Origin: a virus
IMG/VR virus record: IMGVR_UViG_3300046370_000598
Span: 1-64,000 of that record
Length of the DNA stretch: 64,000 nucleotides
Reading direction: 5' to 3' (one strand)
In this document: positions 1 through 64,000 of the stretch, one piece after another
How positions within the stretch are numbered: position 1 is the stretch's first letter
How the letters are laid out: each line of letters starts with the position of its first letter
Notes under the pieces: generated by a model
What the model was told of the DNA's origin: nothing
What the model saw: the letters and a program-made list of their open reading frames with translations, nothing else
Databases searched by the model: none
Position numbers and translations under genes: made by a program

Positions 1-3954
<3,954 letters not shown>

Positions 3955-3960
3955 TATATT

Positions 3961-6900
3961 ATGTTATCTACAGCAATAGGAATTCAATTTAACGTCAATG
4001 ATCTTGACGCAAATTATGAGGTTGTAGGAACATCTGATAATTATTCTTTTCAATATGATTTAGGTAAAGGTTCTAAACTTGTAGATTTTGAAGGAGACTT
4101 TTTTCAAAAATCAATATCTCTTGAAGGAAACTATGGGGAATTTGATGTTCGAGTTTTCGCTTCTAGTGATATAGGTATTAGGTCAGAATTTATAGAGAGT
4201 ACGATATCTATTAGTCCTCCAGAGTTTGATAATACATTTACTTTTAATAACTTAAGAATAAGTAATCTCCCAGATAATCCGAATATAGGATCATCTCAAA
4301 TTTACACACCTCAATCTGAAGGTGATAAGCTTGAGGTTTCGTCTGAGTATGTAAATAAAAACGTAGAAATATCTTGGTCTTTAGTTCCTCCTGCTGGTCA
4401 TGTGAAGGAAGGCCAGTCTCTTACGTCTGAATTATTAAAAGATACATTTTTTGAGAAATTTGAAATTAGTTTTACGAATGGCACAGGCTCTCAAATAATT
4501 GACGACGCAACCCTCGCATCTAGCGTGGGAATGCAATCAAGTCTGTCTACTGCAGACGTAACTGGATTACTTAATGAGTATAGAGATTTTTCTTTAACTT
4601 TAAATGATTCTGCTTTTGATGATATAGAATTAGATAGAACTTTTGCAATACAAATTGTTTCTCACGATTCATTTGGTCGAACCGCAACAGGTTTATTAAC
4701 AGGAATAAATTACGAACCTACTTTAAGTAATTTTTCATATTCGTTAAGAGGATCTGATACGTCTTTTTCTTGGTTTTCAAATGATACTGATTTTAGTGGA
4801 GTAAATGTAACTCAATTAGCTTTACCTTCAAACATTAATTTGATTGATGAAAATGATATTGACGAAAATATAGATTACTTTACTGATTTAAGTTTGGCAT
4901 CATCTTGGAACTTTGGGTTTGGAGATTATCAATCTGGAGATATGGTTACTTTTGACGGCGATGTTTATCGTTCTCTTCAGGCTCATTCGAGCGACTCAAG
5001 TAATGCGCCAGGGAATATATTATATTGGCAAAATATAGGTCAAAAAGTAGACTTCTCTTCGAATAGCTTTAATGTTTTTGACGACCAATTTGAGAATAGT
5101 CAAGTATGGGGTTATTCATATTATTATTCCCTTCAAGCTTCTGATGGTTACGGGTCATCTTCTAGGTTTAATTTGACTGATAGCGGTTTAATTTCAAATG
5201 GAAAACTTAAACCTTTAACTTCAGAAGTTAGAATTCAAAATTTAAGATTCAGAGAAAGACAAGATGACTTAATTTTTAATTGGGAGGTCACAGATCAAGA
5301 TGGTAATTTAGTTGACTTAGAACAATATAAATTTGCACTATCTAATTCTGATACTCCTTCCGTATTAGGCATTAGCGGATCTCTTTTCGATTCAAATACG
5401 CAAGAATTTGTCACAGGTATAACAGAAGGTAATAACGCACGAGCATCAACCATAAATGAATTCGGTCAGCGAACAATTTTATTTGATCTTCCAAATACAA
5501 ATATATTTGATACATATGAATTTACTAGAGAAATAAATAATAATTTATATGGTACAGGTGATTTTGTTTCTAATTTTCCATTGTTTAATGATTCGACTAT
5601 TTATTTGCAGAATGACTATGTAACTGATAGTAATAAAAATATATATAAATCAATTGAGCCAAATACTAATAATGAAAAACCAATATATGATTTATGGAGT
5701 GAATCTATAACTTATAATATAAATGATTATGTTGAATATGAAAATGAAATATATCAAGCTGGTCAGCAATTTGGTCCGACATCAAATAATATAGTTGGTG
5801 TTTTTGAGTACGGAAGTAATTATAATTCTGGCGAATTGGTTATATCTCCAAGCGCTCAAATAAATACATACTTTCCATCCCAAGCATATATAGCTGGGGA
5901 TGTTGTATTATATAATCAAACAGTATATTTAGCATTATTAAATCAGTCTGAACAAGATGATTTTACTCCTGGAGCTGATAGAAATTATTGGCGAACATTA
6001 TCTTTGTTTGATGAAGTTGCTTCTTTTGTTTACGGCGCCAAAAATGATATCGTCTCGAGTACAGGAATTCCTTTTGTTGACTCTGATAACTGGCAGATAC
6101 AAACCCCAGAAACGTCTGAGTATTTTAATAAAGTTATAGAACAGTATCCTCTCGATGTTTCATTATGGTCAAATATAAATAGCTATCAAACAGGGGAGTT
6201 GGTTTTGTATGATAATAATGTTTGGAGCGGGATAGCCGAAAGCGGACCTGTCTACAACAGTGCGAAAATTCCAGGTCAAAATTCAGATTTTTGGACTGAT
6301 GCAGATGTAAGTCTAGGTTTTAATATTGGAGATAGAATATATGTAAATAATTTTGTTTACAAAGCTTCACAGAATAATCCTGATGGGTCACCTATTCCTG
6401 CGATATTAAATTCAGGGGACTCTGTAAATTCTAATTATTATGATTGTGGTTGGGTTCCATTTTGGGAAAGAGATGATTCTTACGAAGGCTTTGTTTATGG
6501 ACATATTGGTATCCCTGAAAGCGGAAAAAGAAGTATTGGATTAGAAGTTGGGATAATTAGTAATACTGGCGAAATATTAAACAGTCAATCAATAATAGGT
6601 ATTAATAGTGAGCCAAGTATAATTCCACAAGGATTTCAAGTTGATAGTTTAACCGAGGCAAGTAAAGTCAAATTTAATTTCAATTACGCTTTAGGATCTC
6701 AAGAAAAAACTTCAAAGGTTCATTTATATAGATCTTCTTCTCCTGATTTTGATATTACAGACGAAAACGGTTTTCCTATATCAGAGACAGGAAATAATTC
6801 TCCTTTAGCGAAAATTGTATTTGGTGCTGGAGACGCAACATTTGGTGATAATATTACTCAGATAATTGATGAACCACCTATACCAAATATTGGTGGACTC

Positions 6901-9687
6901 GGAGATCAAATAACTGGTTACTATTATAAAATATTACCTTTTGATGATTTTGGTAGTGGAGACATATTTGGCGTTAATGATAATCAGGGATCTTTAGAAA
7001 GAGTATTAGCTTACCCTAAAAACTTTAATAATAATAATCCTAATGGAGTTATAGGTCCAGTATTTAGAACTTCTAAAGATGACATTCCTGGAGTAGTACA
7101 AAACTTTTCTGGAGCTACAGCTTTTGAAAATTATTTTTTAAATTGGAATCACCCAAATTCTGAAATAGGGGAACTTCAAAATGTGCCAAATGATTTAAGT
7201 CATTATGAAGTTTGGATGTCTGAAGAGGATAGACTTGAACTTGGTAGTTTAAATATATATTTAAAAGATCAAGCTGATCCAAATCAAGCTGTAGATTTTT
7301 CAAATGCAAGCGGATATAGAAGAATAGAATCTGATATAGAAAGCGTTGGACCTATACCTATAGAAAAACAAGATCCTGCATCTGGAATAACAAATGCAAC
7401 TAATATTTTTAACGTTTCAGCAAAATCTCCAATCATTGAAACTTCATACCTAGGTAAAACTAATGATACTAAATATTTTTGGGTTAGAGCTGTGGATCAA
7501 GCTGGGAATAAAAGCCCTTTTACTGGAGCAGCTAATTTACAAGATCAATATATTCGCGGATTTGAGCTAACACTTGGACAAGCAACTGCAACAGATATAT
7601 CTGATTTTGAAGTTAATATGACTGAAAAATTTGGTAACACTATAGCTCTTGTTCCTAACGATCCTTTTGTAGAGTCAACGACAACTCCAGGAGATATAAC
7701 TTGGACGGATCATGTTTTATATTATCAGGGTACTGGTTATGTTATAGGTGGAGATGAAATAGGGCCTTCGTTTGGAGATTCTGATACATCTTACATATGG
7801 TGGAAGAATGACACTACCGAATATAATTCAATTGATCCAGAAGTTTATTTTCAAAACAATGGATTAAGAAGCGTATCTTATTCTGGCGCAGGTTATAGAT
7901 TATCAGATAATCACCCTGCAGGCTCAAATGGCCTTAATCAAGATCCTGATTTTGAGGATGGAGACTTTATTGTTGCTAGAGTTAATAACGGTATAGTTAC
8001 TCCTGTTTATCACGCTTTTGCTAACGCATTAATTGGAACAGCAAATATAGCAGAAGCAGCTATTGTTAGCGCGAAAATTAACGATCTTTCTGCTGATAAA
8101 ATAACTGCAGGGCAGGTTCAGAGCGCTGATATTCAGCTTAGTCAAACAGGAAGTCAAGTGGGGACATTGAGATCTGTAGGTTTCACAGGTATAAATCATT
8201 CTATGTCTCAAAATGGATTTTTTCTTAAGGGGGATGGAACTTTTTCATTTCAACAAGGTGGTAGCAGTTTAGGTTTTGAAAATGGAACTTTAACTCTTGC
8301 AGGAAACATAAGGCAAACAAGTGGGTATGATTATGATTTTATAGATATATCTGCAACTCCTAATAATTTTAATTACTTAGAGGTTCAAAGTGGTTATCAA
8401 AGAACTATTGGTGAGAAAGTATCTATTTTAATAGATTTTAGGAATTCATCTATCAGTCAAGCTAGTGATGTGAGGGTAAAAGCCTTTGGTGTTAAAGACG
8501 ATGGTTCGGAATATAATATTGGCTCTATTAGTAATAATTGGTATGACGTTACCACTGTAGAGAGCGTGTTCGATGATAACCATGGACAGAATAATTTTAC
8601 TTACGTTTCTTTTAGTCAATCTAACGGAAGCACTCAAATAATTTTAGAATTAGATAGTGAGGGTTTTGACAGTTGCCTGAATTACGGATCTAATAATGGC
8701 GAATCTATTGTTATCTATATCAAGAGTATACATTCTAATTTTCAGAAAAAACACACTATAGGGAGAATTATAGATGGTAAAACTGGTTTGGATGGTGCTG
8801 CTGGAGCGAATGGAGCTACTGGGGAAATGGGTAGATCTCCTACTTATAGAGGTTTATGGTCATCAGGTGAAACTTATCTAGCTATATCTGGAACTATAAC
8901 TCAACCTGGTCGGGGTGACATAGTGAAGTATGGTAATAATTATTATATTTGCATAAATACTTCAACCGGAATTGCTCCGACAAATACACAATACTGGATT
9001 CCATTTGGAGCGCAATTTGATAACGTAGCCACAAATATACTTTTAACTCAAGATGCATATATAACTAATGAGTTAATCATGGGCAATAATAATTCCGACG
9101 GAGGTATTAAATCTAATGGATTTGCGGGTGGATTTAATACGAATGGAACCTTAAGAACTCCTCAGTCTTATAATCCAGCTGGATTTAGATTAGATAGAAT
9201 TGGAACGAGTACAGCTTTATTTGATGTAGGAGGAAAAACAAGTACTGGGTCGGATACATATATAAGATTTTCAACCTCTACTGGCAAGGTAGAAATTAAA
9301 GGGGGATTTACGAATAACTCCGTTCTTTCTGATATTAATGTAACCTCTCTAACGAGTAGTGACCCTCAAGCTATTTTTATTGGAGGTGGATATAATAATA
9401 ATATAACTGAAACAGTATCAACGGGGAATTTTAATAGTCTAGGATCTTCCATTGTTGGAGGAGCAGAAAACCTAATCGAAGCAAGGTTTTCTTTTATTGG
9501 TAATGGTTACGCTAATGTATGCAAGGATAATTTCTCAGCAATTACTGCTGGATACAATAATCAAATGAGTTACGCCTCTGCAGCAAATGAGGGCGCAAAT
9601 TTTATTGGCGCTGGACAAAATAATACTATTAACGGCGGAACAAATCAGGCAATAATCTGCGGAAGTAATAATACTATAGCAAATTAA
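3961..9687 (+). CDS. Giant tail protein: fibronectin-like, carbohydrate-module and beta-roll domains (J C-terminal part)
   Basis: 1,908 residues, in the same frame as the upstream J-like gene and starting six bases after its stop. The N-terminal third looks like Ig/fibronectin-type beta repeats. Several CBM5/12-like modules (W, then Y..GD.V.Y.G..Y.A, then W) lie near 4900-5040, 5600-6310 and 8840-9010. Near 8035-8130 is an AAIVSAKINDLSADKITAG segment typical of the J central fibre. A short collagen-like GAAGANGATGEMG stretch follows near 8790-8830, and a glycine/asparagine beta-roll (IGGGYNNNI, IVGGAENLI, IGAGQNNTI) ends the protein. It probably forms the distal receptor-binding part of the tail tip. 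It has no S74 chaperone of its own; the next two genes do. Confidence 0.75.
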   Translation: MLSTAIGIQFNVNDLDANYEVVGTSDNYSFQYDLGKGSKLVDFEGDFFQKSISLEGNYGEFDVRVFASSDIGIRSEFIESTISISPPEFDNTFTFNNLRISNLPDNPNIGSSQIYTPQSEGDKLEVSSEYVNKNVEISWSLVPPAGHVKEGQSLTSELLKDTFFEKFEISFTNGTGSQIIDDATLASSVGMQSSLSTADVTGLLNEYRDFSLTLNDSAFDDIELDRTFAIQIVSHDSFGRTATGLLTGINYEPTLSNFSYSLRGSDTSFSWFSNDTDFSGVNVTQLALPSNINLIDENDIDENIDYFTDLSLASSWNFGFGDYQSGDMVTFDGDVYRSLQAHSSDSSNAPGNILYWQNIGQKVDFSSNSFNVFDDQFENSQVWGYSYYYSLQASDGYGSSSRFNLTDSGLISNGKLKPLTSEVRIQNLRFRERQDDLIFNWEVTDQDGNLVDLEQYKFALSNSDTPSVLGISGSLFDSNTQEFVTGITEGNNARASTINEFGQRTILFDLPNTNIFDTYEFTREINNNLYGTGDFVSNFPLFNDSTIYLQNDYVTDSNKNIYKSIEPNTNNEKPIYDLWSESITYNINDYVEYENEIYQAGQQFGPTSNNIVGVFEYGSNYNSGELVISPSAQINTYFPSQAYIAGDVVLYNQTVYLALLNQSEQDDFTPGADRNYWRTLSLFDEVASFVYGAKNDIVSSTGIPFVDSDNWQIQTPETSEYFNKVIEQYPLDVSLWSNINSYQTGELVLYDNNVWSGIAESGPVYNSAKIPGQNSDFWTDADVSLGFNIGDRIYVNNFVYKASQNNPDGSPIPAILNSGDSVNSNYYDCGWVPFWERDDSYEGFVYGHIGIPESGKRSIGLEVGIISNTGEILNSQSIIGINSEPSIIPQGFQVDSLTEASKVKFNFNYALGSQEKTSKVHLYRSSSPDFDITDENGFPISETGNNSPLAKIVFGAGDATFGDNITQIIDEPPIPNIGGLGDQITGYYYKILPFDDFGSGDIFGVNDNQGSLERVLAYPKNFNNNNPNGVIGPVFRTSKDDIPGVVQNFSGATAFENYFLNWNHPNSEIGELQNVPNDLSHYEVWMSEEDRLELGSLNIYLKDQADPNQAVDFSNASGYRRIESDIESVGPIPIEKQDPASGITNATNIFNVSAKSPIIETSYLGKTNDTKYFWVRAVDQAGNKSPFTGAANLQDQYIRGFELTLGQATATDISDFEVNMTEKFGNTIALVPNDPFVESTTTPGDITWTDHVLYYQGTGYVIGGDEIGPSFGDSDTSYIWWKNDTTEYNSIDPEVYFQNNGLRSVSYSGAGYRLSDNHPAGSNGLNQDPDFEDGDFIVARVNNGIVTPVYHAFANALIGTANIAEAAIVSAKINDLSADKITAGQVQSADIQLSQTGSQVGTLRSVGFTGINHSMSQNGFFLKGDGTFSFQQGGSSLGFENGTLTLAGNIRQTSGYDYDFIDISATPNNFNYLEVQSGYQRTIGEKVSILIDFRNSSISQASDVRVKAFGVKDDGSEYNIGSISNNWYDVTTVESVFDDNHGQNNFTYVSFSQSNGSTQIILELDSEGFDSCLNYGSNNGESIVIYIKSIHSNFQKKHTIGRIIDGKTGLDGAAGANGATGEMGRSPTYRGLWSSGETYLAISGTITQPGRGDIVKYGNNYYICINTSTGIAPTNTQYWIPFGAQFDNVATNILLTQDAYITNELIMGNNNSDGGIKSNGFAGGFNTNGTLRTPQSYNPAGFRLDRIGTSTALFDVGGKTSTGSDTYIRFSTSTGKVEIKGGFTNNSVLSDINVTSLTSSDPQAIFIGGGYNNNITETVSTGNFNSLGSSIVGGAENLIEARFSFIGNGYANVCKDNFSAITAGYNNQMSYASAANEGANFIGAGQNNTINGGTNQAIICGSNNTIAN

Positions 9688-9688
9688 A

Positions 9689-10957
9689 ATGGCGACAACT
9701 CCACAAATTTTTATAAATAGTAATACTACCCCCGACCCTTATACAGCTTTATATTCTCCTAGTGTTTTGGGTGCTAATGGTAATTATGTATCATTTCATG
9801 ATAAACAGTGGATTTATAATTCTTGGTTTTTAACTTCTACTTGGAGCTCAAATTTATCCAGTCACTACTTCTTTATACCATCGAATCAAATAGATCTAGG
9901 TGTACAACCTGAAGTTTATGGAGATAATTGGATTTATAGCCAACATTTTTCATGGATGTATTTGTCGGTAACTAAAGCTAGTCTTGTTGAGATAGGCACG
10001 AGTAGTGCGGATTTTTGGTTTTGGAGCAACAGAGAATTAGTAGAAGTGGGGAATCCAAGTAATAGTATTGGTTTAGGATGGTGTTTCGTCGCTTCTTATA
10101 TGAACCAAAATCCGCTTGCTAATACTAATTATGACCACATAATCTATTGTCACAATTTTTTTAATCTTAGTAATAATGGTACAGCAGGAGCATGGGCTTA
10201 TATTACCAAGCAAAATAATAAGTGGATATTTCATCATATCTCCGAAGCGAAAGATTACGAAATGTCGGGTTTAGACTTTTCAGGAAGCGGGTCTGGTTCT
10301 GGAAGTGAAACTCCCAACGACCCCGATCCTAGTGAGACGCCACCTACCCCCCCTCCTTTTGGAACCCCTCCAAGCACCCCTTCGTTTTCTCCATCTCCAA
10401 GTTTTGAACCTTCAAATTTAATATGCTCTGGCAAGTATAATTTTATAGAAAAAGGAAGAAGGTGTTCAATAATTAATGGTAAATATGTATACATAGGAAC
10501 CGATCAAAACCAAACAGATCACGGTCAATATAATTGCCATGTCCTCGGGGGTATTTTCTCTAATCACAACTATATTCGATATTCTTGTAGGTTTTACGTT
10601 CATTGTTCTAACGGCTTGTTTTCAGAAGGCGATGTCGTCGCAAGCAGACTGTCCGACAAAAGGTTAAAGGTTAACGTAAAAAAAATCAAAGAACCTACAG
10701 AAAAAATAAGAAAAATAAACGCAGTATCTTTTTATTGGAACGAAAAACAGCAAACATATACCGGAAGAGATATAGGGTTAATAGCTCAGGAGGTAGAAGA
10801 GGTTTTGCCTGTGGCTGTAAAAAATAGAAAAAGCGGGTTTAAGGCTGTACAATACCATAAGATAATTCCTTTATTGGTAGGATCAGTTAAAGACAAACAG
10901 AAGAGAATAAATAAATTAAAACAAAAAGTTATTTTTTTAAAAAATGGGCAATCATAA
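9689..10957 (+). CDS. Tail adhesin with C-terminal S74 intramolecular chaperone
   Basis: 422 residues, starting two bases after the previous stop in another frame. Residues about 25-190 are Trp/Tyr-rich (DNWIYSQHFSWMYLS and similar), resembling the segment near 2935-3210 in the J-like gene. A Ser/Gly/Pro linker (10270-10400) follows, then a short beta-roll, then the chaperone of the endosialidase type with SDKRLKVNVKK, IGLIAQEVEEVLP and YHKIIPLL. In that family the domain trimerises fibres and cleaves itself off at the conserved serine. The C-terminal 170 residues are paralogous to the whole following protein, and the genes overlap by 14 bases. Confidence 0.75.
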   Translation: MATTPQIFINSNTTPDPYTALYSPSVLGANGNYVSFHDKQWIYNSWFLTSTWSSNLSSHYFFIPSNQIDLGVQPEVYGDNWIYSQHFSWMYLSVTKASLVEIGTSSADFWFWSNRELVEVGNPSNSIGLGWCFVASYMNQNPLANTNYDHIIYCHNFFNLSNNGTAGAWAYITKQNNKWIFHHISEAKDYEMSGLDFSGSGSGSGSETPNDPDPSETPPTPPPFGTPPSTPSFSPSPSFEPSNLICSGKYNFIEKGRRCSIINGKYVYIGTDQNQTDHGQYNCHVLGGIFSNHNYIRYSCRFYVHCSNGLFSEGDVVASRLSDKRLKVNVKKIKEPTEKIRKINAVSFYWNEKQQTYTGRDIGLIAQEVEEVLPVAVKNRKSGFKAVQYHKIIPLLVGSVKDKQKRINKLKQKVIFLKNGQS

Positions 10958-11480
10958 TTCTATTCTTGGTGGATACAATAATAGTATCGGAGGAGGATCT
11001 TCGTTCTGCACCATAATTAACGGTGCCGGAAACACTATTCCCGCAAACTCCCAAAATGTTCATGTAGTAGGAGATTCCGTATCTGTAAGTTCAACCAATA
11101 ATAGTGATAAATTTTATGTTGGATGTGCAAATGGACTTCATTGCGACGGTGACATAGTCGCATTCTCAGCATCAGATCAAAGGCTTAAAGATAATATAAC
11201 TCCAATCTCTGGATGCTTGGAAAAAGTCCTATACTTAGATGCTGTAGAGTTTGAATGGAATGAAAAGCAACAAACGCACGTGGGTCATGACATAGGATTA
11301 ATTGCTCAACAAGTCAAAGAGGTCGCTCCTGAGATTGTTGAGACAAGAAAAGATGGTTACCTTGCTGTTAAGTATGAAAAAATAATTCCATTACTTATTG
11401 GTGCTACACGAGAACAGGATTGCCAGATTCAAGAGCTTGAGCAACAAGTTCAGGATTTATTAGATAAATCTAACTGTTGA
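10944..11480 (+). CDS. Short beta-roll plus S74 chaperone protein
   Basis: 178 residues. The N-terminus (SILGGYNNSIGGG) is a beta-roll like the C-terminus of the 3961-9687 protein. The rest is an S74/endosialidase-type chaperone (SDQRLKDNI, IGLIAQQVKEVAPE, YEKIIPLL) ending in a short coiled coil. It lacks an independent receptor-binding region, so it may be a detached tip for the 1,908-residue protein or a duplicated tip of the preceding gene. The start ATG lies inside the previous gene, in another frame. Its stop overlaps the convergent minus-strand gene by 11 bases. Confidence 0.7.
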   Translation: MGNHNSILGGYNNSIGGGSSFCTIINGAGNTIPANSQNVHVVGDSVSVSSTNNSDKFYVGCANGLHCDGDIVAFSASDQRLKDNITPISGCLEKVLYLDAVEFEWNEKQQTHVGHDIGLIAQQVKEVAPEIVETRKDGYLAVKYEKIIPLLIGATREQDCQIQELEQQVQDLLDKSNC

Positions 11481-12303
11481 TAGCTTTCATTAAGATTCTT
11501 GATTCTGCGGGCGGAATATCAGAATAATCATTCCATTCTTTTACAGAATCATTTTTGTATTTTCCAGTCTTCCACCATTCCCTTAGTATGAATTTAAATT
11601 CTTCAAAGTTTGAGCAGTTTAGTTTTTCTTTAGCTAAGTTTTCAACCATAGAGTAGGCCGTTAACGTTGGAGATAAATTTGATTGCATTCCATTCATTGG
11701 ATTATTTGGGCTTGATTTATCTATTTCATCATCACCTACAATATGAACATTTAAAAAGTTTCTAACACAACGAACAAACGCTCTATTGCAAGCGATTGTT
11801 TCTAAGAATTTTGTAGCAAAGCTACTTGTGTTATCAAACGTAGCATTAGCCATATCTTGAAATTCTACTGCCTGCCCACTAGTTTCGTAGTTAGGTAAAA
11901 ATTTCATATGGCATATCGCTGCCACGTGATCTATTTCACATTTAACTACTTCGTAAGAAACATCTGAAAAGCCTCTGAGTTTTGCGAGTTCTTTAATTCC
12001 GCTTAGCTTAATTAATAATTGATGATCTTTTAATCCAACTATTGATCTTGGAACATCTTTTTTTCGCAAATCAAACCAAGACTTGTTCGGGAATAAATGT
12101 TCATCCTTGATCATTGATCTCCAGTTTACAGATCCATCTTCATTAAATTCATAGTCTACGTAATCAAGCAATCCAAATGGATTGCGTTTAAATTTAGCTG
12201 GTCCTTGATCGTAATTTTTAGGATATACGATTTGTCTTTCTTTTATCGTGACGTCAGATTCTATTGTCACTGAATTATCTGTTGTAGTTTTAGTCTTTGC
12301 CAT
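11470..12303 (-). CDS. Possible single-strand annealing / recombination mediator protein
   Basis: 277 residues, last gene of the minus-strand operon 19696-11470. The central block IACNRAFVRCVRNFLNVHIV resembles the basic conserved helix of Rad52/ERF/Sak-type annealing proteins (A..RA..RA.r..L.i), and an NYETSG..EFQDMANATF segment precedes it. I see no zinc finger, Walker motif or membrane segment. The operon also encodes an SSB-like protein (15360-15941), which fits a recombination role. The N-terminal 60 residues are polar and probably flexible. The function is a hypothesis from a short motif only; it could be another DNA-binding phage protein. Confidence 0.4.
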   Translation of the reverse strand: MAKTKTTTDNSVTIESDVTIKERQIVYPKNYDQGPAKFKRNPFGLLDYVDYEFNEDGSVNWRSMIKDEHLFPNKSWFDLRKKDVPRSIVGLKDHQLLIKLSGIKELAKLRGFSDVSYEVVKCEIDHVAAICHMKFLPNYETSGQAVEFQDMANATFDNTSSFATKFLETIACNRAFVRCVRNFLNVHIVGDDEIDKSSPNNPMNGMQSNLSPTLTAYSMVENLAKEKLNCSNFEEFKFILREWWKTGKYKNDSVKEWNDYSDIPPAESRILMKAINS

Positions 12304-13462
12304 AATTGTTGTCGTTATAAATTTTTAAGTTAATTTCATCTTCCCAAAATTCATCGCAATCTATGATTTGATCATGATCTCCAGATATTCCATGCCTCCA
12401 AGCAGCCTTGCTTGAGTATATTTTACTATCTGATACGATGACTTGTGCGCTTTTATAACGAGTATTATGACATATTTTTTCATGATTGTCAATATCTTTT
12501 TTTGTTTTTTTATCAATAAGATGTACATCCCAGTCGAAAAATTTTAATCTTAAATCATTTATTTTATTTTCATCTTTACATACAAGTTTTAATTTTATAC
12601 CTAATTTTTGAACAGCTTTAAAAAAGTCTTCTGTGTCATCAGGTTGTACATAATAATTAATTTGATGTATGTTGTTTTTTACTGCTCTAAGGTAATTTAT
12701 TTGCATAGGTTGATCAAGGAAAATATTTACTTTTCTTGAGTAAGCCCATTGAGCTATTTTCTCTTCGTCAAAATGTTCATTACCTAAGATGTTTGCGGGT
12801 TGATCTTTTGCAAAAGCTTTTGGCATGACGTGATTAGGAACAACAGCTAGAGACCCTGAGTGGTAAGCTCTTCCTATGTGAAGAGTTTCTAGATTGCTTA
12901 GATTGTTTGGTATATCTAGTAATTCTAAAACAGAAGATGCAATCTTTTCTGGCATTATTGTGTTTATTGTTTTAGGATATTCTTTATCAGAGAAAGATGC
13001 TTTATATTTTTTACGATCTGGTTCAAGTAAAATATGATTTTTATTGTCTCCCCAGTATGGCCCGCAACACTCTTTATATAATGTAGAATATAATCCAACT
13101 ATTTTTTTGTCAAATCCTGAGGCAATATGTATGCTAAATGAATCAGTCCCAACATGTAACATTGAGTTTTGTAAGATATATGCAGATTGCTTTATGGATG
13201 TTTGCCCTTGATGATGAATACAATAACTAATTCTTTGTTCTTCTTTACCCCCTATTTGTATTACTTTTATATTAGCTTTCTCCAAGAAAGGATTTAACAT
13301 ATGCATGACATCATTATAGTAGTCATAAGTTTTGGATTGTATCCTATTACTTGCATGAAGGGTGATATATCTTTCAGATACAACTGGAAAATAAGATACA
13401 TCTATACTGGGTTTATCTATTTTAACCCCACAGGATAATGCGTATTGTTCTACTAAGTGCAT
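12290..13462 (-). CDS. Glycosyltransferase family 9-like, C-terminal half plus extension
   Basis: 390 residues. Residues about 25-190 match the nucleotide-sugar-binding half of heptosyltransferase-type GT9 enzymes: IQIGGKEEQ, then MLHVGTDSFSIHIAS and a GP motif. The matching N-terminal Rossmann half is at the C-terminus of the upstream gene (13453-15360), in a different frame. The two ORFs overlap by 10 bases, the ATG lying across the upstream stop region. A second, Rossmann-like part (residues about 215-390) is unassigned. The product probably acts in glycan assembly. It may function as a two-subunit enzyme, need a frameshift, or reflect an indel. Confidence 0.65.
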   Translation of the reverse strand: MHLVEQYALSCGVKIDKPSIDVSYFPVVSERYITLHASNRIQSKTYDYYNDVMHMLNPFLEKANIKVIQIGGKEEQRISYCIHHQGQTSIKQSAYILQNSMLHVGTDSFSIHIASGFDKKIVGLYSTLYKECCGPYWGDNKNHILLEPDRKKYKASFSDKEYPKTINTIMPEKIASSVLELLDIPNNLSNLETLHIGRAYHSGSLAVVPNHVMPKAFAKDQPANILGNEHFDEEKIAQWAYSRKVNIFLDQPMQINYLRAVKNNIHQINYYVQPDDTEDFFKAVQKLGIKLKLVCKDENKINDLRLKFFDWDVHLIDKKTKKDIDNHEKICHNTRYKSAQVIVSDSKIYSSKAAWRHGISGDHDQIIDCDEFWEDEINLKIYNDNNYGKD

Positions 13463-15360
13463 AAGTCGAATTGAATTTTATCTTTTCCATTATGAGGAAA
13501 ATTCACGATTCTTTGAGTTCCTAAAAACGGAATGAAAGCTATTTCAAAATATCCATCATTATCTAATTGTCCTTCCATAACAGGAAGGTTTGCTAATGAA
13601 TCACTATAAGGTATGCATTTATGTATATGCGGGTTACCATCTAAAATTTCAAAATACTTTGGGTTCGTTGAGAAATATACATTATATTCTGGATATTGTT
13701 TTTTAATATTTGGTAAAAGTGATGTCGCTAAATATATATCACCAATTCTTTCAGGCATGACAATTAGCAATCTTTTACCTTCATCATCCTCATCTAATAA
13801 ATCTGCTAATTCTACTTTTTTATTTTCTCTATTTTCTTTTTCTGCAACACCTTTAAAGTAAGCTAAGACGTCTTCTCTTGTAAGATCACTTTGCAATCTT
13901 TGCATCCAATGTTTGTGACCATCTTCTAATTCGTTTGTGTTTACTTTTAGTATATTTTTATACAAATCAATTATCCATTCTGAATCATTTTTTATATCAG
14001 GAGGATCATAATTAGGATCTCTTTCTTCTGGCTTGAAATCAAAATCCCAATCTACGTTAGGCATGTCATCTATAATAGATTCCAGTTGTTTGCCTATTAC
14101 ATCCACGCTATAATTATCTATAACGAACTTTCTACCTTTTGTACCCATTTCTTTACGCTTTTCTAGAGGCATATTGAAAACTTTTTTTAATTGATTTGAG
14201 ATACTCTTTGGGTTTGTACTAGCTTTAATAAATTGAGTTCCTTGTTCTCTATATTCAGTCCAACTCAGAGGTAAACTTGCAGCGCTTGGGACACAACAAT
14301 CTTCTCCGCAACTATAGTTTGTTACAAGGGTAATTAATTCTGCTAACTTCGCTTCTTGAATAGGTATTTCTTGACCGCCGCTAGTAAATGGATGGCAATA
14401 AACATCCATTAAATTATATACTTCATTTAGCTGTGTTTCATTAACGCCTGCTTTTGTGTTTGTGGTGACTTGAGATTTTTTTTCACCACAAAATCTACAA
14501 TCTAAATTTTCACCTTGAAAGCTTTTTATTTCATATTCCTGACATTCTTTGCAAAAATAGGTTGTTAAAATTTTTGAAGGATCTATATCTTTCTCTTTTA
14601 TTAATCTAGGTATATCCCAACCTTCTTTCCACGAAGTGTGCAGTAATAACTTTGCGTTAGAGTCTGGATGTTCATCACAAAAGATTTTAAATCCTTCCAG
14701 TAGGTTGGGCACGCTTTTTCTTAATTGATTTCTAAATACGAAACCAATAATAAAATCTTGATGATTTAAGTTTTGATTTAATCTTAATTTTAATTTTGAC
14801 TTTTCATCTAACTTATAAAAATTAGAAGTGTCAATAGCACCCCTAAGAGTCTTAACATGATCTTGGCCAATTTTATTTAAGGATTTTTGAGCAAAGCTTG
14901 CCCAAGTATAGTAATTTTTTATTTTTGGAGCAGATTTTATTGCGTCTGGAAGTATGGGTAAGCTATCTAAAGTTGTCCATATCATGCAATTAATTTTATT
15001 CCACCACGTTTTTTCAGTGAAACCTGAGAAAGCCCATATGTCTTCCACTCCAATATACACATCAGGTCTTTCGTCTTCAATGATCTTATCTATCATCTCC
15101 GCACCGTACCCAGCATTTCTAGCTAATTGCGGATCTTTTTGTAATTTTTTTAATTGTTCAGGATTGTTAGGTAAAGAACCCCTAGCTTTCCATGGTAAAT
15201 TTTGTAAACTAGGATCTCCCCAACTAATACCATTTGAAAATTCTACAAGATCATATTTGCCAGTTTTTTGTAAATGAATTAAAATGTTTTTAACATGCTT
15301 ACCGAATCCAGTTAAAGCTTTACAATGATTGCTATGAATTAATACCTTCTTTTTTTTCAT
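13453..15360 (-). CDS. GT4-type glycosyltransferase fused to N-terminal half of a GT9 domain
   Basis: 635 residues. Residues 1-430 are a GT-B enzyme: IHSNHCKALTGFGKHVKN at the start, an FRNQLRKSVPNLLEGF loop, and the donor motif TSGGQEIPIQEAKLAE (327-342). A zinc-ribbon-like insert (C270, C273, C288, C291) interrupts the C-terminal Rossmann domain. Residues 528-635 begin a second enzyme: LLIVMPERIGDIYLATSLLP is the GT9 N-terminal signature, but the ORF stops before the catalytic half, which the next gene carries. It starts immediately after the SSB-like gene (15360-15941). Likely role: sugar transfer to a surface or virion glycan. Confidence 0.75.
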   Translation of the reverse strand: MKKKKVLIHSNHCKALTGFGKHVKNILIHLQKTGKYDLVEFSNGISWGDPSLQNLPWKARGSLPNNPEQLKKLQKDPQLARNAGYGAEMIDKIIEDERPDVYIGVEDIWAFSGFTEKTWWNKINCMIWTTLDSLPILPDAIKSAPKIKNYYTWASFAQKSLNKIGQDHVKTLRGAIDTSNFYKLDEKSKLKLRLNQNLNHQDFIIGFVFRNQLRKSVPNLLEGFKIFCDEHPDSNAKLLLHTSWKEGWDIPRLIKEKDIDPSKILTTYFCKECQEYEIKSFQGENLDCRFCGEKKSQVTTNTKAGVNETQLNEVYNLMDVYCHPFTSGGQEIPIQEAKLAELITLVTNYSCGEDCCVPSAASLPLSWTEYREQGTQFIKASTNPKSISNQLKKVFNMPLEKRKEMGTKGRKFVIDNYSVDVIGKQLESIIDDMPNVDWDFDFKPEERDPNYDPPDIKNDSEWIIDLYKNILKVNTNELEDGHKHWMQRLQSDLTREDVLAYFKGVAEKENRENKKVELADLLDEDDEGKRLLIVMPERIGDIYLATSLLPNIKKQYPEYNVYFSTNPKYFEILDGNPHIHKCIPYSDSLANLPVMEGQLDNDGYFEIAFIPFLGTQRIVNFPHNGKDKIQFDLCT

Positions 15361-15941
15361 TAAAACGGCGCTTCGCTATCTTCGTCGCTTGATGAATTAT
15401 TTGTTTTATTTTGGTAATTTTTATCTCTGTATTGCTTAGATTTTTCTAATTCAATTTCTCTTCTGTGAGAGAATAAGCAGTTGTAGTAAAAATTAAAAAA
15501 GGCAGATAATTCTTCAACCTCTCCGGGTTCCAGGGGGATCCTGAAAGTTTGATTTCCGTTTCTTGTTAAGTTAATGCCAAACGCAGGAATGGTTACCCAT
15601 ACTTCCTTATCTTGTTGTTTGACTTTTGTTTTCTTGTCCCAAGGAGAAAACTTGATGGAAGTTTTATTTTCTTCGTATGCATGAAATGAAGAGTATTCGT
15701 ATCTATGTTTAAACGCACTGATGATTCCACCTATTTCAAACTCAGTAAATTTAAGGCTAATCTTCTTGTCTGGGTCACTACCATTACCAGAAAAGCTCCC
15801 AGTCTTCTTCTTGTCGTCCCAGCTAAATTGTTGTATAGCGTTAACGTATATCACAGGCTCTTTCTTTTTATCTAAGCCGATTGAAAAATTAAAGGCGCAT
15901 CCAGCGTTTTTACTATTTGGTTTATATAATGATAATGACAT
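15360..15941 (-). CDS. Putative ssDNA-binding protein with acidic tail
   Basis: 193 residues. The N-terminal LYKPNSKNAGCAFNFS start and the alternating beta-strand pattern resemble small ssDNA-binding proteins of other aquatic phages. I cannot assign a named family with certainty. The C-terminus, a polar linker ending DEDSEAPF, looks like the acidic partner-recruiting tail of bacterial SSBs (DDDIPF type). A canonical OB-fold SSB is also encoded at 21332-21718, so this would be a second, specialised binder, perhaps paired with the protein at 11470-12303. The start ATG is preceded by A-rich sequence, not by a Shine-Dalgarno. Confidence 0.45.
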   Translation of the reverse strand: MSLSLYKPNSKNAGCAFNFSIGLDKKKEPVIYVNAIQQFSWDDKKKTGSFSGNGSDPDKKISLKFTEFEIGGIISAFKHRYEYSSFHAYEENKTSIKFSPWDKKTKVKQQDKEVWVTIPAFGINLTRNGNQTFRIPLEPGEVEELSAFFNFYYNCLFSHRREIELEKSKQYRDKNYQNKTNNSSSDEDSEAPF

Positions 15942-16003
15942 TTTTGTATCTGATTAAATTAAATTTAATAGATACTATAATAAAAATCTATTTTCTCAAT
16001 TAT
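15942..16003. other. 62-bp intergenic gap with a possible minus-strand promoter
   Basis: The gap is AT-rich. On the minus strand TATAGT (15974-15979) could serve as a -10 box about 30 bases before the 15941 start. The only TTGAGA upstream is just 14 bp away, which is poor spacing, so the promoter is weakly supported. No terminator hairpin is seen. Confidence 0.25.
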
Positions 16004-16885
16004 TTATATATCTTTTATGTAATGACACCATGATTCTTCACTTGACAGTTCGTCGTATTTTCTATAGCTAGATGTCCATTTGCTATTAGGTAAATCTTTT
16101 ATTCTTATTATATTAAAATGCTTTTGCATTAAATGTATAGAATTATCTAGAAGAGGTTTGTCGAATTTTTTCTCAATAGGGTCATAATAAGAACTTATAG
16201 CTGATATAGCTATTAATTGCTCAGGAGTTAAACGTCCAACTTCGCGCTTCTTGCATCTGTTCAATGTCTCTGAGAAGACGGTTTTTAGTCTACTGGTTTC
16301 CCCAGCTATCAAGTGATCAGAAGGGTGGTATTTAAACTCTTTATCTTTTCTGAAATAAATATTAGATGTAACTATTTTAAACCAATTATATACCCCTGTT
16401 GATTCATTTTTAGTATCTCTATTTCTTTTTAAGATTTCTATTAATGGGTCTAGGACTGGATAGCTTTCATCGGATCTAACTTTTATAGATAGAAAGCCTG
16501 ATGCGTTTCTTAATCCATTTAAAGTTGTTATGTTTTGATAAACCATTGGATTCTTTGTTTTGGTTTTAAATACAAAAGGTTGCGCTTCCGAGTATTTATT
16601 TACAATTAATTTTATACGATCCTTAAAAGGATTTAAAATATTAATATCATCTGTATCCCAGCAACTAACTACTACTTCTCCATAATTTAAATAATTTGGT
16701 ATCGTGTTTATTGATCTATGATTAAGTGGACCTTGGATTATTATTGAGATTCTATTCTCTAATTGTTCAAATCTTCTTAATAAGTTTTTTTGTACAGTGA
16801 GTTGAAAGTTTGTGAATTCATTAACATATTCCAACCTTTCTCCTGTCTTGGAATTTTTTAAATCATGAGGATTCCAATTTTTCAC
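16004..16885 (-). CDS. WavE-like lipopolysaccharide/glycan synthesis protein
   Basis: 293 residues with a GTG start (complement of 16883-16885), overlapping the upstream gene by four bases. It contains the WavE-family opening ISIIIQGPL followed by VVVSCWDTDD, a QNITTLNGLRNA block and an IKVRSDES block. WavE proteins take part in LPS core or capsule biosynthesis and are presumed glycosyltransferases; substrate unknown. It lies in a run with a GDPD-like protein and a sugar nucleotidyltransferase, so a shared glycan pathway is likely. Confidence 0.7.
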   Translation of the reverse strand: MKNWNPHDLKNSKTGERLEYVNEFTNFQLTVQKNLLRRFEQLENRISIIIQGPLNHRSINTIPNYLNYGEVVVSCWDTDDINILNPFKDRIKLIVNKYSEAQPFVFKTKTKNPMVYQNITTLNGLRNASGFLSIKVRSDESYPVLDPLIEILKRNRDTKNESTGVYNWFKIVTSNIYFRKDKEFKYHPSDHLIAGETSRLKTVFSETLNRCKKREVGRLTPEQLIAISAISSYYDPIEKKFDKPLLDNSIHLMQKHFNIIRIKDLPNSKWTSSYRKYDELSSEESWCHYIKDI

Positions 16886-17304
16886 AATAAATAATCAGAA
16901 CATAATCCAAAACATGGGTTACCGCTATAGTCCCTAATATTGTCAACAACTATAACGCTTTTATTGCAAACCCTTTTACCTGGATAAGTCCATATGAAAT
17001 TTTTAGATGTTAATGTAAAATCATCAGATTCATGCCAGAAGAAATTTAAAGTGCGAAACTCACTTAAAATATCCATGGCTTCTAGGTTTTTACAATGAAT
17101 CCATAAGTGTTGAGAGTTATTGCATAAAAACTGCATTGGACAAGGCGATTCTGGTTTGTCGTGACCTAACCATAGTTGATCTCTAGCCCAAACGTCAATC
17201 TCCACATCATAGCCTAAATCCAAGGCTTCTTGTATGTATTCTATTGTATTCTCTCTTTCTTTATTAGGTCCGTTTATATTACCTCTATGCGAAACAAATA
17301 TCAT
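16882..17304 (-). CDS. Short glycerophosphodiester phosphodiesterase-like protein
   Basis: 140 residues. The metal-site pattern of the GDPD TIM-barrel family is present: H6-R7 (SHRGN), E18 (ENT), E35 and D37 (VEIDVW) and H48 (LGHD). The protein is much shorter than usual GDPDs (about 240 residues), matching a compact form often found in capsule and surface-sugar clusters. It may hydrolyse a phosphodiester in a glycan precursor; the substrate is not deducible. Its ATG lies inside the end of the HAD-nucleotidyltransferase gene (20-base overlap), suggesting translational coupling. Confidence 0.7.
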   Translation of the reverse strand: MIFVSHRGNINGPNKERENTIEYIQEALDLGYDVEIDVWARDQLWLGHDKPESPCPMQFLCNNSQHLWIHCKNLEAMDILSEFRTLNFFWHESDDFTLTSKNFIWTYPGKRVCNKSVIVVDNIRDYSGNPCFGLCSDYLL

Positions 17305-18661
17305 GTTTTAAAAATAAATTTAAATCCTCAGGAGTCCCTAGTCCCCACATTTTTTCTATATGAAAAGTTTTAACTCTAGCTCCTATAAGTAATGCTTCGT
17401 TGTATACCGGGCATACATAAAATTCATTATTAACCCTTATATTCTTTTTTATCATTGACTCGGCACATTGAACATAATCCGATCCCTTTTTCCAGAAATA
17501 TATGCCAACTGTAGCATTATTGCTTATCGGCTTTTTTTCTGCAACCTCAGTGACAAATCCATTTTCGTTTAATTTTGCGTAACTCCATTTAGGGTGAGTT
17601 GATTGAAAAGTTAAAATTGATCCATCTATGTCATCCGCCATGCATGAATACATAAATTGATTACTTTCCCATTCTACGTATTGGTCTGAATTGGCTAGCA
17701 CTAATGGTTCATCGTTATCTATGAATTCTTTTGCTAGTAATGTTGTACATGCTGCGCCCTCCGTCATACCTTCTACCTGCACGATCTCACAATTTGGAGA
17801 GATTAAATTTAAAGTATGCTTTAAGGAATATTTTTCATAATGATCTTTTTGTACAATAAATATATGTCTAGCATCTATATTGAGATTTTCTACAACCCTT
17901 TGTATCATGGGTTTTCCATTAACATCTATGAGGGGTTTAGGAAAAGTATAACCTGCCTGCTCGAACCTTGAGCCTGCTCCTGCCATTGGTATTAAAACGT
18001 TCATTTTATCTCCTTGCCATTTTGGTGAAATTTTAGATTTTTTTTCTGCCTTGAGTATAGTATTATATATTTTGTCAAAAGTCAAGTCGCTAGAATCTTT
18101 AACTGCGCATAAATGTGCTCCACTGCGTATCGCCGCTTTGCGTCCTATATGGGAATCTTCAACTATTATTGTCTCATCAGGATTAATTCCTAATTTGATC
18201 ATGCATCTCATGTAGACTTCCGCACTTGGTTTAGGATTATTAACATCTTCATTTGAGAAAAGTAAGTCTATATAATCAAAAAAACCTTTTCTTATTAACA
18301 TTAACTTGGATGTCTCTCGTATAGAGTTTGTGGCGCAAGCTAATTTGAATCCTTGTTCTTTTAATTTTTCTAAAATAGATCTTATTCTTTGATCTTGATT
18401 ATAAGAATTTATTTCTTCAATTGTTTTTTGTTGTTTTAATTGCCATACTTTATTATGAAATTCTTTTGGTAGATTCTTTTCTTTTGTTAGTTTATTTAGT
18501 TTTTGTGTTGTAGTTAATGCATCGTACTTACAAAGATGTTCTTCTTTGCTTATTACGAAATCGCTGCTAATATCAAATAAAGCTTTATTTAATGCTATAA
18601 AATGAAGTTCTCGCGAATCAACTAATACTCCATCTAGATCTAATATTATTAATTTTATCAT
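17285..18661 (-). CDS. HAD phosphatase fused to sugar-phosphate nucleotidyltransferase
   Basis: 458 residues in two domains. Residues 1-205 are a HAD hydrolase with DLDGVLVD (nucleophile D8, acid D10), CATNS, KPSAEVY and VEDSHIG. Residues about 220-458 are a nucleotidyltransferase: MNVLIPMAGAGSRFEQ glycine-rich loop, FPKPLIDVNGKPM, and an LANSDQYV metal/substrate motif. Together they could dephosphorylate and activate a sugar. The second domain begins at an internal ATG (complement of 18002-18004) preceded five bases upstream by AAGGAG, one of the few clear Shine-Dalgarno sequences in the window. A separate nucleotidyltransferase polypeptide may therefore also be made. Confidence 0.8.
   Translation of the reverse strand: MIKLIILDLDGVLVDSRELHFIALNKALFDISSDFVISKEEHLCKYDALTTTQKLNKLTKEKNLPKEFHNKVWQLKQQKTIEEINSYNQDQRIRSILEKLKEQGFKLACATNSIRETSKLMLIRKGFFDYIDLLFSNEDVNNPKPSAEVYMRCMIKLGINPDETIIVEDSHIGRKAAIRSGAHLCAVKDSSDLTFDKIYNTILKAEKKSKISPKWQGDKMNVLIPMAGAGSRFEQAGYTFPKPLIDVNGKPMIQRVVENLNIDARHIFIVQKDHYEKYSLKHTLNLISPNCEIVQVEGMTEGAACTTLLAKEFIDNDEPLVLANSDQYVEWESNQFMYSCMADDIDGSILTFQSTHPKWSYAKLNENGFVTEVAEKKPISNNATVGIYFWKKGSDYVQCAESMIKKNIRVNNEFYVCPVYNEALLIGARVKTFHIEKMWGLGTPEDLNLFLKHDICFA
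18010..18015 (-). promoter_or_regulatory. Internal Shine-Dalgarno AAGGAG inside the fusion gene
   Basis: On the minus strand AAGGAG lies five bases before an in-frame ATG that starts the nucleotidyltransferase domain. Most genes here lack such a site, so its position at a domain boundary suggests internal initiation or a recent fusion of two genes. Confidence 0.55.
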
Positions 18662-19392
18662 TTAATTAACTTGATATTTAGATCGCCAAAGTTTGATGAA
18701 CCTGTTAATCTTGAGTATTTGATATTATTTAGGTTTAAATAGGTGGTTAAAATACATTCTGGAATCTTGCACATGTAGTCTGGGTATCCATTATCCCATA
18801 AATAATCAATAGGTACCTCTATTGAGTCGAAGCAATTCATGTATTTTTTCATTATTTTAACTGGACCAATGCATAACTGATCATTAATTTGCCTAGGTAG
18901 GATAACCTTTTCATAAACAAAGCTAAATGATATAGGTTTTTTAAGTTCTTCTTCGTGATTGTAGAATTTAACACCCTCATAAAAAGGAAATTTAAGTAAG
19001 TTTCTAGATATACAATCTTTTATTTCATGAATTTTAATTTGATCAAATACTTTTATATCTGGTCTTATTCTTATTATTAGATCATATTGATTTTTGCTAT
19101 TAATGCAATAATCTTCAAATACTTTAAATACTTTTTTCATTCCAAAAGTCATTGGTTTTAGTCCTGCCCAATAATCAATTGTATTACTTTTCATTTCTTC
19201 TTTATGATCGTTATAGTTCAATAAGGAAAATCTTTTTGGATTATAAAAACGAATGAAATCTCTATATTCTTCATCTTCCCAAGTAAAAAGAAAGATGTCG
19301 GGTTGAAAGGGTTTGATTATATTGTCAACAATAGAATCTCTTGTTTCCTTCCATTGTCCAAGTTTTCCACTAAAGCATAGGGCTACTCTCAT
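18658..19392 (-). CDS. Putative glycosyltransferase of a phage/capsule family (GT-A-like)
   Basis: 244 residues. The N-terminus VALCFSGKLGQWKETRDS, then DIFLFTWEDEE and a YDLIIRIRPDIKVF block, resemble a family of capsule and LPS-associated putative glycosyltransferases. The N-terminal domain of the 901-residue protein at 44103-46808 begins in a similar way (VAFVFFGQVKNF ... VDYFLVTSK). The RIRPD motif could correspond to a metal-binding DxD variant. It overlaps the helix-turn-helix gene by 23 bases and the next gene by four. Substrate unknown. Confidence 0.55.
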   Translation of the reverse strand: MRVALCFSGKLGQWKETRDSIVDNIIKPFQPDIFLFTWEDEEYRDFIRFYNPKRFSLLNYNDHKEEMKSNTIDYWAGLKPMTFGMKKVFKVFEDYCINSKNQYDLIIRIRPDIKVFDQIKIHEIKDCISRNLLKFPFYEGVKFYNHEEELKKPISFSFVYEKVILPRQINDQLCIGPVKIMKKYMNCFDSIEVPIDYLWDNGYPDYMCKIPECILTTYLNLNNIKYSRLTGSSNFGDLNIKLIK

Positions 19393-19696
19393 CTTTTCCT
19401 CTTATTTTCATACGCCCCTTATCAATTACAAATGTTTTTAAGACAGTGGCCATTTTGTTGCACGTTTTAAATCTATGGATATGGTTCGCTTTTTTTAATC
19501 TAGACATACTCGCCGAGATCTTGCCGTAAGACATACCTCCCAGGTCTTCACCTATTTTATCGTTTGATAAAAATATAGGTTTTCCATGTCCTGCTTTAGT
19601 TGCAAGATAGTTGTAAACAACAAGATCATTACCTATCAATTTACCTCTTACGACATCTTGGTGGATCACCATTGGAATTTGTATGAATTTTCTCAT
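19370..19696 (-). CDS. Small helix-turn-helix DNA-binding protein, first gene of the minus operon
   Basis: 108 residues. LVVYNYLATKAGHGKPIFLS followed by NDKIGEDLGGMSYGKISASM and a basic wing is the pattern of the winged HTH_36-type domain found in replication initiators and phage regulators. The ATG lies seven bases after the -10 box of a strong consensus promoter (19704-19732), so the transcript should be nearly leaderless. Upstream are direct repeats and palindromes (19738-19797) that this protein could bind. It may repress its own and the divergent operon, or act at a replication origin; I cannot decide between them. Confidence 0.6.
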   Translation of the reverse strand: MRKFIQIPMVIHQDVVRGKLIGNDLVVYNYLATKAGHGKPIFLSNDKIGEDLGGMSYGKISASMSRLKKANHIHRFKTCNKMATVLKTFVIDKGRMKIRGKDESSPML

Positions 19697-19703
19697 TCGT
19701 TTA

Positions 19704-19732
19704 ATCTTAAACTAAAAATAGTTTTTTGTCAA
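19704..19732 (-). promoter_or_regulatory. Sigma70-type promoter, leaderless for the HTH gene
   Basis: On the minus strand TTGACA (19727-19732), a 17-bp spacer and TAAGAT (19704-19709) are seen. Seven bases separate the -10 box from the ATG, putting the predicted start point one base before the codon. Confidence 0.75.
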
Positions 19733-19737
19733 GCAAT

Positions 19738-19797
19738 ATTCAAAAAATCGAATTCTGGACATTCAAAAAATTGTACAATGTTAATACTATAGGTATT
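19738..19797. promoter_or_regulatory. Operator/iteron-like cluster between divergent operons
   Basis: ATTCAAAAAAT occurs twice as a direct repeat (19738-19748 and 19761-19771), 23 bp apart, close to two helical turns. It is followed by the perfect palindrome ATTGTACAAT (19770-19779) and the inverted repeat AATAC-5-GTATT (19783-19797). A nearly pure A/T stretch follows (19798-19834). This could be a regulator site or a replication origin; the function is inferred. Confidence 0.5.
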
Positions 19798-19836
19798 CAT
19801 TAATATATTTTATTAATATATATAAATATATAAGAA

Positions 19837-19865
19837 TTGACAAATAGTAAAAAAGATGATATAGT
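19837..19865 (+). promoter_or_regulatory. Sigma70-type promoter, leaderless for the 19873 gene
   Basis: TTGACA (19837-19842), a 17-bp spacer and TATAGT (19860-19865). The ATG is seven bases further on. A possible in-frame TTG start at 19837 is in fact the -35 box. Confidence 0.8.
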
Positions 19866-19872
19866 ATGTAGT

Positions 19873-20169
19873 ATGAAATTTATAGATTTAAGTGAAGATA
19901 GATACTTCTGTATAAAGTGTTCAGATTGGTCGGTCATACTTAACGCCGAAAATGCCACAGAAGCTTGTACGTCAGCATTAAAACTTATGATGAACAAGAG
20001 GGGTAGTAATTTGAAATTATCATCAGTGATGATATCCAATGAATTAAAAGCTGATGTTATGGACGAAGATTATGATGAATTAGTCGAATACCATTCAGTA
20101 TCAATGATGCTTGCAAATGCAGGATTTCATGAATTATCATCAAATTTAAAATCTATACTAGGAGCATAA
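19873..20169 (+). CDS. Small conserved-looking phage protein of unknown function
   Basis: 98 residues. I chose ATG 19873 over the longer in-frame TTG at 19837, because that TTG is part of the -35 box. The sequence (MKFIDLSEDRYFCIKC, then SVILNAENATEACTSALKLM) looks like a compact alpha/beta domain; no catalytic motif is recognised. It is first in the plus operon with dNMP kinase, sigma factor and SSB, so it is probably expressed early. The stop is followed two bases later by the kinase ATG. Confidence 0.7.
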   Translation: MKFIDLSEDRYFCIKCSDWSVILNAENATEACTSALKLMMNKRGSNLKLSSVMISNELKADVMDEDYDELVEYHSVSMMLANAGFHELSSNLKSILGA

Positions 20170-20171
20170 TT

Positions 20172-20723
20172 ATGGGACTAATAGGAATATCGGGATTAGC
20201 GAGATGCGGCAAGGATAGCTTCTTTGAACTTTCTAAATCCTTCTTAAAGGATAGGGATTTAAATTTCAGAAGGTTTGCATTCGCAGACGCACTAAAGGAA
20301 GAATGTGATTCTTTCCTAAAGGAAAATACTGGCATTTCAGCATTTACCGAGAATAGTAAAGAGAAAGAGATAATAAGACCGCTTCTCGTAGTTTATGGGA
20401 CACATATAAGGAGAAAGATGGATAAAAATTGCTGGATATCAAAAATAGAACAAAGGGTTAAAAAATGTATAGCACTCAATCAAGTTGTATTTATTACAGA
20501 TGTTAGATTCAAGAATGAGATAGATTGGGTTCATAGTCTACAGGGTACATCTATACATATATCTAGAGAAAATAATATAGCGCCAAACGAGGACGAACTT
20601 AAGAATGATCCAATCTTAAAATCTTCTTCTTGTATTAAATTAGAGTGGGAAAACTTCTCGAAAGAAAATATGCACAAAATGTCGAATAAAGTTAAAAAAG
20701 TTTTAGAATCAATTATAGAATAA
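20172..20723 (+). CDS. Deoxynucleoside monophosphate kinase
   Basis: 183 residues, of P-loop type. Walker A is GLARCGKDS (residues 8-16), followed by an FAFADALKEE region, a RPLLVVYGTHIRR substrate-binding block and FITDVRFKNE. This matches phage dNMP kinases (T4 gp1-like), which phosphorylate dNMPs to dNDPs for phage DNA synthesis in the cytoplasm. It is one of few genes here with a visible Shine-Dalgarno (GGAG, eight bases before the ATG, inside the end of the previous gene). Confidence 0.85.
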   Translation: MGLIGISGLARCGKDSFFELSKSFLKDRDLNFRRFAFADALKEECDSFLKENTGISAFTENSKEKEIIRPLLVVYGTHIRRKMDKNCWISKIEQRVKKCIALNQVVFITDVRFKNEIDWVHSLQGTSIHISRENNIAPNEDELKNDPILKSSSCIKLEWENFSKENMHKMSNKVKKVLESIIE

Positions 20724-20732
20724 TTTTACATC

Positions 20733-21335
20733 ATGAGTGAAAACGTTTCAGATATAGATCTTATCAATAATATAAAAGATAATACAAGAGCTAAAGAAAG
20801 CTTGACTCTTCTCGTTGATAGGCATAGCGGTATTTATCTTGACATGGTAAACTCTTACGCTAGTCCAAACAGCCCTTTTACGGATTATCAGGATTTAATA
20901 AAAGACAAAGAATATAGAATATACAACGCAGCGATTAAGTACAACGAAAGTAAAGGTGCAAAATTCAGCACTTACCTAGGGAATGAGACTAGGTGGATGT
21001 GTCTCAATATGTATAATAAAAATAAAAGGAAGCCTACGTTCCATAGTGACTTCTTAGAAAATATGCCAGAAGATGAGGAGATTTCTCAAAATTCAGATAG
21101 TATATCAGAGAATATCAAAAAAGATCTATTTAATAAGGTATTATCTATGATTAGTTCTCACCCAGATAAAAGAGTAGAGAAAATATTCACTATGAGGTAT
21201 ATTGTAGGAAATAAAAACAAAGTTATGCCGTGGAAAGATATTGGTGATGAAATTAATTTAAGTATACAAGGATGTATTAATATACATAATACAGTAGTAA
21301 AAGATTTACAGGAGGAATTAAAACAGGAAATATGA
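20733..21335 (+). CDS. Phage-encoded RNA polymerase sigma factor
   Basis: 200 residues. The N-terminal half has a sigma region 2 pattern: LLVDRHSGIYLDMV, DYQDLIKDKEYRIYNAAIKY, then NESKGAKFSTYLGNETRW. The C-terminal half has a region 4 helix-turn-helix pattern: RVEKIFTMRYI, VMPWKDIGDEI, NLSIQGCINIH. I see no sigma region 1. In tailed phages such small sigma factors redirect host RNA polymerase to middle or late promoters. I infer that this one recognises the GTGTAAATA-type motifs in front of many virion genes. Its ATG is nine bases after the kinase stop, and its end overlaps ssb by four bases. Confidence 0.8.
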   Translation: MSENVSDIDLINNIKDNTRAKESLTLLVDRHSGIYLDMVNSYASPNSPFTDYQDLIKDKEYRIYNAAIKYNESKGAKFSTYLGNETRWMCLNMYNKNKRKPTFHSDFLENMPEDEEISQNSDSISENIKKDLFNKVLSMISSHPDKRVEKIFTMRYIVGNKNKVMPWKDIGDEINLSIQGCINIHNTVVKDLQEELKQEI

Positions 21336-21718
21336 ATAAATATATAGCATTAGGTAATTTAACTAAAGACCCATCACTCAAGACAACTAAAAATGACAAT
21401 GCAGTTTGCGAGTTTTCTATAGCAATAAATAACAAAGTTAACAATTCAGTATTTTATATCGACGTTGAGACTTGGGGAGCAGTAGCAAATAACTGTAATA
21501 GATTTTTATCTAAAGGCAGAAAAGTACTAATTGAAGGTAGACTAGCTTCTAGTTCCTGGCGAAATAAAGAAGGGGAAAATAGAACTAAAATATACTGCAA
21601 TGCGGAAAGAGTAACTTTCTTAGATAAAACAGAAGCAGATCAGTCCCAAAAAACAGATAGCGTTAGTAAAACTGCGGAAAAAATAATTGAAGACGAATTC
21701 GCGGATATACCTTTTTAA
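21332..21718 (+). CDS. ssb: Single-stranded DNA-binding protein (OB fold)
   Basis: 128 residues. MNKYIALGNLTKDPSLKTT, FSIAINN, YIDVETWGAVANNCNRFLSK and VLIEGRLASSSW follow the bacterial SSB OB-fold order. The last residues, EDEFADIPF, are the classic acidic C-terminal tail that recruits replication and repair partners. The length is slightly short of E. coli SSB (178) because the linker is short. It overlaps the sigma gene by four bases (ATGA) and shares one base with the following glycosyltransferase. Confidence 0.93.
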   Translation: MNKYIALGNLTKDPSLKTTKNDNAVCEFSIAINNKVNNSVFYIDVETWGAVANNCNRFLSKGRKVLIEGRLASSSWRNKEGENRTKIYCNAERVTFLDKTEADQSQKTDSVSKTAEKIIEDEFADIPF

Positions 21719-22773
21719 TGAAAGACTTAATATTTAAAGGCCCGCTCAATTCACTTTCCTTTGGGAATGTATCTTATAACTTATTATATGCAATGTTTAA
21801 GAAAGGTATGAATGTATCCATCTTTCCATCCGGTAAAATAGATATTAGCGCATTCGATAAAATATCAGAAGATTTTAAAAAATGGCTTGAAGTATCCTCA
21901 AACGGAAGATATAAAGATATTGATAAGGATATGACAACCTTGCAGTTATGGCACTTAAATGGGGCAGAAAATAGAATAACATCCAAACAAATACTATATA
22001 CTTTTTACGAATTAAATAAACCCACAGATACAGAAAAAAGCTTAGCTTCATTACAAGACCAAACTGTATTCAGCAGTTCTTACGCTTCTTCTCAATTTAA
22101 AAACTCTAGTTACTCTCCATTAGGTTTCGATCAAACCCTAAACAAAACAGGTAAATCGTATATGCCAAATAAAATACATTTCGGCTTAATGGGTAAATTT
22201 GAAAAAAGAAAACATACAGAAAAGATTATAAAGTGTTGGCTTAAAAAATATGGCAACAATTATGACTACCAACTGACATGCTGTATAACGAATCCCTTCT
22301 TCGAGAAAAATCAAATGGAGACATGCATATCTAATATCTTAGAGGGAAAAAGATATGGCAATATAAACTTTCTACCTTTTCTACCACATAATAGTCAAGT
22401 TAATGATTTTTTAAATTCAATTGATATTGATCTTGGAGGAATGAGTGGTGCCGAAGGCTGGAACCTACCATCCTTTAATGCAACCTGCTTAGGAAAATGG
22501 AGCGTTGTTTTAAATGCAACAAGCCACAAAGATTGGGCAAACTCCAAGAATAGCATTCTTGTAGAGCCTAATGGGAGAGAGCCTGTATATGATAATATCT
22601 TTTTTAATGAAAACTCTCATTTCAATCAAGGTGAAATATTTACTTTTGATGATGATGAATTTATATCCGCAATGGAAAAAGCTGAAACAAAATGTAAAAT
22701 AAATAATTCTGAAGGAGAAAAGTTAAAAACAAAATTTACCTACGAAAATACTTTAGATAAAATATTAGAATAA
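21718..22773 (+). CDS. GT-B glycosyltransferase (GT4-like)
   Basis: 351 residues. KGPLNSLSFGNVSYNLLYAM opens the acceptor domain. IHFGLMGKFEKRKHTEKIIK is the start of the donor Rossmann domain, and GMSGAEGWNLPSFNATCLGK fits the glutamate-containing nucleotide-sugar motif of GT4-like enzymes. It is placed, unusually, between ssb and virion genes in one translationally coupled operon (start and stop share single bases). The acceptor could be a virion protein or host glycan; the sequence does not say. Confidence 0.75.
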   Translation: MKDLIFKGPLNSLSFGNVSYNLLYAMFKKGMNVSIFPSGKIDISAFDKISEDFKKWLEVSSNGRYKDIDKDMTTLQLWHLNGAENRITSKQILYTFYELNKPTDTEKSLASLQDQTVFSSSYASSQFKNSSYSPLGFDQTLNKTGKSYMPNKIHFGLMGKFEKRKHTEKIIKCWLKKYGNNYDYQLTCCITNPFFEKNQMETCISNILEGKRYGNINFLPFLPHNSQVNDFLNSIDIDLGGMSGAEGWNLPSFNATCLGKWSVVLNATSHKDWANSKNSILVEPNGREPVYDNIFFNENSHFNQGEIFTFDDDEFISAMEKAETKCKINNSEGEKLKTKFTYENTLDKILE

Positions 22774-23117
22774 TGCCTTTATATACATACGAACATCCAG
22801 AAACAGGTGAGCAAGTAGAAGTCGTTCAAACAATGAATGAAGATCATGTTTACGTAGACAAACAAAACATAACATGGAAAAGAATATTCGATATACCTCA
22901 AGCTTCTATAGATGCGAGCATTGACCCTTTCGACCAAAGATCTTTTACAGATAAGACTAAAAATAAAAAAGGTACATACGGAGACCTTTTAGATAGAAGT
23001 AAAGAGCTAAGCCAGGCAAGAAAAGATAAAGCAGGGGTAGACCCAATTCAACAAAAATATTTCAAAGATTACAAAAATAAAAGGCGTGGAGTAAAACATC
23101 CAATGGATAGAGGCTAA
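22773..23117 (+). CDS. FmdB-like small phage protein without zinc ligands
   Basis: 114 residues. MPLYTYEHPETGEQVEVVQT matches the opening of FmdB/zinc-ribbon proteins common in phages, but the expected CxxC pairs are absent, so it should not bind zinc in that way. The remainder is basic and polar, rich in Lys and Asp. Function unknown. It shares one base with the upstream stop and is followed by a late-type promoter motif at 23124. Confidence 0.55.
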   Translation: MPLYTYEHPETGEQVEVVQTMNEDHVYVDKQNITWKRIFDIPQASIDASIDPFDQRSFTDKTKNKKGTYGDLLDRSKELSQARKDKAGVDPIQQKYFKDYKNKRRGVKHPMDRG

Positions 23118-23123
23118 AAATAA

Positions 23124-23132
23124 GTGTAATAT
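23124..23132 (+). promoter_or_regulatory. Late-type promoter motif GTGTAATAT
   Basis: It lies nine bases before the ATG at 23142 and is one of the set listed in the findings. No conserved -35 element is evident. Confidence 0.55.
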
Positions 23133-23141
23133 ATTCCTGTC

Positions 23142-24152
23142 ATGTCTAATGCAGGAAACTTCCAAAACAATCCGCTTTATGCGGATATAACAAAACTCGA
23201 CCATCTATCTCCCCAACCCACGTTTTCTTATAACTGGAACGGTAACGAAGGAAGGTGGGAACCTGCTAGTAATACATCTGGAGTTGGATCTACATCTCTA
23301 GATAATTTAGATGATTTAATATCTGGTTTTATATCTGGATTATCTGGATATAATCCTGGCGGATCTATAGTTTCTGGAAATGTAAATGTATCTGGATTAA
23401 CAGAAGCTATATATGAATTAGCTAGTGGGCTATCAGGTGTAGGAGGCTTTTCTGGAGAAATAAATATATCAGGCCTTAACGAGGCTATATCAGGTCTATC
23501 TGACAAGGTGTCAAACCTATCAGGAATAAATGTAAACCAGGAACCTTCTTTTAAATTATGCACAAAAACTGTAGATCAAAAAATTGAAGAAGATTTTATC
23601 TTAATGGAGAATATACCTGATTCAATAAGATATGGAGAATATTCTGGAGATTGTTATGGTCAAGATAAATCATTAATGGATGATATATTTAATACGTATT
23701 ATGCAAATGGAAGAAACAACCCCAGTTTACCCGAAACAGGCCATCCGAATTATTTTATCTTTCCAGAAGATATTGATCAAAATAGATGCATAGAATCTAA
23801 GGATGCATTTCATACTGATACTCAATATGCCTTAAGATTTGATAACGAAGATGCAAGCTTAATTAATTCTTATGAATTAAAAGATTTCGGTGATTTATAT
23901 GAAAGCGGATTAGCTGAAAGTGTTACAATATATAATGATTCTCCTTACCCAATTCAATTTCACACTTTAGATAAAAATTATACTTTTGGCGAAGAAAATA
24001 TTATTTATTTATACGGAGATACATCTGTAACATTAAGTAGTGATGAAATAAGAAGAGTATATGTAAAAAGACCACATACTATATCAGGATTTAATGTAAA
24101 ATATAGTATAACATATAAAGAGACAGGCGTATCAACAGCTTATAATATATAA
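23142..24152 (+). CDS. Putative virion structural protein
   Basis: 336 residues. A Gly/Ser-rich region with repeated ISGLSG/VSGLTEAI/ISGLNEAI heptad-like units (residues about 45-125) looks like a trimeric fibrous shaft. It is followed by a mixed beta domain (residues about 140-336) with no motif I recognise. Its own late-type promoter and the fibre-like gene downstream support a structural role, perhaps neck or tail decoration. It shares one base with the next gene. Confidence 0.5.
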   Translation: MSNAGNFQNNPLYADITKLDHLSPQPTFSYNWNGNEGRWEPASNTSGVGSTSLDNLDDLISGFISGLSGYNPGGSIVSGNVNVSGLTEAIYELASGLSGVGGFSGEINISGLNEAISGLSDKVSNLSGINVNQEPSFKLCTKTVDQKIEEDFILMENIPDSIRYGEYSGDCYGQDKSLMDDIFNTYYANGRNNPSLPETGHPNYFIFPEDIDQNRCIESKDAFHTDTQYALRFDNEDASLINSYELKDFGDLYESGLAESVTIYNDSPYPIQFHTLDKNYTFGEENIIYLYGDTSVTLSSDEIRRVYVKRPHTISGFNVKYSITYKETGVSTAYNI

Positions 24153-24538
24153 TGAAATTTGGAAAAATCAGAGAACCAATTAAAAAAGTTGGCCCAAATC
24201 AATTTGTATTAGGTGATAATCCCTTGCAACCTAATTTATATATCGATTCAAATAAAATCGCTATTCCTGAAAATTTAGAAATTCAAGGAATAGATTTTAG
24301 GGATTACATAACAGGCGCAGCGCTATTAAGTGGAATTTTCAACAACCAAACAGTTGGAAGATATGCTATCGATGAGGCATTTGAACTCAATTCTAACGGG
24401 GACTTAATGCCTACCAATGCAGATAATGTATCAGATACGATGTGGATACTTAAAAACGAAAACGACCTGCAATTAAGAGGTAATCACTGGAGATATAATA
24501 CTGGACCAGATGCCTTTACTGAAGATATATCCTTTTAG
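24152..24538 (+). CDS. Small probable virion protein
   Basis: 128 residues, not recognised. KKVGPNQFVLGDNPLQPNLY, then IDSNKIAIPENLEIQGIDFR, resembles the N-terminal repeat style of phage fibre proteins, and the rest looks like beta strands. It is coupled to the preceding structural gene by a one-base overlap, so it is probably co-expressed and virion-associated. A late-type motif follows before the next gene. Confidence 0.4.
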   Translation: MKFGKIREPIKKVGPNQFVLGDNPLQPNLYIDSNKIAIPENLEIQGIDFRDYITGAALLSGIFNNQTVGRYAIDEAFELNSNGDLMPTNADNVSDTMWILKNENDLQLRGNHWRYNTGPDAFTEDISF

Positions 24539-24547
24539 TAGTTTTTT

Positions 24548-24556
24548 GTGTAATAG
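24548..24556 (+). promoter_or_regulatory. Late-type promoter motif GTGTAATAG
   Basis: It is five bases before the ATG at 24562, in the 23-bp gap between two virion genes. Confidence 0.55.
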
Positions 24557-24561
24557 ATACA

Positions 24562-27051
24562 ATGGCTACAAGGAATTTAGTACCAAGGAATAGTGGAGAA
24601 GGCAGCGTAGGCAAACTAGATCAAGCCTGGGGGTCTGGAGTATTTGATAATCTATTCGTTAGTGGCTTAGATATATTTGAATCTTTAGATAATGCGATAG
24701 ATCAAGTAAATCCATTTTTATTTTTTCCTGAAGTTCAAAACAATACAGGGCCAATTACAAAACAATATTATAATACTCCTGTTTCTGATATATATTTATC
24801 CGGCGTAACTGTATCCACTGCGGAAGATTTTAGAGTTACTATGAGATGGGATGGTCCTGGCGATGAATATATGGGTGAAGCTAAAATTAATGGGCAAGTT
24901 ATTCCTTTTGAAAATATTCATGAGCTTGGAGAAAAAACAAGAAGGTTTGAGGGATATATAGATAATTTAAATTTTGAAGGGCAAAATAACATAACAGGAG
25001 AAGCTAACGGCAGAATAGCTTTACTCCCACTGATTGAAGTTGGACCTGGCCCAGATCCAGTCAATATCTCTATAGATCCCATAGAAAATGCAACCCCAAA
25101 AGCTGGAGAGCAACTTGGTCAAACACATTTAAAAGAAGGGGACTCTATAAATATATATATTGATTTTGACAGAAATGACATTAATAGAATAAAAATCTTT
25201 GATTATGGATTATCCAAAGAAATTGATTACGCGAACTATCAACTTGAAAACGTAAATGGTATATATAGAGCTTCAATTCCTATAGAAGTTTCAAATAGAC
25301 AGGGAAACCTACCTGTTGCTGTTCAAGCTGTAGATCATTTTGGCGGTACAGGGCAATTAATAGAATCATCTAATTTTAATCATAATAATAACACTAGAAA
25401 TACAGATCAAACCTACCCAATCATAAATGTAGACGAACCAACTCTTTATAACGGTAGAACGGATGGTTTAAGAGAAGGTGAGAGCGTAACTTTTACTAAT
25501 GATATATTTAACTGGGTTAGTGGTATTGATTTAATATCTTATCAAATATTAAGTCCAAAAATATCCATGAACAACACTACTGATTATGAAAGAATAAAAA
25601 CAGTAAGTTATGTAACAGGTGTTTTTAGTGATGAAGATAATATCGAAATTCAAGTTCAAAGGTTAAGTAATGGCGCAACAAAAAAAGAAGGAGTAAATAT
25701 AAAAGTTGCAAATGCTCCGCTTATACTACAAGCAGAGCTAGATACATTCGCTTCTTCTGCAGCTTCGCCAAATATAATAGGAACATCTCAAGTTAAAGCT
25801 GGAGATGTAGTTAACGCAACTATTGTTGTTGATGGAAAAGGTTCCGATATTAATGAAATATCAATATCAGTATTAGATACTGGCTTAAGCGATGGATCAC
25901 AAACAGATTTTAATTTTAATTATAGCAAAACAATACTTTCAGATGGCAGTTTTCAATTTATAGTGCCAATTACAGTATACGGAACTTTCGGCCAGTCAGA
26001 TAGGGACGGCCAACAATCGGCATCTTTAATTATACAAAATTCTTCTGGAACATTGGGTGAATCTTTAACTACGTCAAATACGATCGAAGTGCATAATGGA
26101 ACAGTACCTATTATAAATGTCTCTTCGATAAATTATCCAATAAATCAACAAGCGATTAAACAAAATGAATCGGTAACTGTATCCCATACGATTACTCAAA
26201 ACGACCTCGTCGAATACTCATCAATAAATGGAGAGTTATCTATAAGTGACCCAACAGTATACAACACTTCTAAGTCTATAAATTATTCTTCAGGATCTTA
26301 CAATATAGACATAGATGGTGGTCAAAATAATTTAAAAATATCCGCAACTAGATTGCAAAACGGTGCAGTCGTAGAACAAGATTTAATAGTTAATATAGCT
26401 AATCAAGCATTATCAGCGAATATAAATGGCTTAATACAAAGCCTGCAAACTCTCTCTGGTCAAGATAATAGTGATAATTTTTATTTATCAACTAACCAAC
26501 TAATGCTTGAAGCTCCAAGTTTAAATGTAGACCCAAATCAATTAAACCCATCTGAGGTAACTTCTACTGCATCTGGAACAGGTAAATTGAGTAATGCTTA
26601 CACATTAACAGTCAAAGAGCAAGATAGTAAAGGCACATTCACTTTTTCATTTTTAGCTAAAAATTTAGCTGGAGTAGAAACAACAGTTATATCTTCAAGC
26701 CCAAATTATTCACTAGAAGGTTTTGCCGAAAGAACAGTTTTCGCACTCCCTACTGACCTTGCAGCAGGTTTAATTTTTATTGGTACTCAAGTTTCCAATC
26801 CGAATAATCTATCAGTAGAGAATGTTTCTGAAGGTGGAGGTGGTGCTAATGGCGGAACATACTATACCTACAAAGCGTTGACCGTGGGTACTCAATTAGA
26901 TAATTTAATTAACCACAACAATCAATTTACGGTTTGCGACGAAAATGGATTAGTTGATCCTTCTGGATCTTATTTATTTAATTTGGATAGAAATAATAGA
27001 TCCGCGAACACATCCACGGAAAATCCTAGTCCATTTATAATTTCAGAATAA
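24562..27051 (+). CDS. Large virion adhesin with Ig-like repeats
   Basis: 829 residues. The N-terminus MATRNLVPRNSGEGSVGK, then WGSGVFDNLFVSG, resembles particle-attachment starts of other phage fibre proteins. The middle consists of several roughly 130-residue beta-sandwich repeats, each opening with a P.I.V or LILQAELD strand and containing EGESVTF/AGDVVNAT-type turns, consistent with Ig-like modules. No enzymatic motif is seen. It is the last plus-strand gene before convergent minus-strand genes; its stop directly abuts the next stop with no visible terminator. Confidence 0.6.
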   Translation: MATRNLVPRNSGEGSVGKLDQAWGSGVFDNLFVSGLDIFESLDNAIDQVNPFLFFPEVQNNTGPITKQYYNTPVSDIYLSGVTVSTAEDFRVTMRWDGPGDEYMGEAKINGQVIPFENIHELGEKTRRFEGYIDNLNFEGQNNITGEANGRIALLPLIEVGPGPDPVNISIDPIENATPKAGEQLGQTHLKEGDSINIYIDFDRNDINRIKIFDYGLSKEIDYANYQLENVNGIYRASIPIEVSNRQGNLPVAVQAVDHFGGTGQLIESSNFNHNNNTRNTDQTYPIINVDEPTLYNGRTDGLREGESVTFTNDIFNWVSGIDLISYQILSPKISMNNTTDYERIKTVSYVTGVFSDEDNIEIQVQRLSNGATKKEGVNIKVANAPLILQAELDTFASSAASPNIIGTSQVKAGDVVNATIVVDGKGSDINEISISVLDTGLSDGSQTDFNFNYSKTILSDGSFQFIVPITVYGTFGQSDRDGQQSASLIIQNSSGTLGESLTTSNTIEVHNGTVPIINVSSINYPINQQAIKQNESVTVSHTITQNDLVEYSSINGELSISDPTVYNTSKSINYSSGSYNIDIDGGQNNLKISATRLQNGAVVEQDLIVNIANQALSANINGLIQSLQTLSGQDNSDNFYLSTNQLMLEAPSLNVDPNQLNPSEVTSTASGTGKLSNAYTLTVKEQDSKGTFTFSFLAKNLAGVETTVISSSPNYSLEGFAERTVFALPTDLAAGLIFIGTQVSNPNNLSVENVSEGGGGANGGTYYTYKALTVGTQLDNLINHNNQFTVCDENGLVDPSGSYLFNLDRNNRSANTSTENPSPFIISE

Positions 27052-27240
27052 CTAAAGGGCGTCATAATCAGCCTTACTACAAAACTTAGTTAATTTAGTT
27101 CCATCATCGTCAACACTCTTAAATGCATACCTAACAACTTTAATTCCTTTTTTTGAAACTTTTGGATATTCATGTTTTGTAACCTCAGACTTTTTTATCT
27201 TAACTTTTTCTTTTTTCTTTACATTGTAGAATTCTATCAT
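27052..27240 (-). CDS. Small basic protein of unknown function
   Basis: 62 residues, lysine-rich (KKKEKVKIKKSEVTKHEYP), ending CSKADYDAL. No family is recognised. It lies 17 bases downstream of the J-domain gene, presumably in the same transcript, and its stop abuts the convergent adhesin gene. Confidence 0.5.
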   Translation of the reverse strand: MIEFYNVKKKEKVKIKKSEVTKHEYPKVSKKGIKVVRYAFKSVDDDGTKLTKFCSKADYDAL

Positions 27241-27257
27241 AATACTATTATAAATAA

Positions 27258-27884
27258 TTATTCATATTTTTCTTGATTTTTTGTAATTTGTTCAAAAATA
27301 CTATTTTGATTTTCTTCGTTACAATAATACCATTTATACATTAGATCATCTTCGATTTTTTTAATTTTATTTTCTAAATCTGAAATTGCTTGTTCTAGTT
27401 CTTGCATATAAGTGAAAGATAAATTTTCTAAAGTTACATCTAATTCTATCGCTGCCTTGAATATACCCCAAAAATCTCCCTCTTTTTTACCCTTAACAGC
27501 TTCGTAGTATAATTCTTTTCTTTCTTCTATTTCATTCTCTGAAAGATCTTTTGTTTTATCTGGGTGAGTAGATTTAACTATTTCTCTATATAAGTTTTTG
27601 ATTTCGTCGCTATCAACATTATCTTGCTTTTTATTTTCTTTTTTGTTTTCATTTTTATCTTCTAATGGCGGGTGAATTTTTCTTTCAGAACAGTATCTAA
27701 ACATATTACTTATAAATTGACTCTGCGCTATAGAAAAAACTTCTCTAACATCTTCATACTCAGCATCAATATATAAAGCTTTATGTTTTAATTTTTTAAA
27801 CTTTTTTTGAAGAATTTTTTGATTTGAATTGGTATTTAAATGTTTAGACAATTGATTTTCATTGCAATTTTCTTTGTTTTTCAT
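27258..27884 (-). CDS. J-domain protein
   Basis: 208 residues from ATG 27884. A longer in-frame TTG start at 27902 would include the promoter and is rejected. LYREIVKSTHPDKTKDLS carries the HPD tripeptide of J domains, flanked by a helix on each side (ERKELYYEAVKGKKEGDFW follows), as in DnaJ helices II and III. J domains stimulate Hsp70/DnaK. The C-terminal 60 residues form a coiled coil; the N-terminal 60 are basic. Its late-type motif suggests a role in virion assembly with host DnaK, which is inference. Confidence 0.65.
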   Translation of the reverse strand: MKNKENCNENQLSKHLNTNSNQKILQKKFKKLKHKALYIDAEYEDVREVFSIAQSQFISNMFRYCSERKIHPPLEDKNENKKENKKQDNVDSDEIKNLYREIVKSTHPDKTKDLSENEIEERKELYYEAVKGKKEGDFWGIFKAAIELDVTLENLSFTYMQELEQAISDLENKIKKIEDDLMYKWYYCNEENQNSIFEQITKNQEKYE

Positions 27885-27891
27885 ATATATA

Positions 27892-27900
27892 TATTTACAC
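27892..27900 (-). promoter_or_regulatory. Late-type promoter motif GTGTAAATA
   Basis: It reads on the minus strand seven bases before ATG 27884 and directly abuts the U-tract of the preceding terminator. Confidence 0.6.
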
Positions 27901-27926
27901 AAAAAAGGCGACCCAATTGGGCCGCC
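27901..27926 (-). terminator. Rho-independent terminator after the repeat-rod gene
   Basis: On the minus strand GGCGGCCC-AATT-GGGTCGCC forms an eight-pair stem (one G-U) with a four-base loop, followed by six T. It ends the transcript of the 27953-30370 gene. Confidence 0.85.
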
Positions 27927-27952
27927 AGAAGATAAATTATATCTTTACTCGA

Positions 27953-30370
27953 TTAGTTTGAAGCCATAACTATCAATTTGTAATCAGTAGCGTTATTTGC
28001 TCCTCCATTGCTAGGAATATCATCAGAGAATACGAATGTCGCTTCTGTATTACTTGCCGAAGTAAGTTGTACAGCTATAATAGCGTCATTAGCACCAGCC
28101 TTTAAGATTCCAACGACCGCAGGAGTCACACCTTGCTCGAATGGGTTCGTAAAGGTAACTGTTTTACTTTCGTCGGTAGTCAATAAATCAACTTCTTCGA
28201 TTCTGGTGATCTGTTGCTTAGAATTAAGTTGTTCAACTTGACCGTGAAGACTAGAAACGTCGCTATCAAGATCATCAACATCACCTACACGCTGAGCTTG
28301 AAGGCTAGAAACGTCGCTGTCAAGATCATCAACATCGCTTACGCGTTGAGCTTGAAGACTAGAAACGTCGCTGTCAAGATCATCAACATCGCTTACGCGT
28401 TGAGCTTGAAGACTAGAAACGTCGCTGTCAAGATCATCAACATCGCTTACGCGTTGAGCTTGAAGGCTAGAAACGTCGCTGTCAAGATCGTCAACATCGC
28501 TTACGCGTTGAGCTTGAAGGCTAGAAACGTCGCTATTTAATCCATCGTTTTCAGTAGTTGCGTCTGCAGCTAAACTTGAGATGTCGCTATCGATATCTAA
28601 GTCCTTCTCTCCTCTTGCAACAGCAAGACTAGAAACGTCGCTATCAAGATCATCAATATCGCTTACGCGTTGAGCTTGAAGACTAGAAACGTCGCTATCA
28701 AGATCGTCAATATCGCTTACGCGTTGAGCTTGAAGGCTAGAAACATCGCTGTCAAGATCATCAACATCGCTTACGCGTTGAGCTTGAAGGCTAGAAACGT
28801 CGCTATTTAATCCTTCGTTTCCAGTAGTTGTGTTTGCAGCTAAACTTGAGATGTCGCTATCGATATCTAAGTCCTTCTCTCCTCTTGCAGCAGCAAGGCT
28901 AGAAACGTCGCTGTCAAGATCATCAACATCGCTTACGCGCTGAGCTTGAAGGCTAGAAACATCACTGTCAAGATCATCAACATCGCTTACGCGCTGAGCT
29001 TGAAGGCTAGAAACATCACTGTCAAGATCATCAATATCGCTTACGCGTTGAGCTTGAAGACTAGAAACATCGCTATTTAATCCTTTATTTCCACTACCTG
29101 TTTCTGCAGCTAAACTTGAGATGTCGCTATCGAAATCAATATCTCTCAAATGAAGACTTGAAATTTCACTATCTGTGTCAGCTTCATCTATGTTTCTTTG
29201 TGATTGAAGACTAGAAATCTCATTAGACAATCCAGTATTTCCACTTCCGATGTCAGCAACTAAACTTGAGATGTCGCTAATTATAATACCAGTATCACTA
29301 CTTGTATTTGCAGCAAGACTAGAAACGTCGCTGTCAAGATCGTTAACATCGCTTACGCGTTGAGCTTGAAGGCTAGAAACGTCGCTGTCAAGATCATCAA
29401 CATCGCTTACGCGTTGAGCTTGAAGACTAGAAACGTCGCTGTCAAGATCGTCAACATCGCTTACGCGTTGAGCTTGAAGACTAGAAACGTCGCTGTCAAG
29501 ATCATCAACATCGCTTACGCGTTGAGCTTGAAGGCTAGAAACGTCGCTGTCAAGATCATCAACATCGCTTACGCGTTGAGCTTGAAGGCTAGAAACGTCG
29601 CTATTTAGTCCATCGTTTCCAGTAGTTGTGTTTGCAGCCAAACTTGAGATGTCGCTATCGATATCTAAATCCTTCTCTCCTCTTGCAGCAGCAAGACTAG
29701 AAACGTCGCTGTCAAGATCGTTAACATCGCTTACGCGTTGAGCTTGAAGGCTAGAAACGTCGCTGTCAAGATCGTCAACATCGCTTACGCGTTGAGCTTG
29801 AAGGCTAGAAACGTCGCTGTCAAGATCGTCAACATCGCTTACGCGTTGAGCTTGAAGACTAGAAACGTCGCTGTCAAGATCATCAACATCGCTTACGCGT
29901 TGAGCTTGAAGGCTAGAAACGTCGCTGTCAAGATCATCAACATCGCTTACGCGTTGAGCTTGAAGGCTAGAAACGTCGCTATTTAATCCATCGTTTTCAG
30001 TAGTTGCGTCTGCAGCTAAACTTGAGATGTCGCTATCGATATCTAAGTCCTTCTCTCCTCTTGCAACAGCAAGACTAGAAACGTCGCTGTCAAGATCATC
30101 AATATCGCTTACGCGTTGAGCTTGAAGACTAGAAACGTCGCTGTCAAGATCATCAACATCGCTTACGCGCTGAGCTTGAAGGCTAGAAACGTCACTATCA
30201 AGAGCTTTTTCTTCAGCAGCTAAACTTGAGATGTCGCTATGATAATCATCGGTTGAGGCAACTACTTGATCGTTTTTATTCTTAAAAACTAAGTTGCCGT
30301 TTTCTGTGGCAGTTAAGCGGATATTGTCCCCATTAACTGATAATTCCTCGGTGCGGAATATTTTTGCCAT
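27953..30370 (-). CDS. Long repeat-rod tail fibre with C-terminal beta domain
   Basis: 805 residues. The N-terminal 40 residues (MAKIFRTEELSVNGDNIRL) resemble a virion-attachment peptide. Residues about 45-715 consist of an 18-residue repeat, LDSDVSSLQAQRVSDVDD, with 23 copies of its SSLQAQRV core. They are grouped in runs of two to five and separated by a longer spacer, AARGEKDLDIDSDISSLAA-type. The regular hydrophobic spacing suggests a trimeric coiled-coil or beta-prism shaft. The last 90 residues (VDLLTTDESKTVTFTNPF, then GVTPAVVGILK) form a compact beta domain, probably the receptor-binding head. No S74 chaperone is present. Confidence 0.7.
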   Translation of the reverse strand: MAKIFRTEELSVNGDNIRLTATENGNLVFKNKNDQVVASTDDYHSDISSLAAEEKALDSDVSSLQAQRVSDVDDLDSDVSSLQAQRVSDIDDLDSDVSSLAVARGEKDLDIDSDISSLAADATTENDGLNSDVSSLQAQRVSDVDDLDSDVSSLQAQRVSDVDDLDSDVSSLQAQRVSDVDDLDSDVSSLQAQRVSDVDDLDSDVSSLQAQRVSDVNDLDSDVSSLAAARGEKDLDIDSDISSLAANTTTGNDGLNSDVSSLQAQRVSDVDDLDSDVSSLQAQRVSDVDDLDSDVSSLQAQRVSDVDDLDSDVSSLQAQRVSDVDDLDSDVSSLQAQRVSDVNDLDSDVSSLAANTSSDTGIIISDISSLVADIGSGNTGLSNEISSLQSQRNIDEADTDSEISSLHLRDIDFDSDISSLAAETGSGNKGLNSDVSSLQAQRVSDIDDLDSDVSSLQAQRVSDVDDLDSDVSSLQAQRVSDVDDLDSDVSSLAAARGEKDLDIDSDISSLAANTTTGNEGLNSDVSSLQAQRVSDVDDLDSDVSSLQAQRVSDIDDLDSDVSSLQAQRVSDIDDLDSDVSSLAVARGEKDLDIDSDISSLAADATTENDGLNSDVSSLQAQRVSDVDDLDSDVSSLQAQRVSDVDDLDSDVSSLQAQRVSDVDDLDSDVSSLQAQRVSDVDDLDSDVSSLQAQRVGDVDDLDSDVSSLHGQVEQLNSKQQITRIEEVDLLTTDESKTVTFTNPFEQGVTPAVVGILKAGANDAIIAVQLTSASNTEATFVFSDDIPSNGGANNATDYKLIVMASN
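28240..30235. repeat. Nested 54-bp tandem repeats
   Basis: A 54-bp unit encoding 18 residues is repeated in tandem with few substitutions. Blocks of 2-5 units alternate with a longer spacer that is itself repeated, giving a higher-order array. Near-identity at DNA level suggests recent expansion or ongoing homogenisation. Confidence 0.93.
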
Positions 30371-30372
30371 TA

Positions 30373-30384
30373 CTTATATATACA
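30373..30384 (-). promoter_or_regulatory. Weak late-type motif TGTATATATAAG
   Basis: On the minus strand, three bases before ATG 30370. It lacks the leading G of the GTGTA core, so it is a weaker member of the set. Confidence 0.35.
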
Positions 30385-30390
30385 TTAAAT

Positions 30391-30406
30391 TTCCCACGTT
30401 TGGGAA
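30391..30406. other. Short stem-loop TTCCCA-CGTT-TGGGAA
   Basis: A perfect six-pair inverted repeat in the 62-bp gap before the repeat-rod gene. There is no T-tract on the 3' side in either direction, so it does not look like a standard terminator; an operator or RNA-processing site is possible. Confidence 0.5.
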
Positions 30407-30432
30407 TAAAAAAACGGCTAAAAGTATGATTA

Positions 30433-30648
30433 TTACTGGGTTTTTTGATTATTTTTATTCATCATTTGTTGATGAATTTCTAATTGTTTTTTATCAATTT
30501 GTTTATTTTTTTGATGTTCTTGAATCTCTTCTTCAGTTGGGATATGTTCTGGAATTTTGAAATTATTTCTATTTAATTGCTGATGTCCCTCTGGAACCTT
30601 ATTACCAACAATTAGATCTGGTTTTATTTTTAAATATTCTTCTTTCAT
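30433..30648 (-). CDS. Small polar protein of unknown function
   Basis: 71 residues. Its C-terminal half is rich in Gln, Lys and Glu (PTEEEIQEHQKNKQIDKKQ) and should be a single charged helix. AGGAT lies seven bases before the ATG. It sits between two fibre genes in the late minus-strand operon; a fibre-assembly chaperone is possible, but nothing in the sequence proves this. Confidence 0.45.
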   Translation of the reverse strand: MKEEYLKIKPDLIVGNKVPEGHQQLNRNNFKIPEHIPTEEEIQEHQKNKQIDKKQLEIHQQMMNKNNQKTQ

Positions 30649-30650
30649 GA

Positions 30651-31649
30651 TTATCCTAATACTCGCATAACTTTTGGGTTAGTGAATGAATCTAACTTTA
30701 ATCCATTAGCCACAATATTAAAGTTTGTATTTTCTTCCATCAAACTATCGCCCATTGACATTTGTATGGGTGCGTATCCAATGGCGTAATCACTCCATCC
30801 TGATGCGACCATCTGCCTAAAAGAGGTTATAGTACCACTATTTGGAGAAAATTGATCATACTTACCCCCAGTTATACTCCAGGATATTGACATGTCAGAA
30901 ATGCTATCCCAGTCAGGTTTATATAATATTACTTTAAAATAAAATGCCCCGTTATTATCCCATAGAGGAGAAAGAAATTCGGAGTAACCCGCAGTTTCTG
31001 ATGCGCTTGAAGTAGTACTAGTTATTCCGATATTAGCCCAAACGGAAGGTTGAGCTAAAGTTATTGTATGACTTAAATTTGAAGGGTAAAATTGATTCGG
31101 AGTAGTTAATGCATTCATTGTTAAACTTACATTTCCAATATAAGGTTTCTTATATATCATTATATTATTATCATAAACATTAGTTCCATTATACCAATGG
31201 TAATTCCACGAATCGAAACTGTAATTCGTTCCAATACCTCGATTAGTTACTAAGTTAACATTAGAACCGGTTAAATTATAAGTTGGCCTAATAGGGGAGT
31301 TGTTTAAAATAGTTGCTTGATACTCACTTGCAAGACTATTTAGATTAATGTAGTAACTTCCACCGTCTCTCGTTATAACCGTCGGGGCTTCGTCCCAGTC
31401 TTGCCCCCCGAAACTTTGCGTCAGATAAGGTTTTTGATTATCATAAAATTTTTGTACAGCGTAAGTGCTCCATATACTTTTATTGCCAGCTATAGTATCT
31501 CCTGGTTGAGCATCTCCAGCGCTCCAACTATATTGATATTGCCAGCCAACTCCATGCCCATCATTTGGATCTAAATCTAATTGAACATCAGATACATAAT
31601 TACCATTAAATATCACATGTTGAATATCATATCTATTTACACTAACCAT
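30651..31649 (-). CDS. Putative fibre-associated beta-rich virion protein
   Basis: 332 residues, not recognised. It is rich in aromatic and small residues (GWQYQYSWSAGD, FDSWNYHWYNG, WSDYAIGYAPIQ) with predicted beta strands throughout and no cysteine-based or catalytic motif. It stands directly after the collagen/carbohydrate-module fibre gene with one intervening base, so it is probably part of the same adhesion apparatus. Confidence 0.45.
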   Translation of the reverse strand: MVSVNRYDIQHVIFNGNYVSDVQLDLDPNDGHGVGWQYQYSWSAGDAQPGDTIAGNKSIWSTYAVQKFYDNQKPYLTQSFGGQDWDEAPTVITRDGGSYYINLNSLASEYQATILNNSPIRPTYNLTGSNVNLVTNRGIGTNYSFDSWNYHWYNGTNVYDNNIMIYKKPYIGNVSLTMNALTTPNQFYPSNLSHTITLAQPSVWANIGITSTTSSASETAGYSEFLSPLWDNNGAFYFKVILYKPDWDSISDMSISWSITGGKYDQFSPNSGTITSFRQMVASGWSDYAIGYAPIQMSMGDSLMEENTNFNIVANGLKLDSFTNPKVMRVLG

Positions 31650-31650
31650 A

Positions 31651-32910
31651 TTAAATAGAATTTATGTAAAGTATGTTTCCACTTAATGTAACAGTTACTC
31701 CTGGAGTTCCATTATTTCCCTTGGGTCCTTGAGGTCCTTGAGGTCCAGTCGCCCCTGTAGCTCCTGTGCCTGCAGGGCCCTGAGGTCCAGTCGCCCCCGT
31801 ATTACCAGTATTACCTTTTGGCCCTTGAGGTCCAGTCGCCCCTGTATTACCAGTATTACCTTTTGGCCCTTGAGGTCCTTGAGGTCCTTGAGGTCCTTGA
31901 GGTCCAGTTGCTCCAGTTGCTCCAGCATCCCCTTTTGCTCCGTTAGACCCAATAATACCATCATTACCTTTGTCTACCATTAATTCCCAGCCAATTCCTG
32001 AGTCTGTGGGGTAAGCTCCAATTATTGGATCTGCATTTATATTCTGAGTAGAAATGTAAACCCTACCTTGATATTTAACCATCTCTCCGGAAGAATAGTT
32101 TTGATTAATGTCCCAATCACCTTTCCAGTTATCAGATAACGATCTACCTCCTCCGCCAATCTCATTCCATTCGCTTCCAGGGTCTGTAGGGTAATGACCC
32201 ATAACTGGATCAGGATTTATATGACTAGCAGCTATATAAGTTTTTCCTGCGTGCTTAACTATATCTCCTGGCTCGTAATTTGAATAAACATCTAAATCTG
32301 ACTTCCAACTACCGGAAGATCCCCCTAAAGAATCCCAACCCATACCAGGAGATGTGGGATAGGCAGGCATTGTGGGGTCACCTAAAACATTTCTATTGGC
32401 GATATAATTTTTTTCTTGATATCTTACTATTTCTCCAGGCGTATAATTTTGATTAACATCCCAATCGCCCTTCCAAGTACCAGAGCTTGCTCCTCCACCA
32501 AGTTCACGCCAATTACTTCCAGGGTCTGTAGGGTAATGACCCATAACTGGGTCGGAATTTATACTATCAGAAGCGATATAAGTTTTGCCCGAGTGTTCAA
32601 CTATATCCCCTGAATTATAATTAGCGTAAACATCTAAATTACCTTTCCAACCACCAGAGCTTGCTCCGCCACCAAGTTCATCCCAATTACTTCCAGGATC
32701 TGTAGGGTAATGACCCACAGCTGGATCAGAGTTTATATTATCAGAGGCTATATAAGTTTTACCTGCGTACTTAACTATATCACCTTTAGTGTAATTAGAG
32801 TAAACATCTAAGTCTCCTTTCCAGCCGGCAGTTTCTTCTTTTATAGCTGCCGCTTTTCCGTTAACACTTAAGTTTTTAAAATCCGCGTTTTCTACTGAGA
32901 ATGGTTTCAT
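31651..32910 (-). CDS. Fibre with five carbohydrate-binding-type modules and a collagen-like stalk
   Basis: 419 residues. Residues about 28-310 hold five tandem modules of about 55 residues. Each begins [19 protein letters not shown]-like, continues with GKTYIAS..IN.DP, and ends with [14 protein letters not shown]. The pattern W, Y..GDIV.Y.GK.Y.A resembles CBM5/12 chitin-binding modules. Residues about 325-400 are Gly-X-Y collagen-like repeats ([12 protein letters not shown]). The C-terminal 15 residues are a hydrophobic cap. Probable trimeric fibre binding polysaccharide. The module sequences also occur in the 1,908-residue tail protein. Confidence 0.75.
31695..31965. repeat. Collagen-like Gly-X-Y coding repeat
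   Basis: A run of nine-base degenerate repeats encoding G-P-Q, G-A-T and G-N-T triplets at the end of the fibre gene. Antisense and shifted frames stay open here because of the repeat. Confidence 0.9.
31980..32860. repeat. Five tandem carbohydrate-module repeats
   Basis: Five copies of about 160-185 bp, clearly alike at DNA level (for example the shared GGGTCTGTAGGGTAATGACC), encode the modules of the collagen-stalk fibre. Confidence 0.85.
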
Positions 32911-32915
32911 TTTTA

Positions 32916-34709
32916 TTATGATTTAAGTTGTTCGATTTCTTTTTTGAGATCTTCGATCATTGTTTGTTGTTCTTTTGTTGCATTAACAAGAGCTGCGATT
33001 ATAGTTTGAGAATTCAATCCCCATTTGTAATCATCTTCGTCCTTTTCGTTCTTGAAAGCTTCGCGAGGCGCAGCTTCGGGCATGATTGGGTGAACATCTT
33101 GGGCAAAAAATCCAATAGTTGGCTGTTGATCCTCTGGACCCTCTTTCCATGTGTATTTTTTGGGCTGCACTTGCATTATCTCACTTAATCCATATTCACA
33201 ATCACCAAGGTCATTTTTTAATCTTTTGTCGGAGCTTGTGGTTAATTGCTTTGAAGAATTAGTAACAACATCTGAACTTGCAGCTAAACTACTTAAATAT
33301 ACTGCGCCTTCTCCGTTTACTTCCATTAAAGCAGTTCCATTTGTATGAGTGCTATTATTAGACCTAATAGTAAAAACCTTAATACTAGAGTTATTATTTA
33401 TGCAAGATACTGTAACACCCTGATTTCCGCTTGTTGTATTATTAGAATTATGAAGCCAAGCAACAGGAACACCGGGAGTTGATGATTTAATGACATTTAA
33501 TGCATTAGTAGGATTCGTAGTACCAATACCTACGTTGCCGCTGGAGTCGATGCGCATACGCTCATTAAATGAGGCAGTTCCACCAGAACCAAACATTGTG
33601 TGAAATTGAATATTACCATCGCGATTATCAACGGAACTAAAATCTGAATCTTTACCGAATCTTATTTTTGCAACTGCATTATCACCTCCGCCAGAATTTC
33701 TTACCCGAGCTTGGATAGATACAGATTGATTAGTCTCACCAACTCCATAATCATAATTACTTAAAACTAAAGCTAGAGATTCACCATTCGCAACTGAGTT
33801 GTCAAAAATATGTAAATTACCATCAGGATTCGGAGTACCAATACCTACGTTGCCGCTACCAGTCCCACTGTTAAAGATAAATTTATCTCTTGAATTAAGT
33901 GTGAGTGTATCATTTGAATGCTTGTAGATAATAGATCCAGCTCCATTATCATCTGCGTCTCCAAATCTCAATTGAGTTTGACCTGCAGATAAAAACTGAA
34001 TTCCAGTATTTGAAGAATCTTCTATAGTTACACTAGTATTGCTGTTTGTTGAACCACCTGTTAATACTCCCTGTTGAATATGTAATTTATTAGAAGGATT
34101 CGTAGTACCAATACCTACGTTGCCAGATGTGTCTATGCTAAGCCTAGTATCCACACCTTCTCTAATTGTAAAAGCGCTATTTGAAACAATTTCCCAAGTA
34201 TTAGTTGCGTCACTCAGGGCAAGTGAACAATGGTCAGCATCATATATGTGTAAACATTTATTAACTGAGTTTGGAGATGTAGGATTCGTAGTACCAATAC
34301 CTACGTTGCCGTCGGAGGCAATACGCATTCTCTCCAACGAAGAGCCTGTATTCCTATCTATAAAACGAAATGTACCACCGCTAAACCAGAACTGGTCACC
34401 TCGCATTTGGATACCCCCATTAACATCAAGCGATAAATCCGGACTCGTAGTACCAATACCTACATTACCTGCGGAAGAAATAAATAAATCTGGATTAGTA
34501 ATCCCTATCGCTCCTGAAGTACTAACCCCAAAACCTCCACCTGAATGACCAAAATAAACATTTCCATCATTAGCTCCAGAACCTGATCTTTGCAATCTTA
34601 TCGAATCATTACTGCTTTGCTTTAAATGAAGTAATCCATCACTAGGATTTTCTTCGCCGATTCCGACGTTTTCTGTAAAAATTGCTTTTTTTGCTTTTAG
34701 TTTTTTCAT
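32916..34709 (-). CDS. Tail fibre with VGIGTTNP repeats and S74 chaperone
   Basis: 597 residues. Six repeats of the form [12 protein letters not shown]...L are separated by variable beta-rich segments of about 40-110 residues. The C-terminus has the S74 intramolecular chaperone: [12 protein letters not shown] with candidate catalytic serine, [16 protein letters not shown], and a final coiled coil [17 protein letters not shown]. The chaperone trimerises the fibre and is usually released by self-cleavage. The start is six bases after the neighbouring S74 gene stop, without a Shine-Dalgarno. Confidence 0.8.
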
Positions 34710-37700
34710 ATTATTTATTTTCTAAAGTTTCGATTCGAGCTTTAAGATCTTCGATTATTGTTTGTTGTTCTTGGATTGCTTTGGTTAAAAGAGGTACAAG
34801 TTTACTTTGGTCTATACCTTGATAGTCAGGCACTTGCCTTGTTCCCATTTCAGCTTCAGTAATAACATTACCATCATTATCTAATTCTGCTGGCGCAATT
34901 TCGTACTCTTCTTCTCTAACAGCATCCTTTTCTCCGGAAATAGCTTCTGGCACAACTTCTTGAACTTCATGAGCCAAGAATCCATCAACAATTTTTTCTG
35001 GATCTGTTATAAAATTAAACCTACAAGGTTTAAGCTTATTAACTCTTTCTATTGCATTATCAACTTCGACAACATTTTCTTTTAATCTGTAGTCTGAGCT
35101 AGTATTGTATGATGTAGTAGTACCACCTGCCTCTATAGTGCCGACAATACCGTTAGCGTTATAAAAAGCTAAATGTGTTCTCTCTGCAGTCCCAGGTCTT
35201 ACAGTTTTAATACACGAATCCGAGGTACTCTCTGTTTGCCACACATCTAACCGACTCGCAGTAGGATTCGTAGTGCCAATACCTACGTTGCCGTTATCAA
35301 TGATCGACATGTGACGTCTCCAACTCCGAACATTACCAGAAGATGTGGAACCTGATCTTTCTATATGAAGATCACCATTTCCAAAATTGATACGTGAGGC
35401 ACCCACCGGTGCTGTCGCTTTACCTTGTTCATCATAATGCGTCCCGACGATTTGTCCTTGCAGTATGAGATTGCCATGACTATTACGCGGATCTTTGCCC
35501 AACATGATCGCTGGTGAATACGATGCAGCATTGGGTCTGGTTATGTCTAGAGCAGTTTGAGGATTCGTAGTACCAATACCTACGTTGCCGCTTGCTTCGA
35601 TACGCATTTTTTCAACGGGCTCCGTAGTACCAACTGCTCCTGTTGAAAACGATAAGCTACCATCATCCCGAAAGGTTATATCGGATATCCCTGCTGTATT
35701 ATCATCAGTCTGATATGCAGGGACATCTCTATTGTAATTATTAGCTAAACTTATGGACGTACTATCTCCTGAACCCATCCTTGCAATTCTAAAATAACTT
35801 TCAACATTATTGTTGTGTGCTATTGCTACAAAAGATCTTGTATTAGAATGACCTCCATAACCTGTTGTAACTAATTTTCCTTGACTAGGATTCGTAGTAC
35901 CAATACCCAAGTTACCGCTGGAGTCGATGCGCATTCTCTCATTCAAGTTTGAATAAAAGCTCATATTATTACTTGCCACATTGTAACGTATTTGCCCAGC
36001 AGCATTTGCACTGCCAGTTTCACTATCAGTTCCAAAAAACAATCGACAGTCACCTGTATCGTTAGAGAGTTGTAAAATTGGACCAACGCCGCTTGTTGCA
36101 CTATGCATATGTAGACTGCCAATAGGATTCGTAGTACCAATACCTACATTGCCGGTGGAGTGGATGCGCATTTTTTCATCACTAGCGTCCTGACCATCAA
36201 TTTTGAACGAAATTATGCTTGTTGCACCATTACCATTATAGTCAGAGACTAACTCTAAACTATTCTCAGACATAAATCTTCTATTAGAAATTATCTGACC
36301 ATTCACCTCTAACTCAGCACTAGGATTCGTAGTACCAATACCAACATTACCTGTGAAGAACCCGTTTTCTGTTCTGAAATCTTTCATACTATTTGTTTTC
36401 TAAAGTTTGCGTGCGATCAATCAGATCATCGATTATGGATTGTTGTGATTCGTTTTGAGATTTCAAGTCTTCGATCATTGTTTGTTGTTCTTGGATTGCT
36501 TTGGTGAGAACAGGAATCAAAGCTCCCATGCGAATACTTTTTCTATTCACGACTTCACCATCATCAGAGGAGATATTGTGATCACTTACTAGACCCGGAA
36601 AAACTTCTTCCAGTTCTTGAGCTATAAAACCAATTTTCTTTTCTCCAACCTTTTCGGGGTGAAATTCAGAAATCCATTCAAAATTACGAACTTTTAGTCT
36701 TTTAATATCTTCCAGTTTGGAAGTTGCGTCTTGAATATTAGTCTTTAAACGTTCATCTGAAGACAGAAAGCCTGAATCACTTGTCCACACGTCACCGTCA
36801 CTATAAACTCGCATGCGTGTAGCTGTGGCATCAGTGCATCTAATAAAATCCATATGTGTTTGGTCAGGAGATGAATTTAGATATCTAATATGTAATCCAT
36901 GTGGACCTGTAGCTCCTGTAGTCCCACTTGAAGTATTTGTTATTTCAGCCGCAAAATTACCGTCACGGTCATCCGATACGTGCAATTTATAAGCAGGATT
37001 CGTAGTACCAATACCTACGTTGCCGCTCGACTTAATACGCATCCTTTCAGCGGGCGTAGAAAGATTACTACCTGTGTAAAATAACAAATGATGAGAACCA
37101 TCCTCAGTATGATCCTCTCTAAATCCACCGATAGATGCCTTCCCATGTGCAAATAATATTCTTGTTCCCTGATAATTAGTTGGAATATATCGACTGAGGT
37201 ATAATGAGTCAACCCAATCAGGGTTAGCAGCTGTTCCCGCGGCGGCTGTAGAACTATCATACAGATGTAATTGACGAGAAGGATTCGTAGTACCAATACC
37301 TACGTTGCCGCTGGAGTTGATACGCATTCTTTCAAGCTCATCTGTTCCATCATCAGATATGAAGTGAAATGAGCTATGGTTGTTACTTGCGGATAAAAAT
37401 GCCATGGATGAACCGCCGCCCGAAATCTGACTATACTGAGTACTCGGAGCTAGGTCACGGGATATTCTAAACTGAGAGCCCGCTGGCCCATTCACTTCTA
37501 AGGCTACACCAGGATTCGTAGTACCAATACCTACGTTGCCGTTTGAACGTATCGTTAATCTAGCATCTGTACCGTCGCTAATTCTAAGGGATGCAAGAGA
37601 ACCTTCGCTACTAGTAAAAATTTCGTAAGGGCCATTACTGTAACCGCTTCCCATACCGAGAGTAATTCCACTAGTCTCCATTCCGGTTCCGCCACCAACG

Positions 37701-38580
37701 ACCAATACAGAGTCTCTATTGTGTACGGAAACAGGATTCGTAGTACCAATACCTACGTTGCCGCTGGAGTCGATAGTCATATGGGGCGAATCTACTTCGT
37801 ATCCAGATCTGCCAGCAGCAAAATGTAAATCTTGGCTACCGTTAGTGGATGAGGCTTTACCCCATATACCTACGAAATGATCTTCTACCCCATCTGCGTC
37901 AGAATTGGCGATTAGTAACGAACCGCAAATATCACCTACATTCACAGATGAACCGCTTCTATGTGCAACTATATCACCACCTGTTGCGGAAGAAACGACA
38001 AGTGCTGTTCCAAGTTGCAAACCTGTTAAACCAGGATTCGTAGTACCAATACCTACGTTGCCGCCATTGATACCAAACTTACCTGCATTTATAGATAACG
38101 TTATTGCATTATCACTCGCGTCTGTTAATTTAATTGCGTTATTTAATGTAGTATTACTACCGTTTAAAGTTAAACCGACTTGTGATGCCGCGACATAATC
38201 CACTTGCAACTTCGCACTAGGATTCGTAGTACCAATACCTACGTTGCCTGCCACGATAGACATGTCTTCATTAAATGATGTATTATTTCTAGTAAAAAAG
38301 CCTATTCTTCCTTTGCTATTCAAGGCATCATGCGTAACGCCTCTTATAGATGAAAAAGTTTTAGCCAAAGGATCTGCACCATCTGCATCATTGCCGATAA
38401 AATTAATAATACCATGAGCATCTTCATCTGCAGGGGTAGAGGAATCTTGTATCAACGCAATCTCTGCGCCACCTGCACCATCCCTGGTTGATTTTAGCCT
38501 GAGTAAATCATTATCACCTTCAATATGTAATTTCGCAAGTGTTGGATTCGTAGTACCAATACCTACGTTGCCCGAATTAT
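33515..38580. repeat. Dispersed near-identical 29-bp repeats across three fibre genes
   Basis: GGATTCGTAGTACCAATACC followed by TACGTTGCC (plus-strand reading) recurs about 17 times in the three S74 genes, often exact and often followed by a conserved GCTGGAGTCGATGCGCAT-type extension. Intervening sequences are unrelated. The repeat encodes the VGIGTTNP motif. Confidence 0.92.
34711..36387 (-). CDS. Second tail fibre with VGIGTTNP repeats and S74 chaperone
   Basis: 558 residues with five NVGIGTTNP-type repeats, ending in an S74 chaperone: SSDYRLKENVVE, FNFITDPEKIVDGFLAHEV, SKLVPLLTKAIQEQQTIIED. The repeat cores are nearly identical at DNA level to those of the flanking fibres, while the spacers differ. 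The three fibres therefore look like products of duplication followed by segment exchange. It is adjacent to both neighbours (one intervening base each side), so presumably on one transcript from the late-type motif at 41114-41125. Confidence 0.8.
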   Translation of the reverse strand: MKDFRTENGFFTGNVGIGTTNPSAELEVNGQIISNRRFMSENSLELVSDYNGNGATSIISFKIDGQDASDEKMRIHSTGNVGIGTTNPIGSLHMHSATSGVGPILQLSNDTGDCRLFFGTDSETGSANAAGQIRYNVASNNMSFYSNLNERMRIDSSGNLGIGTTNPSQGKLVTTGYGGHSNTRSFVAIAHNNNVESYFRIARMGSGDSTSISLANNYNRDVPAYQTDDNTAGISDITFRDDGSLSFSTGAVGTTEPVEKMRIEASGNVGIGTTNPQTALDITRPNAASYSPAIMLGKDPRNSHGNLILQGQIVGTHYDEQGKATAPVGASRINFGNGDLHIERSGSTSSGNVRSWRRHMSIIDNGNVGIGTTNPTASRLDVWQTESTSDSCIKTVRPGTAERTHLAFYNANGIVGTIEAGGTTTSYNTSSDYRLKENVVEVDNAIERVNKLKPCRFNFITDPEKIVDGFLAHEVQEVVPEAISGEKDAVREEEYEIAPAELDNDGNVITEAEMGTRQVPDYQGIDQSKLVPLLTKAIQEQQTIIEDLKARIETLENK

Positions 38581-41095
38581 AACTCAAGTTATTAGACCCA
38601 TCTTGATCCCAGTAAGAAGAGGAAGATGAAGAGGTTTCTCCGCCAAAAACTGTATGAATAGTATAATTTGAATTTGGTATATTATCTAAAAATACAGCGT
38701 GATAACCTGTAGCGCTGACTCCGGAAACAGCATAGGGAATTATATCTCCATCCCCATCAATTTCTAGAGTTGTTGCTACTTTTGGCGTTTGAGAAAACGG
38801 TCCAAAAGCAATTGGGTGAGTTAAAGACCCTGAAGGAATATTAGTTTCAAAAGAAGCTGGAGCTTCGCCTGTTGAACTTCCTCCACCTCCCACAAAATTA
38901 GAAGCTTCTAAAGTTCCACTGATGACAACATCACCTAATACATTAAGATTATTTTCGATACCCACATCCCCTAAATCGTAACTTATATTGTTTGTAGGAT
39001 CTTGAGTCCAATGAGAGGTATGTCCACCAAAAACTGTATGCAATATATAATCAGAAGTTGGAATCGCTGTAGAAAATACAGCATGATAACCTGTGGTACT
39101 TACTCCGGAAACAGTATAAGGAATTATATCTCCATCTCCATCAATTTCTAAAGTAGTTGCGATTTTTGGTGTTTCTGAAAATGGTCCAAAAGTAATTGGA
39201 TAACTTGAAGATCCTAGGGGAATATTAGTTTCAAAAGACGGTGGAACTTGACCTGTAGAACTTCCTCCGCCTCCTACAAAATTAGAAGCCTCTAAACTTC
39301 CGCTAATAACAACATTTCGACCGATAATTACATCTCCATCATTATAAAAAATATCTCCAGCATTACCAGTATCCCATAATACATCTTTTCCTCCAAAAAC
39401 AGTATGTATTTTATAATTGTTATTAGGAATTGTTTGAGCAAAAATTAAACTATAACCGCTTGTAGTTACGCCAGATATACTATATGGAATAATAGATCCA
39501 TCACCATCAATTTCTAAGTCTGTAGCGATTTTAGGTGGAGAGCTATAAATATCTGCAAAATTGATTATTTGTACAGATTCTCCAGAAACTAAACTGTTAA
39601 TCATAGCTTCTGGAGCATTGACTGTTGATTGTTGGGAGCCGGGATTAGTTCCTGCGATCCATTTATTGCCGTCCCATTTTATAATATCATTAATCGATAC
39701 TGGTTGGGAACCTCCAATAGATCCATTTTGATCAAAAGAAAAAGTTGATCCTATATTTAAAGAAGAGCTAATATTAACGGTTCCATCAACATCTAATGCG
39801 GAGCTTGGATTACTTTTATTGATTCCAACATTTCCTTGGTTATAATAAATTTCTCCAGCTTCAGAACCTTCTTGCCATTTGCCTAGATTATTTGAAGAAA
39901 TTCCAGTTAAAACAGAATTTCCGCTAACAAATAAACCTTGACTAAAATTACCTATGCCATCTACGTCTAAAGCTGAGTTTGGATTACTTTTATTGACCCC
40001 GACATTTCCTTGATCATAATAAATTTCTCCAGCTTCAGAACCTTCTTGCCATTGGTCTGAACCATTAACAACTCCAGTTAAAACAGAATTTCCACTAACA
40101 AATAGGCCTTGACTAAAATTACCACTTCCAAATACATCAAAATCATACCCTGGGTTATCAGTATTAATTCCAACTTTACCAGAATTATAGTATATTTCTT
40201 CGTAAGCATAAATGGTAATTGTTCCAGTCATATTTGATGGGTGACTGGTGCAATAATATGTATAAATTCCAGCGGATACAGGAGAAAAAGTTGTTACTCC
40301 AGAACTCTCAACAGCAACATCATTTCCATTAGAGTCTTTTATTGCTAATGTATGACCTCCACCAACATTATTAAAAATTAAAGTTTCACCCGTAAAAGCA
40401 ATTAAATTCGGATCTTTGCCAGTTTGATCTCCAGAAAAATTGTAATCTAGGCCATCCCCAGATATATCAAAATTATAAACCTTATCAGAAGTCCCTGAAC
40501 CAGAATTCCATTTACCTAAATTACTAGATGCAGAAGTTATAACTTCTGAACCTCCAACATATAAACTGTTAAAATTACCACTACCATTGACGTCTAAATC
40601 GTATCCAGGGGAACTTTGATGAACTCCAATTTTCCCAGCTTTTATAGTTAAGCCATTATCCGAATCGTCAAATAAACTTAATCCATCTGAATCTAAAGCA
40701 GTGATTTTGTCTGTAGAAATTTTCTTTCCATTTGCAGTGTAAAAGTTTTCGCTGGAAGTCCAAGCTTGAGTGCTATTAATCCAATTTATACTTTTATTGG
40801 TTAATCCATGTAAAGTAATTCCCCCGCCATTAGCTTCTAAATCTGTAGTTGAACCTACACCAAGTTCAATATTTTTATCATCAACCTGTATAGTAGTACT
40901 ATTAACTGTAGTGAAATTACCCTTAACAGTCAAATCTCCATCTATTTGGGTATCACCCGTAACATGCAAATAAGATTCGGGTAAAGTTGTACCTACTCCA
41001 AACTTACCGCCGCTTATACCTATAACAATTTCATTTTCAGTTTCAACGAAAGAATTATCACCACTTTTAATTAAATATACTTGATTTTGGTCCAT
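36389..41095 (-). CDS. Giant tail fibre with lectin-like modules, VGIGTTNP repeats and S74 chaperone
   Basis: 1,568 residues. The N-terminal part has repeats of the form YYNSGKVGINTDNPGYDFDV and a cupredoxin-like stretch ending YYCTSHPSNMTGTITIYA (residues about 280-300). Three copies of an H-type-lectin-like module (ATTLEIDGDGDIIPY ... IHTVFGG) lie near 39600-38600. Then come seven NVGIGTTNP repeats and a C-terminal S74 chaperone (SSDERLKTNIQD, IGFIAQELEEVFPG, LIPVLTKAIQEQQ). It is the first gene of the fibre operon, behind a GTGTATAAAATA motif. Likely the main long tail fibre. Confidence 0.8.
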   Translation of the reverse strand: MDQNQVYLIKSGDNSFVETENEIVIGISGGKFGVGTTLPESYLHVTGDTQIDGDLTVKGNFTTVNSTTIQVDDKNIELGVGSTTDLEANGGGITLHGLTNKSINWINSTQAWTSSENFYTANGKKISTDKITALDSDGLSLFDDSDNGLTIKAGKIGVHQSSPGYDLDVNGSGNFNSLYVGGSEVITSASSNLGKWNSGSGTSDKVYNFDISGDGLDYNFSGDQTGKDPNLIAFTGETLIFNNVGGGHTLAIKDSNGNDVAVESSGVTTFSPVSAGIYTYYCTSHPSNMTGTITIYAYEEIYYNSGKVGINTDNPGYDFDVFGSGNFSQGLFVSGNSVLTGVVNGSDQWQEGSEAGEIYYDQGNVGVNKSNPNSALDVDGIGNFSQGLFVSGNSVLTGISSNNLGKWQEGSEAGEIYYNQGNVGINKSNPSSALDVDGTVNISSSLNIGSTFSFDQNGSIGGSQPVSINDIIKWDGNKWIAGTNPGSQQSTVNAPEAMINSLVSGESVQIINFADIYSSPPKIATDLEIDGDGSIIPYSISGVTTSGYSLIFAQTIPNNNYKIHTVFGGKDVLWDTGNAGDIFYNDGDVIIGRNVVISGSLEASNFVGGGGSSTGQVPPSFETNIPLGSSSYPITFGPFSETPKIATTLEIDGDGDIIPYTVSGVSTTGYHAVFSTAIPTSDYILHTVFGGHTSHWTQDPTNNISYDLGDVGIENNLNVLGDVVISGTLEASNFVGGGGSSTGEAPASFETNIPSGSLTHPIAFGPFSQTPKVATTLEIDGDGDIIPYAVSGVSATGYHAVFLDNIPNSNYTIHTVFGGETSSSSSSYWDQDGSNNLSYNSGNVGIGTTNPTLAKLHIEGDNDLLRLKSTRDGAGGAEIALIQDSSTPADEDAHGIINFIGNDADGADPLAKTFSSIRGVTHDALNSKGRIGFFTRNNTSFNEDMSIVAGNVGIGTTNPSAKLQVDYVAASQVGLTLNGSNTTLNNAIKLTDASDNAITLSINAGKFGINGGNVGIGTTNPGLTGLQLGTALVVSSATGGDIVAHRSGSSVNVGDICGSLLIANSDADGVEDHFVGIWGKASSTNGSQDLHFAAGRSGYEVDSPHMTIDSSGNVGIGTTNPVSVHNRDSVLVVGGGTGMETSGITLGMGSGYSNGPYEIFTSSEGSLASLRISDGTDARLTIRSNGNVGIGTTNPGVALEVNGPAGSQFRISRDLAPSTQYSQISGGGSSMAFLSASNNHSSFHFISDDGTDELERMRINSSGNVGIGTTNPSRQLHLYDSSTAAAGTAANPDWVDSLYLSRYIPTNYQGTRILFAHGKASIGGFREDHTEDGSHHLLFYTGSNLSTPAERMRIKSSGNVGIGTTNPAYKLHVSDDRDGNFAAEITNTSSGTTGATGPHGLHIRYLNSSPDQTHMDFIRCTDATATRMRVYSDGDVWTSDSGFLSSDERLKTNIQDATSKLEDIKRLKVRNFEWISEFHPEKVGEKKIGFIAQELEEVFPGLVSDHNISSDDGEVVNRKSIRMGALIPVLTKAIQEQQTMIEDLKSQNESQQSIIDDLIDRTQTLENK
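38600..39630. repeat. Three tandem lectin-like module repeats
   Basis: Three copies of about 340 bp encode segments ending IHTVFGG and sharing LEIDGDG.IIPY; the shorter 48983-49462 protein carries a related single domain. Confidence 0.75.
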
Positions 41096-41113
41096 TTTAT
41101 TATTTATAATTTA

Positions 41114-41125
41114 TATTTTATACAC
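41114..41125 (-). promoter_or_regulatory. Late-type promoter motif GTGTATAAAATA
   Basis: On the minus strand, 18 bases before ATG 41095, in the 40-bp gap between the glycosyltransferase block and the fibre operon. Confidence 0.5.
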
Positions 41126-41135
41126 CCCTCGTTAC

Positions 41136-43376
41136 TCAACTAGAAACAAAATAGTTCATGAATATTTTTTTTAATTCATACGGATAAGCCATAAAATGAA
41201 TAATAAATGTATCCTCGTCTACCATTCTAGGTTCTGTATTAAACTCATTCATTGGAAATATTTTCCTATTGAAACCAAATCCATCGCTCTTTTTTAATAT
41301 ATCGCACAATATCCCTTGATCGCCGCCGCTTGCATATAAACTACTTTTATCACAATCTACATGCATCCATTTTTTTATTATGTTTTTTGTATAATTATGA
41401 TTTCTAAAAATGACAACTCCACTATTAAGCATCATACCTTTGGCAATTTTTTTGTTGTTCGCACCGACATCTTCACATGCAATAATTTTTTTTATGACAG
41501 TGCATTTAGCGAGTATATCTTCGAAACGTTTTTGTGGATTGTATATGATTGTATCTGAATCCATCCATACAATCACTTCGTGATCATCAAAGTGATTGAG
41601 AATTGCGCGCGCTTTTGACCAATTAGCTGAACCGCCATCGTCAAGTTTTTCTCTATAAACATAAAATGTATAGCCATTTGCCAAACAATAATCTCGCACG
41701 CTCATCTCGGAACATATCGCATAATCTGCAATTTCAGGAGTGTACAAACTAACAATCGCAATTTTCTTTCCTGAATTATAAACTGTAAATTTTTCTTTTG
41801 GTATTTGTATTTGGTTTAAATGTTTGCTTATGTATTTAAGGTAATCGCGGTCAACTAAGCTATACCATTCATTTTTTAATTTTAAAAATTCTTTGTGTTT
41901 TTGCGGATTAACCGTTACCTTTTTTGGTGCATCAGTTTTCGCGGCAATTGTGTTTGATATTTTTTGCTTCAATTGTTTTTTGTATTCGGTCCACCAAGAT
42001 TGTACTTTTTTGGAATGATCGATTATCCATTGTGAATCTTCAAGAAGCATGTTGATATCATTTGATATATTGTTCCAAGATTCAGTTTCAATGAGCGGAT
42101 GCTCGCCAAGTAGGTTGCCCCAATAATCATCCTTTTCAACAATTGGAATTGATCCCACTTCTAGCGCTTCGTACAATCTAAAAGTGTCAACGCTTGTGTT
42201 TCCACGAGGACATGGTACGAAAGTTGATTGCTTTAATATTTTTTTATATTCTTCAGTACTCAAACAATCGCCCGATTGCCAACCCTCGGCTACATGAAGA
42301 TGATATTCGCCATTGCATTTTTCCAATGAATCAATCATTTTTTCGCGATCACCTTGACTATGAATCTGGCCCGCGAAACACCAAGTATATTTTTTATCTA
42401 ATGAACTCATTTTACTTTCTAATAAATAAGGATTATCTATGTAAAAAAAAGTGTTATCCACATCCTCTACTCCAGCAAAGACTTTGATTTTATTATTTTC
42501 TTTTATAATTGATGAGCAATAATATTCAAGAGGAATGTCTTTTAATAATGTTTTAGTTATGTTTGTAATTTTTCCATCAATCAAATCAAAAGAAACAAAA
42601 TATTTATTGTATGCCCATGCAATTTTTTTATCAGACTTAAAATCCTTTAACCTTTCTTGACATAACATACAGTATCTATTTTCGCCAATTTTAATAGGGC
42701 ATGTAGAATTATGCATTAATGGTTTTTGATTCAACTGAATTGAGTTAAAAGATAAACCCTCCAACAACTTAGATGAACTATATACAAGTGGATCAATAGA
42801 ATAGATGCAATAAAAATCATCTTTATCCTTAAATATCATCCAATTTTTTTGAGGAATATTTAATTTTTCTTGATTTAATGTTTTTACAAAATCGATTTCT
42901 CCGGAATTTAAATTCACCCAGCAAATTCCAGGCTCACAACGCCAAGAAAAACCTAAAGGTTTTTTTTCATTCCACGAACCATCTTCTTTTTTTTTGCCAG
43001 AGAAAACAAGTATCTCGCTAAATACAGAACAACATGCCAGACAAAAAATAGATCCATTTCTCTCTTCAATGGAATTTTCCACAAATCTAAGATCTTCTAT
43101 TTTATGTTTATTAGTTCGATCCAAATCTACCATTCTAGAGGTAAAGTATGAATAATTTTTAAAATTAAATTTACATTCTTTTTTCTGTCCTGAATTTTTA
43201 ACCAAAATATAGCTGGCGGCACTTCTGTAAAAATCTACACTTATTCCATGAGACGAGACGCAATGTGCAGGAGTATTCTGGGGATAATCAGCTTGCCTAT
43301 ATAAAATATATTCATCTCCATTGCATTTTATAGCAGAAGGGTTGATCTCACACTGTATACTGTTAGACTTAGTCAT
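41136..43376 (-). CDS. Multidomain glycan protein: beta-propeller, exostosin C-half, GT34-like
   Basis: 746 residues from ATG 43376. A longer TTG start at 43400 would overlap the upstream gene more and is less likely. Residues 1 to about 315 contain propeller-like strands (EDLRFVENSIEERNGS). Residues about 326-470 are the C-terminal half of an exostosin/GT47 domain: YTWCFAGQIHSQGDREKM, VPCPRGNTSVDTFRLYEALE. Residues about 530-746 resemble GT34/GMA12: WSKARAILNHFDDHEVIVWM, DSDTIIYNP and MLNSGVVIFRN. The missing exostosin N-half is at the end of the 901-residue protein two genes upstream. Confidence 0.65.
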   Translation of the reverse strand: MTKSNSIQCEINPSAIKCNGDEYILYRQADYPQNTPAHCVSSHGISVDFYRSAASYILVKNSGQKKECKFNFKNYSYFTSRMVDLDRTNKHKIEDLRFVENSIEERNGSIFCLACCSVFSEILVFSGKKKEDGSWNEKKPLGFSWRCEPGICWVNLNSGEIDFVKTLNQEKLNIPQKNWMIFKDKDDFYCIYSIDPLVYSSSKLLEGLSFNSIQLNQKPLMHNSTCPIKIGENRYCMLCQERLKDFKSDKKIAWAYNKYFVSFDLIDGKITNITKTLLKDIPLEYYCSSIIKENNKIKVFAGVEDVDNTFFYIDNPYLLESKMSSLDKKYTWCFAGQIHSQGDREKMIDSLEKCNGEYHLHVAEGWQSGDCLSTEEYKKILKQSTFVPCPRGNTSVDTFRLYEALEVGSIPIVEKDDYWGNLLGEHPLIETESWNNISNDINMLLEDSQWIIDHSKKVQSWWTEYKKQLKQKISNTIAAKTDAPKKVTVNPQKHKEFLKLKNEWYSLVDRDYLKYISKHLNQIQIPKEKFTVYNSGKKIAIVSLYTPEIADYAICSEMSVRDYCLANGYTFYVYREKLDDGGSANWSKARAILNHFDDHEVIVWMDSDTIIYNPQKRFEDILAKCTVIKKIIACEDVGANNKKIAKGMMLNSGVVIFRNHNYTKNIIKKWMHVDCDKSSLYASGGDQGILCDILKKSDGFGFNRKIFPMNEFNTEPRMVDEDTFIIHFMAYPYELKKIFMNYFVSS

Positions 43377-44106
43377 GAATACACTTGTTCTTTGAATCAA
43401 AAACCCGGAAACCGAGTTCTATTGCTCTATTAGTTAATAACATTTCGTTAATTATCGCTTTTGCTTTATTTTTAAATAAAATTTCATCTGACTCCGGATT
43501 AAAAGCGCTATGCCAATACTTCGATAGCCATAAATAAATATGCCGCTTTAGCCCACTACTTATTTCCTTCGATGACATAAAAAGTTTGAAATCCTGAGTA
43601 ATTTCATTTACATTAAAAAGATCCGTGTTATCGACATTCAATAACTTGAAAATTTCGCTTGACCCAATAAAGCAATTACTGCAAATCCAGCTACTCAAAT
43701 CTCGTTCATTAAAAAATAATTCCGAGGAAATTAACGATCGGTCTATTTTTCCTATTAGCAGGTTATGTTTTTTTGATAAATAAAACACATCCTTAAGTTT
43801 ATCATCATCTAGCAAAGTTTTTCCATAAGATTTTAAGGAGTCATTCACAAAGAGCATTACATCGGGACTTATATTTTTCTTAACATAATCCAATCCCTTC
43901 TGCCAACCAGAGAACTCCCAGTTTTTGTTATTTCCAGCAATAATGTGAAAAGCCCCAAATACTTCTTTCTCTTTTTTTTCCATAAGATTATCTACAATGA
44001 CATATTCTGTATGTAGGTTTGTTTTATTTAACTGTCCCACTATATAAGGTAAAGAGTGTGGGTATTTCTTGGTGTCATACTGAACATAAATAACCGCGAT
44101 TTTCAT
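43369..44106 (-). CDS. GT2-like glycosyltransferase
   Basis: 245 residues. MKIAVIYVQYDTKKY, a YVIVDNL strand, AGNNKNWEFSGWQKGLDYV and VMLFVNDS follow the GT-A order of rhamnosyltransferase-like GT2 enzymes; ND may act as the metal motif. It starts by ATGA overlap with the 901-residue gene and overlaps the next by eight bases. Together with the first 315 codons of the next gene it lies between two halves of one exostosin domain. Confidence 0.55.
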   Translation of the reverse strand: MKIAVIYVQYDTKKYPHSLPYIVGQLNKTNLHTEYVIVDNLMEKKEKEVFGAFHIIAGNNKNWEFSGWQKGLDYVKKNISPDVMLFVNDSLKSYGKTLLDDDKLKDVFYLSKKHNLLIGKIDRSLISSELFFNERDLSSWICSNCFIGSSEIFKLLNVDNTDLFNVNEITQDFKLFMSSKEISSGLKRHIYLWLSKYWHSAFNPESDEILFKNKAKAIINEMLLTNRAIELGFRVFDSKNKCIHD

Positions 44107-46808
44107 GTTTTAAATCCCTTCTTGTATCCCAATGGAATAAATGTTACATTGTCTGCTATAGCATCTTTTCTATAATATTGTCGAAACACATGTTTAAAGT
44201 TTTTGTAATGATCAATTTCGGCGTGACAATGTTCGTCACTCAAATGAACCAATATACAATTTTTATTTTTTAATTTTTCAAAATATTGATTTTGTTTTGT
44301 GCGCAATTGACTTAGGTTTTCGCGGAATTTTTCTGGATATGTATTTATGTTTTTCGCATACATATCACTATATACAATCACACTATTCTCTTCTATAATA
44401 TTCATATCTTCATTGATAACAACATCAAAATCATCAAACAACTCACATATAAAATCCTGCTCAAATAAATTTTTGTGTGTGAATATTAATTTTTGTTTTT
44501 TTGTTTTTTGTGAAACATGAAATGCTTGAGTTTGCGCATTCCAATGAACAATATTTTCTGCATTATAAAAATCTGCTTTATCCTTTTCAAACGTTTGTGG
44601 ATTAAATTGTTTGTCGATGTTTCTGTATAATGTGTGATATTCTGGACCAATTTCGCGGAAAGTTTCAAGATATTCGCAAGCCTCAATTTGTTTTCTTATA
44701 TCATTAAAATACTCTGGATTGTTGCCGCGATCAACAATCTTTGCGCCTAAAATTTCACACACCGATTGCATGTAAGAATATACAGCCAAGAAAAACAAAG
44801 ACTTTCCTTGTTTTCTGTAGTTTAAATTGTTTGCTATTGCTCGACCTATGATTGGGTTTTTCGCGCAAGTCAAAATAAAGTCTTGAGAGAAATCTACATC
44901 TTGAAAAGTTGGTAAAACACATGATGTTTTATGATTAACAATTTCAGATATTGGAGTATCAATGTATCTATCAATATCAACATACAACCCACCCTCCTTG
45001 TATGTTTTTAATAGTCTCCACAAATCTATTTTTTCGGTATTTTTTCTGTCTTTTATTAAATTCCAATTGTCGCGACCAATTGAATCGCGCAGTAATCGAT
45101 TGACGTCCTCGTCATCATAAATCTGAACGTCCCAATCTGGATTCAGTAGCTCTAGGTTTTTCGCGCCTTTTCGAATAAGTTCGTAGTTTGAATCAAGTAC
45201 ATTTTTATTTTTCCAAGATAGATGAATTTTTTTGGGTATTTGTTTACTGTATATTTTAGCGAGCAATGGAAACTCAATCATCTCATACTCTTGTTTAATT
45301 TGAAACTTTTCTTCCGCAAATCTTAAATCTGATTTTTTATCTATTTCTGTATTATCATTTTCTTCGTGCAATTGATAGCTCATAAGAGGATTGAGATGAT
45401 ATATGCTTTCTGGCTTCGCAAACAATTTATTTTCATTAAAAAAGTTTTGCATAAAATTGTCAAGAGGCTCATCCATTCCAAACTGTTCAACCCATTGACA
45501 TAGTAAACTAGCAGCAGTTTTATGCAAAATGTACGAACTTGCATTCATATGCCAAAAATGATCGTTTTTAGTAAAAAAATCATTTCTTTTTATTCTGCAA
45601 AAATAATCATTATATCGCTCAAGAACCTCTGTGTAGCGTGGTTTATTCCATGGCTGGCAACCACCAAGATAAATTATCGAATAGTCGCTTGGTATTTGTT
45701 TGCTAAATACTTGATTCCAGAAATTCACAAAACCATCTTTAAATACTGCATCATCTTCTAATATCAAATAGTTCGTAGCGTTCTTGTCTTGCACCAATTT
45801 TTCCCACAGTCTATAATGACTTAATGCACAACAGATTTCTGCTTTACTTCTAGATTCCCAAGTTTTTGGAAATAATTTTTTAACTTCATTGTTTAGTTCT
45901 ATTTTCTTTGCATCGATTGCACTGACTCTTTGAGTTGAAAATTCTGTATTTTTATACATATGAAATAATCTATCTAAACGCCGATCAAGATTAATGAAAT
46001 AACTTTTTGAAATTTTCTCCAACTCTCGGTTCATATACATTTCTTTTTTAGTTCCAACAAAGTCACTTAAAGAACCGTCGGCCCTTTGCATTAAAAACAT
46101 AAAATTATTTATCTTACCATGTGAGACATTATCTTTTTTTAATTTACTTAACAAATATTTTTCTGCGTGATAATATTCTGGTTTATTTTTTATGTCAGAA
46201 TATCTTGTGCAATATGAATTTAATGCTTTTTTATTTTTAATAATAGCAAATCTATCATTTATTCCACCAAACCAACCATAATCAATTTGCGGACAAACAT
46301 TATAATACGGAGTAAATAAATCTTCATTAGATTTTAAACATTCTAAAGATAATGGATGAGTAAAAAATAAATCGCCTCTAGAAAGTATAAAATAATCATA
46401 ATCATCAATTCTATCTGCAAATGAATTAATAAAATACTCTAAAGAATAAATTTGTTTTAATGATTTTCTTATAGAATCTAAAGCATCTCCATCCCCCCAT
46501 GCTTCTCCAAATTTAATTACTTCTTTTGCCAGATCACATATATTTTCTTCTTTATTCCTTAAATCTTGATCGTAAAAAATCTCCTTAAATTTAAAATACT
46601 TTTGAATACTTTTATGATTTATGGGTGTCGGCTCAAGCTCCGCGTCAGCTTGTCTGGAATTAAAATAAAAAGAAGACTTACTAGTAACCAAAAAATAATC
46701 TACTTCATTACCCTCGATTTGCTTTTTTACATTCTCTTCGAAAGAAAAGTATTGTTTTTCGTCAAAATTTTTAACTTGTCCAAAAAAAACAAAAGCTACC
46801 TTACTCAT
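44103..46808 (-). CDS. Multidomain glycosyltransferase: GT25, GT32 and exostosin N-half
   Basis: 901 residues. Residues 1 to about 250 resemble the 244-residue protein at 18658-19392. Residues about 268-505 are GT25: YFINLDRRLDRLFHM, then AEICCALSHYRLWEKLV and YLILEDDAVF. Residues about 522-760 are GT32: IPKKIHLSWKN, KIDLWRLLKTYKEGGLYVDI with the DID metal motif. Residues 767-901 (LVHLSDEHCHAEIDHYKNF, NVTFIPLGYKKGF) match the N-terminal half of exostosin-type GT47 enzymes and stop abruptly. It overlaps both neighbours by four and eight bases. Confidence 0.75.
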   Translation of the reverse strand: MSKVAFVFFGQVKNFDEKQYFSFEENVKKQIEGNEVDYFLVTSKSSFYFNSRQADAELEPTPINHKSIQKYFKFKEIFYDQDLRNKEENICDLAKEVIKFGEAWGDGDALDSIRKSLKQIYSLEYFINSFADRIDDYDYFILSRGDLFFTHPLSLECLKSNEDLFTPYYNVCPQIDYGWFGGINDRFAIIKNKKALNSYCTRYSDIKNKPEYYHAEKYLLSKLKKDNVSHGKINNFMFLMQRADGSLSDFVGTKKEMYMNRELEKISKSYFINLDRRLDRLFHMYKNTEFSTQRVSAIDAKKIELNNEVKKLFPKTWESRSKAEICCALSHYRLWEKLVQDKNATNYLILEDDAVFKDGFVNFWNQVFSKQIPSDYSIIYLGGCQPWNKPRYTEVLERYNDYFCRIKRNDFFTKNDHFWHMNASSYILHKTAASLLCQWVEQFGMDEPLDNFMQNFFNENKLFAKPESIYHLNPLMSYQLHEENDNTEIDKKSDLRFAEEKFQIKQEYEMIEFPLLAKIYSKQIPKKIHLSWKNKNVLDSNYELIRKGAKNLELLNPDWDVQIYDDEDVNRLLRDSIGRDNWNLIKDRKNTEKIDLWRLLKTYKEGGLYVDIDRYIDTPISEIVNHKTSCVLPTFQDVDFSQDFILTCAKNPIIGRAIANNLNYRKQGKSLFFLAVYSYMQSVCEILGAKIVDRGNNPEYFNDIRKQIEACEYLETFREIGPEYHTLYRNIDKQFNPQTFEKDKADFYNAENIVHWNAQTQAFHVSQKTKKQKLIFTHKNLFEQDFICELFDDFDVVINEDMNIIEENSVIVYSDMYAKNINTYPEKFRENLSQLRTKQNQYFEKLKNKNCILVHLSDEHCHAEIDHYKNFKHVFRQYYRKDAIADNVTFIPLGYKKGFKT

Positions 46809-47895
46809 TTTTCAAAAGATTTAAATAGCCCTCAATATTACTTTTTCTGTTCGGGTCAAAATCTTTTAATTTTTCTTGAGCATCTTTTTTATATTGTTCA
46901 ATAATTAAATGGTGGTTTTGTATTGCGCTTTTCAATTGATTTGCTCCCATTTTAATATCAAATTCCGGATAGTAATATCCTACATCGCTTAAAGTTTCAG
47001 AATTATGAATTAAAGGGATACCTAAATATAATGCTTCTAGATGAGAGTAGTTCAATTCATTATAAAATTGATGACTAATAATTGTGCTGCCAAATTTAGC
47101 AAGCGCATCTAATGACCCCCACCTATTATTGAAAAAACATTTTTTAGTTTCGTGAACGACAGAAAATTTATGCATTAACTTTTCAAAAAATTTATTCTTC
47201 CTAATACCCTCGCAACCGAAAGCATTTACTTGCCCTAATTCATTTGGAAATTTTTTATTAAATCTTTCGCAAATAGTTAACGGTATGATGCAGTTTTTAA
47301 TATATGATCTATTAGGCTCGAATATACAAACATTATTGGCTTTTTCTTTTTTAAAAAAAGGACTCAAAGATTTTTTGCTTAGTTCTTTTATTTTTTCATC
47401 AACAAAATAACTATCCCATATATATGGTGCAGTAAATACATTTTTAGTAGAGTAATATGTCTTAATATATTCTTTTGCAAAATCATGATGAGGAGAAGTC
47501 CAAACTTGATCTAATATCAACGGGCGCTCCAAAGGTTCTTTTTTTGATGTATTACTACATATTGCATAATTTATATCATCCATTAATTTATTTCCAAAAT
47601 GAACAAGAATAACCTTTAAGTTTTTATTTCTCTTCTTTAGTTTTTTATACATCTCAGGTAAAAGATCAAATCCTGCGATTATGATTACATCAAACTTTTC
47701 TTTAGGATCGTCGATAATTTCATGCAACAACATACCTTTATGTTTTTTTTCTAATTTATGTTGAGGATCTTTGAAAGTGATATAGTAACAATCATGTCCA
47801 GCTTTATTAAATAAATTGTATAAAAATACAATATTTTGCTGCATTCCATTCGCCCAGAACGCAACAGACATATCTAATGTTATTCCTATTTTCAT
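46801..47895 (-). CDS. DUF2827-like putative GT-B glycosyltransferase, copy 1
   Basis: 364 residues. IGITLDMSVAFWANGMQQNI opens it, followed by QVWTSPHHDFAKEYIKTYY, VCIFEPNRSYIKNC and ALYLGIPLIHNSETLSDVGY, the order seen in DUF2827 proteins of capsule and LPS clusters. These are considered GT-B-like; donor and acceptor are unknown. It is a tandem paralogue of the next upstream gene, with the same motif order. It starts by ATGA overlap, indicating coupled translation. Confidence 0.7.
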   Translation of the reverse strand: MKIGITLDMSVAFWANGMQQNIVFLYNLFNKAGHDCYYITFKDPQHKLEKKHKGMLLHEIIDDPKEKFDVIIIAGFDLLPEMYKKLKKRNKNLKVILVHFGNKLMDDINYAICSNTSKKEPLERPLILDQVWTSPHHDFAKEYIKTYYSTKNVFTAPYIWDSYFVDEKIKELSKKSLSPFFKKEKANNVCIFEPNRSYIKNCIIPLTICERFNKKFPNELGQVNAFGCEGIRKNKFFEKLMHKFSVVHETKKCFFNNRWGSLDALAKFGSTIISHQFYNELNYSHLEALYLGIPLIHNSETLSDVGYYYPEFDIKMGANQLKSAIQNHHLIIEQYKKDAQEKLKDFDPNRKSNIEGYLNLLKNE

Positions 47896-48962
47896 GTTAA
47901 CAATTTTTTATATTTTTCAATGACTAAATTATTTTTAGGGGAATATCTTTCGATAACCGACCTAGATCTTTCTTCATATATATCAATATTGTCATCGTGA
48001 CAAGTTAAAGCTTTATGCAAAGCTTTAGCTCCTAAAATTGTATCATACTCAGGATAAAAGTAGCCAGCGTCTTTAATGTATTCAGAATTATGAACTAGTG
48101 GTATATTAAAATACAATGCTTCTAAATATGTATAATTCAAACCGTTTAAAAGCTGATGGGATACTACTATATTTGATTCTCTAGCAAAAATTTCAGAAAC
48201 ATTTTTTCTGTGAGAAAATTTTATTTTTTCTTGCTTTGTTATATCTAAGCACCACATTAGTGATTTAAAATATCTCTTGTGCATTAATGATTTCGCGCAA
48301 TAAACATTAAGTTGATTAAATAAATTTTTATGCTGATTTATTAATTCTTCAACTATAAATATGGAAGGTATACAGTTTTTAGTCATATTTAAATTTGGCT
48401 CCAATATTGCTATATTTTTTTCATCATTCGCATCGTAATAACAATTTAGTCCAGCTTTATTCCATATTGAATTATGGCATTTTATAAATTTTGGACTCCA
48501 TATATAAGGAATTTCAAAAACTTTTTGAGTTTTATAGAAAGTCTTAAAATAAGAAAAAGAAAACTCGTAGTGAGGTGAAACCCAGACCTCATCAACATTA
48601 TCAGGGTTTACACATATATTCTCCCACTTACACTGCTCTACATCTGCAAGTAATCTATTTCCGTAATGAATGTGTATATTTTTACAATTAGGGTTTTTTT
48701 GCTTTATTAAACTTAAGCATTTTTTACTCATAAGCCAACCTGTTTGCAAGCAATAATCCATTTTGGGTAAATCTGCAATTTCTTCTGATTGAAGAATTAT
48801 CATATCCCTTGGAGGATCAATTGATTCCTCAATGTCATGAGTAACAACTAAAAATGGCTTACAACCTATATCTTTCAATAATTCTGCTAAGAAAATTATG
48901 TTTTGCTGTAATCCATTACAATACAAGCCTTTATCTAGGCTGATAGTTAACAAAATATTCAT
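47892..48962 (-). CDS. DUF2827-like putative GT-B glycosyltransferase, copy 2
   Basis: 356 residues, clearly paralogous to the downstream gene: CNGLQQNIIFLAELL, EVWVSPHYEFSFSYFKTFY, IAILEPNLNMTKNC, ALYFNIPLVHNSEYIKDAGY. It is the first gene of the late glycosyltransferase block and carries a GTGTAATAT motif six bases before its ATG. The pair probably adds related sugars or forms a heterodimer; neither is proven. Confidence 0.7.
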   Translation of the reverse strand: MNILLTISLDKGLYCNGLQQNIIFLAELLKDIGCKPFLVVTHDIEESIDPPRDMIILQSEEIADLPKMDYCLQTGWLMSKKCLSLIKQKNPNCKNIHIHYGNRLLADVEQCKWENICVNPDNVDEVWVSPHYEFSFSYFKTFYKTQKVFEIPYIWSPKFIKCHNSIWNKAGLNCYYDANDEKNIAILEPNLNMTKNCIPSIFIVEELINQHKNLFNQLNVYCAKSLMHKRYFKSLMWCLDITKQEKIKFSHRKNVSEIFARESNIVVSHQLLNGLNYTYLEALYFNIPLVHNSEYIKDAGYFYPEYDTILGAKALHKALTCHDDNIDIYEERSRSVIERYSPKNNLVIEKYKKLLT

Positions 48963-48968
48963 ATTATT

Positions 48969-48977
48969 ATATTACAC
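48969..48977 (-). promoter_or_regulatory. Late-type promoter motif GTGTAATAT
   Basis: On the minus strand, six bases before ATG 48962, within a 20-bp gap that separates a virion gene from the glycosyltransferase block. Confidence 0.6.
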
Positions 48978-48982
48978 GAATA

Positions 48983-49462
48983 CTAATCTCTATTTATTGA
49001 AATATCTAAATAATTCCCACTTTCTATAACTTTATCTGAAAAAGCTACATTAAATCCAGATGCAGTTACATTATAAGTTGAATGCGCGTAAAAAAATTCG
49101 GACTGATCATCCACCCTCATGGAAATTATAACCTGAGGGGCGTGCGAATATGAAAAAGAGTCTCCAATTTCGTTATACTTAAAAGACAAAGTGTCTACTC
49201 CAGTAGGAATCTGCAAGGAAGTTGAAAAACCTCTTTCTGCATTAATTGCTTGAGTAAAACTCTCGCCAACCCTTCTAATCTTAACCCAGTCAGTTAAATT
49301 ATTGTCCCCAGTTTTTTCGTATAAAAAATTTGTATCAGAGTCGATATACTCTGTACCTATCACACCTGCAGCTTTATTGCTTAACGCAGGCGGCCCTGAG
49401 TCAGAAATTAATGGCTTCCTTATACCAAGGTTAGCATTAACGAAACTTTCGAATGCTCCCAT
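48983..49462 (-). CDS. Small virion protein with lectin-like C-terminal domain
   Basis: 159 residues. The N-terminal 60 (NANLGIRKPLISDSGPPA, then IGTEYIDSDTNFLYEKTGDN) look like a virion attachment region. Residues about 68-159 are a beta-sandwich resembling the H-type-lectin-like modules of the 1,568-residue fibre (SFSYSHAPQVIISM, ASGFNVAFSDKV). It lies three bases after the portal stop. A head-tail decoration or short adhesin is possible. Confidence 0.5.
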   Translation of the reverse strand: MGAFESFVNANLGIRKPLISDSGPPALSNKAAGVIGTEYIDSDTNFLYEKTGDNNLTDWVKIRRVGESFTQAINAERGFSTSLQIPTGVDTLSFKYNEIGDSFSYSHAPQVIISMRVDDQSEFFYAHSTYNVTASGFNVAFSDKVIESGNYLDISINRD

Positions 49463-49465
49463 TTC

Positions 49466-51442
49466 TTACTTCCTCCTATCGCTATGATACAACAAAGCTG
49501 AAGAATACAAATCCAAATCATATTCTAAAGATAATTGTTGAATTCTATTTATGATATCTAAACTCTCTATATTCTCAGAATTTTCCACGCAAGCTTCAAG
49601 TTTATCTGTCCACAATGATTTTTCTGAAGAAGTAATTATAGATTCGCAGAGATCATTAATTAAAGATTCTTCGGAAGCTTTCAACTTCTTTTTCTTTAAT
49701 TTCTTTCTCATTATCTTAAAACCCTCTTGCCTTAAGGTTTCTGTGGCATATATAATTTCTTGAATATCTTTTCTAGAATATAACTGTTCGGCAGTAACTT
49801 TATTTTCTTGCTTAATTTCGGAAGTTCCAACAGGTCTACCAACCTCTTTTTTTGCGGCTTGATCTTGACTTTCGTCTGATAAAACCGGTGCTCCACCAAC
49901 AATAGGATTATAGAGTCCATTTTTTCTCTGCTCTATATATCTTTCTTGAGCTGGTTGCATTTCCTCGGGCCTTGGGTAAGCCCCTTTTTCTAAAACGTTA
50001 ACCCCTTGCTCTGGAGTTATAATTCCCAATTCCATAAGTCTTGTGGCAACTCTTTGTAATTGAACCTCATCTTTTATATCTACCTGCTCAAATTTTACCG
50101 TTGGATATTTTCTAAATCCAAGGTTTTGACATATCATTTTTACTTGAGGCTGTAAAAAGTCGTAAATAAAAGCGTTCCTAGATTCTTTTAATCTTTCAAG
50201 AAATATCTTCGCTTTAACCTGCGCATTGCTATACCTATCATCACCGACAACTACATTTTGCAGACCTTCTTTTATATCATTATTAATTACTTCATATTTA
50301 CTTGGGCCAACAACTTTGCTTATGTCTGGGATCACAAATTGAGCTTTTGTTGTATAATCACTAACTAAAACTCTCCCAACACTTTCGTTTTTGAATAAGT
50401 TTTGCATAGCTTCCATATTCCTAGGGTTAATCCCCCCCTTATCTGGCTCTGCTCCCATAGTGATTAAAAGAATTACATTTTCAATAGTTCTGCAAATAGC
50501 TTGATCAATTTGCTTTAATTCTAGTTTAAAATTAATATCATCAAGCACAGGGTAACCAAATGGAATAGCGAAAGGTTCATAATCTTGCTTTTTGTAAAAT
50601 GAATAAATTAACTTTGATGGATCTAATATAGTCTTCAATCCATCGGAATTGTAAGAATTTTTTTGTATTTTATCTTTTATGTCTTGATCTAAAGATTCAT
50701 ATACTTGTTGATCATATTCTGTTTTTGGATTTTTTAGTCTTTCAATATCAAACTCAGATAATATCTTTTCATATCTACCTTCCTCAAATGAAGATGATTT
50801 GCTTGCGACAATGTCATAAGGATTTAATAGTATGTATTTTACAGGTAAATTGCCAGGCTTTAACGCTAAAGAAGATCCATATATTTTAGTTAATTTATCA
50901 AAGTCAGATTTGGAAAATTTTCCATCCACACGATACATAAATATATTTCCACTTCTATAATATTCCCTAAAATACTGATCTTTTAAATTCCACAAATTAA
51001 TTCTTTCAAACCATTTATAAACAAAGTCTCTTGAATTTTGAGTTCCTCCCTCAAGATATAAACTTGAATTAGCAAACTCAGACATAACATCTATAGCGTT
51101 CCTAAAAACTGAAATATTTGCATAAGCTTTTTGACATAACTCTATAGTATCCCTTATACTAACTCCGCTTTTATCATAAGTGTATGGAAGTGGGCTGGCT
51201 GCGATATTAGTAAACCTATTTTTTTTATCTGACTTATGAGCAAAATTCTTTCTTGAAGCAAAATCATCAGACCCGCCTTTAGTTCTTTGATAACTAGAAG
51301 CTTGAGATTCCATATAATAAGGTTCTCCTGATGAAAAAGGCGCTGCAGAAAAAGTTTGATTAAAGTCCTCTAAATTGTTGTTTTTAACTTTATCAAATTT
51401 ATTCCAATAATCAGAGCGTTTAATGTATTTTCTTTTACTCAT
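49466..51442 (-). CDS. Portal protein
   Basis: 658 residues. DTIELCQKAYANISVFRNAI, YREYYRSGNIFMYRVDG, PVKYILLNPYDIVASKSSS and IDQAICRTIENVILLITMG follow the order of large phage portal proteins, with a long C-terminal helical and basic region (KIMRKKLKKKKLKASE). The portal forms the dodecameric DNA gate at a capsid vertex and binds terminase. The N-terminal 70 residues are disordered and polar. The start lies behind a weak GTGTA-type motif and is divergent from the gene at 51539. Confidence 0.8.
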   Translation of the reverse strand: MSKRKYIKRSDYWNKFDKVKNNNLEDFNQTFSAAPFSSGEPYYMESQASSYQRTKGGSDDFASRKNFAHKSDKKNRFTNIAASPLPYTYDKSGVSIRDTIELCQKAYANISVFRNAIDVMSEFANSSLYLEGGTQNSRDFVYKWFERINLWNLKDQYFREYYRSGNIFMYRVDGKFSKSDFDKLTKIYGSSLALKPGNLPVKYILLNPYDIVASKSSSFEEGRYEKILSEFDIERLKNPKTEYDQQVYESLDQDIKDKIQKNSYNSDGLKTILDPSKLIYSFYKKQDYEPFAIPFGYPVLDDINFKLELKQIDQAICRTIENVILLITMGAEPDKGGINPRNMEAMQNLFKNESVGRVLVSDYTTKAQFVIPDISKVVGPSKYEVINNDIKEGLQNVVVGDDRYSNAQVKAKIFLERLKESRNAFIYDFLQPQVKMICQNLGFRKYPTVKFEQVDIKDEVQLQRVATRLMELGIITPEQGVNVLEKGAYPRPEEMQPAQERYIEQRKNGLYNPIVGGAPVLSDESQDQAAKKEVGRPVGTSEIKQENKVTAEQLYSRKDIQEIIYATETLRQEGFKIMRKKLKKKKLKASEESLINDLCESIITSSEKSLWTDKLEACVENSENIESLDIINRIQQLSLEYDLDLYSSALLYHSDRRK

Positions 51443-51445
51443 TCA

Positions 51446-51456
51446 TTATGGTACAC
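51446..51456 (-). promoter_or_regulatory. Degenerate late-type motif GTGTACCATAA
   Basis: On the minus strand, three bases before the portal ATG. The GTGTA core is exact but the following A/T run is interrupted by CC. Confidence 0.35.
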
Positions 51457-51498
51457 AAAAGTTAAAGCAAAGTCTATTAAAAGTTAAAAGTTAACTTT
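51457..51498. promoter_or_regulatory. AAAAGTTAA repeats between divergent late genes
   Basis: AAAAGTTAA occurs three times (from 51457, 51478 and 51486). The last copy lies within the perfect palindrome AAAGTTAACTTT (51487-51498). A possible binding site for a regulator controlling both the portal and the 51539 gene. Confidence 0.35.
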
Positions 51499-51523
51499 CG
51501 CTTTCTAATAAAAAAATAAAAAT

Positions 51524-51532
51524 GTGTATATA
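51524..51532 (+). promoter_or_regulatory. Late-type promoter motif GTGTATATA
   Basis: It lies six bases before ATG 51539. An in-frame GTG at 51524 is the motif itself and is not taken as the start. Confidence 0.5.
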
Positions 51533-51538
51533 CTTCCA

Positions 51539-51715
51539 ATGCATGAAGAAAATAAAATTAGATGTATAGTATCAACTAAAGACGGAGAAATGGTGGGTAC
51601 AATCTTAAAACAATACGAAGAAATTGGCGGGCCCGATGACGGAGCAGTTTTTGCAGTGATTCAATTAGATAATGGACAAGTCATTAATGTGAAAATGTCC
51701 AAAATGATGAAATAA
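51539..51715 (+). CDS. Small protein of unknown function
   Basis: 58 residues from ATG 51539. RCIVSTKDGEMVGTILKQYE, then FAVIQLDNGQVINVKMSKM, looks like a small SH3-like beta barrel. No family is named. It is followed by another late-type motif, so it is a short monocistronic or readthrough unit beside the portal. Confidence 0.55.
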   Translation: MHEENKIRCIVSTKDGEMVGTILKQYEEIGGPDDGAVFAVIQLDNGQVINVKMSKMMK

Positions 51716-51717
51716 TA

Positions 51718-51726
51718 GTGTAATAC
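51718..51726 (+). promoter_or_regulatory. Late-type promoter motif GTGTAATAC
   Basis: It lies eight bases before ATG 51735, starting two bases after the previous stop codon. Confidence 0.55.
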
Positions 51727-51734
51727 CTTGGCTC

Positions 51735-51959
51735 ATGGCAAATTATATAAATAATCCTAACTTTAGATACTCCAACGATAATAGAGAATTAGATTTCGGC
51801 GATTACGATTACCCATCTCAACAATCCGTAGACCCGTCAGCTCAAAAAGGTGAAAGGCATTTTTACTCAAACGATAATGGAGGATATTATCCTAACTCAA
51901 ACAGAATAGATATTTCTTTTGTTGATCCTACCCCACAAAAACAAACACCAACTTTATAA
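51735..51959 (+). CDS. Small Asn/Tyr-rich probable virion protein
   Basis: 74 residues, rich in Asn, Asp, Tyr and Ser (NYINNPNFRYSNDNRELDFG, then DPSAQKGERHFYSNDNGGYY), probably disordered. It is under a late-type motif and three bases upstream of the membrane coiled-coil gene. No recognised function. Confidence 0.5.
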   Translation: MANYINNPNFRYSNDNRELDFGDYDYPSQQSVDPSAQKGERHFYSNDNGGYYPNSNRIDISFVDPTPQKQTPTL

Positions 51960-51962
51960 ATT

Positions 51963-53933
51963 ATGATTTTTGCGATAACAACTTTAATTTCAGCTTTAAG
52001 CATATCTTTAATCGCAGCCTATTTTAGTATTATAGGTCTAGCAACAATTTTCCCAGGTTCAATGTATGCAGTAATAGCTATGGGATCTGTTCTTGAGATA
52101 GGTAAAATTATAGCGTCTATTTGGTTGCATAAAAATTGGAGTGTTGCACCAAGAATGATAAAAGTATACCTATTTTCTGCTATAGTAGTTTTGATGGGTA
52201 TAACTAGCATGGGTATATTCGGCTTCTTGAGTAAGTCTCATATAGAACATGAACAAAATACAGAAAAATCTATTGCTTTATCAAATCAAGTTGAAGCAAA
52301 AATCGAAAGAGAAAAAGAATATATATCAAGGCAAAAAGAACTTATAAAGCAAAACGAAGAAAAAAATAAAAATTTAAGCGATAAAAGTTCTGAGAATATA
52401 GAATTAGAACAAAAGAAAATATCTCAACTTTCAGAACAGCTACAAAAAGACATTTCGCTAGATCAAGACATGTTAACTTCTATAGAGGTTCGATTAAAAG
52501 AAATGAATCAGGAACTCTCTCAAATACAAAATAAATCTGGAGGTTTATTTTCAAGTAAGAAAAAAGATATTGAAAACAAAACCCAAGAGCAAAAGTCCGA
52601 AAGAGGAGAATTGTCTATTAAGAAAAAAGAGATAGAATCTCGCATATCAAAACATAGAGATGAAACCTCCGCACTTATATCAAATATTCGCAAAAGAATT
52701 CAAGATTATCAAGAAATTGGTTTTGAGAAACCTGAAAATATAGAACAGAAAATAGAAGAACTAAACATTAAAATTAGCGACTCTTTGGATAAAATAGATC
52801 AACTAGAGAAAGAAAAGTTCGATTTAGATGACGGATCTAGACAATTAGAAGCCGAAGTTGGACCAGTAAAATATGTAGCAGAACTAATAGCGGATCTCAC
52901 AGGCATGGAATTTGATATGGGCAAAGCTGTAAGAATAGTAATAATTATATTAATTTTTGTATTTGACCCATTAGCTATATTACTTGTTCTTGCTGCGCAT
53001 ATTAGTTTATCGAAAACCTTTTCAAGTTTCTCTATTAATGAAGACGATATATTCGAAAAAAGATCTAAGCTTGAATTAAAGAAGAAACTACTCGACGATC
53101 AAGAACAAGACTTAGGAGAAAGGCAAAAAGACCTGGATCAGGAAGATAAGATATTAAAACTAAAGGAAGATCAAGTAGAAAAATATAAAGCAGAAATCTC
53201 TAAAAATAAAGAAAAAATTCGTCGATTAAAAATTGAGTCCGAAAAACAAATGCTTCAAAAAGAAGACACCTCTGAGATAATACTTGAAATACAATCTCTC
53301 GAAAAGCAAAAACAATCCGCAAAAAAAGAAATTGAAGAAATAAAAATAGAAAAAAACGAAATCCTAAACAAAGCAGATGAAGCAATACAAAGCGCTAAAG
53401 AAATTAAAGTTGTACTCGGCGATCATAAAAAACAAAAAGATCAAATCAACGAATTAAAATCTGAAGTTTGTATGAACATAGAAAAATTCTCAGAATTTAA
53501 AAATCACATTAACTTGCTTGAATTGGAGAATATGGAACTTAAAAATAGAAAACTTCCTGACCCAAATCAAGATTTAATAAAAAAGATAGAGAGTCTAACT
53601 AGCCAAAAAAATACATTATTAGAAAAAAACTTAAAAGCGAAAAATCAAAAATTATTTAAAGTAAAGATTCGATCTTTAAATGAAAAAAACTTTGAGTTAA
53701 CAATACCATCTGATCTTAGCGGAACTCACTGTTATTATAAAGAAGCAGACTTCACAGATGAACAGTTGGAAGACTATTTAAATATAAGTAAAGATCTTGA
53801 TGCAGAATGCCCTGAAAGAGATGCTGTAGCTCTTGATAAATTATATCATTATAAAATCAATTTAATAGTAGACCCTAAAATTAGCAATAGAGAATACAAA
53901 AAACTTAGAGCTAATTATAAATTTAACCCTTGA
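51963..53933 (+). CDS. Membrane-anchored coiled-coil protein
   Basis: 656 residues. Three hydrophobic segments (about 3-30, 33-56, 64-90; the second includes MGSVLEIGKIIASIWLHK, the third ends TSMGIFGFLSKSH) are followed by a coiled coil of about 200 residues. A fourth membrane segment (about 320-348, IVIIILIFVFDPLAILLVLA) and a second long coiled coil (370-560) come next, then a small C-terminal domain. Similar proteins occur in marine myoviruses, function unknown to me. Membrane remodelling, infection sensing or a tape-measure-like role are all conceivable. Confidence 0.6.
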   Translation: MIFAITTLISALSISLIAAYFSIIGLATIFPGSMYAVIAMGSVLEIGKIIASIWLHKNWSVAPRMIKVYLFSAIVVLMGITSMGIFGFLSKSHIEHEQNTEKSIALSNQVEAKIEREKEYISRQKELIKQNEEKNKNLSDKSSENIELEQKKISQLSEQLQKDISLDQDMLTSIEVRLKEMNQELSQIQNKSGGLFSSKKKDIENKTQEQKSERGELSIKKKEIESRISKHRDETSALISNIRKRIQDYQEIGFEKPENIEQKIEELNIKISDSLDKIDQLEKEKFDLDDGSRQLEAEVGPVKYVAELIADLTGMEFDMGKAVRIVIIILIFVFDPLAILLVLAAHISLSKTFSSFSINEDDIFEKRSKLELKKKLLDDQEQDLGERQKDLDQEDKILKLKEDQVEKYKAEISKNKEKIRRLKIESEKQMLQKEDTSEIILEIQSLEKQKQSAKKEIEEIKIEKNEILNKADEAIQSAKEIKVVLGDHKKQKDQINELKSEVCMNIEKFSEFKNHINLLELENMELKNRKLPDPNQDLIKKIESLTSQKNTLLEKNLKAKNQKLFKVKIRSLNEKNFELTIPSDLSGTHCYYKEADFTDEQLEDYLNISKDLDAECPERDAVALDKLYHYKINLIVDPKISNREYKKLRANYKFNP

Positions 53934-53958
53934 CTTTTTCCTTTTAATTTGATACCCT
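53930..53958 (+). promoter_or_regulatory. Sigma70-type promoter with extended -10, leaderless for the 53965 gene
   Basis: TTGACT (53930-53935), a 17-bp spacer and TGA-TACCCT (-10 at 53953-53958, with an upstream TG). The GTG start is six bases further. The -10 box is weak. Confidence 0.5.
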
Positions 53959-53966
53959 CTAAGGGT
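53954..53966. promoter_or_regulatory. Inverted repeat ACCCT-CTA-AGGGT over promoter and start codon
   Basis: A perfect five-pair inverted repeat covers the -10 box, the predicted start point and the first two bases of the GTG codon. It may be an operator or a start-codon-occluding hairpin. Confidence 0.4.
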
Positions 53967-54297
53967 GAAAAAATTAAACAAGAGGGAATGTATAAAAAGG
54001 ATGGTGATCGAGCCTACAACTCAAAAACGCATGTTTTGGGCTAGGGAAATGAAAATGCTTAACGAACTCATAGGTAAATTTCCAAATTTAGATTTCTGGA
54101 GAAGAGCTTCGTTTCAAAAAGTCCCCTCTCTGTCTCACTTTAAATCAAGATATGGATTAGAAAAAATATCTAAAATGTACAGAGAGTTTAATTACATCAT
54201 ACCTCCAAAAAAAGATATAATACTTGGAGAAAAAACTGGAAAAGATAAAATATTATCGAAAAAACCAAAAACAATTAGACAATTTATAGATGAGTAA
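53965..54297 (+). CDS. Small basic protein upstream of the recombinase
   Basis: 110 residues with a GTG start placed six bases after the -10 box. The protein is basic (KKLNKRECIKRMVIEPTTQK; ASFQKVPSLSHFKSRYG) with no recognised motif. It overlaps the UvsX-like gene by eight bases, so it may act with it as a loader or accessory DNA-binding protein; this is inference from position. Confidence 0.55.
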   Translation: MKKLNKRECIKRMVIEPTTQKRMFWAREMKMLNELIGKFPNLDFWRRASFQKVPSLSHFKSRYGLEKISKMYREFNYIIPPKKDIILGEKTGKDKILSKKPKTIRQFIDE

Positions 54298-55396
54298 AAC
54301 AAAAGAAATAAATACTACCGATCAAATAGCCAAATTTCTTGGCGACAAAGACAATAAGAAATACCACTACAACTTCCATAATAGCGAAGATTACAAGATT
54401 TCCAGTGGTAGTCTAAATTTAGATATAGCGCTAGGTGGAGGCTTGCCAAGCGGAGCACATAGATTTACCGGCATTAATGAAGGGGGCAAAACTAGCTGCG
54501 CTATGGCTTTTGCAAGAAATTTTCAAAAGCATTTCAAGAAAAATGGAATGATAATCTACATTAAAAGTGAAGGAAGGTTTAGTTCAGAAATGATTGAGAG
54601 GTCAGGTATAGATACTGATCCAGAAAAATTTTTTGTTTTCGATTGCAATATTTTCGAAAAAGTCTTTGAGCTGATAAGAGAATTAGTTTTCAATAATGAA
54701 GATGATAAAAAATATATGTTCATTATAGATAGTGTAGATGCTCTTTGTAGGGTTGGAGATATAGATAAACCGTTTGCGGAGTCTGAGCAAGTTGCAGGTG
54801 GAGCTTTAATAACTTCTGTATTTTTAAAGAAAATGGTATTACCAATTACCAAAATGGGACACACAATGATATTAACTAGCCAAGTAAGGGTGGAGGTAGC
54901 AACAAATCCATACGCCTCAAGAGGAGGGCCAAAAGTCAAGCAGGCGGGTGGAAACGCTATCAAGCATTATGCTAACTTTATCTTAGAGTTCCAGGAAAGG
55001 TACAATTCAGATCTTATCTTTAAAAACCCAACTGCATCAAAACTGGAAGACAAGGGTGAACCAATCGGCCATTATTGTAAAATAAAATTCAGAAAAAGCG
55101 TAAATGAAAAAACAGGCTCTACTGCAAGATACCCAATTAAATACGGACAAAAAAATGGCAAGTCAGTATGGAGAGCGAGGGAAATACTTGACATGTTATA
55201 TCTGTTCAACCTAATAGAAAAAAAAGGTGCTTGGATATCAGTCTCAGAAGACTTGGTCTCCGAGCTGAGTAATAAAAAAATAGAAATTAGTGAAAAGTTT
55301 CAAGGCGAGCAAAGGCTAATAGATTTTTTAGAAGAAAACGAAGATGCCTCAAAATTTTTATACGAAGATTTTAAAAAGTTAGTTAATGCGATTTAA
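54290..55396 (+). CDS. uvsX: UvsX/RecA-like recombinase
   Basis: 368 residues. SGSLNLDIALGGGLPSGAHR precedes Walker A GINEGGKTS (about 61-69). Walker B YMFIIDSVDAL and MILTSQVRVEVATNPY follow, then KQAGGNAIKHYANFILEF, the RecA-core order. The N-terminal and C-terminal parts are phage-like and shorter than RecA linkers. It forms filaments on ssDNA for recombination-dependent replication. The gene overlaps its neighbours by eight and 11 bases. Confidence 0.88.
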   Translation: MSKTKEINTTDQIAKFLGDKDNKKYHYNFHNSEDYKISSGSLNLDIALGGGLPSGAHRFTGINEGGKTSCAMAFARNFQKHFKKNGMIIYIKSEGRFSSEMIERSGIDTDPEKFFVFDCNIFEKVFELIRELVFNNEDDKKYMFIIDSVDALCRVGDIDKPFAESEQVAGGALITSVFLKKMVLPITKMGHTMILTSQVRVEVATNPYASRGGPKVKQAGGNAIKHYANFILEFQERYNSDLIFKNPTASKLEDKGEPIGHYCKIKFRKSVNEKTGSTARYPIKYGQKNGKSVWRAREILDMLYLFNLIEKKGAWISVSEDLVSELSNKKIEISEKFQGEQRLIDFLEENEDASKFLYEDFKKLVNAI

Positions 55397-55796
55397 TACT
55401 TTAACAGGCGCAACAAGAACTGTTAAAAAAGCCAAAAACTATCTAATAGACTGGGACTCTCCAAGCAGGAGTAAAATACAGTTTCAAACAAAACAATTTT
55501 TAAAAAAATATTGGGCAAAACATATAGTATTTGAAGAATTTCCTGTTGCAGGAACAAAGCTATCTTTAGATTTTTATAACGCAAATAAAAAAATAGCCGT
55601 AGAGGTTCAAGGTAAACAGCATACCAAGTACGTACCCTTTTTTCATGGTAAAAATAAAATTAACTATTTAAATCAATTAAAAAGAGATCAGGATAAATTA
55701 AAATTTTGCGAAGCAAATGACATTCAATTGGTTGAGGTCTATCAAGATGACAAAATAAATGAAAAACTTTTTCAAAGTTTTGGTGTTAATCTATAA
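55386..55796 (+). CDS. Putative PD-(D/E)XK endonuclease
   Basis: 136 residues. A basic N-terminus, then KLSLDFYNANKKIAVEVQGK with the D...ExQ/K pattern of restriction-like nucleases, then QHTKYVPFFHG and QLKRDQDKLKFCEANDIQLV. This resembles Vsr/DUF559-type nucleases found in phages. It is coupled to the recombinase by an 11-base overlap, so it probably processes DNA in recombination or repair. Confidence 0.65.
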   Translation: MRFNTLTGATRTVKKAKNYLIDWDSPSRSKIQFQTKQFLKKYWAKHIVFEEFPVAGTKLSLDFYNANKKIAVEVQGKQHTKYVPFFHGKNKINYLNQLKRDQDKLKFCEANDIQLVEVYQDDKINEKLFQSFGVNL

Positions 55797-55799
55797 TTC

Positions 55800-55810
55800 G
55801 TGTATTATAT
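55800..55810 (+). promoter_or_regulatory. Late-type motif GTGTATTATAT
   Basis: It lies three bases before ATG 55814. It could equally be read as a -10 box with poor spacing to the codon. Confidence 0.45.
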
Positions 55811-55813
55811 AAT

Positions 55814-56095
55814 ATGAGCGATGACTTTATAGATCCGGAAAATCTTTCTGAATTTAATTTGCCTGAAAGTATACTTAGACAATTATTTGAATTTACAGGA
55901 TCTTCTATGGGTGACAGCGGCTTCATATTATCTTATGTTAATCAAGATGGACTTCCAGCTGTCCTAACAAAGGCCTCGTCTCCTATTGTTGAGATGGGCT
56001 TAAGAAAAGCTTTAGAGCAATACCTTGAGCAATTATCCTCCCAAGAAATAGAGTTAAATTTTCCACCCGATTCTAACGACGAAGAAAACTCTTGA
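55814..56095 (+). CDS. Small acidic protein of unknown function
   Basis: 93 residues, strongly acidic (SDDFIDPENLSEFNLPES; FPPDSNDEENS). One helical segment, IVEMGLRKALEQYLEQL, is predicted. No recognised family. It lies between the recombination genes and the helicase, under its own motif; the -35 box of the helicase promoter overlaps its stop region. Confidence 0.5.
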   Translation: MSDDFIDPENLSEFNLPESILRQLFEFTGSSMGDSGFILSYVNQDGLPAVLTKASSPIVEMGLRKALEQYLEQLSSQEIELNFPPDSNDEENS

Positions 56096-56120
56096 CATTT
56101 CTGCATCTTTATATTAAGAT
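56092..56120 (+). promoter_or_regulatory. Sigma70-type promoter, leaderless for the helicase
   Basis: TTGACA (56092-56097), a 17-bp spacer and TAAGAT (56115-56120). The ATG at 56127 is six bases further, so the predicted start point is the A of the codon. The same hexamers occur before the HTH gene. Confidence 0.8.
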
Positions 56121-56126
56121 GTAGGC

Positions 56127-57641
56127 ATGATATATTCTTACGAATTAGAACAACATTTAATCGCGGGCTTAATAAAATATCCAGAATCTTATCCGCTTAT
56201 CGCAGCGTTTATAGATAAAGATGATTTTTTTGATAAGAACACAATTGTAAATAAGACTATTTTCTGCGTACTTCGACAAGCATTAGAGTCAGGAGACTCT
56301 CTAGATGAAGTGCTAATAGCTCAAAGAGTCCAATCTCTTAATATATCTTTTGAAGATAATATAAACATTGCAGACTATATTAAAGCGCTTTCTATGAGAC
56401 AAATTTCTAAAGATGGAGTTGTGAAAGCAGCGAAAGAGTTAAAAAAAATAACTGTACGAAGAGAAATACACGACGCATCTATTGATGTTGCTAAAAATAT
56501 GAAATCGATGCCTTCAAGCTCGACATTTGATGATATAGTTGGCGAAGCAGATAAAATTTATAACGACAAAATAAATTTATATGAGATTGGTTCAAATAAG
56601 CCTGAAAATTTATTTGAGGACATGGAAGACTTTATAGAAGAAAGGGGAAATAATCCTATTGATGAATTTGGATTGATGGGTCCACATGCAAGAACTAATG
56701 AACTTTACGGCTCCCTACTGAGGCCTGGAAATATAACCGTTGTAGTTGCTAGAGCTGGAGTTGGTAAAACTCAGTTTTGCATGGACTTTTGCACTAAAGT
56801 TTCTGAGATAAATAATAATGTACCTATATTGCATTTTGATAACGGAGAAATGAGTAAAGAAGAATTAATAATAAGACAGTGCTCAGCAATATCAGGAGTT
56901 CCAATGCATTTACTTGAGACTGGGAGGTGGAGACAAGCAGGAAAAGAAGTTATAGATAAAGTAAGAAGTACATGGTCTAAGATAAAAAAATTTAAATTTT
57001 ACTACTACAACGTTGCAGGTCACTCCGCAGACAGTATGTTAAATATAATTAGAAGGTTTTATTTTTCTGAAGTTGGAAGGGGAAAACCTATGATTTTTAG
57101 CTTTGACTATATTAAGACGAGTTACGAGCGTCAAAATGGAGTTTCCTCCTGGGAGAGTGTTGGTAGAATGGTTGATAAATTTAAACAATTAATTCAAAAA
57201 GAGTTGTGCTTTAATAATAAGCCTGCAGTTGCAATGCTGACAAGCGTACAAAGTAATAGGCTTGGAATTACAAATAACAGAAACTCCGAAAATGTTGTCG
57301 ATGATGAGAGTATTGTTTCTCTGTCAGATCAAATTACTCAGTTTTGTTCTCACTTATTTCTTCTTCGGCAGAAAACAATGGATGAAATTCAATCGGAGCC
57401 CGAGAATTTTGGAACGCATAAATTAATATGCTTAAAATATCGGTGGCTTGGAGAAAATGTTCATAGAGCATTACAACCTGTGGAAATGCCAGATGGAAGC
57501 AAAAAGAAAAATTATCTAAATTTACATATAGAAAATTTTAATATTTCAGAACGCGGAGACTTGCAAGATATGGTTGACCATATAAATTCTGAAGGGGTAG
57601 GTGTTCTTCCTGGCTTGGGAGAAGAGATTCCAGATCTATAA
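56127..57641 (+). CDS. Replicative DNA helicase, DnaB-type
   Basis: 504 residues. The N-terminal 110 residues (LEQHLIAGLIKYPESYPLIA) match the DnaB primase-interacting domain. The RecA-like motor follows, with Walker A VARAGVGKT (about 204-214), ILHFDNGEMSKEELIIRQ, a FSFDYIKTS Walker B and a late LTSVQSNR motif. It unwinds DNA at the phage fork with the primase encoded one base downstream. The leaderless promoter and neighbours place it in the DNA replication module. Confidence 0.88.
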   Translation: MIYSYELEQHLIAGLIKYPESYPLIAAFIDKDDFFDKNTIVNKTIFCVLRQALESGDSLDEVLIAQRVQSLNISFEDNINIADYIKALSMRQISKDGVVKAAKELKKITVRREIHDASIDVAKNMKSMPSSSTFDDIVGEADKIYNDKINLYEIGSNKPENLFEDMEDFIEERGNNPIDEFGLMGPHARTNELYGSLLRPGNITVVVARAGVGKTQFCMDFCTKVSEINNNVPILHFDNGEMSKEELIIRQCSAISGVPMHLLETGRWRQAGKEVIDKVRSTWSKIKKFKFYYYNVAGHSADSMLNIIRRFYFSEVGRGKPMIFSFDYIKTSYERQNGVSSWESVGRMVDKFKQLIQKELCFNNKPAVAMLTSVQSNRLGITNNRNSENVVDDESIVSLSDQITQFCSHLFLLRQKTMDEIQSEPENFGTHKLICLKYRWLGENVHRALQPVEMPDGSKKKNYLNLHIENFNISERGDLQDMVDHINSEGVGVLPGLGEEIPDL

Positions 57642-57642
57642 T

Positions 57643-58677
57643 ATGTCTCCAGAAAAAATTAAAGAATCTTTAATAAGATTAGGTTATAAACTTTCAGATA
57701 GAGGTGCATACTGGCAAACTAATGCTTTATTCAGAAATGGTGATAACAAAACTGCAATACAAATATATAAAAACACAGGAGTATGGAAAGATCATGTGCA
57801 AAATAGCTCTTTTGCTCCATTTAAAAGATTAGTTCAAGTAACATTAGGAACTAATGACGAAAAACAATTAAAGCAATTCATAGAAGAAGATAATCTCGGA
57901 GCAAATTATAATAAAATATCAATTCAGGAGAAAATAGAAATGGAAGAAATTTACCCAGAAGAATGTCTCGATAGACTTTTACCTCATTATAAATTTTATA
58001 ATGAAAAAGGTATTTCCGATGAAACTTTAACGCCTTTAAAGGGAGGTTATGCAACAACTGGAAAATTGAACGGAAGATTTGTTTTTCCTATATATAATGA
58101 ACATAAACAGATTCACGGCTTCTCTGGAAGAGATATGACCAATTCTTCTTCTCGCCCAAAATGGAAACATGTTGGTAGGAAGAAGGGATGGATATATCCA
58201 CTGTATGTTTCACCCAAAGTTAAAGAATCTATTTTAAACACCAAGCAAATAATTTTCGTAGAAAGCATAGGAGATTTATTAAATTTAAATGAAAATGGAT
58301 TTAATAATGTTCTTGTTACTTTTGGCTTAGATATCTCAACAAAATTAATTTGCTCAACATTATCTTTAGACGTAAACGAAATAGTAATATCATTAAATAA
58401 TGATTCCCAATCCACTCGAAATAGAGGTCTAGAAGCAAGTATAAAAAATTATTTAAAGTTATTAAATTATTATAATCCAGAAAAAATAAAAATATGCCTA
58501 CCTACGGCAAAAGACTTTGGGGATATGTCTCAAGATAACTTTAACTCTTGGCGAAAAAAGCTACAATCTATTACGGGAGAAGATCAACAAAAATTCATTA
58601 TAGAAAAAATAAACGAAATATACAAAACTTTACCAAAAAATTTATTAAAAAACAAAAAAATAATATCCAATGAGTGA
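57643..58677 (+). CDS. DNA primase, TOPRIM type, with degenerate zinc domain
   Basis: 344 residues from ATG 57643, one base after the helicase stop; the in-frame GTG at 57601 lies within the helicase and is rejected. KQIIFVESIGDLLNLNENGF with FNNVLVTFGL is the TOPRIM glutamate and strand pattern, though the second motif reads SLNND rather than the usual DxD. The N-terminal segment (residues 1-60) has the spacing of a primase zinc-binding domain but no cysteine, so zinc is probably not bound. It makes RNA primers for the adjacent helicase. Confidence 0.75.
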   Translation: MSPEKIKESLIRLGYKLSDRGAYWQTNALFRNGDNKTAIQIYKNTGVWKDHVQNSSFAPFKRLVQVTLGTNDEKQLKQFIEEDNLGANYNKISIQEKIEMEEIYPEECLDRLLPHYKFYNEKGISDETLTPLKGGYATTGKLNGRFVFPIYNEHKQIHGFSGRDMTNSSSRPKWKHVGRKKGWIYPLYVSPKVKESILNTKQIIFVESIGDLLNLNENGFNNVLVTFGLDISTKLICSTLSLDVNEIVISLNNDSQSTRNRGLEASIKNYLKLLNYYNPEKIKICLPTAKDFGDMSQDNFNSWRKKLQSITGEDQQKFIIEKINEIYKTLPKNLLKNKKIISNE

Positions 58678-59746
58678 ATTAACAAAACTTTCGGCGAGCA
58701 GAATTAAAACCGCACAACAATGTTCTTGGACTTATTGGTGCAATTACAAATTAAAATTACCCCAATCAGGTAACGATGGATCAAGCAGGGGGACGATCTG
58801 TCATAATGTGTTTGAACTTCTGGGAGATCATCACAAATCAGAATTTAATAAAATCATCAAAGAAGGAACAATTTGGAATACTAAAGTGATTGCTGCTCAA
58901 GTTAAAAAAGAAGCGGAAGATTTGAGCGTCTCAGATAAAGAGAATTTAGATCTTATAGATGAAATGATAGTCAATGGCCTTAGGTGTGATTTTTTTGGAG
59001 ACAACGAAGAAAAACCTGTTCTTGCAGAGTCTGAAAAATTCTTCGATCTTGAAATCAACAAAGAAGATAAAGGTATTAGATATGCAATAAGAGGGTATAT
59101 AGATAAGTTGTTTGTATATAAAGATAACTCTGTTATCATTCGGGACTTTAAAAGCAGCAAGTCAGTATTTAAAGGAAAAGAAGTGACAGATAATTTACAA
59201 AATTTAATTTACTCTTTAGCTGTAAAACATCTAATGCCAGAAACTAAACCTCAAAGTGAATTTTTATTTTTAAGATTTGATTTAGATAAAGACCTGTTAG
59301 GTAATTGCGGAAAAGGTTATCTCAAAATGGATAAAATCACAGAAGAAGAACTAGAAGGGTTCGAGTATCAATTAACTCAATTTCAAAACTATCTGGATAA
59401 CTTTGACGAAGATGCAGCAACAAGCAATTTCGCTGCACGACAAGATTACCCTAGAGACGGAACCTTTGGAGGTCCACTAGCTTGCGGTAAGGATGGATTT
59501 AAAATGTCTAAAGGGGAGCCCATTCTCGACAAGAACGGAGACCCTATAAAAGCTTTTATATGCCCATACAGAAAACCTATGGAATATTATGCATTAAAAG
59601 ATTCTGATGGAAAAATTAAAAAAACTTCTTTCATAGAAAATAAACATGAATTAGAAATTGAAGACGGAGACGAAATTGTTAAAATGAAATATGACGGATG
59701 CCCACACTGGCAAAAAAAACAAATAATAGATGATTTCCTTCAGTAA
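58670..59746 (+). CDS. Cas4/RecB-like PD-(D/E)XK exonuclease
   Basis: 358 residues. It has the RecB-nuclease pattern: SRGTICHNVFELLG (motif I His), IIRDFKSSKS (Asp and Lys), and a QNLIYSLAV (QxxxY) motif. Cysteines in QQCSWTYWC near the start and in CGKDGF, CPYRKP and CPHWQ near the end may bind an iron-sulphur cluster, as in Cas4/AddB. It probably resects DNA ends for the UvsX recombinase. It overlaps the primase by eight bases. Confidence 0.75.
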   Translation: MSELTKLSASRIKTAQQCSWTYWCNYKLKLPQSGNDGSSRGTICHNVFELLGDHHKSEFNKIIKEGTIWNTKVIAAQVKKEAEDLSVSDKENLDLIDEMIVNGLRCDFFGDNEEKPVLAESEKFFDLEINKEDKGIRYAIRGYIDKLFVYKDNSVIIRDFKSSKSVFKGKEVTDNLQNLIYSLAVKHLMPETKPQSEFLFLRFDLDKDLLGNCGKGYLKMDKITEEELEGFEYQLTQFQNYLDNFDEDAATSNFAARQDYPRDGTFGGPLACGKDGFKMSKGEPILDKNGDPIKAFICPYRKPMEYYALKDSDGKIKKTSFIENKHELEIEDGDEIVKMKYDGCPHWQKKQIIDDFLQ

Positions 59747-59757
59747 TATTTCCCTTA

Positions 59758-60660
59758 ATGAAAATAAGTTTTATCATAATAACAAACGCGTCTAAGCCAA
59801 AAAAATTAATTAATGAAATAGAAAGTATATATGATCAAAAAATAAAAGAGTTTGAAATAATAATTTCTGGAGATAAAAAAAATTTAAATCTACCAAAAGA
59901 AAATGTAAAATTTATTTCAGCAAAAAAAGAGGCTAAAGTTGGAGCTCTTGGAGCTATGAGAAACAAAGCTTGTAGGATTGCTCAATATGACAATTTAGTT
60001 ATATCAGATGATGATATGTTATTTTGTAAAGATTGGTATAAAAATATATCCTCTCAAAAATCAGATTTTGATATACTTACCCCTGAAGTTAAACTTCCCG
60101 ATGGAACTAGATTCTGGGATCATTGTTGCTATCAAAGCCCAGTTAATGGACATTCAATATTAGAAGAAAATGAAACAGATGAATATCTATATATGTCTGG
60201 CGGACAAAGTTGGGTAATGAAAAAACATGTGTGGAATAAAGTTAAATGGGATGAATCTATTGAAATATACAAAATGAAAAATATCAAAGATTACAAACAA
60301 GGAAAGCATAACGAAGATACAGATTTTGCTTTGCGCTGTCGGAATGCTGGATTTAAAATTACCCACAATCGCAATATTCAAGTAGTCCACAATGACGCTT
60401 CTTATACTTCGGTCGGGCGCTTAGTAAGAAGAAGAATTCATAAAAGCCAAAACTGGTGCAAAGAATTAAACTTTCCGCATAAAATAAACCTAGAAATAGC
60501 CAAACTTCTTTTATCTTATGGGGTAGAAGCGGAAGCTGTAGACTTATTAAGAAAATGCTCCTTAGAAGGCGACATGTCTGCAGACTTAGCCTTAGAAGAT
60601 TTAGAAAATTCTAGAGGCGGTAGACTAAAAAACACAAACTTCCAATTTCATGAAAAATAA
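59758..60660 (+). CDS. GT2 family glycosyltransferase
   Basis: 300 residues. FIIITNASKPKKLINEIESI, GALGAMRNKACRIAQYDNLV, then ISDDDMLFC (DDD metal motif) and a late HNEDTDFALRCRNAGFKI block are the GT-A GT2 features. A C-terminal basic helical tail is present. It opens the second glycan cassette, eleven bases after the exonuclease stop, without a clear Shine-Dalgarno, and overlaps the GT6 gene by 11 bases. Confidence 0.8.
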   Translation: MKISFIIITNASKPKKLINEIESIYDQKIKEFEIIISGDKKNLNLPKENVKFISAKKEAKVGALGAMRNKACRIAQYDNLVISDDDMLFCKDWYKNISSQKSDFDILTPEVKLPDGTRFWDHCCYQSPVNGHSILEENETDEYLYMSGGQSWVMKKHVWNKVKWDESIEIYKMKNIKDYKQGKHNEDTDFALRCRNAGFKITHNRNIQVVHNDASYTSVGRLVRRRIHKSQNWCKELNFPHKINLEIAKLLLSYGVEAEAVDLLRKCSLEGDMSADLALEDLENSRGGRLKNTNFQFHEK

Positions 60661-61336
60661 AGTAGGATTATTAATTATAGCAACTAATAAATATATTGAT
60701 TTCGCGGTCAATTTAATTCGTAGTGCAGATAAACATTTTTTAATTAATCAAAATGTAGAATATTTTCTTTTCACAGATCATTCTGATTTAAAAATTGATT
60801 CTCAAAGAAAGATCAATATTATAAAAATAAATCATTCGCCTTGGCCTTGGATGACTCTGGGTAGATATAAAATATTCAATGATCACAAAGCTTTATTGCA
60901 GTATCAAGATTATCTTTTTTATTGCGATGCAGATATGAGATTTTCAGATTCTGTGGGAAATGAAATACTAAGCGACAGGGTCGCAACTCAGCATCCAGGA
61001 TATTATGGTACTCGAGGCACACCAGAAACAAATCCAAAATCTTTAGCTTGTGTATTTCCTTTTGAGTACATGCAATACTTCGCTGGTGGATTCAATGGAG
61101 GTTCAAGTTCAGAATACTTAAAAATGGCAGAAAGACTATCAGGAAATATTCAACACGATTACAACAATGGGATTATTGCAGTTTGGCATGATGAAAGTCA
61201 TATTAATAGATACTTTATAGATAATCCCCCAACACAAATCCTCGACCCGGGATATTGTTATGGAGAAAGCCTTAAACCTCCGTTCGCTCCTAGATTAATA
61301 GCGTTAGATAAGAATCATAAAGAGTTAAGATCCTAA
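60650..61336 (+). CDS. GT6-like glycosyltransferase (ABO-type fold)
   Basis: 228 residues, the compact size of bacterial GT6. VEYFLFTDH, SPWPWMTLGRYKIF, YCDADMRFSDSVGNEIL (DAD metal motif), RVATQHPGYYGTRGTPE, YFAGGFNGGSS and IIAVWHDESHINRYF form the family order. GT6 enzymes retain configuration and transfer galactose or N-acetylgalactosamine; bacterial and phage GT6 members are known. The acceptor here is unknown. It overlaps both flanking GT2 genes. Confidence 0.88.
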   Translation: MKNKVGLLIIATNKYIDFAVNLIRSADKHFLINQNVEYFLFTDHSDLKIDSQRKINIIKINHSPWPWMTLGRYKIFNDHKALLQYQDYLFYCDADMRFSDSVGNEILSDRVATQHPGYYGTRGTPETNPKSLACVFPFEYMQYFAGGFNGGSSSEYLKMAERLSGNIQHDYNNGIIAVWHDESHINRYFIDNPPTQILDPGYCYGESLKPPFAPRLIALDKNHKELRS

Positions 61337-62001
61337 TGAATGGTATTTCTATTCTTTTAGCTTCGTACAACGGAGAAAAATACATAAAACAAAGTATTGA
61401 TTCCATAATAAACCAAACATTTAAAAAATGGGAATTACTTATTGGATTCAATGGAACTACAGACAAAACAAAAGATATTGTCAATCAATATAAAGACGAA
61501 AGAATAAAAATTTTTGATTACGAAGATGACAAAGGTAAAGCCAAAACCTTAAATAAATTAATTCAAGAAGCTCAATTTGATTACTGCTCAATTCAAGATG
61601 ATGATGATCTTTGGTGGCCACCTAAACTACACGAACAGTCTAAACTCCTAGAAGAATATCAAGTTATAGGTACTTACATATATTATATAAATTCAAAAAA
61701 TCAAATTGTCGGAGCTCCATATCTCTGCAGAAATCATCAAGCTATTAAAAATAGATGCCAAAGAGGTATTAATCAAATTGCTAATTCAAGCGCAGTTTTT
61801 TCTAAATCTAAAGTATTATCTGTTGGAGGGTGGAATGAAGATTTGGATAACTTAGCGGATAAAGGTGTTCAACCTAAAGAAGATTTTGATTTGTGGTTAA
61901 GGCTATTAAAAAATGGATCTAAATTTTGTAACATTCCAGAATACTTAACCTTACATAGAATACATAAAAAAAGCAACTTTAATTCAATTCCTAAAAAATG
62001 A
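61336..62001 (+). CDS. GT2 family glycosyltransferase
   Basis: 221 residues. ISILLASYNGEKYIKQSIDS, IINQTFKKWELLIGFNGTTD and CSIQDDDDLWWPPKLHEQS (DDDD containing the DxD), then KEDFDLWLRLLKNG. This is the compact GT-A core without C-terminal extension. It shares one base with the GT6 gene and four with the next gene. Confidence 0.85.
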   Translation: MNGISILLASYNGEKYIKQSIDSIINQTFKKWELLIGFNGTTDKTKDIVNQYKDERIKIFDYEDDKGKAKTLNKLIQEAQFDYCSIQDDDDLWWPPKLHEQSKLLEEYQVIGTYIYYINSKNQIVGAPYLCRNHQAIKNRCQRGINQIANSSAVFSKSKVLSVGGWNEDLDNLADKGVQPKEDFDLWLRLLKNGSKFCNIPEYLTLHRIHKKSNFNSIPKK

Positions 62002-62369
62002 TTTTATCTGAAACATGCTTAAAACATTGGATTAAATTTCCCTATGATACTTCTGACGCTATTGCAAAAATAGGTGTTCACTACATTTTTTCTGTTAAAA
62101 ATTCTATTCATTATAAAACTTTAGAATCTCAAAATTACGAAAATTACGAACATTTAATTTCATCAACAAACCAAAGAGAACATTCTATAAAAAACTTTAA
62201 TAAATTATTAAATAATTTCGACCTCAAAAAAGTTGGAAAAATAAAACTAGAATATAATAAATCAATAAATAAATTTTTAGTTAATGATGGATGCCACAGA
62301 CTTGCGATTATTATGTATAAGAAAATATTTAAAACTGAAATACCCAACGAATATATAATTTATGAATAG
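61998..62369 (+). CDS. ParB/sulfiredoxin-fold-like protein in glycan cassette
   Basis: 123 residues. The only clear signature is LVNDGCHRLAIIM, resembling the D-G-x-H-R phosphate-binding motif of ParB/Srx-fold proteins, often found as small partner proteins in glycan clusters. No other domain is seen. It overlaps its neighbours by four and eight bases. Biochemical role unknown; it could be a nucleotide- or phosphate-binding modifier. Confidence 0.45.
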   Translation: MILSETCLKHWIKFPYDTSDAIAKIGVHYIFSVKNSIHYKTLESQNYENYEHLISSTNQREHSIKNFNKLLNNFDLKKVGKIKLEYNKSINKFLVNDGCHRLAIIMYKKIFKTEIPNEYIIYE

Positions 62370-62991
62370 TCAGGAAAAAATAAAAAAATTACTCAATCAA
62401 ACAGTTGGTAAAATTCACTATAACGGTTGGAATAATAGGACTGAATATGGTTATCATTCATACAAAATAGGTGAGGTAGATATACGAGGACAGAGAAATC
62501 CTGCTAAAAGGATAGATGCATATAAAAAATATATAAGTTTCGACAATAAAATCGTAGTCGACTTTGGTTGTAACGTCGGAGCTATGTTGCATCATATGCC
62601 AGAAGTAGATTGCGGTTTAGGTTTCGACTATGACCATCAATGTATTTCTGCAGCGAATGAGATATCTAAGATATTAAATTTAAAAAATTTAAATTTCATG
62701 AAGCATGATTTTGATAAAGATTGTTATGAATCCTTAAATAATTCCTTGCCAAAATTTATAGACATTGCGCTCATTCTTTCTTTAGGTTCTTGGATTCAAT
62801 CATGGAAGGATTTATATTCTTTATGCTTGAAAAAATCAAAACTTGTTATTTTAGAAGTAAATAATAAAGAAGAAGGCGCTCCCCAGCTTGATTTTTTCAG
62901 ATCAAAAGGTAAACAAATTGAAGAAATAAAAAATGCATCTTTAGATGATTTAACTGGAAACTTCAGAAGAAAAACTTATATAATCAGCTGA
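62362..62991 (+). CDS. SAM-dependent methyltransferase
   Basis: 209 residues. VVDFGCNVGAMLHHMPEVDC is methyltransferase motif I, followed by GLGFDYDHQCISAANEISK, a KHDFDKDCYE block and LILSLGSWIQSW. It is class I with an added N-terminal segment (NNRTEYGYHSYKIGEVDIRG). Within a glycan operon it probably methylates a sugar, though the substrate is not identifiable. Confidence 0.75.
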   Translation: MNSQEKIKKLLNQTVGKIHYNGWNNRTEYGYHSYKIGEVDIRGQRNPAKRIDAYKKYISFDNKIVVDFGCNVGAMLHHMPEVDCGLGFDYDHQCISAANEISKILNLKNLNFMKHDFDKDCYESLNNSLPKFIDIALILSLGSWIQSWKDLYSLCLKKSKLVILEVNNKEEGAPQLDFFRSKGKQIEEIKNASLDDLTGNFRRKTYIIS

Positions 62992-63761
62992 TGATAATAG
63001 TTAACATACAAGGGGGCTTATGCAATCAACTTTTTCAATGGGCTTGCGGTTTTAATCTATCTAAAACTCAAGAAGTGTTTTTCGATCTATCTTTCTTCGC
63101 TAATCAGTTTACCAATACAATAGTAACTCAAAGAGAATATTTGCTTGATAAAATTCTAAATACAAATATACCTTTATTAAACAATCAGGTTTATCAAAAG
63201 TTCAAGGAAAAACCTATAGAAATTATTTCTGACAATTTTCATTACAAAGATTTTGATTTTGAAGCTGATAAAAATTACATATTAAATGGCTATTGGCAAT
63301 CAGAAAAATATTTTAGTAACTCTAAAAATGACATAAAAAATAATTTTGACTGGCCAAGAATAAAACATCTTAACTTTGAAGATTCGTGCTCTATTCATGT
63401 TCGAAGAGGAGACTATATAACAACCCAACATGTTCACCCCTTACAAACAATAGATTACTATAAAAAAGCGATTGAAATATTAAAGCCAAAAGGTAATATC
63501 TTTATATTTTCAGACGACATTAATTGGTGTAAATCTAATTTGAATTTCGAAAATAGTATTTTTATGGAAAACCACACTAACATTCAAGACTTAAAATATA
63601 TGAGTTTATGTAAAGATAATATCATTGCAAATAGCAGTTTTAGTTGGTGGGCTGCATTCTTGAATGAAAATAAAAATAAAAAAATAATTTGCCCAAAAAA
63701 TTGGTTTTCTGATAATACAAATGACTCAGATATTAAAAACCCAAATTGGATACAGATATAA
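62991..63761 (+). CDS. GT11-like alpha-1,2-fucosyltransferase family protein
   Basis: 256 residues. IQGGLCNQLFQWACGFNLS at the start, CSIHVRRGDYITTQHVHPL in the middle and ANSSFSWWAAFLNEN near the end are the three GT11 signatures. It may transfer fucose or a related sugar from GDP-sugar. It begins at the methyltransferase stop (one shared base), continuing the coupled chain. Confidence 0.9.
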   Translation: MIIVNIQGGLCNQLFQWACGFNLSKTQEVFFDLSFFANQFTNTIVTQREYLLDKILNTNIPLLNNQVYQKFKEKPIEIISDNFHYKDFDFEADKNYILNGYWQSEKYFSNSKNDIKNNFDWPRIKHLNFEDSCSIHVRRGDYITTQHVHPLQTIDYYKKAIEILKPKGNIFIFSDDINWCKSNLNFENSIFMENHTNIQDLKYMSLCKDNIIANSSFSWWAAFLNENKNKKIICPKNWFSDNTNDSDIKNPNWIQI

Positions 63762-63762
63762 A

Positions 63763-64000
63763 ATGAAGATAGGAGTTATTTTTTTTCATCAAAATATATT
63801 AAAAATTTACGAACAAAGATGGATAGATAAATGCATTGCATCCATGATGAATCAAACCTATCAACCATTGCATTTTTATGAACTTAATTACGGAGACTGC
63901 TCTACTCAATTTGTAAGTCAAGCAAAATTTTTTAACGAAAAAATGAAAAACCATTCTGTTGGAATGAATTTCATAATTACAAAAGCTTTTGAAGATGGAT
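63763..64000 (+). CDS. GT2-like glycosyltransferase (3' partial)
   Basis: 79 residues to the window end. MKIGVIFFHQNILKIYEQRW, then IDKCIASMMNQTYQPLHFYE, is the N-terminal strand and QT motif of GT2 enzymes. It begins one base after the GT11 stop. The catalytic motif lies beyond the window. Confidence 0.6.
   Translation, partial: MKIGVIFFHQNILKIYEQRWIDKCIASMMNQTYQPLHFYELNYGDCSTQFVSQAKFFNEKMKNHSVGMNFIITKAFEDG

Follow-up and report, generated by a model that had tools for sequence, protein, structure and literature searches.

Two start-locked upstream signals in phages that encode a small two-domain sigma factor

Introduction

Which genes does a phage-encoded sigma factor serve, and can its promoters be recognized in the phage genome? 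The question is raised by a gene for a 200-residue protein at 20733-21335 of the stretch of viral DNA analysed here, which is the first 64,000 bases (the window) of a 74,957-base IMG/VR record. An earlier note, made from the sequence alone, had read this protein as a phage sigma factor and had paired it with GTGTA(A/T)(A/T)TA, a motif repeated ahead of gene starts, as a possible new class of late promoter. The remaining 10,957 bases of the record served as held-out data.

Results

The 200-residue protein and its operon

By its sequence and its fold model, the protein is a true two-domain (sigma2 plus sigma4) sigma factor. The AlphaFold2 model, built with 55 aligned sequences, displays two confident domains with a disordered linker between them and high pLDDT over residues 7-99, and its leading PDB matches are all sigma factors. 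Thus, both the region 2 and the region 4 assigned to the protein at the outset were recovered. The sigma2 domain aligns to region 2 of sigmaE bound to -10 DNA (4lup; Z 10.5, 2.8 Å over 93 amino acids), and the region 2 complexes 4lup, 2map and 5or5 match it with Z of ~10. The sigma4 domain (residues ~124-200) aligns to 3mzy, 2h27 and 3vfz at 1.7-3.2 Å, 3mzy giving Z 9.1 and 1.7 Å over 71 amino acids. Identity in these structural alignments is low (~13-23%), and the sigma profile matches RpoD/SigA with E values of 3e-5 to 1e-3. The protein retains sigma70-family features, namely a sigma2 fold with core-binding and -10-binding helices and a sigma4 helix-turn-helix domain, in an ECF-like sigma2-linker-sigma4 build that has no sigma1.1 or sigma3. 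Its best viral fold matches are cyanophage sigmas. The recognition-helix region of sigma4 (SIQGCINIH, residues 177-185) is nearly invariant in the 55 aligned sequences.

The gene lies in an operon with the following features:

19837-19865, + strand: host-type promoter of the sigma operon, TTGACA (19837-19842), N17, TATAGT (19860-19865); first T 36 nt from the ATG at 19873
19873-20169, + strand: first gene of the operon, 98 amino acids
20172-20723, + strand: deoxynucleoside monophosphate (dNMP) kinase (PHROG 139, 1.8e-29)
20733-21335, + strand: phage sigma factor, 200 amino acids; sigma2 ~20751-21029, disordered linker, sigma4 ~21099-21329; fold model pLDDT 87
21332-21718, + strand: single-strand DNA-binding protein (PHROG 44), in a neighbourhood conserved with the sigma gene

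The operon also holds a gene for an FmdB-like zinc-ribbon protein. For its first gene we prefer the ATG at 19873 to a TTG at 19837, because the latter is the -35 element itself. TTGAC stands 34-38 nt before this start in 35 of 39 homologues, and the sigma gene and its neighbourhood are conserved in all eight compared relatives that hold the region. The first GTGTA box after the operon, at 23124, follows it directly.

The GTGTA box is enriched before gene starts

Counted over the whole window, the motif is unremarkable: GTGTAWWTA occurs 4 times against 2.9 expected and GTGTAATA 4 times against 2.35, so that neither raw count is enriched. Its position relative to genes is a different matter. The motif as first described lies within 40 nt upstream of 6 of the 55 genes in the window (0.21 in shuffles), and in the held-out 10.9 kb it precedes 2 of 10 genes (0.043 in shuffles), a number that 0 of 1000 shuffles reach. 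The proposed enrichment over shuffled sequence is thereby borne out in both portions of the record. The held-out portion has a third box, 14 nt ahead of a start at 73200 whose open reading frame runs off the contig. Indeed, when 5-mers upstream of the genes in this record were ranked de novo, GTGTA came out on top (12 versus 0.8 expected, Bonferroni 2e-8). Inside genes GTGTA is only mildly avoided, at 0.68-0.86 of the Markov expectation versus 0.86-0.89 in unrelated phages, and we give this no weight.

The following boxes precede starts in the window:

23124-23132, + strand: GTGTA box 18 nt before start 23142; kept in 21/21 distinct orthologue upstream regions
24548-24556, + strand: GTGTA box 14 nt before start 24562 (tail-sheath-like protein, PHROG 15433 tail sheath); 17/18 orthologues
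27892-27900, - strand: GTGTA box 16 nt before start 27884; a terminator-like hairpin directly precedes
48969-48977, - strand: GTGTA box 15 nt before start 48962; 14/15 orthologues
51448-51456, - strand: GTGTA box (GTGTACCAT) 14 nt before start 51442; 25/25 orthologues
51524-51532, + strand: GTGTA box (GTGTATATA) 15 nt before start 51539; 24/24 orthologues
51718-51726, + strand: GTGTA box 17 nt before start 51735; 15/16 orthologues
55800-55808, + strand: GTGTA box (GTGTATTAT) 14 nt before start 55814; 31/34 orthologues, TTGAC in 0

Seven of the starts named in the earlier note (23142, 24562, 27884, 48962, 51539, 51735 and 55814) carry GTGTA 14-18 nt ahead, whereas at an eighth, 41095, GTGTA lies ~28 nt from the start and outside the register. 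Two further starts had been listed as weaker sites. The one at 51442 is a genuine site and anything but weak, being among the best conserved, and the one at 30370 carries the variant TGTATATA. The same TGTATATA box also lies 13 nt before the starts of two neighbouring genes beyond the window (68961 and 70447 on G000:C1, L002), whose near-identical upstream regions identify them as a gene duplicated along with its promoter.

Several boxes sit in distinctive surroundings. At 27885-27960 and at G000:C1:72620-72665, a G+C-rich hairpin with a T-run, resembling a terminator, reaches right up to a GTGTA box, an arrangement that fuses a terminator with the next promoter. The divergent promoter region at 51443-51523 contains repeated (A)ACTTT units, conserved upstream of the orthologues of both 51442 and 51539, which may be operator or activator sites. 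In eight contigs (L289, L291, L292, L295, L305, L307, L308 and L309), a 25-amino-acid open reading frame follows the box at the same register and may be a conserved leader peptide or a small gene.

Both signals are locked to the start codon

The geometry of the box was determined on 4,482 distinct upstream regions. The distance from the first base of GTGTA to the start codon is 14 nt in 227 regions, 15 in 126, 16 in 49, 17 in 64 and 18 in 21, with a hard lower edge: 2 boxes at 13 nt and 0 at 12 nt. A second de novo signal, TTGAC(A), is locked at a larger distance, at 33 nt (2), 34 (16), 35 (150), 36 (61) and 37 (46). With the start codon as +1, the logo of this TTGAC class places TTGACA at -35 to -30, TG at -15/-14 and TAnnnT at -12 to -7. 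These are the canonical sigma70 coordinates, and transcription of this class should therefore begin at the start codon. In addition to the promoter of the sigma operon, the window holds these host-type sites:

56092-56120, + strand: TTGACA-N17-TAAGAT, 35 nt before the start of a DnaB-like helicase at 56127; TTGAC in 33/33 orthologues, GTGTA in 0
19704-19732, - strand: TTGACA-N17-TAAGAT, 36 nt before start 19696; TTGAC in 25/29 orthologues
53930-53958, + strand: TTGACT-N17-TACCCT, 35 nt before a GTG start at 53965, in an operon with a UvsX-like recombinase

By the same ruler, GTGTA occupies -14 to -10, and the box together with its A/T-rich tract extends from about -14 to -6. Downstream of GTGTA the sequence is A/T-rich, which gives the form (G)TGTAWWWW. 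The T at the -7 equivalent reaches a frequency of 0.58 with 14-nt spacing and 0.32 (not enriched) with 15-nt spacing. Upstream of 187 dereplicated boxes we found no -35 element, and the information content is near 0 apart from A/T-rich flanks. Besides A/T-rich k-mers, the only specific upstream k-mer enriched is TACAC, the reverse complement of divergent boxes. In line with the original proposal, the motif is thus distinct both from the T4 late box TATAAATA and from sigma70 promoters.

A Shine-Dalgarno core 5-16 nt before the start is found at 0 of 489 GTGTA-class and 4 of 273 TTGAC-class starts, and the same script finds one at 24 of 46 genes in a T4 region. A TA-type signal ~10 nt ahead of the start is an accepted sign that a gene is leaderless (PMC3160421), and in Deinococcus such start-adjacent signals of leaderless genes have been tested by experiment (PMC12340547). 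Because both classes are locked to the start codon in the absence of a Shine-Dalgarno sequence, both most likely give rise to leaderless or near-leaderless mRNA.

The class of promoter follows the gene

Among orthologues, the GTGTA and TTGAC classes almost never mix; rather, the class follows the gene. Beyond the window, GTGTA is kept at 66390 in 9 of 9 distinct orthologue upstream regions, and a weak form before 64396 is not conserved (3/46). Among the first genes of the GTGTA class are those for a tail-sheath-like protein, a protease, a clamp-loader subunit and the large subunit of ribonucleotide reductase; the TTGAC class includes a helicase, a ligase, the small subunit of ribonucleotide reductase, a DNA-polymerase-like protein and rIIB. 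In the loci that surround the terminase, GTGTA precedes 195 of 1,175 genes (2.6 expected) and TTGAC 42 (5.8 expected), and a block of small genes at 80-120 kb in one related record (G013) is rich in TTGAC (16 versus 2). The claim that the motif heads virion genes therefore agrees with its enrichment before the virion module. The label 'late' fits only in part, since the matches at the ribonucleotide reductase large subunit and the clamp-loader subunit speak against a purely late class. As some of its genes are not of late type, we consider 'phage-type class, mostly virion module' the safer description.

The box and the sigma factor persist together

Scans with the single sigma sequence returned no relative. 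Relatives were reached instead through the UvsX-like recombinase (57 contigs, 66-92% identity) and the dNMP kinase (five further contigs), followed by alignment-based scans. The sigma factor was present in nine of 48 records searched, at 43-66% identity, and alignment-based scans of IMG/VR for it yielded 252 and 328 relatives, the phage contigs being mostly marine. No sigma relative was found among cultured phages.

In seven of ten related records (G013, G014, G012, G035, G042, G044 and G009), GTGTA again heads the de novo 5-mers; it ranks third in G033 and is not significant in G046 and G045. In 80 sigma-bearing contigs, some of them near-duplicates, it lies 13-18 nt before starts 121 times versus 4.0 expected, spread over 62 contigs. 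Among 87 dereplicated contigs it is the top k-mer in most larger subclades, down to ~40% sigma identity. The box and the sigma factor stay together even at 26% sigma identity: the 154-kb record G075 keeps both classes, with GTGTA 13 times versus 3.0 expected at 11-19 nt and a TTGAC peak at 35. By contrast, a 140-kb record without the sigma (G066) has neither GTGTA nor a locked TTGAC class, uses Shine-Dalgarno sequences and contains one chance match to the 18-base box. Shine-Dalgarno sequences are also used in two contigs whose only link is the dNMP kinase and whose records yielded no sigma. An IMG/VR scan with the 18-mer box returned mostly chance matches; the sigma occurred in 3 of 29 records with a match versus 0 of 38 control records searched, and 3 of the 29 matches lay at gene starts versus 1 of 117 control matches.

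The host-type promoters of these phages seem unlike the Bacteroidota type. One relative of the sigma (L215, 45% identity) is encoded on a contig that was binned to the genome of an uncultured Flavobacteriaceae; the GTGTA class is absent from the 19 genes of that contig. This binning is possibly a hint at the host and possibly a mis-binning.

Discussion

A scheme for the two classes

The two classes, their fixed spacing, their gene-wise conservation, the lack of Shine-Dalgarno sequences, the lack of a -35 element at GTGTA, the predicted sigma fold and the host-type promoter of the sigma operon can all be read directly from the sequence. From them we infer the transcript start, leaderless translation, the pairing of sigma and box, and an early-to-late order. 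In the resulting scheme, the main sigma factor of the host would read the TTGACA-N17-TAnnnT promoters, which often include TG at -15/-14 and take the start codon as +1, and this host-type class would drive replication and takeover genes together with the phage sigma operon. The 200-residue sigma would then bind the host core RNA polymerase and read GTGTA as a -10-only promoter whose register matches that of T4 late promoters, so that the phage-type class would drive the virion-module genes plus some others. Transcripts would begin at the AUG or at most ~4 nt before it and would be translated without a Shine-Dalgarno sequence. Because the sigma operon itself stands under a TTGAC-type promoter, a simple order suggests itself, in which the host sigma would give way to the phage sigma and this in turn to the GTGTA class.

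We assign a probability of roughly 0.6 to the central element of this scheme, that the 200-residue sigma reads the GTGTA box. The two-class, start-locked scheme taken whole, with this sigma reading GTGTA and with leaderless mRNA, we regard as somewhat more likely than not. We would give even odds to a leaderless design that spans the lineage, with both classes taking the start codon as +1 and a single sigma2 plus sigma4 factor running the -10-only GTGTA class. The pairing of sigma and box is plausible rather than proven, because a second sigma-like protein is encoded beside the terminase in near-complete relatives, and the near-invariance of the box across the family leaves no covariation to compare with either sigma. 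A further point against the pairing is that the recognition-helix region of sigma4 hardly varies although no -35 consensus was found. Searches for a single-subunit polymerase, gp55 and gp45 (PF02916) gave no match, as did their positive controls.

Other readers and other readings

The second sigma-like protein, S2a, found by a Pfam sigma2 search, has ~247 amino acids and a Cys cluster and is encoded 2-3 kb upstream of the large terminase (for example G013:C1:130218-130955, L080:10515-11258; homologues L449-L528), with hundreds of relatives in IMG/VR. If S2a reads GTGTA, the 200-residue sigma would have another role, which we consider unlikely. In its favour, S2a exceeds the Pfam Sigma70_r2 threshold in several records, has a weak fold resemblance to ECF sigmas, is present in 10 of 10 records with the terminase module, where GTGTA boxes are very frequent in its neighbourhood, and occurs together with the 200-residue sigma in two near-complete records (203 and 205 kb). 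Its fold model, however, is poor (pLDDT 68) and its PHROG match weak. Moreover, we found no third promoter class for a second sigma, and hence none that the 200-residue protein could serve if S2a took GTGTA. Two records of 139-146 kb (G033 and G035) possess the GTGTA class and the 200-residue sigma without S2a, but these may be fragments, since the terminase region is absent as well. In place of S2a, both carry a different second, ECF-like sigma.

More doubtful still is that GTGTA represents a variant extended -10 element read by the main sigma of the host, perhaps with a phage activator, and that the 200-residue sigma is incidental. The succession of TG, TA and an A/T tract does resemble TGnTATAAT, extended -10 promoters allow the -35 element to be absent, and, with 14-nt spacing, the -7 equivalent is moderately often a T. 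Yet no base separates TG from TA in the box, the host-type promoters of the same genomes pair their TG at -15/-14 with a -35 element, and orthologues do not interchange the two classes.

It is very improbable that GTGTA is not a promoter and acts instead in translation or repression, as an element of the mRNA or the DNA. Its fixed distance from the start codon would suit such a function, but the TTGACA class, which has the complete anatomy of sigma70 promoters, keeps an equally fixed distance and its orthologues lack GTGTA. In addition, GTGTA boxes come after terminator-like hairpins and occur as divergent pairs. Chance or an annotation artefact of an A/T-rich genome, to which the near-expected counts of exact strings over the window might point, is ruled out by a ~10-100-fold positional enrichment in independent contigs, held-out DNA and orthologues, and by a permuted box that met 1 gene start among 117 matches.

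If transcripts begin at the AUG, these phages would be a natural example, on a large scale, of transcription signals merged with translation signals, and would offer a clean test of how leaderless mRNA competes in hosts with ordinary sigma70 promoters. A leaderless design would also imply that host ribosomes initiate readily on a 5'-terminal AUG. The spacing rule allows start codons and promoters of uncultured phages to be annotated to the base.

Comparison with known systems

We found no description of the GTGTA class in the open-licence literature searched. The two-domain sigma2-linker-sigma4 build is shared with ECF sigmas (E. coli sigmaE, SigW, SigH) and with the sigmas of the Synechococcus phages ACG-2014f and S-CBWM1. 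ECF promoters carry a -35 element. The GTGTA class has no -35 consensus, which sets it apart from them, provided that the 200-residue sigma reads the box.

Leaderless genes of Deinococcus-Thermus and Actinobacteria likewise have a -10 element fixed to the open reading frame and no ribosome-binding site (PMC3160421, PMC12340547); the difference is that here the genes belong to phage genomes with two locked sigma classes, one of which has a clear -35 element. In the Thermus phage phiYS40, most middle and late mRNAs are leaderless (PMC3594737), whereas the phages described here have a sigma factor of their own and a class set by a phage-specific box. The region tested of another Thermus phage, P23-45, has neither GTGTA nor locked TTGAC signals.

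The closest systems are phiYS40 and T4 late transcription, which works alike, although the sequence tests run do not place the 200-residue sigma in the gp55 family. Members of its own family match PHROGs 351, 36 and 1740 but not 234, and hhalign against gp55 of the Pelagibacter phage HTVC008M gave no relationship, whereas that gp55, as a positive control, matches phrog_234 at 7e-65. T4 gp55 structures are not among the fold matches shown, which by itself argues neither way. In HTVC008M itself (L213, L216 and L217), TATAAATA lies exactly 13 nt before the start at four genes and many others have Shine-Dalgarno sequences; this is the spacing that leaderless late mRNA of a SAR11 phage should show.

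T4 late promoters, read with gp55 plus gp33 and gp45, share with the GTGTA class a phage sigma-family protein and a -10-only box with no -35 element and an A/T-rich downstream tract (PMC2988020). The first T of T4 TATAAATA stands at -13, and phage Aeh1 has a late-box variant at -13/-12 (PMC2988020). With the start codon as +1, the form GTGTAAATA falls in the same register (-13 to -6) and differs from TATAAATA by one base plus the preceding G; indeed, (G)TGTAAATA is the T4 box in register with one A-to-G change and a G before it. The GTGTA box is unlike the T4 late box in its G at -14 and -12. The idea of a new late-promoter class is partly supported, and is better put as a variant of the T4-late, -10-only type. 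The two systems also differ in layout: in the T4 region tested, most TATAAATA boxes lie 30-36 nt before starts that have Shine-Dalgarno sequences, whereas the GTGTA boxes are locked to starts that lack them. A last difference concerns the factor itself, as the 200-residue sigma has a sigma4 domain and T4 splits that role off to gp33. The T4 literature asks why the functions of sigma2 and sigma4 have never been fused in one late factor (PMC2988020). A small two-domain sigma that is apparently tied to a -10-only promoter bears directly on this question, and testing the 200-residue protein would therefore be directly informative.
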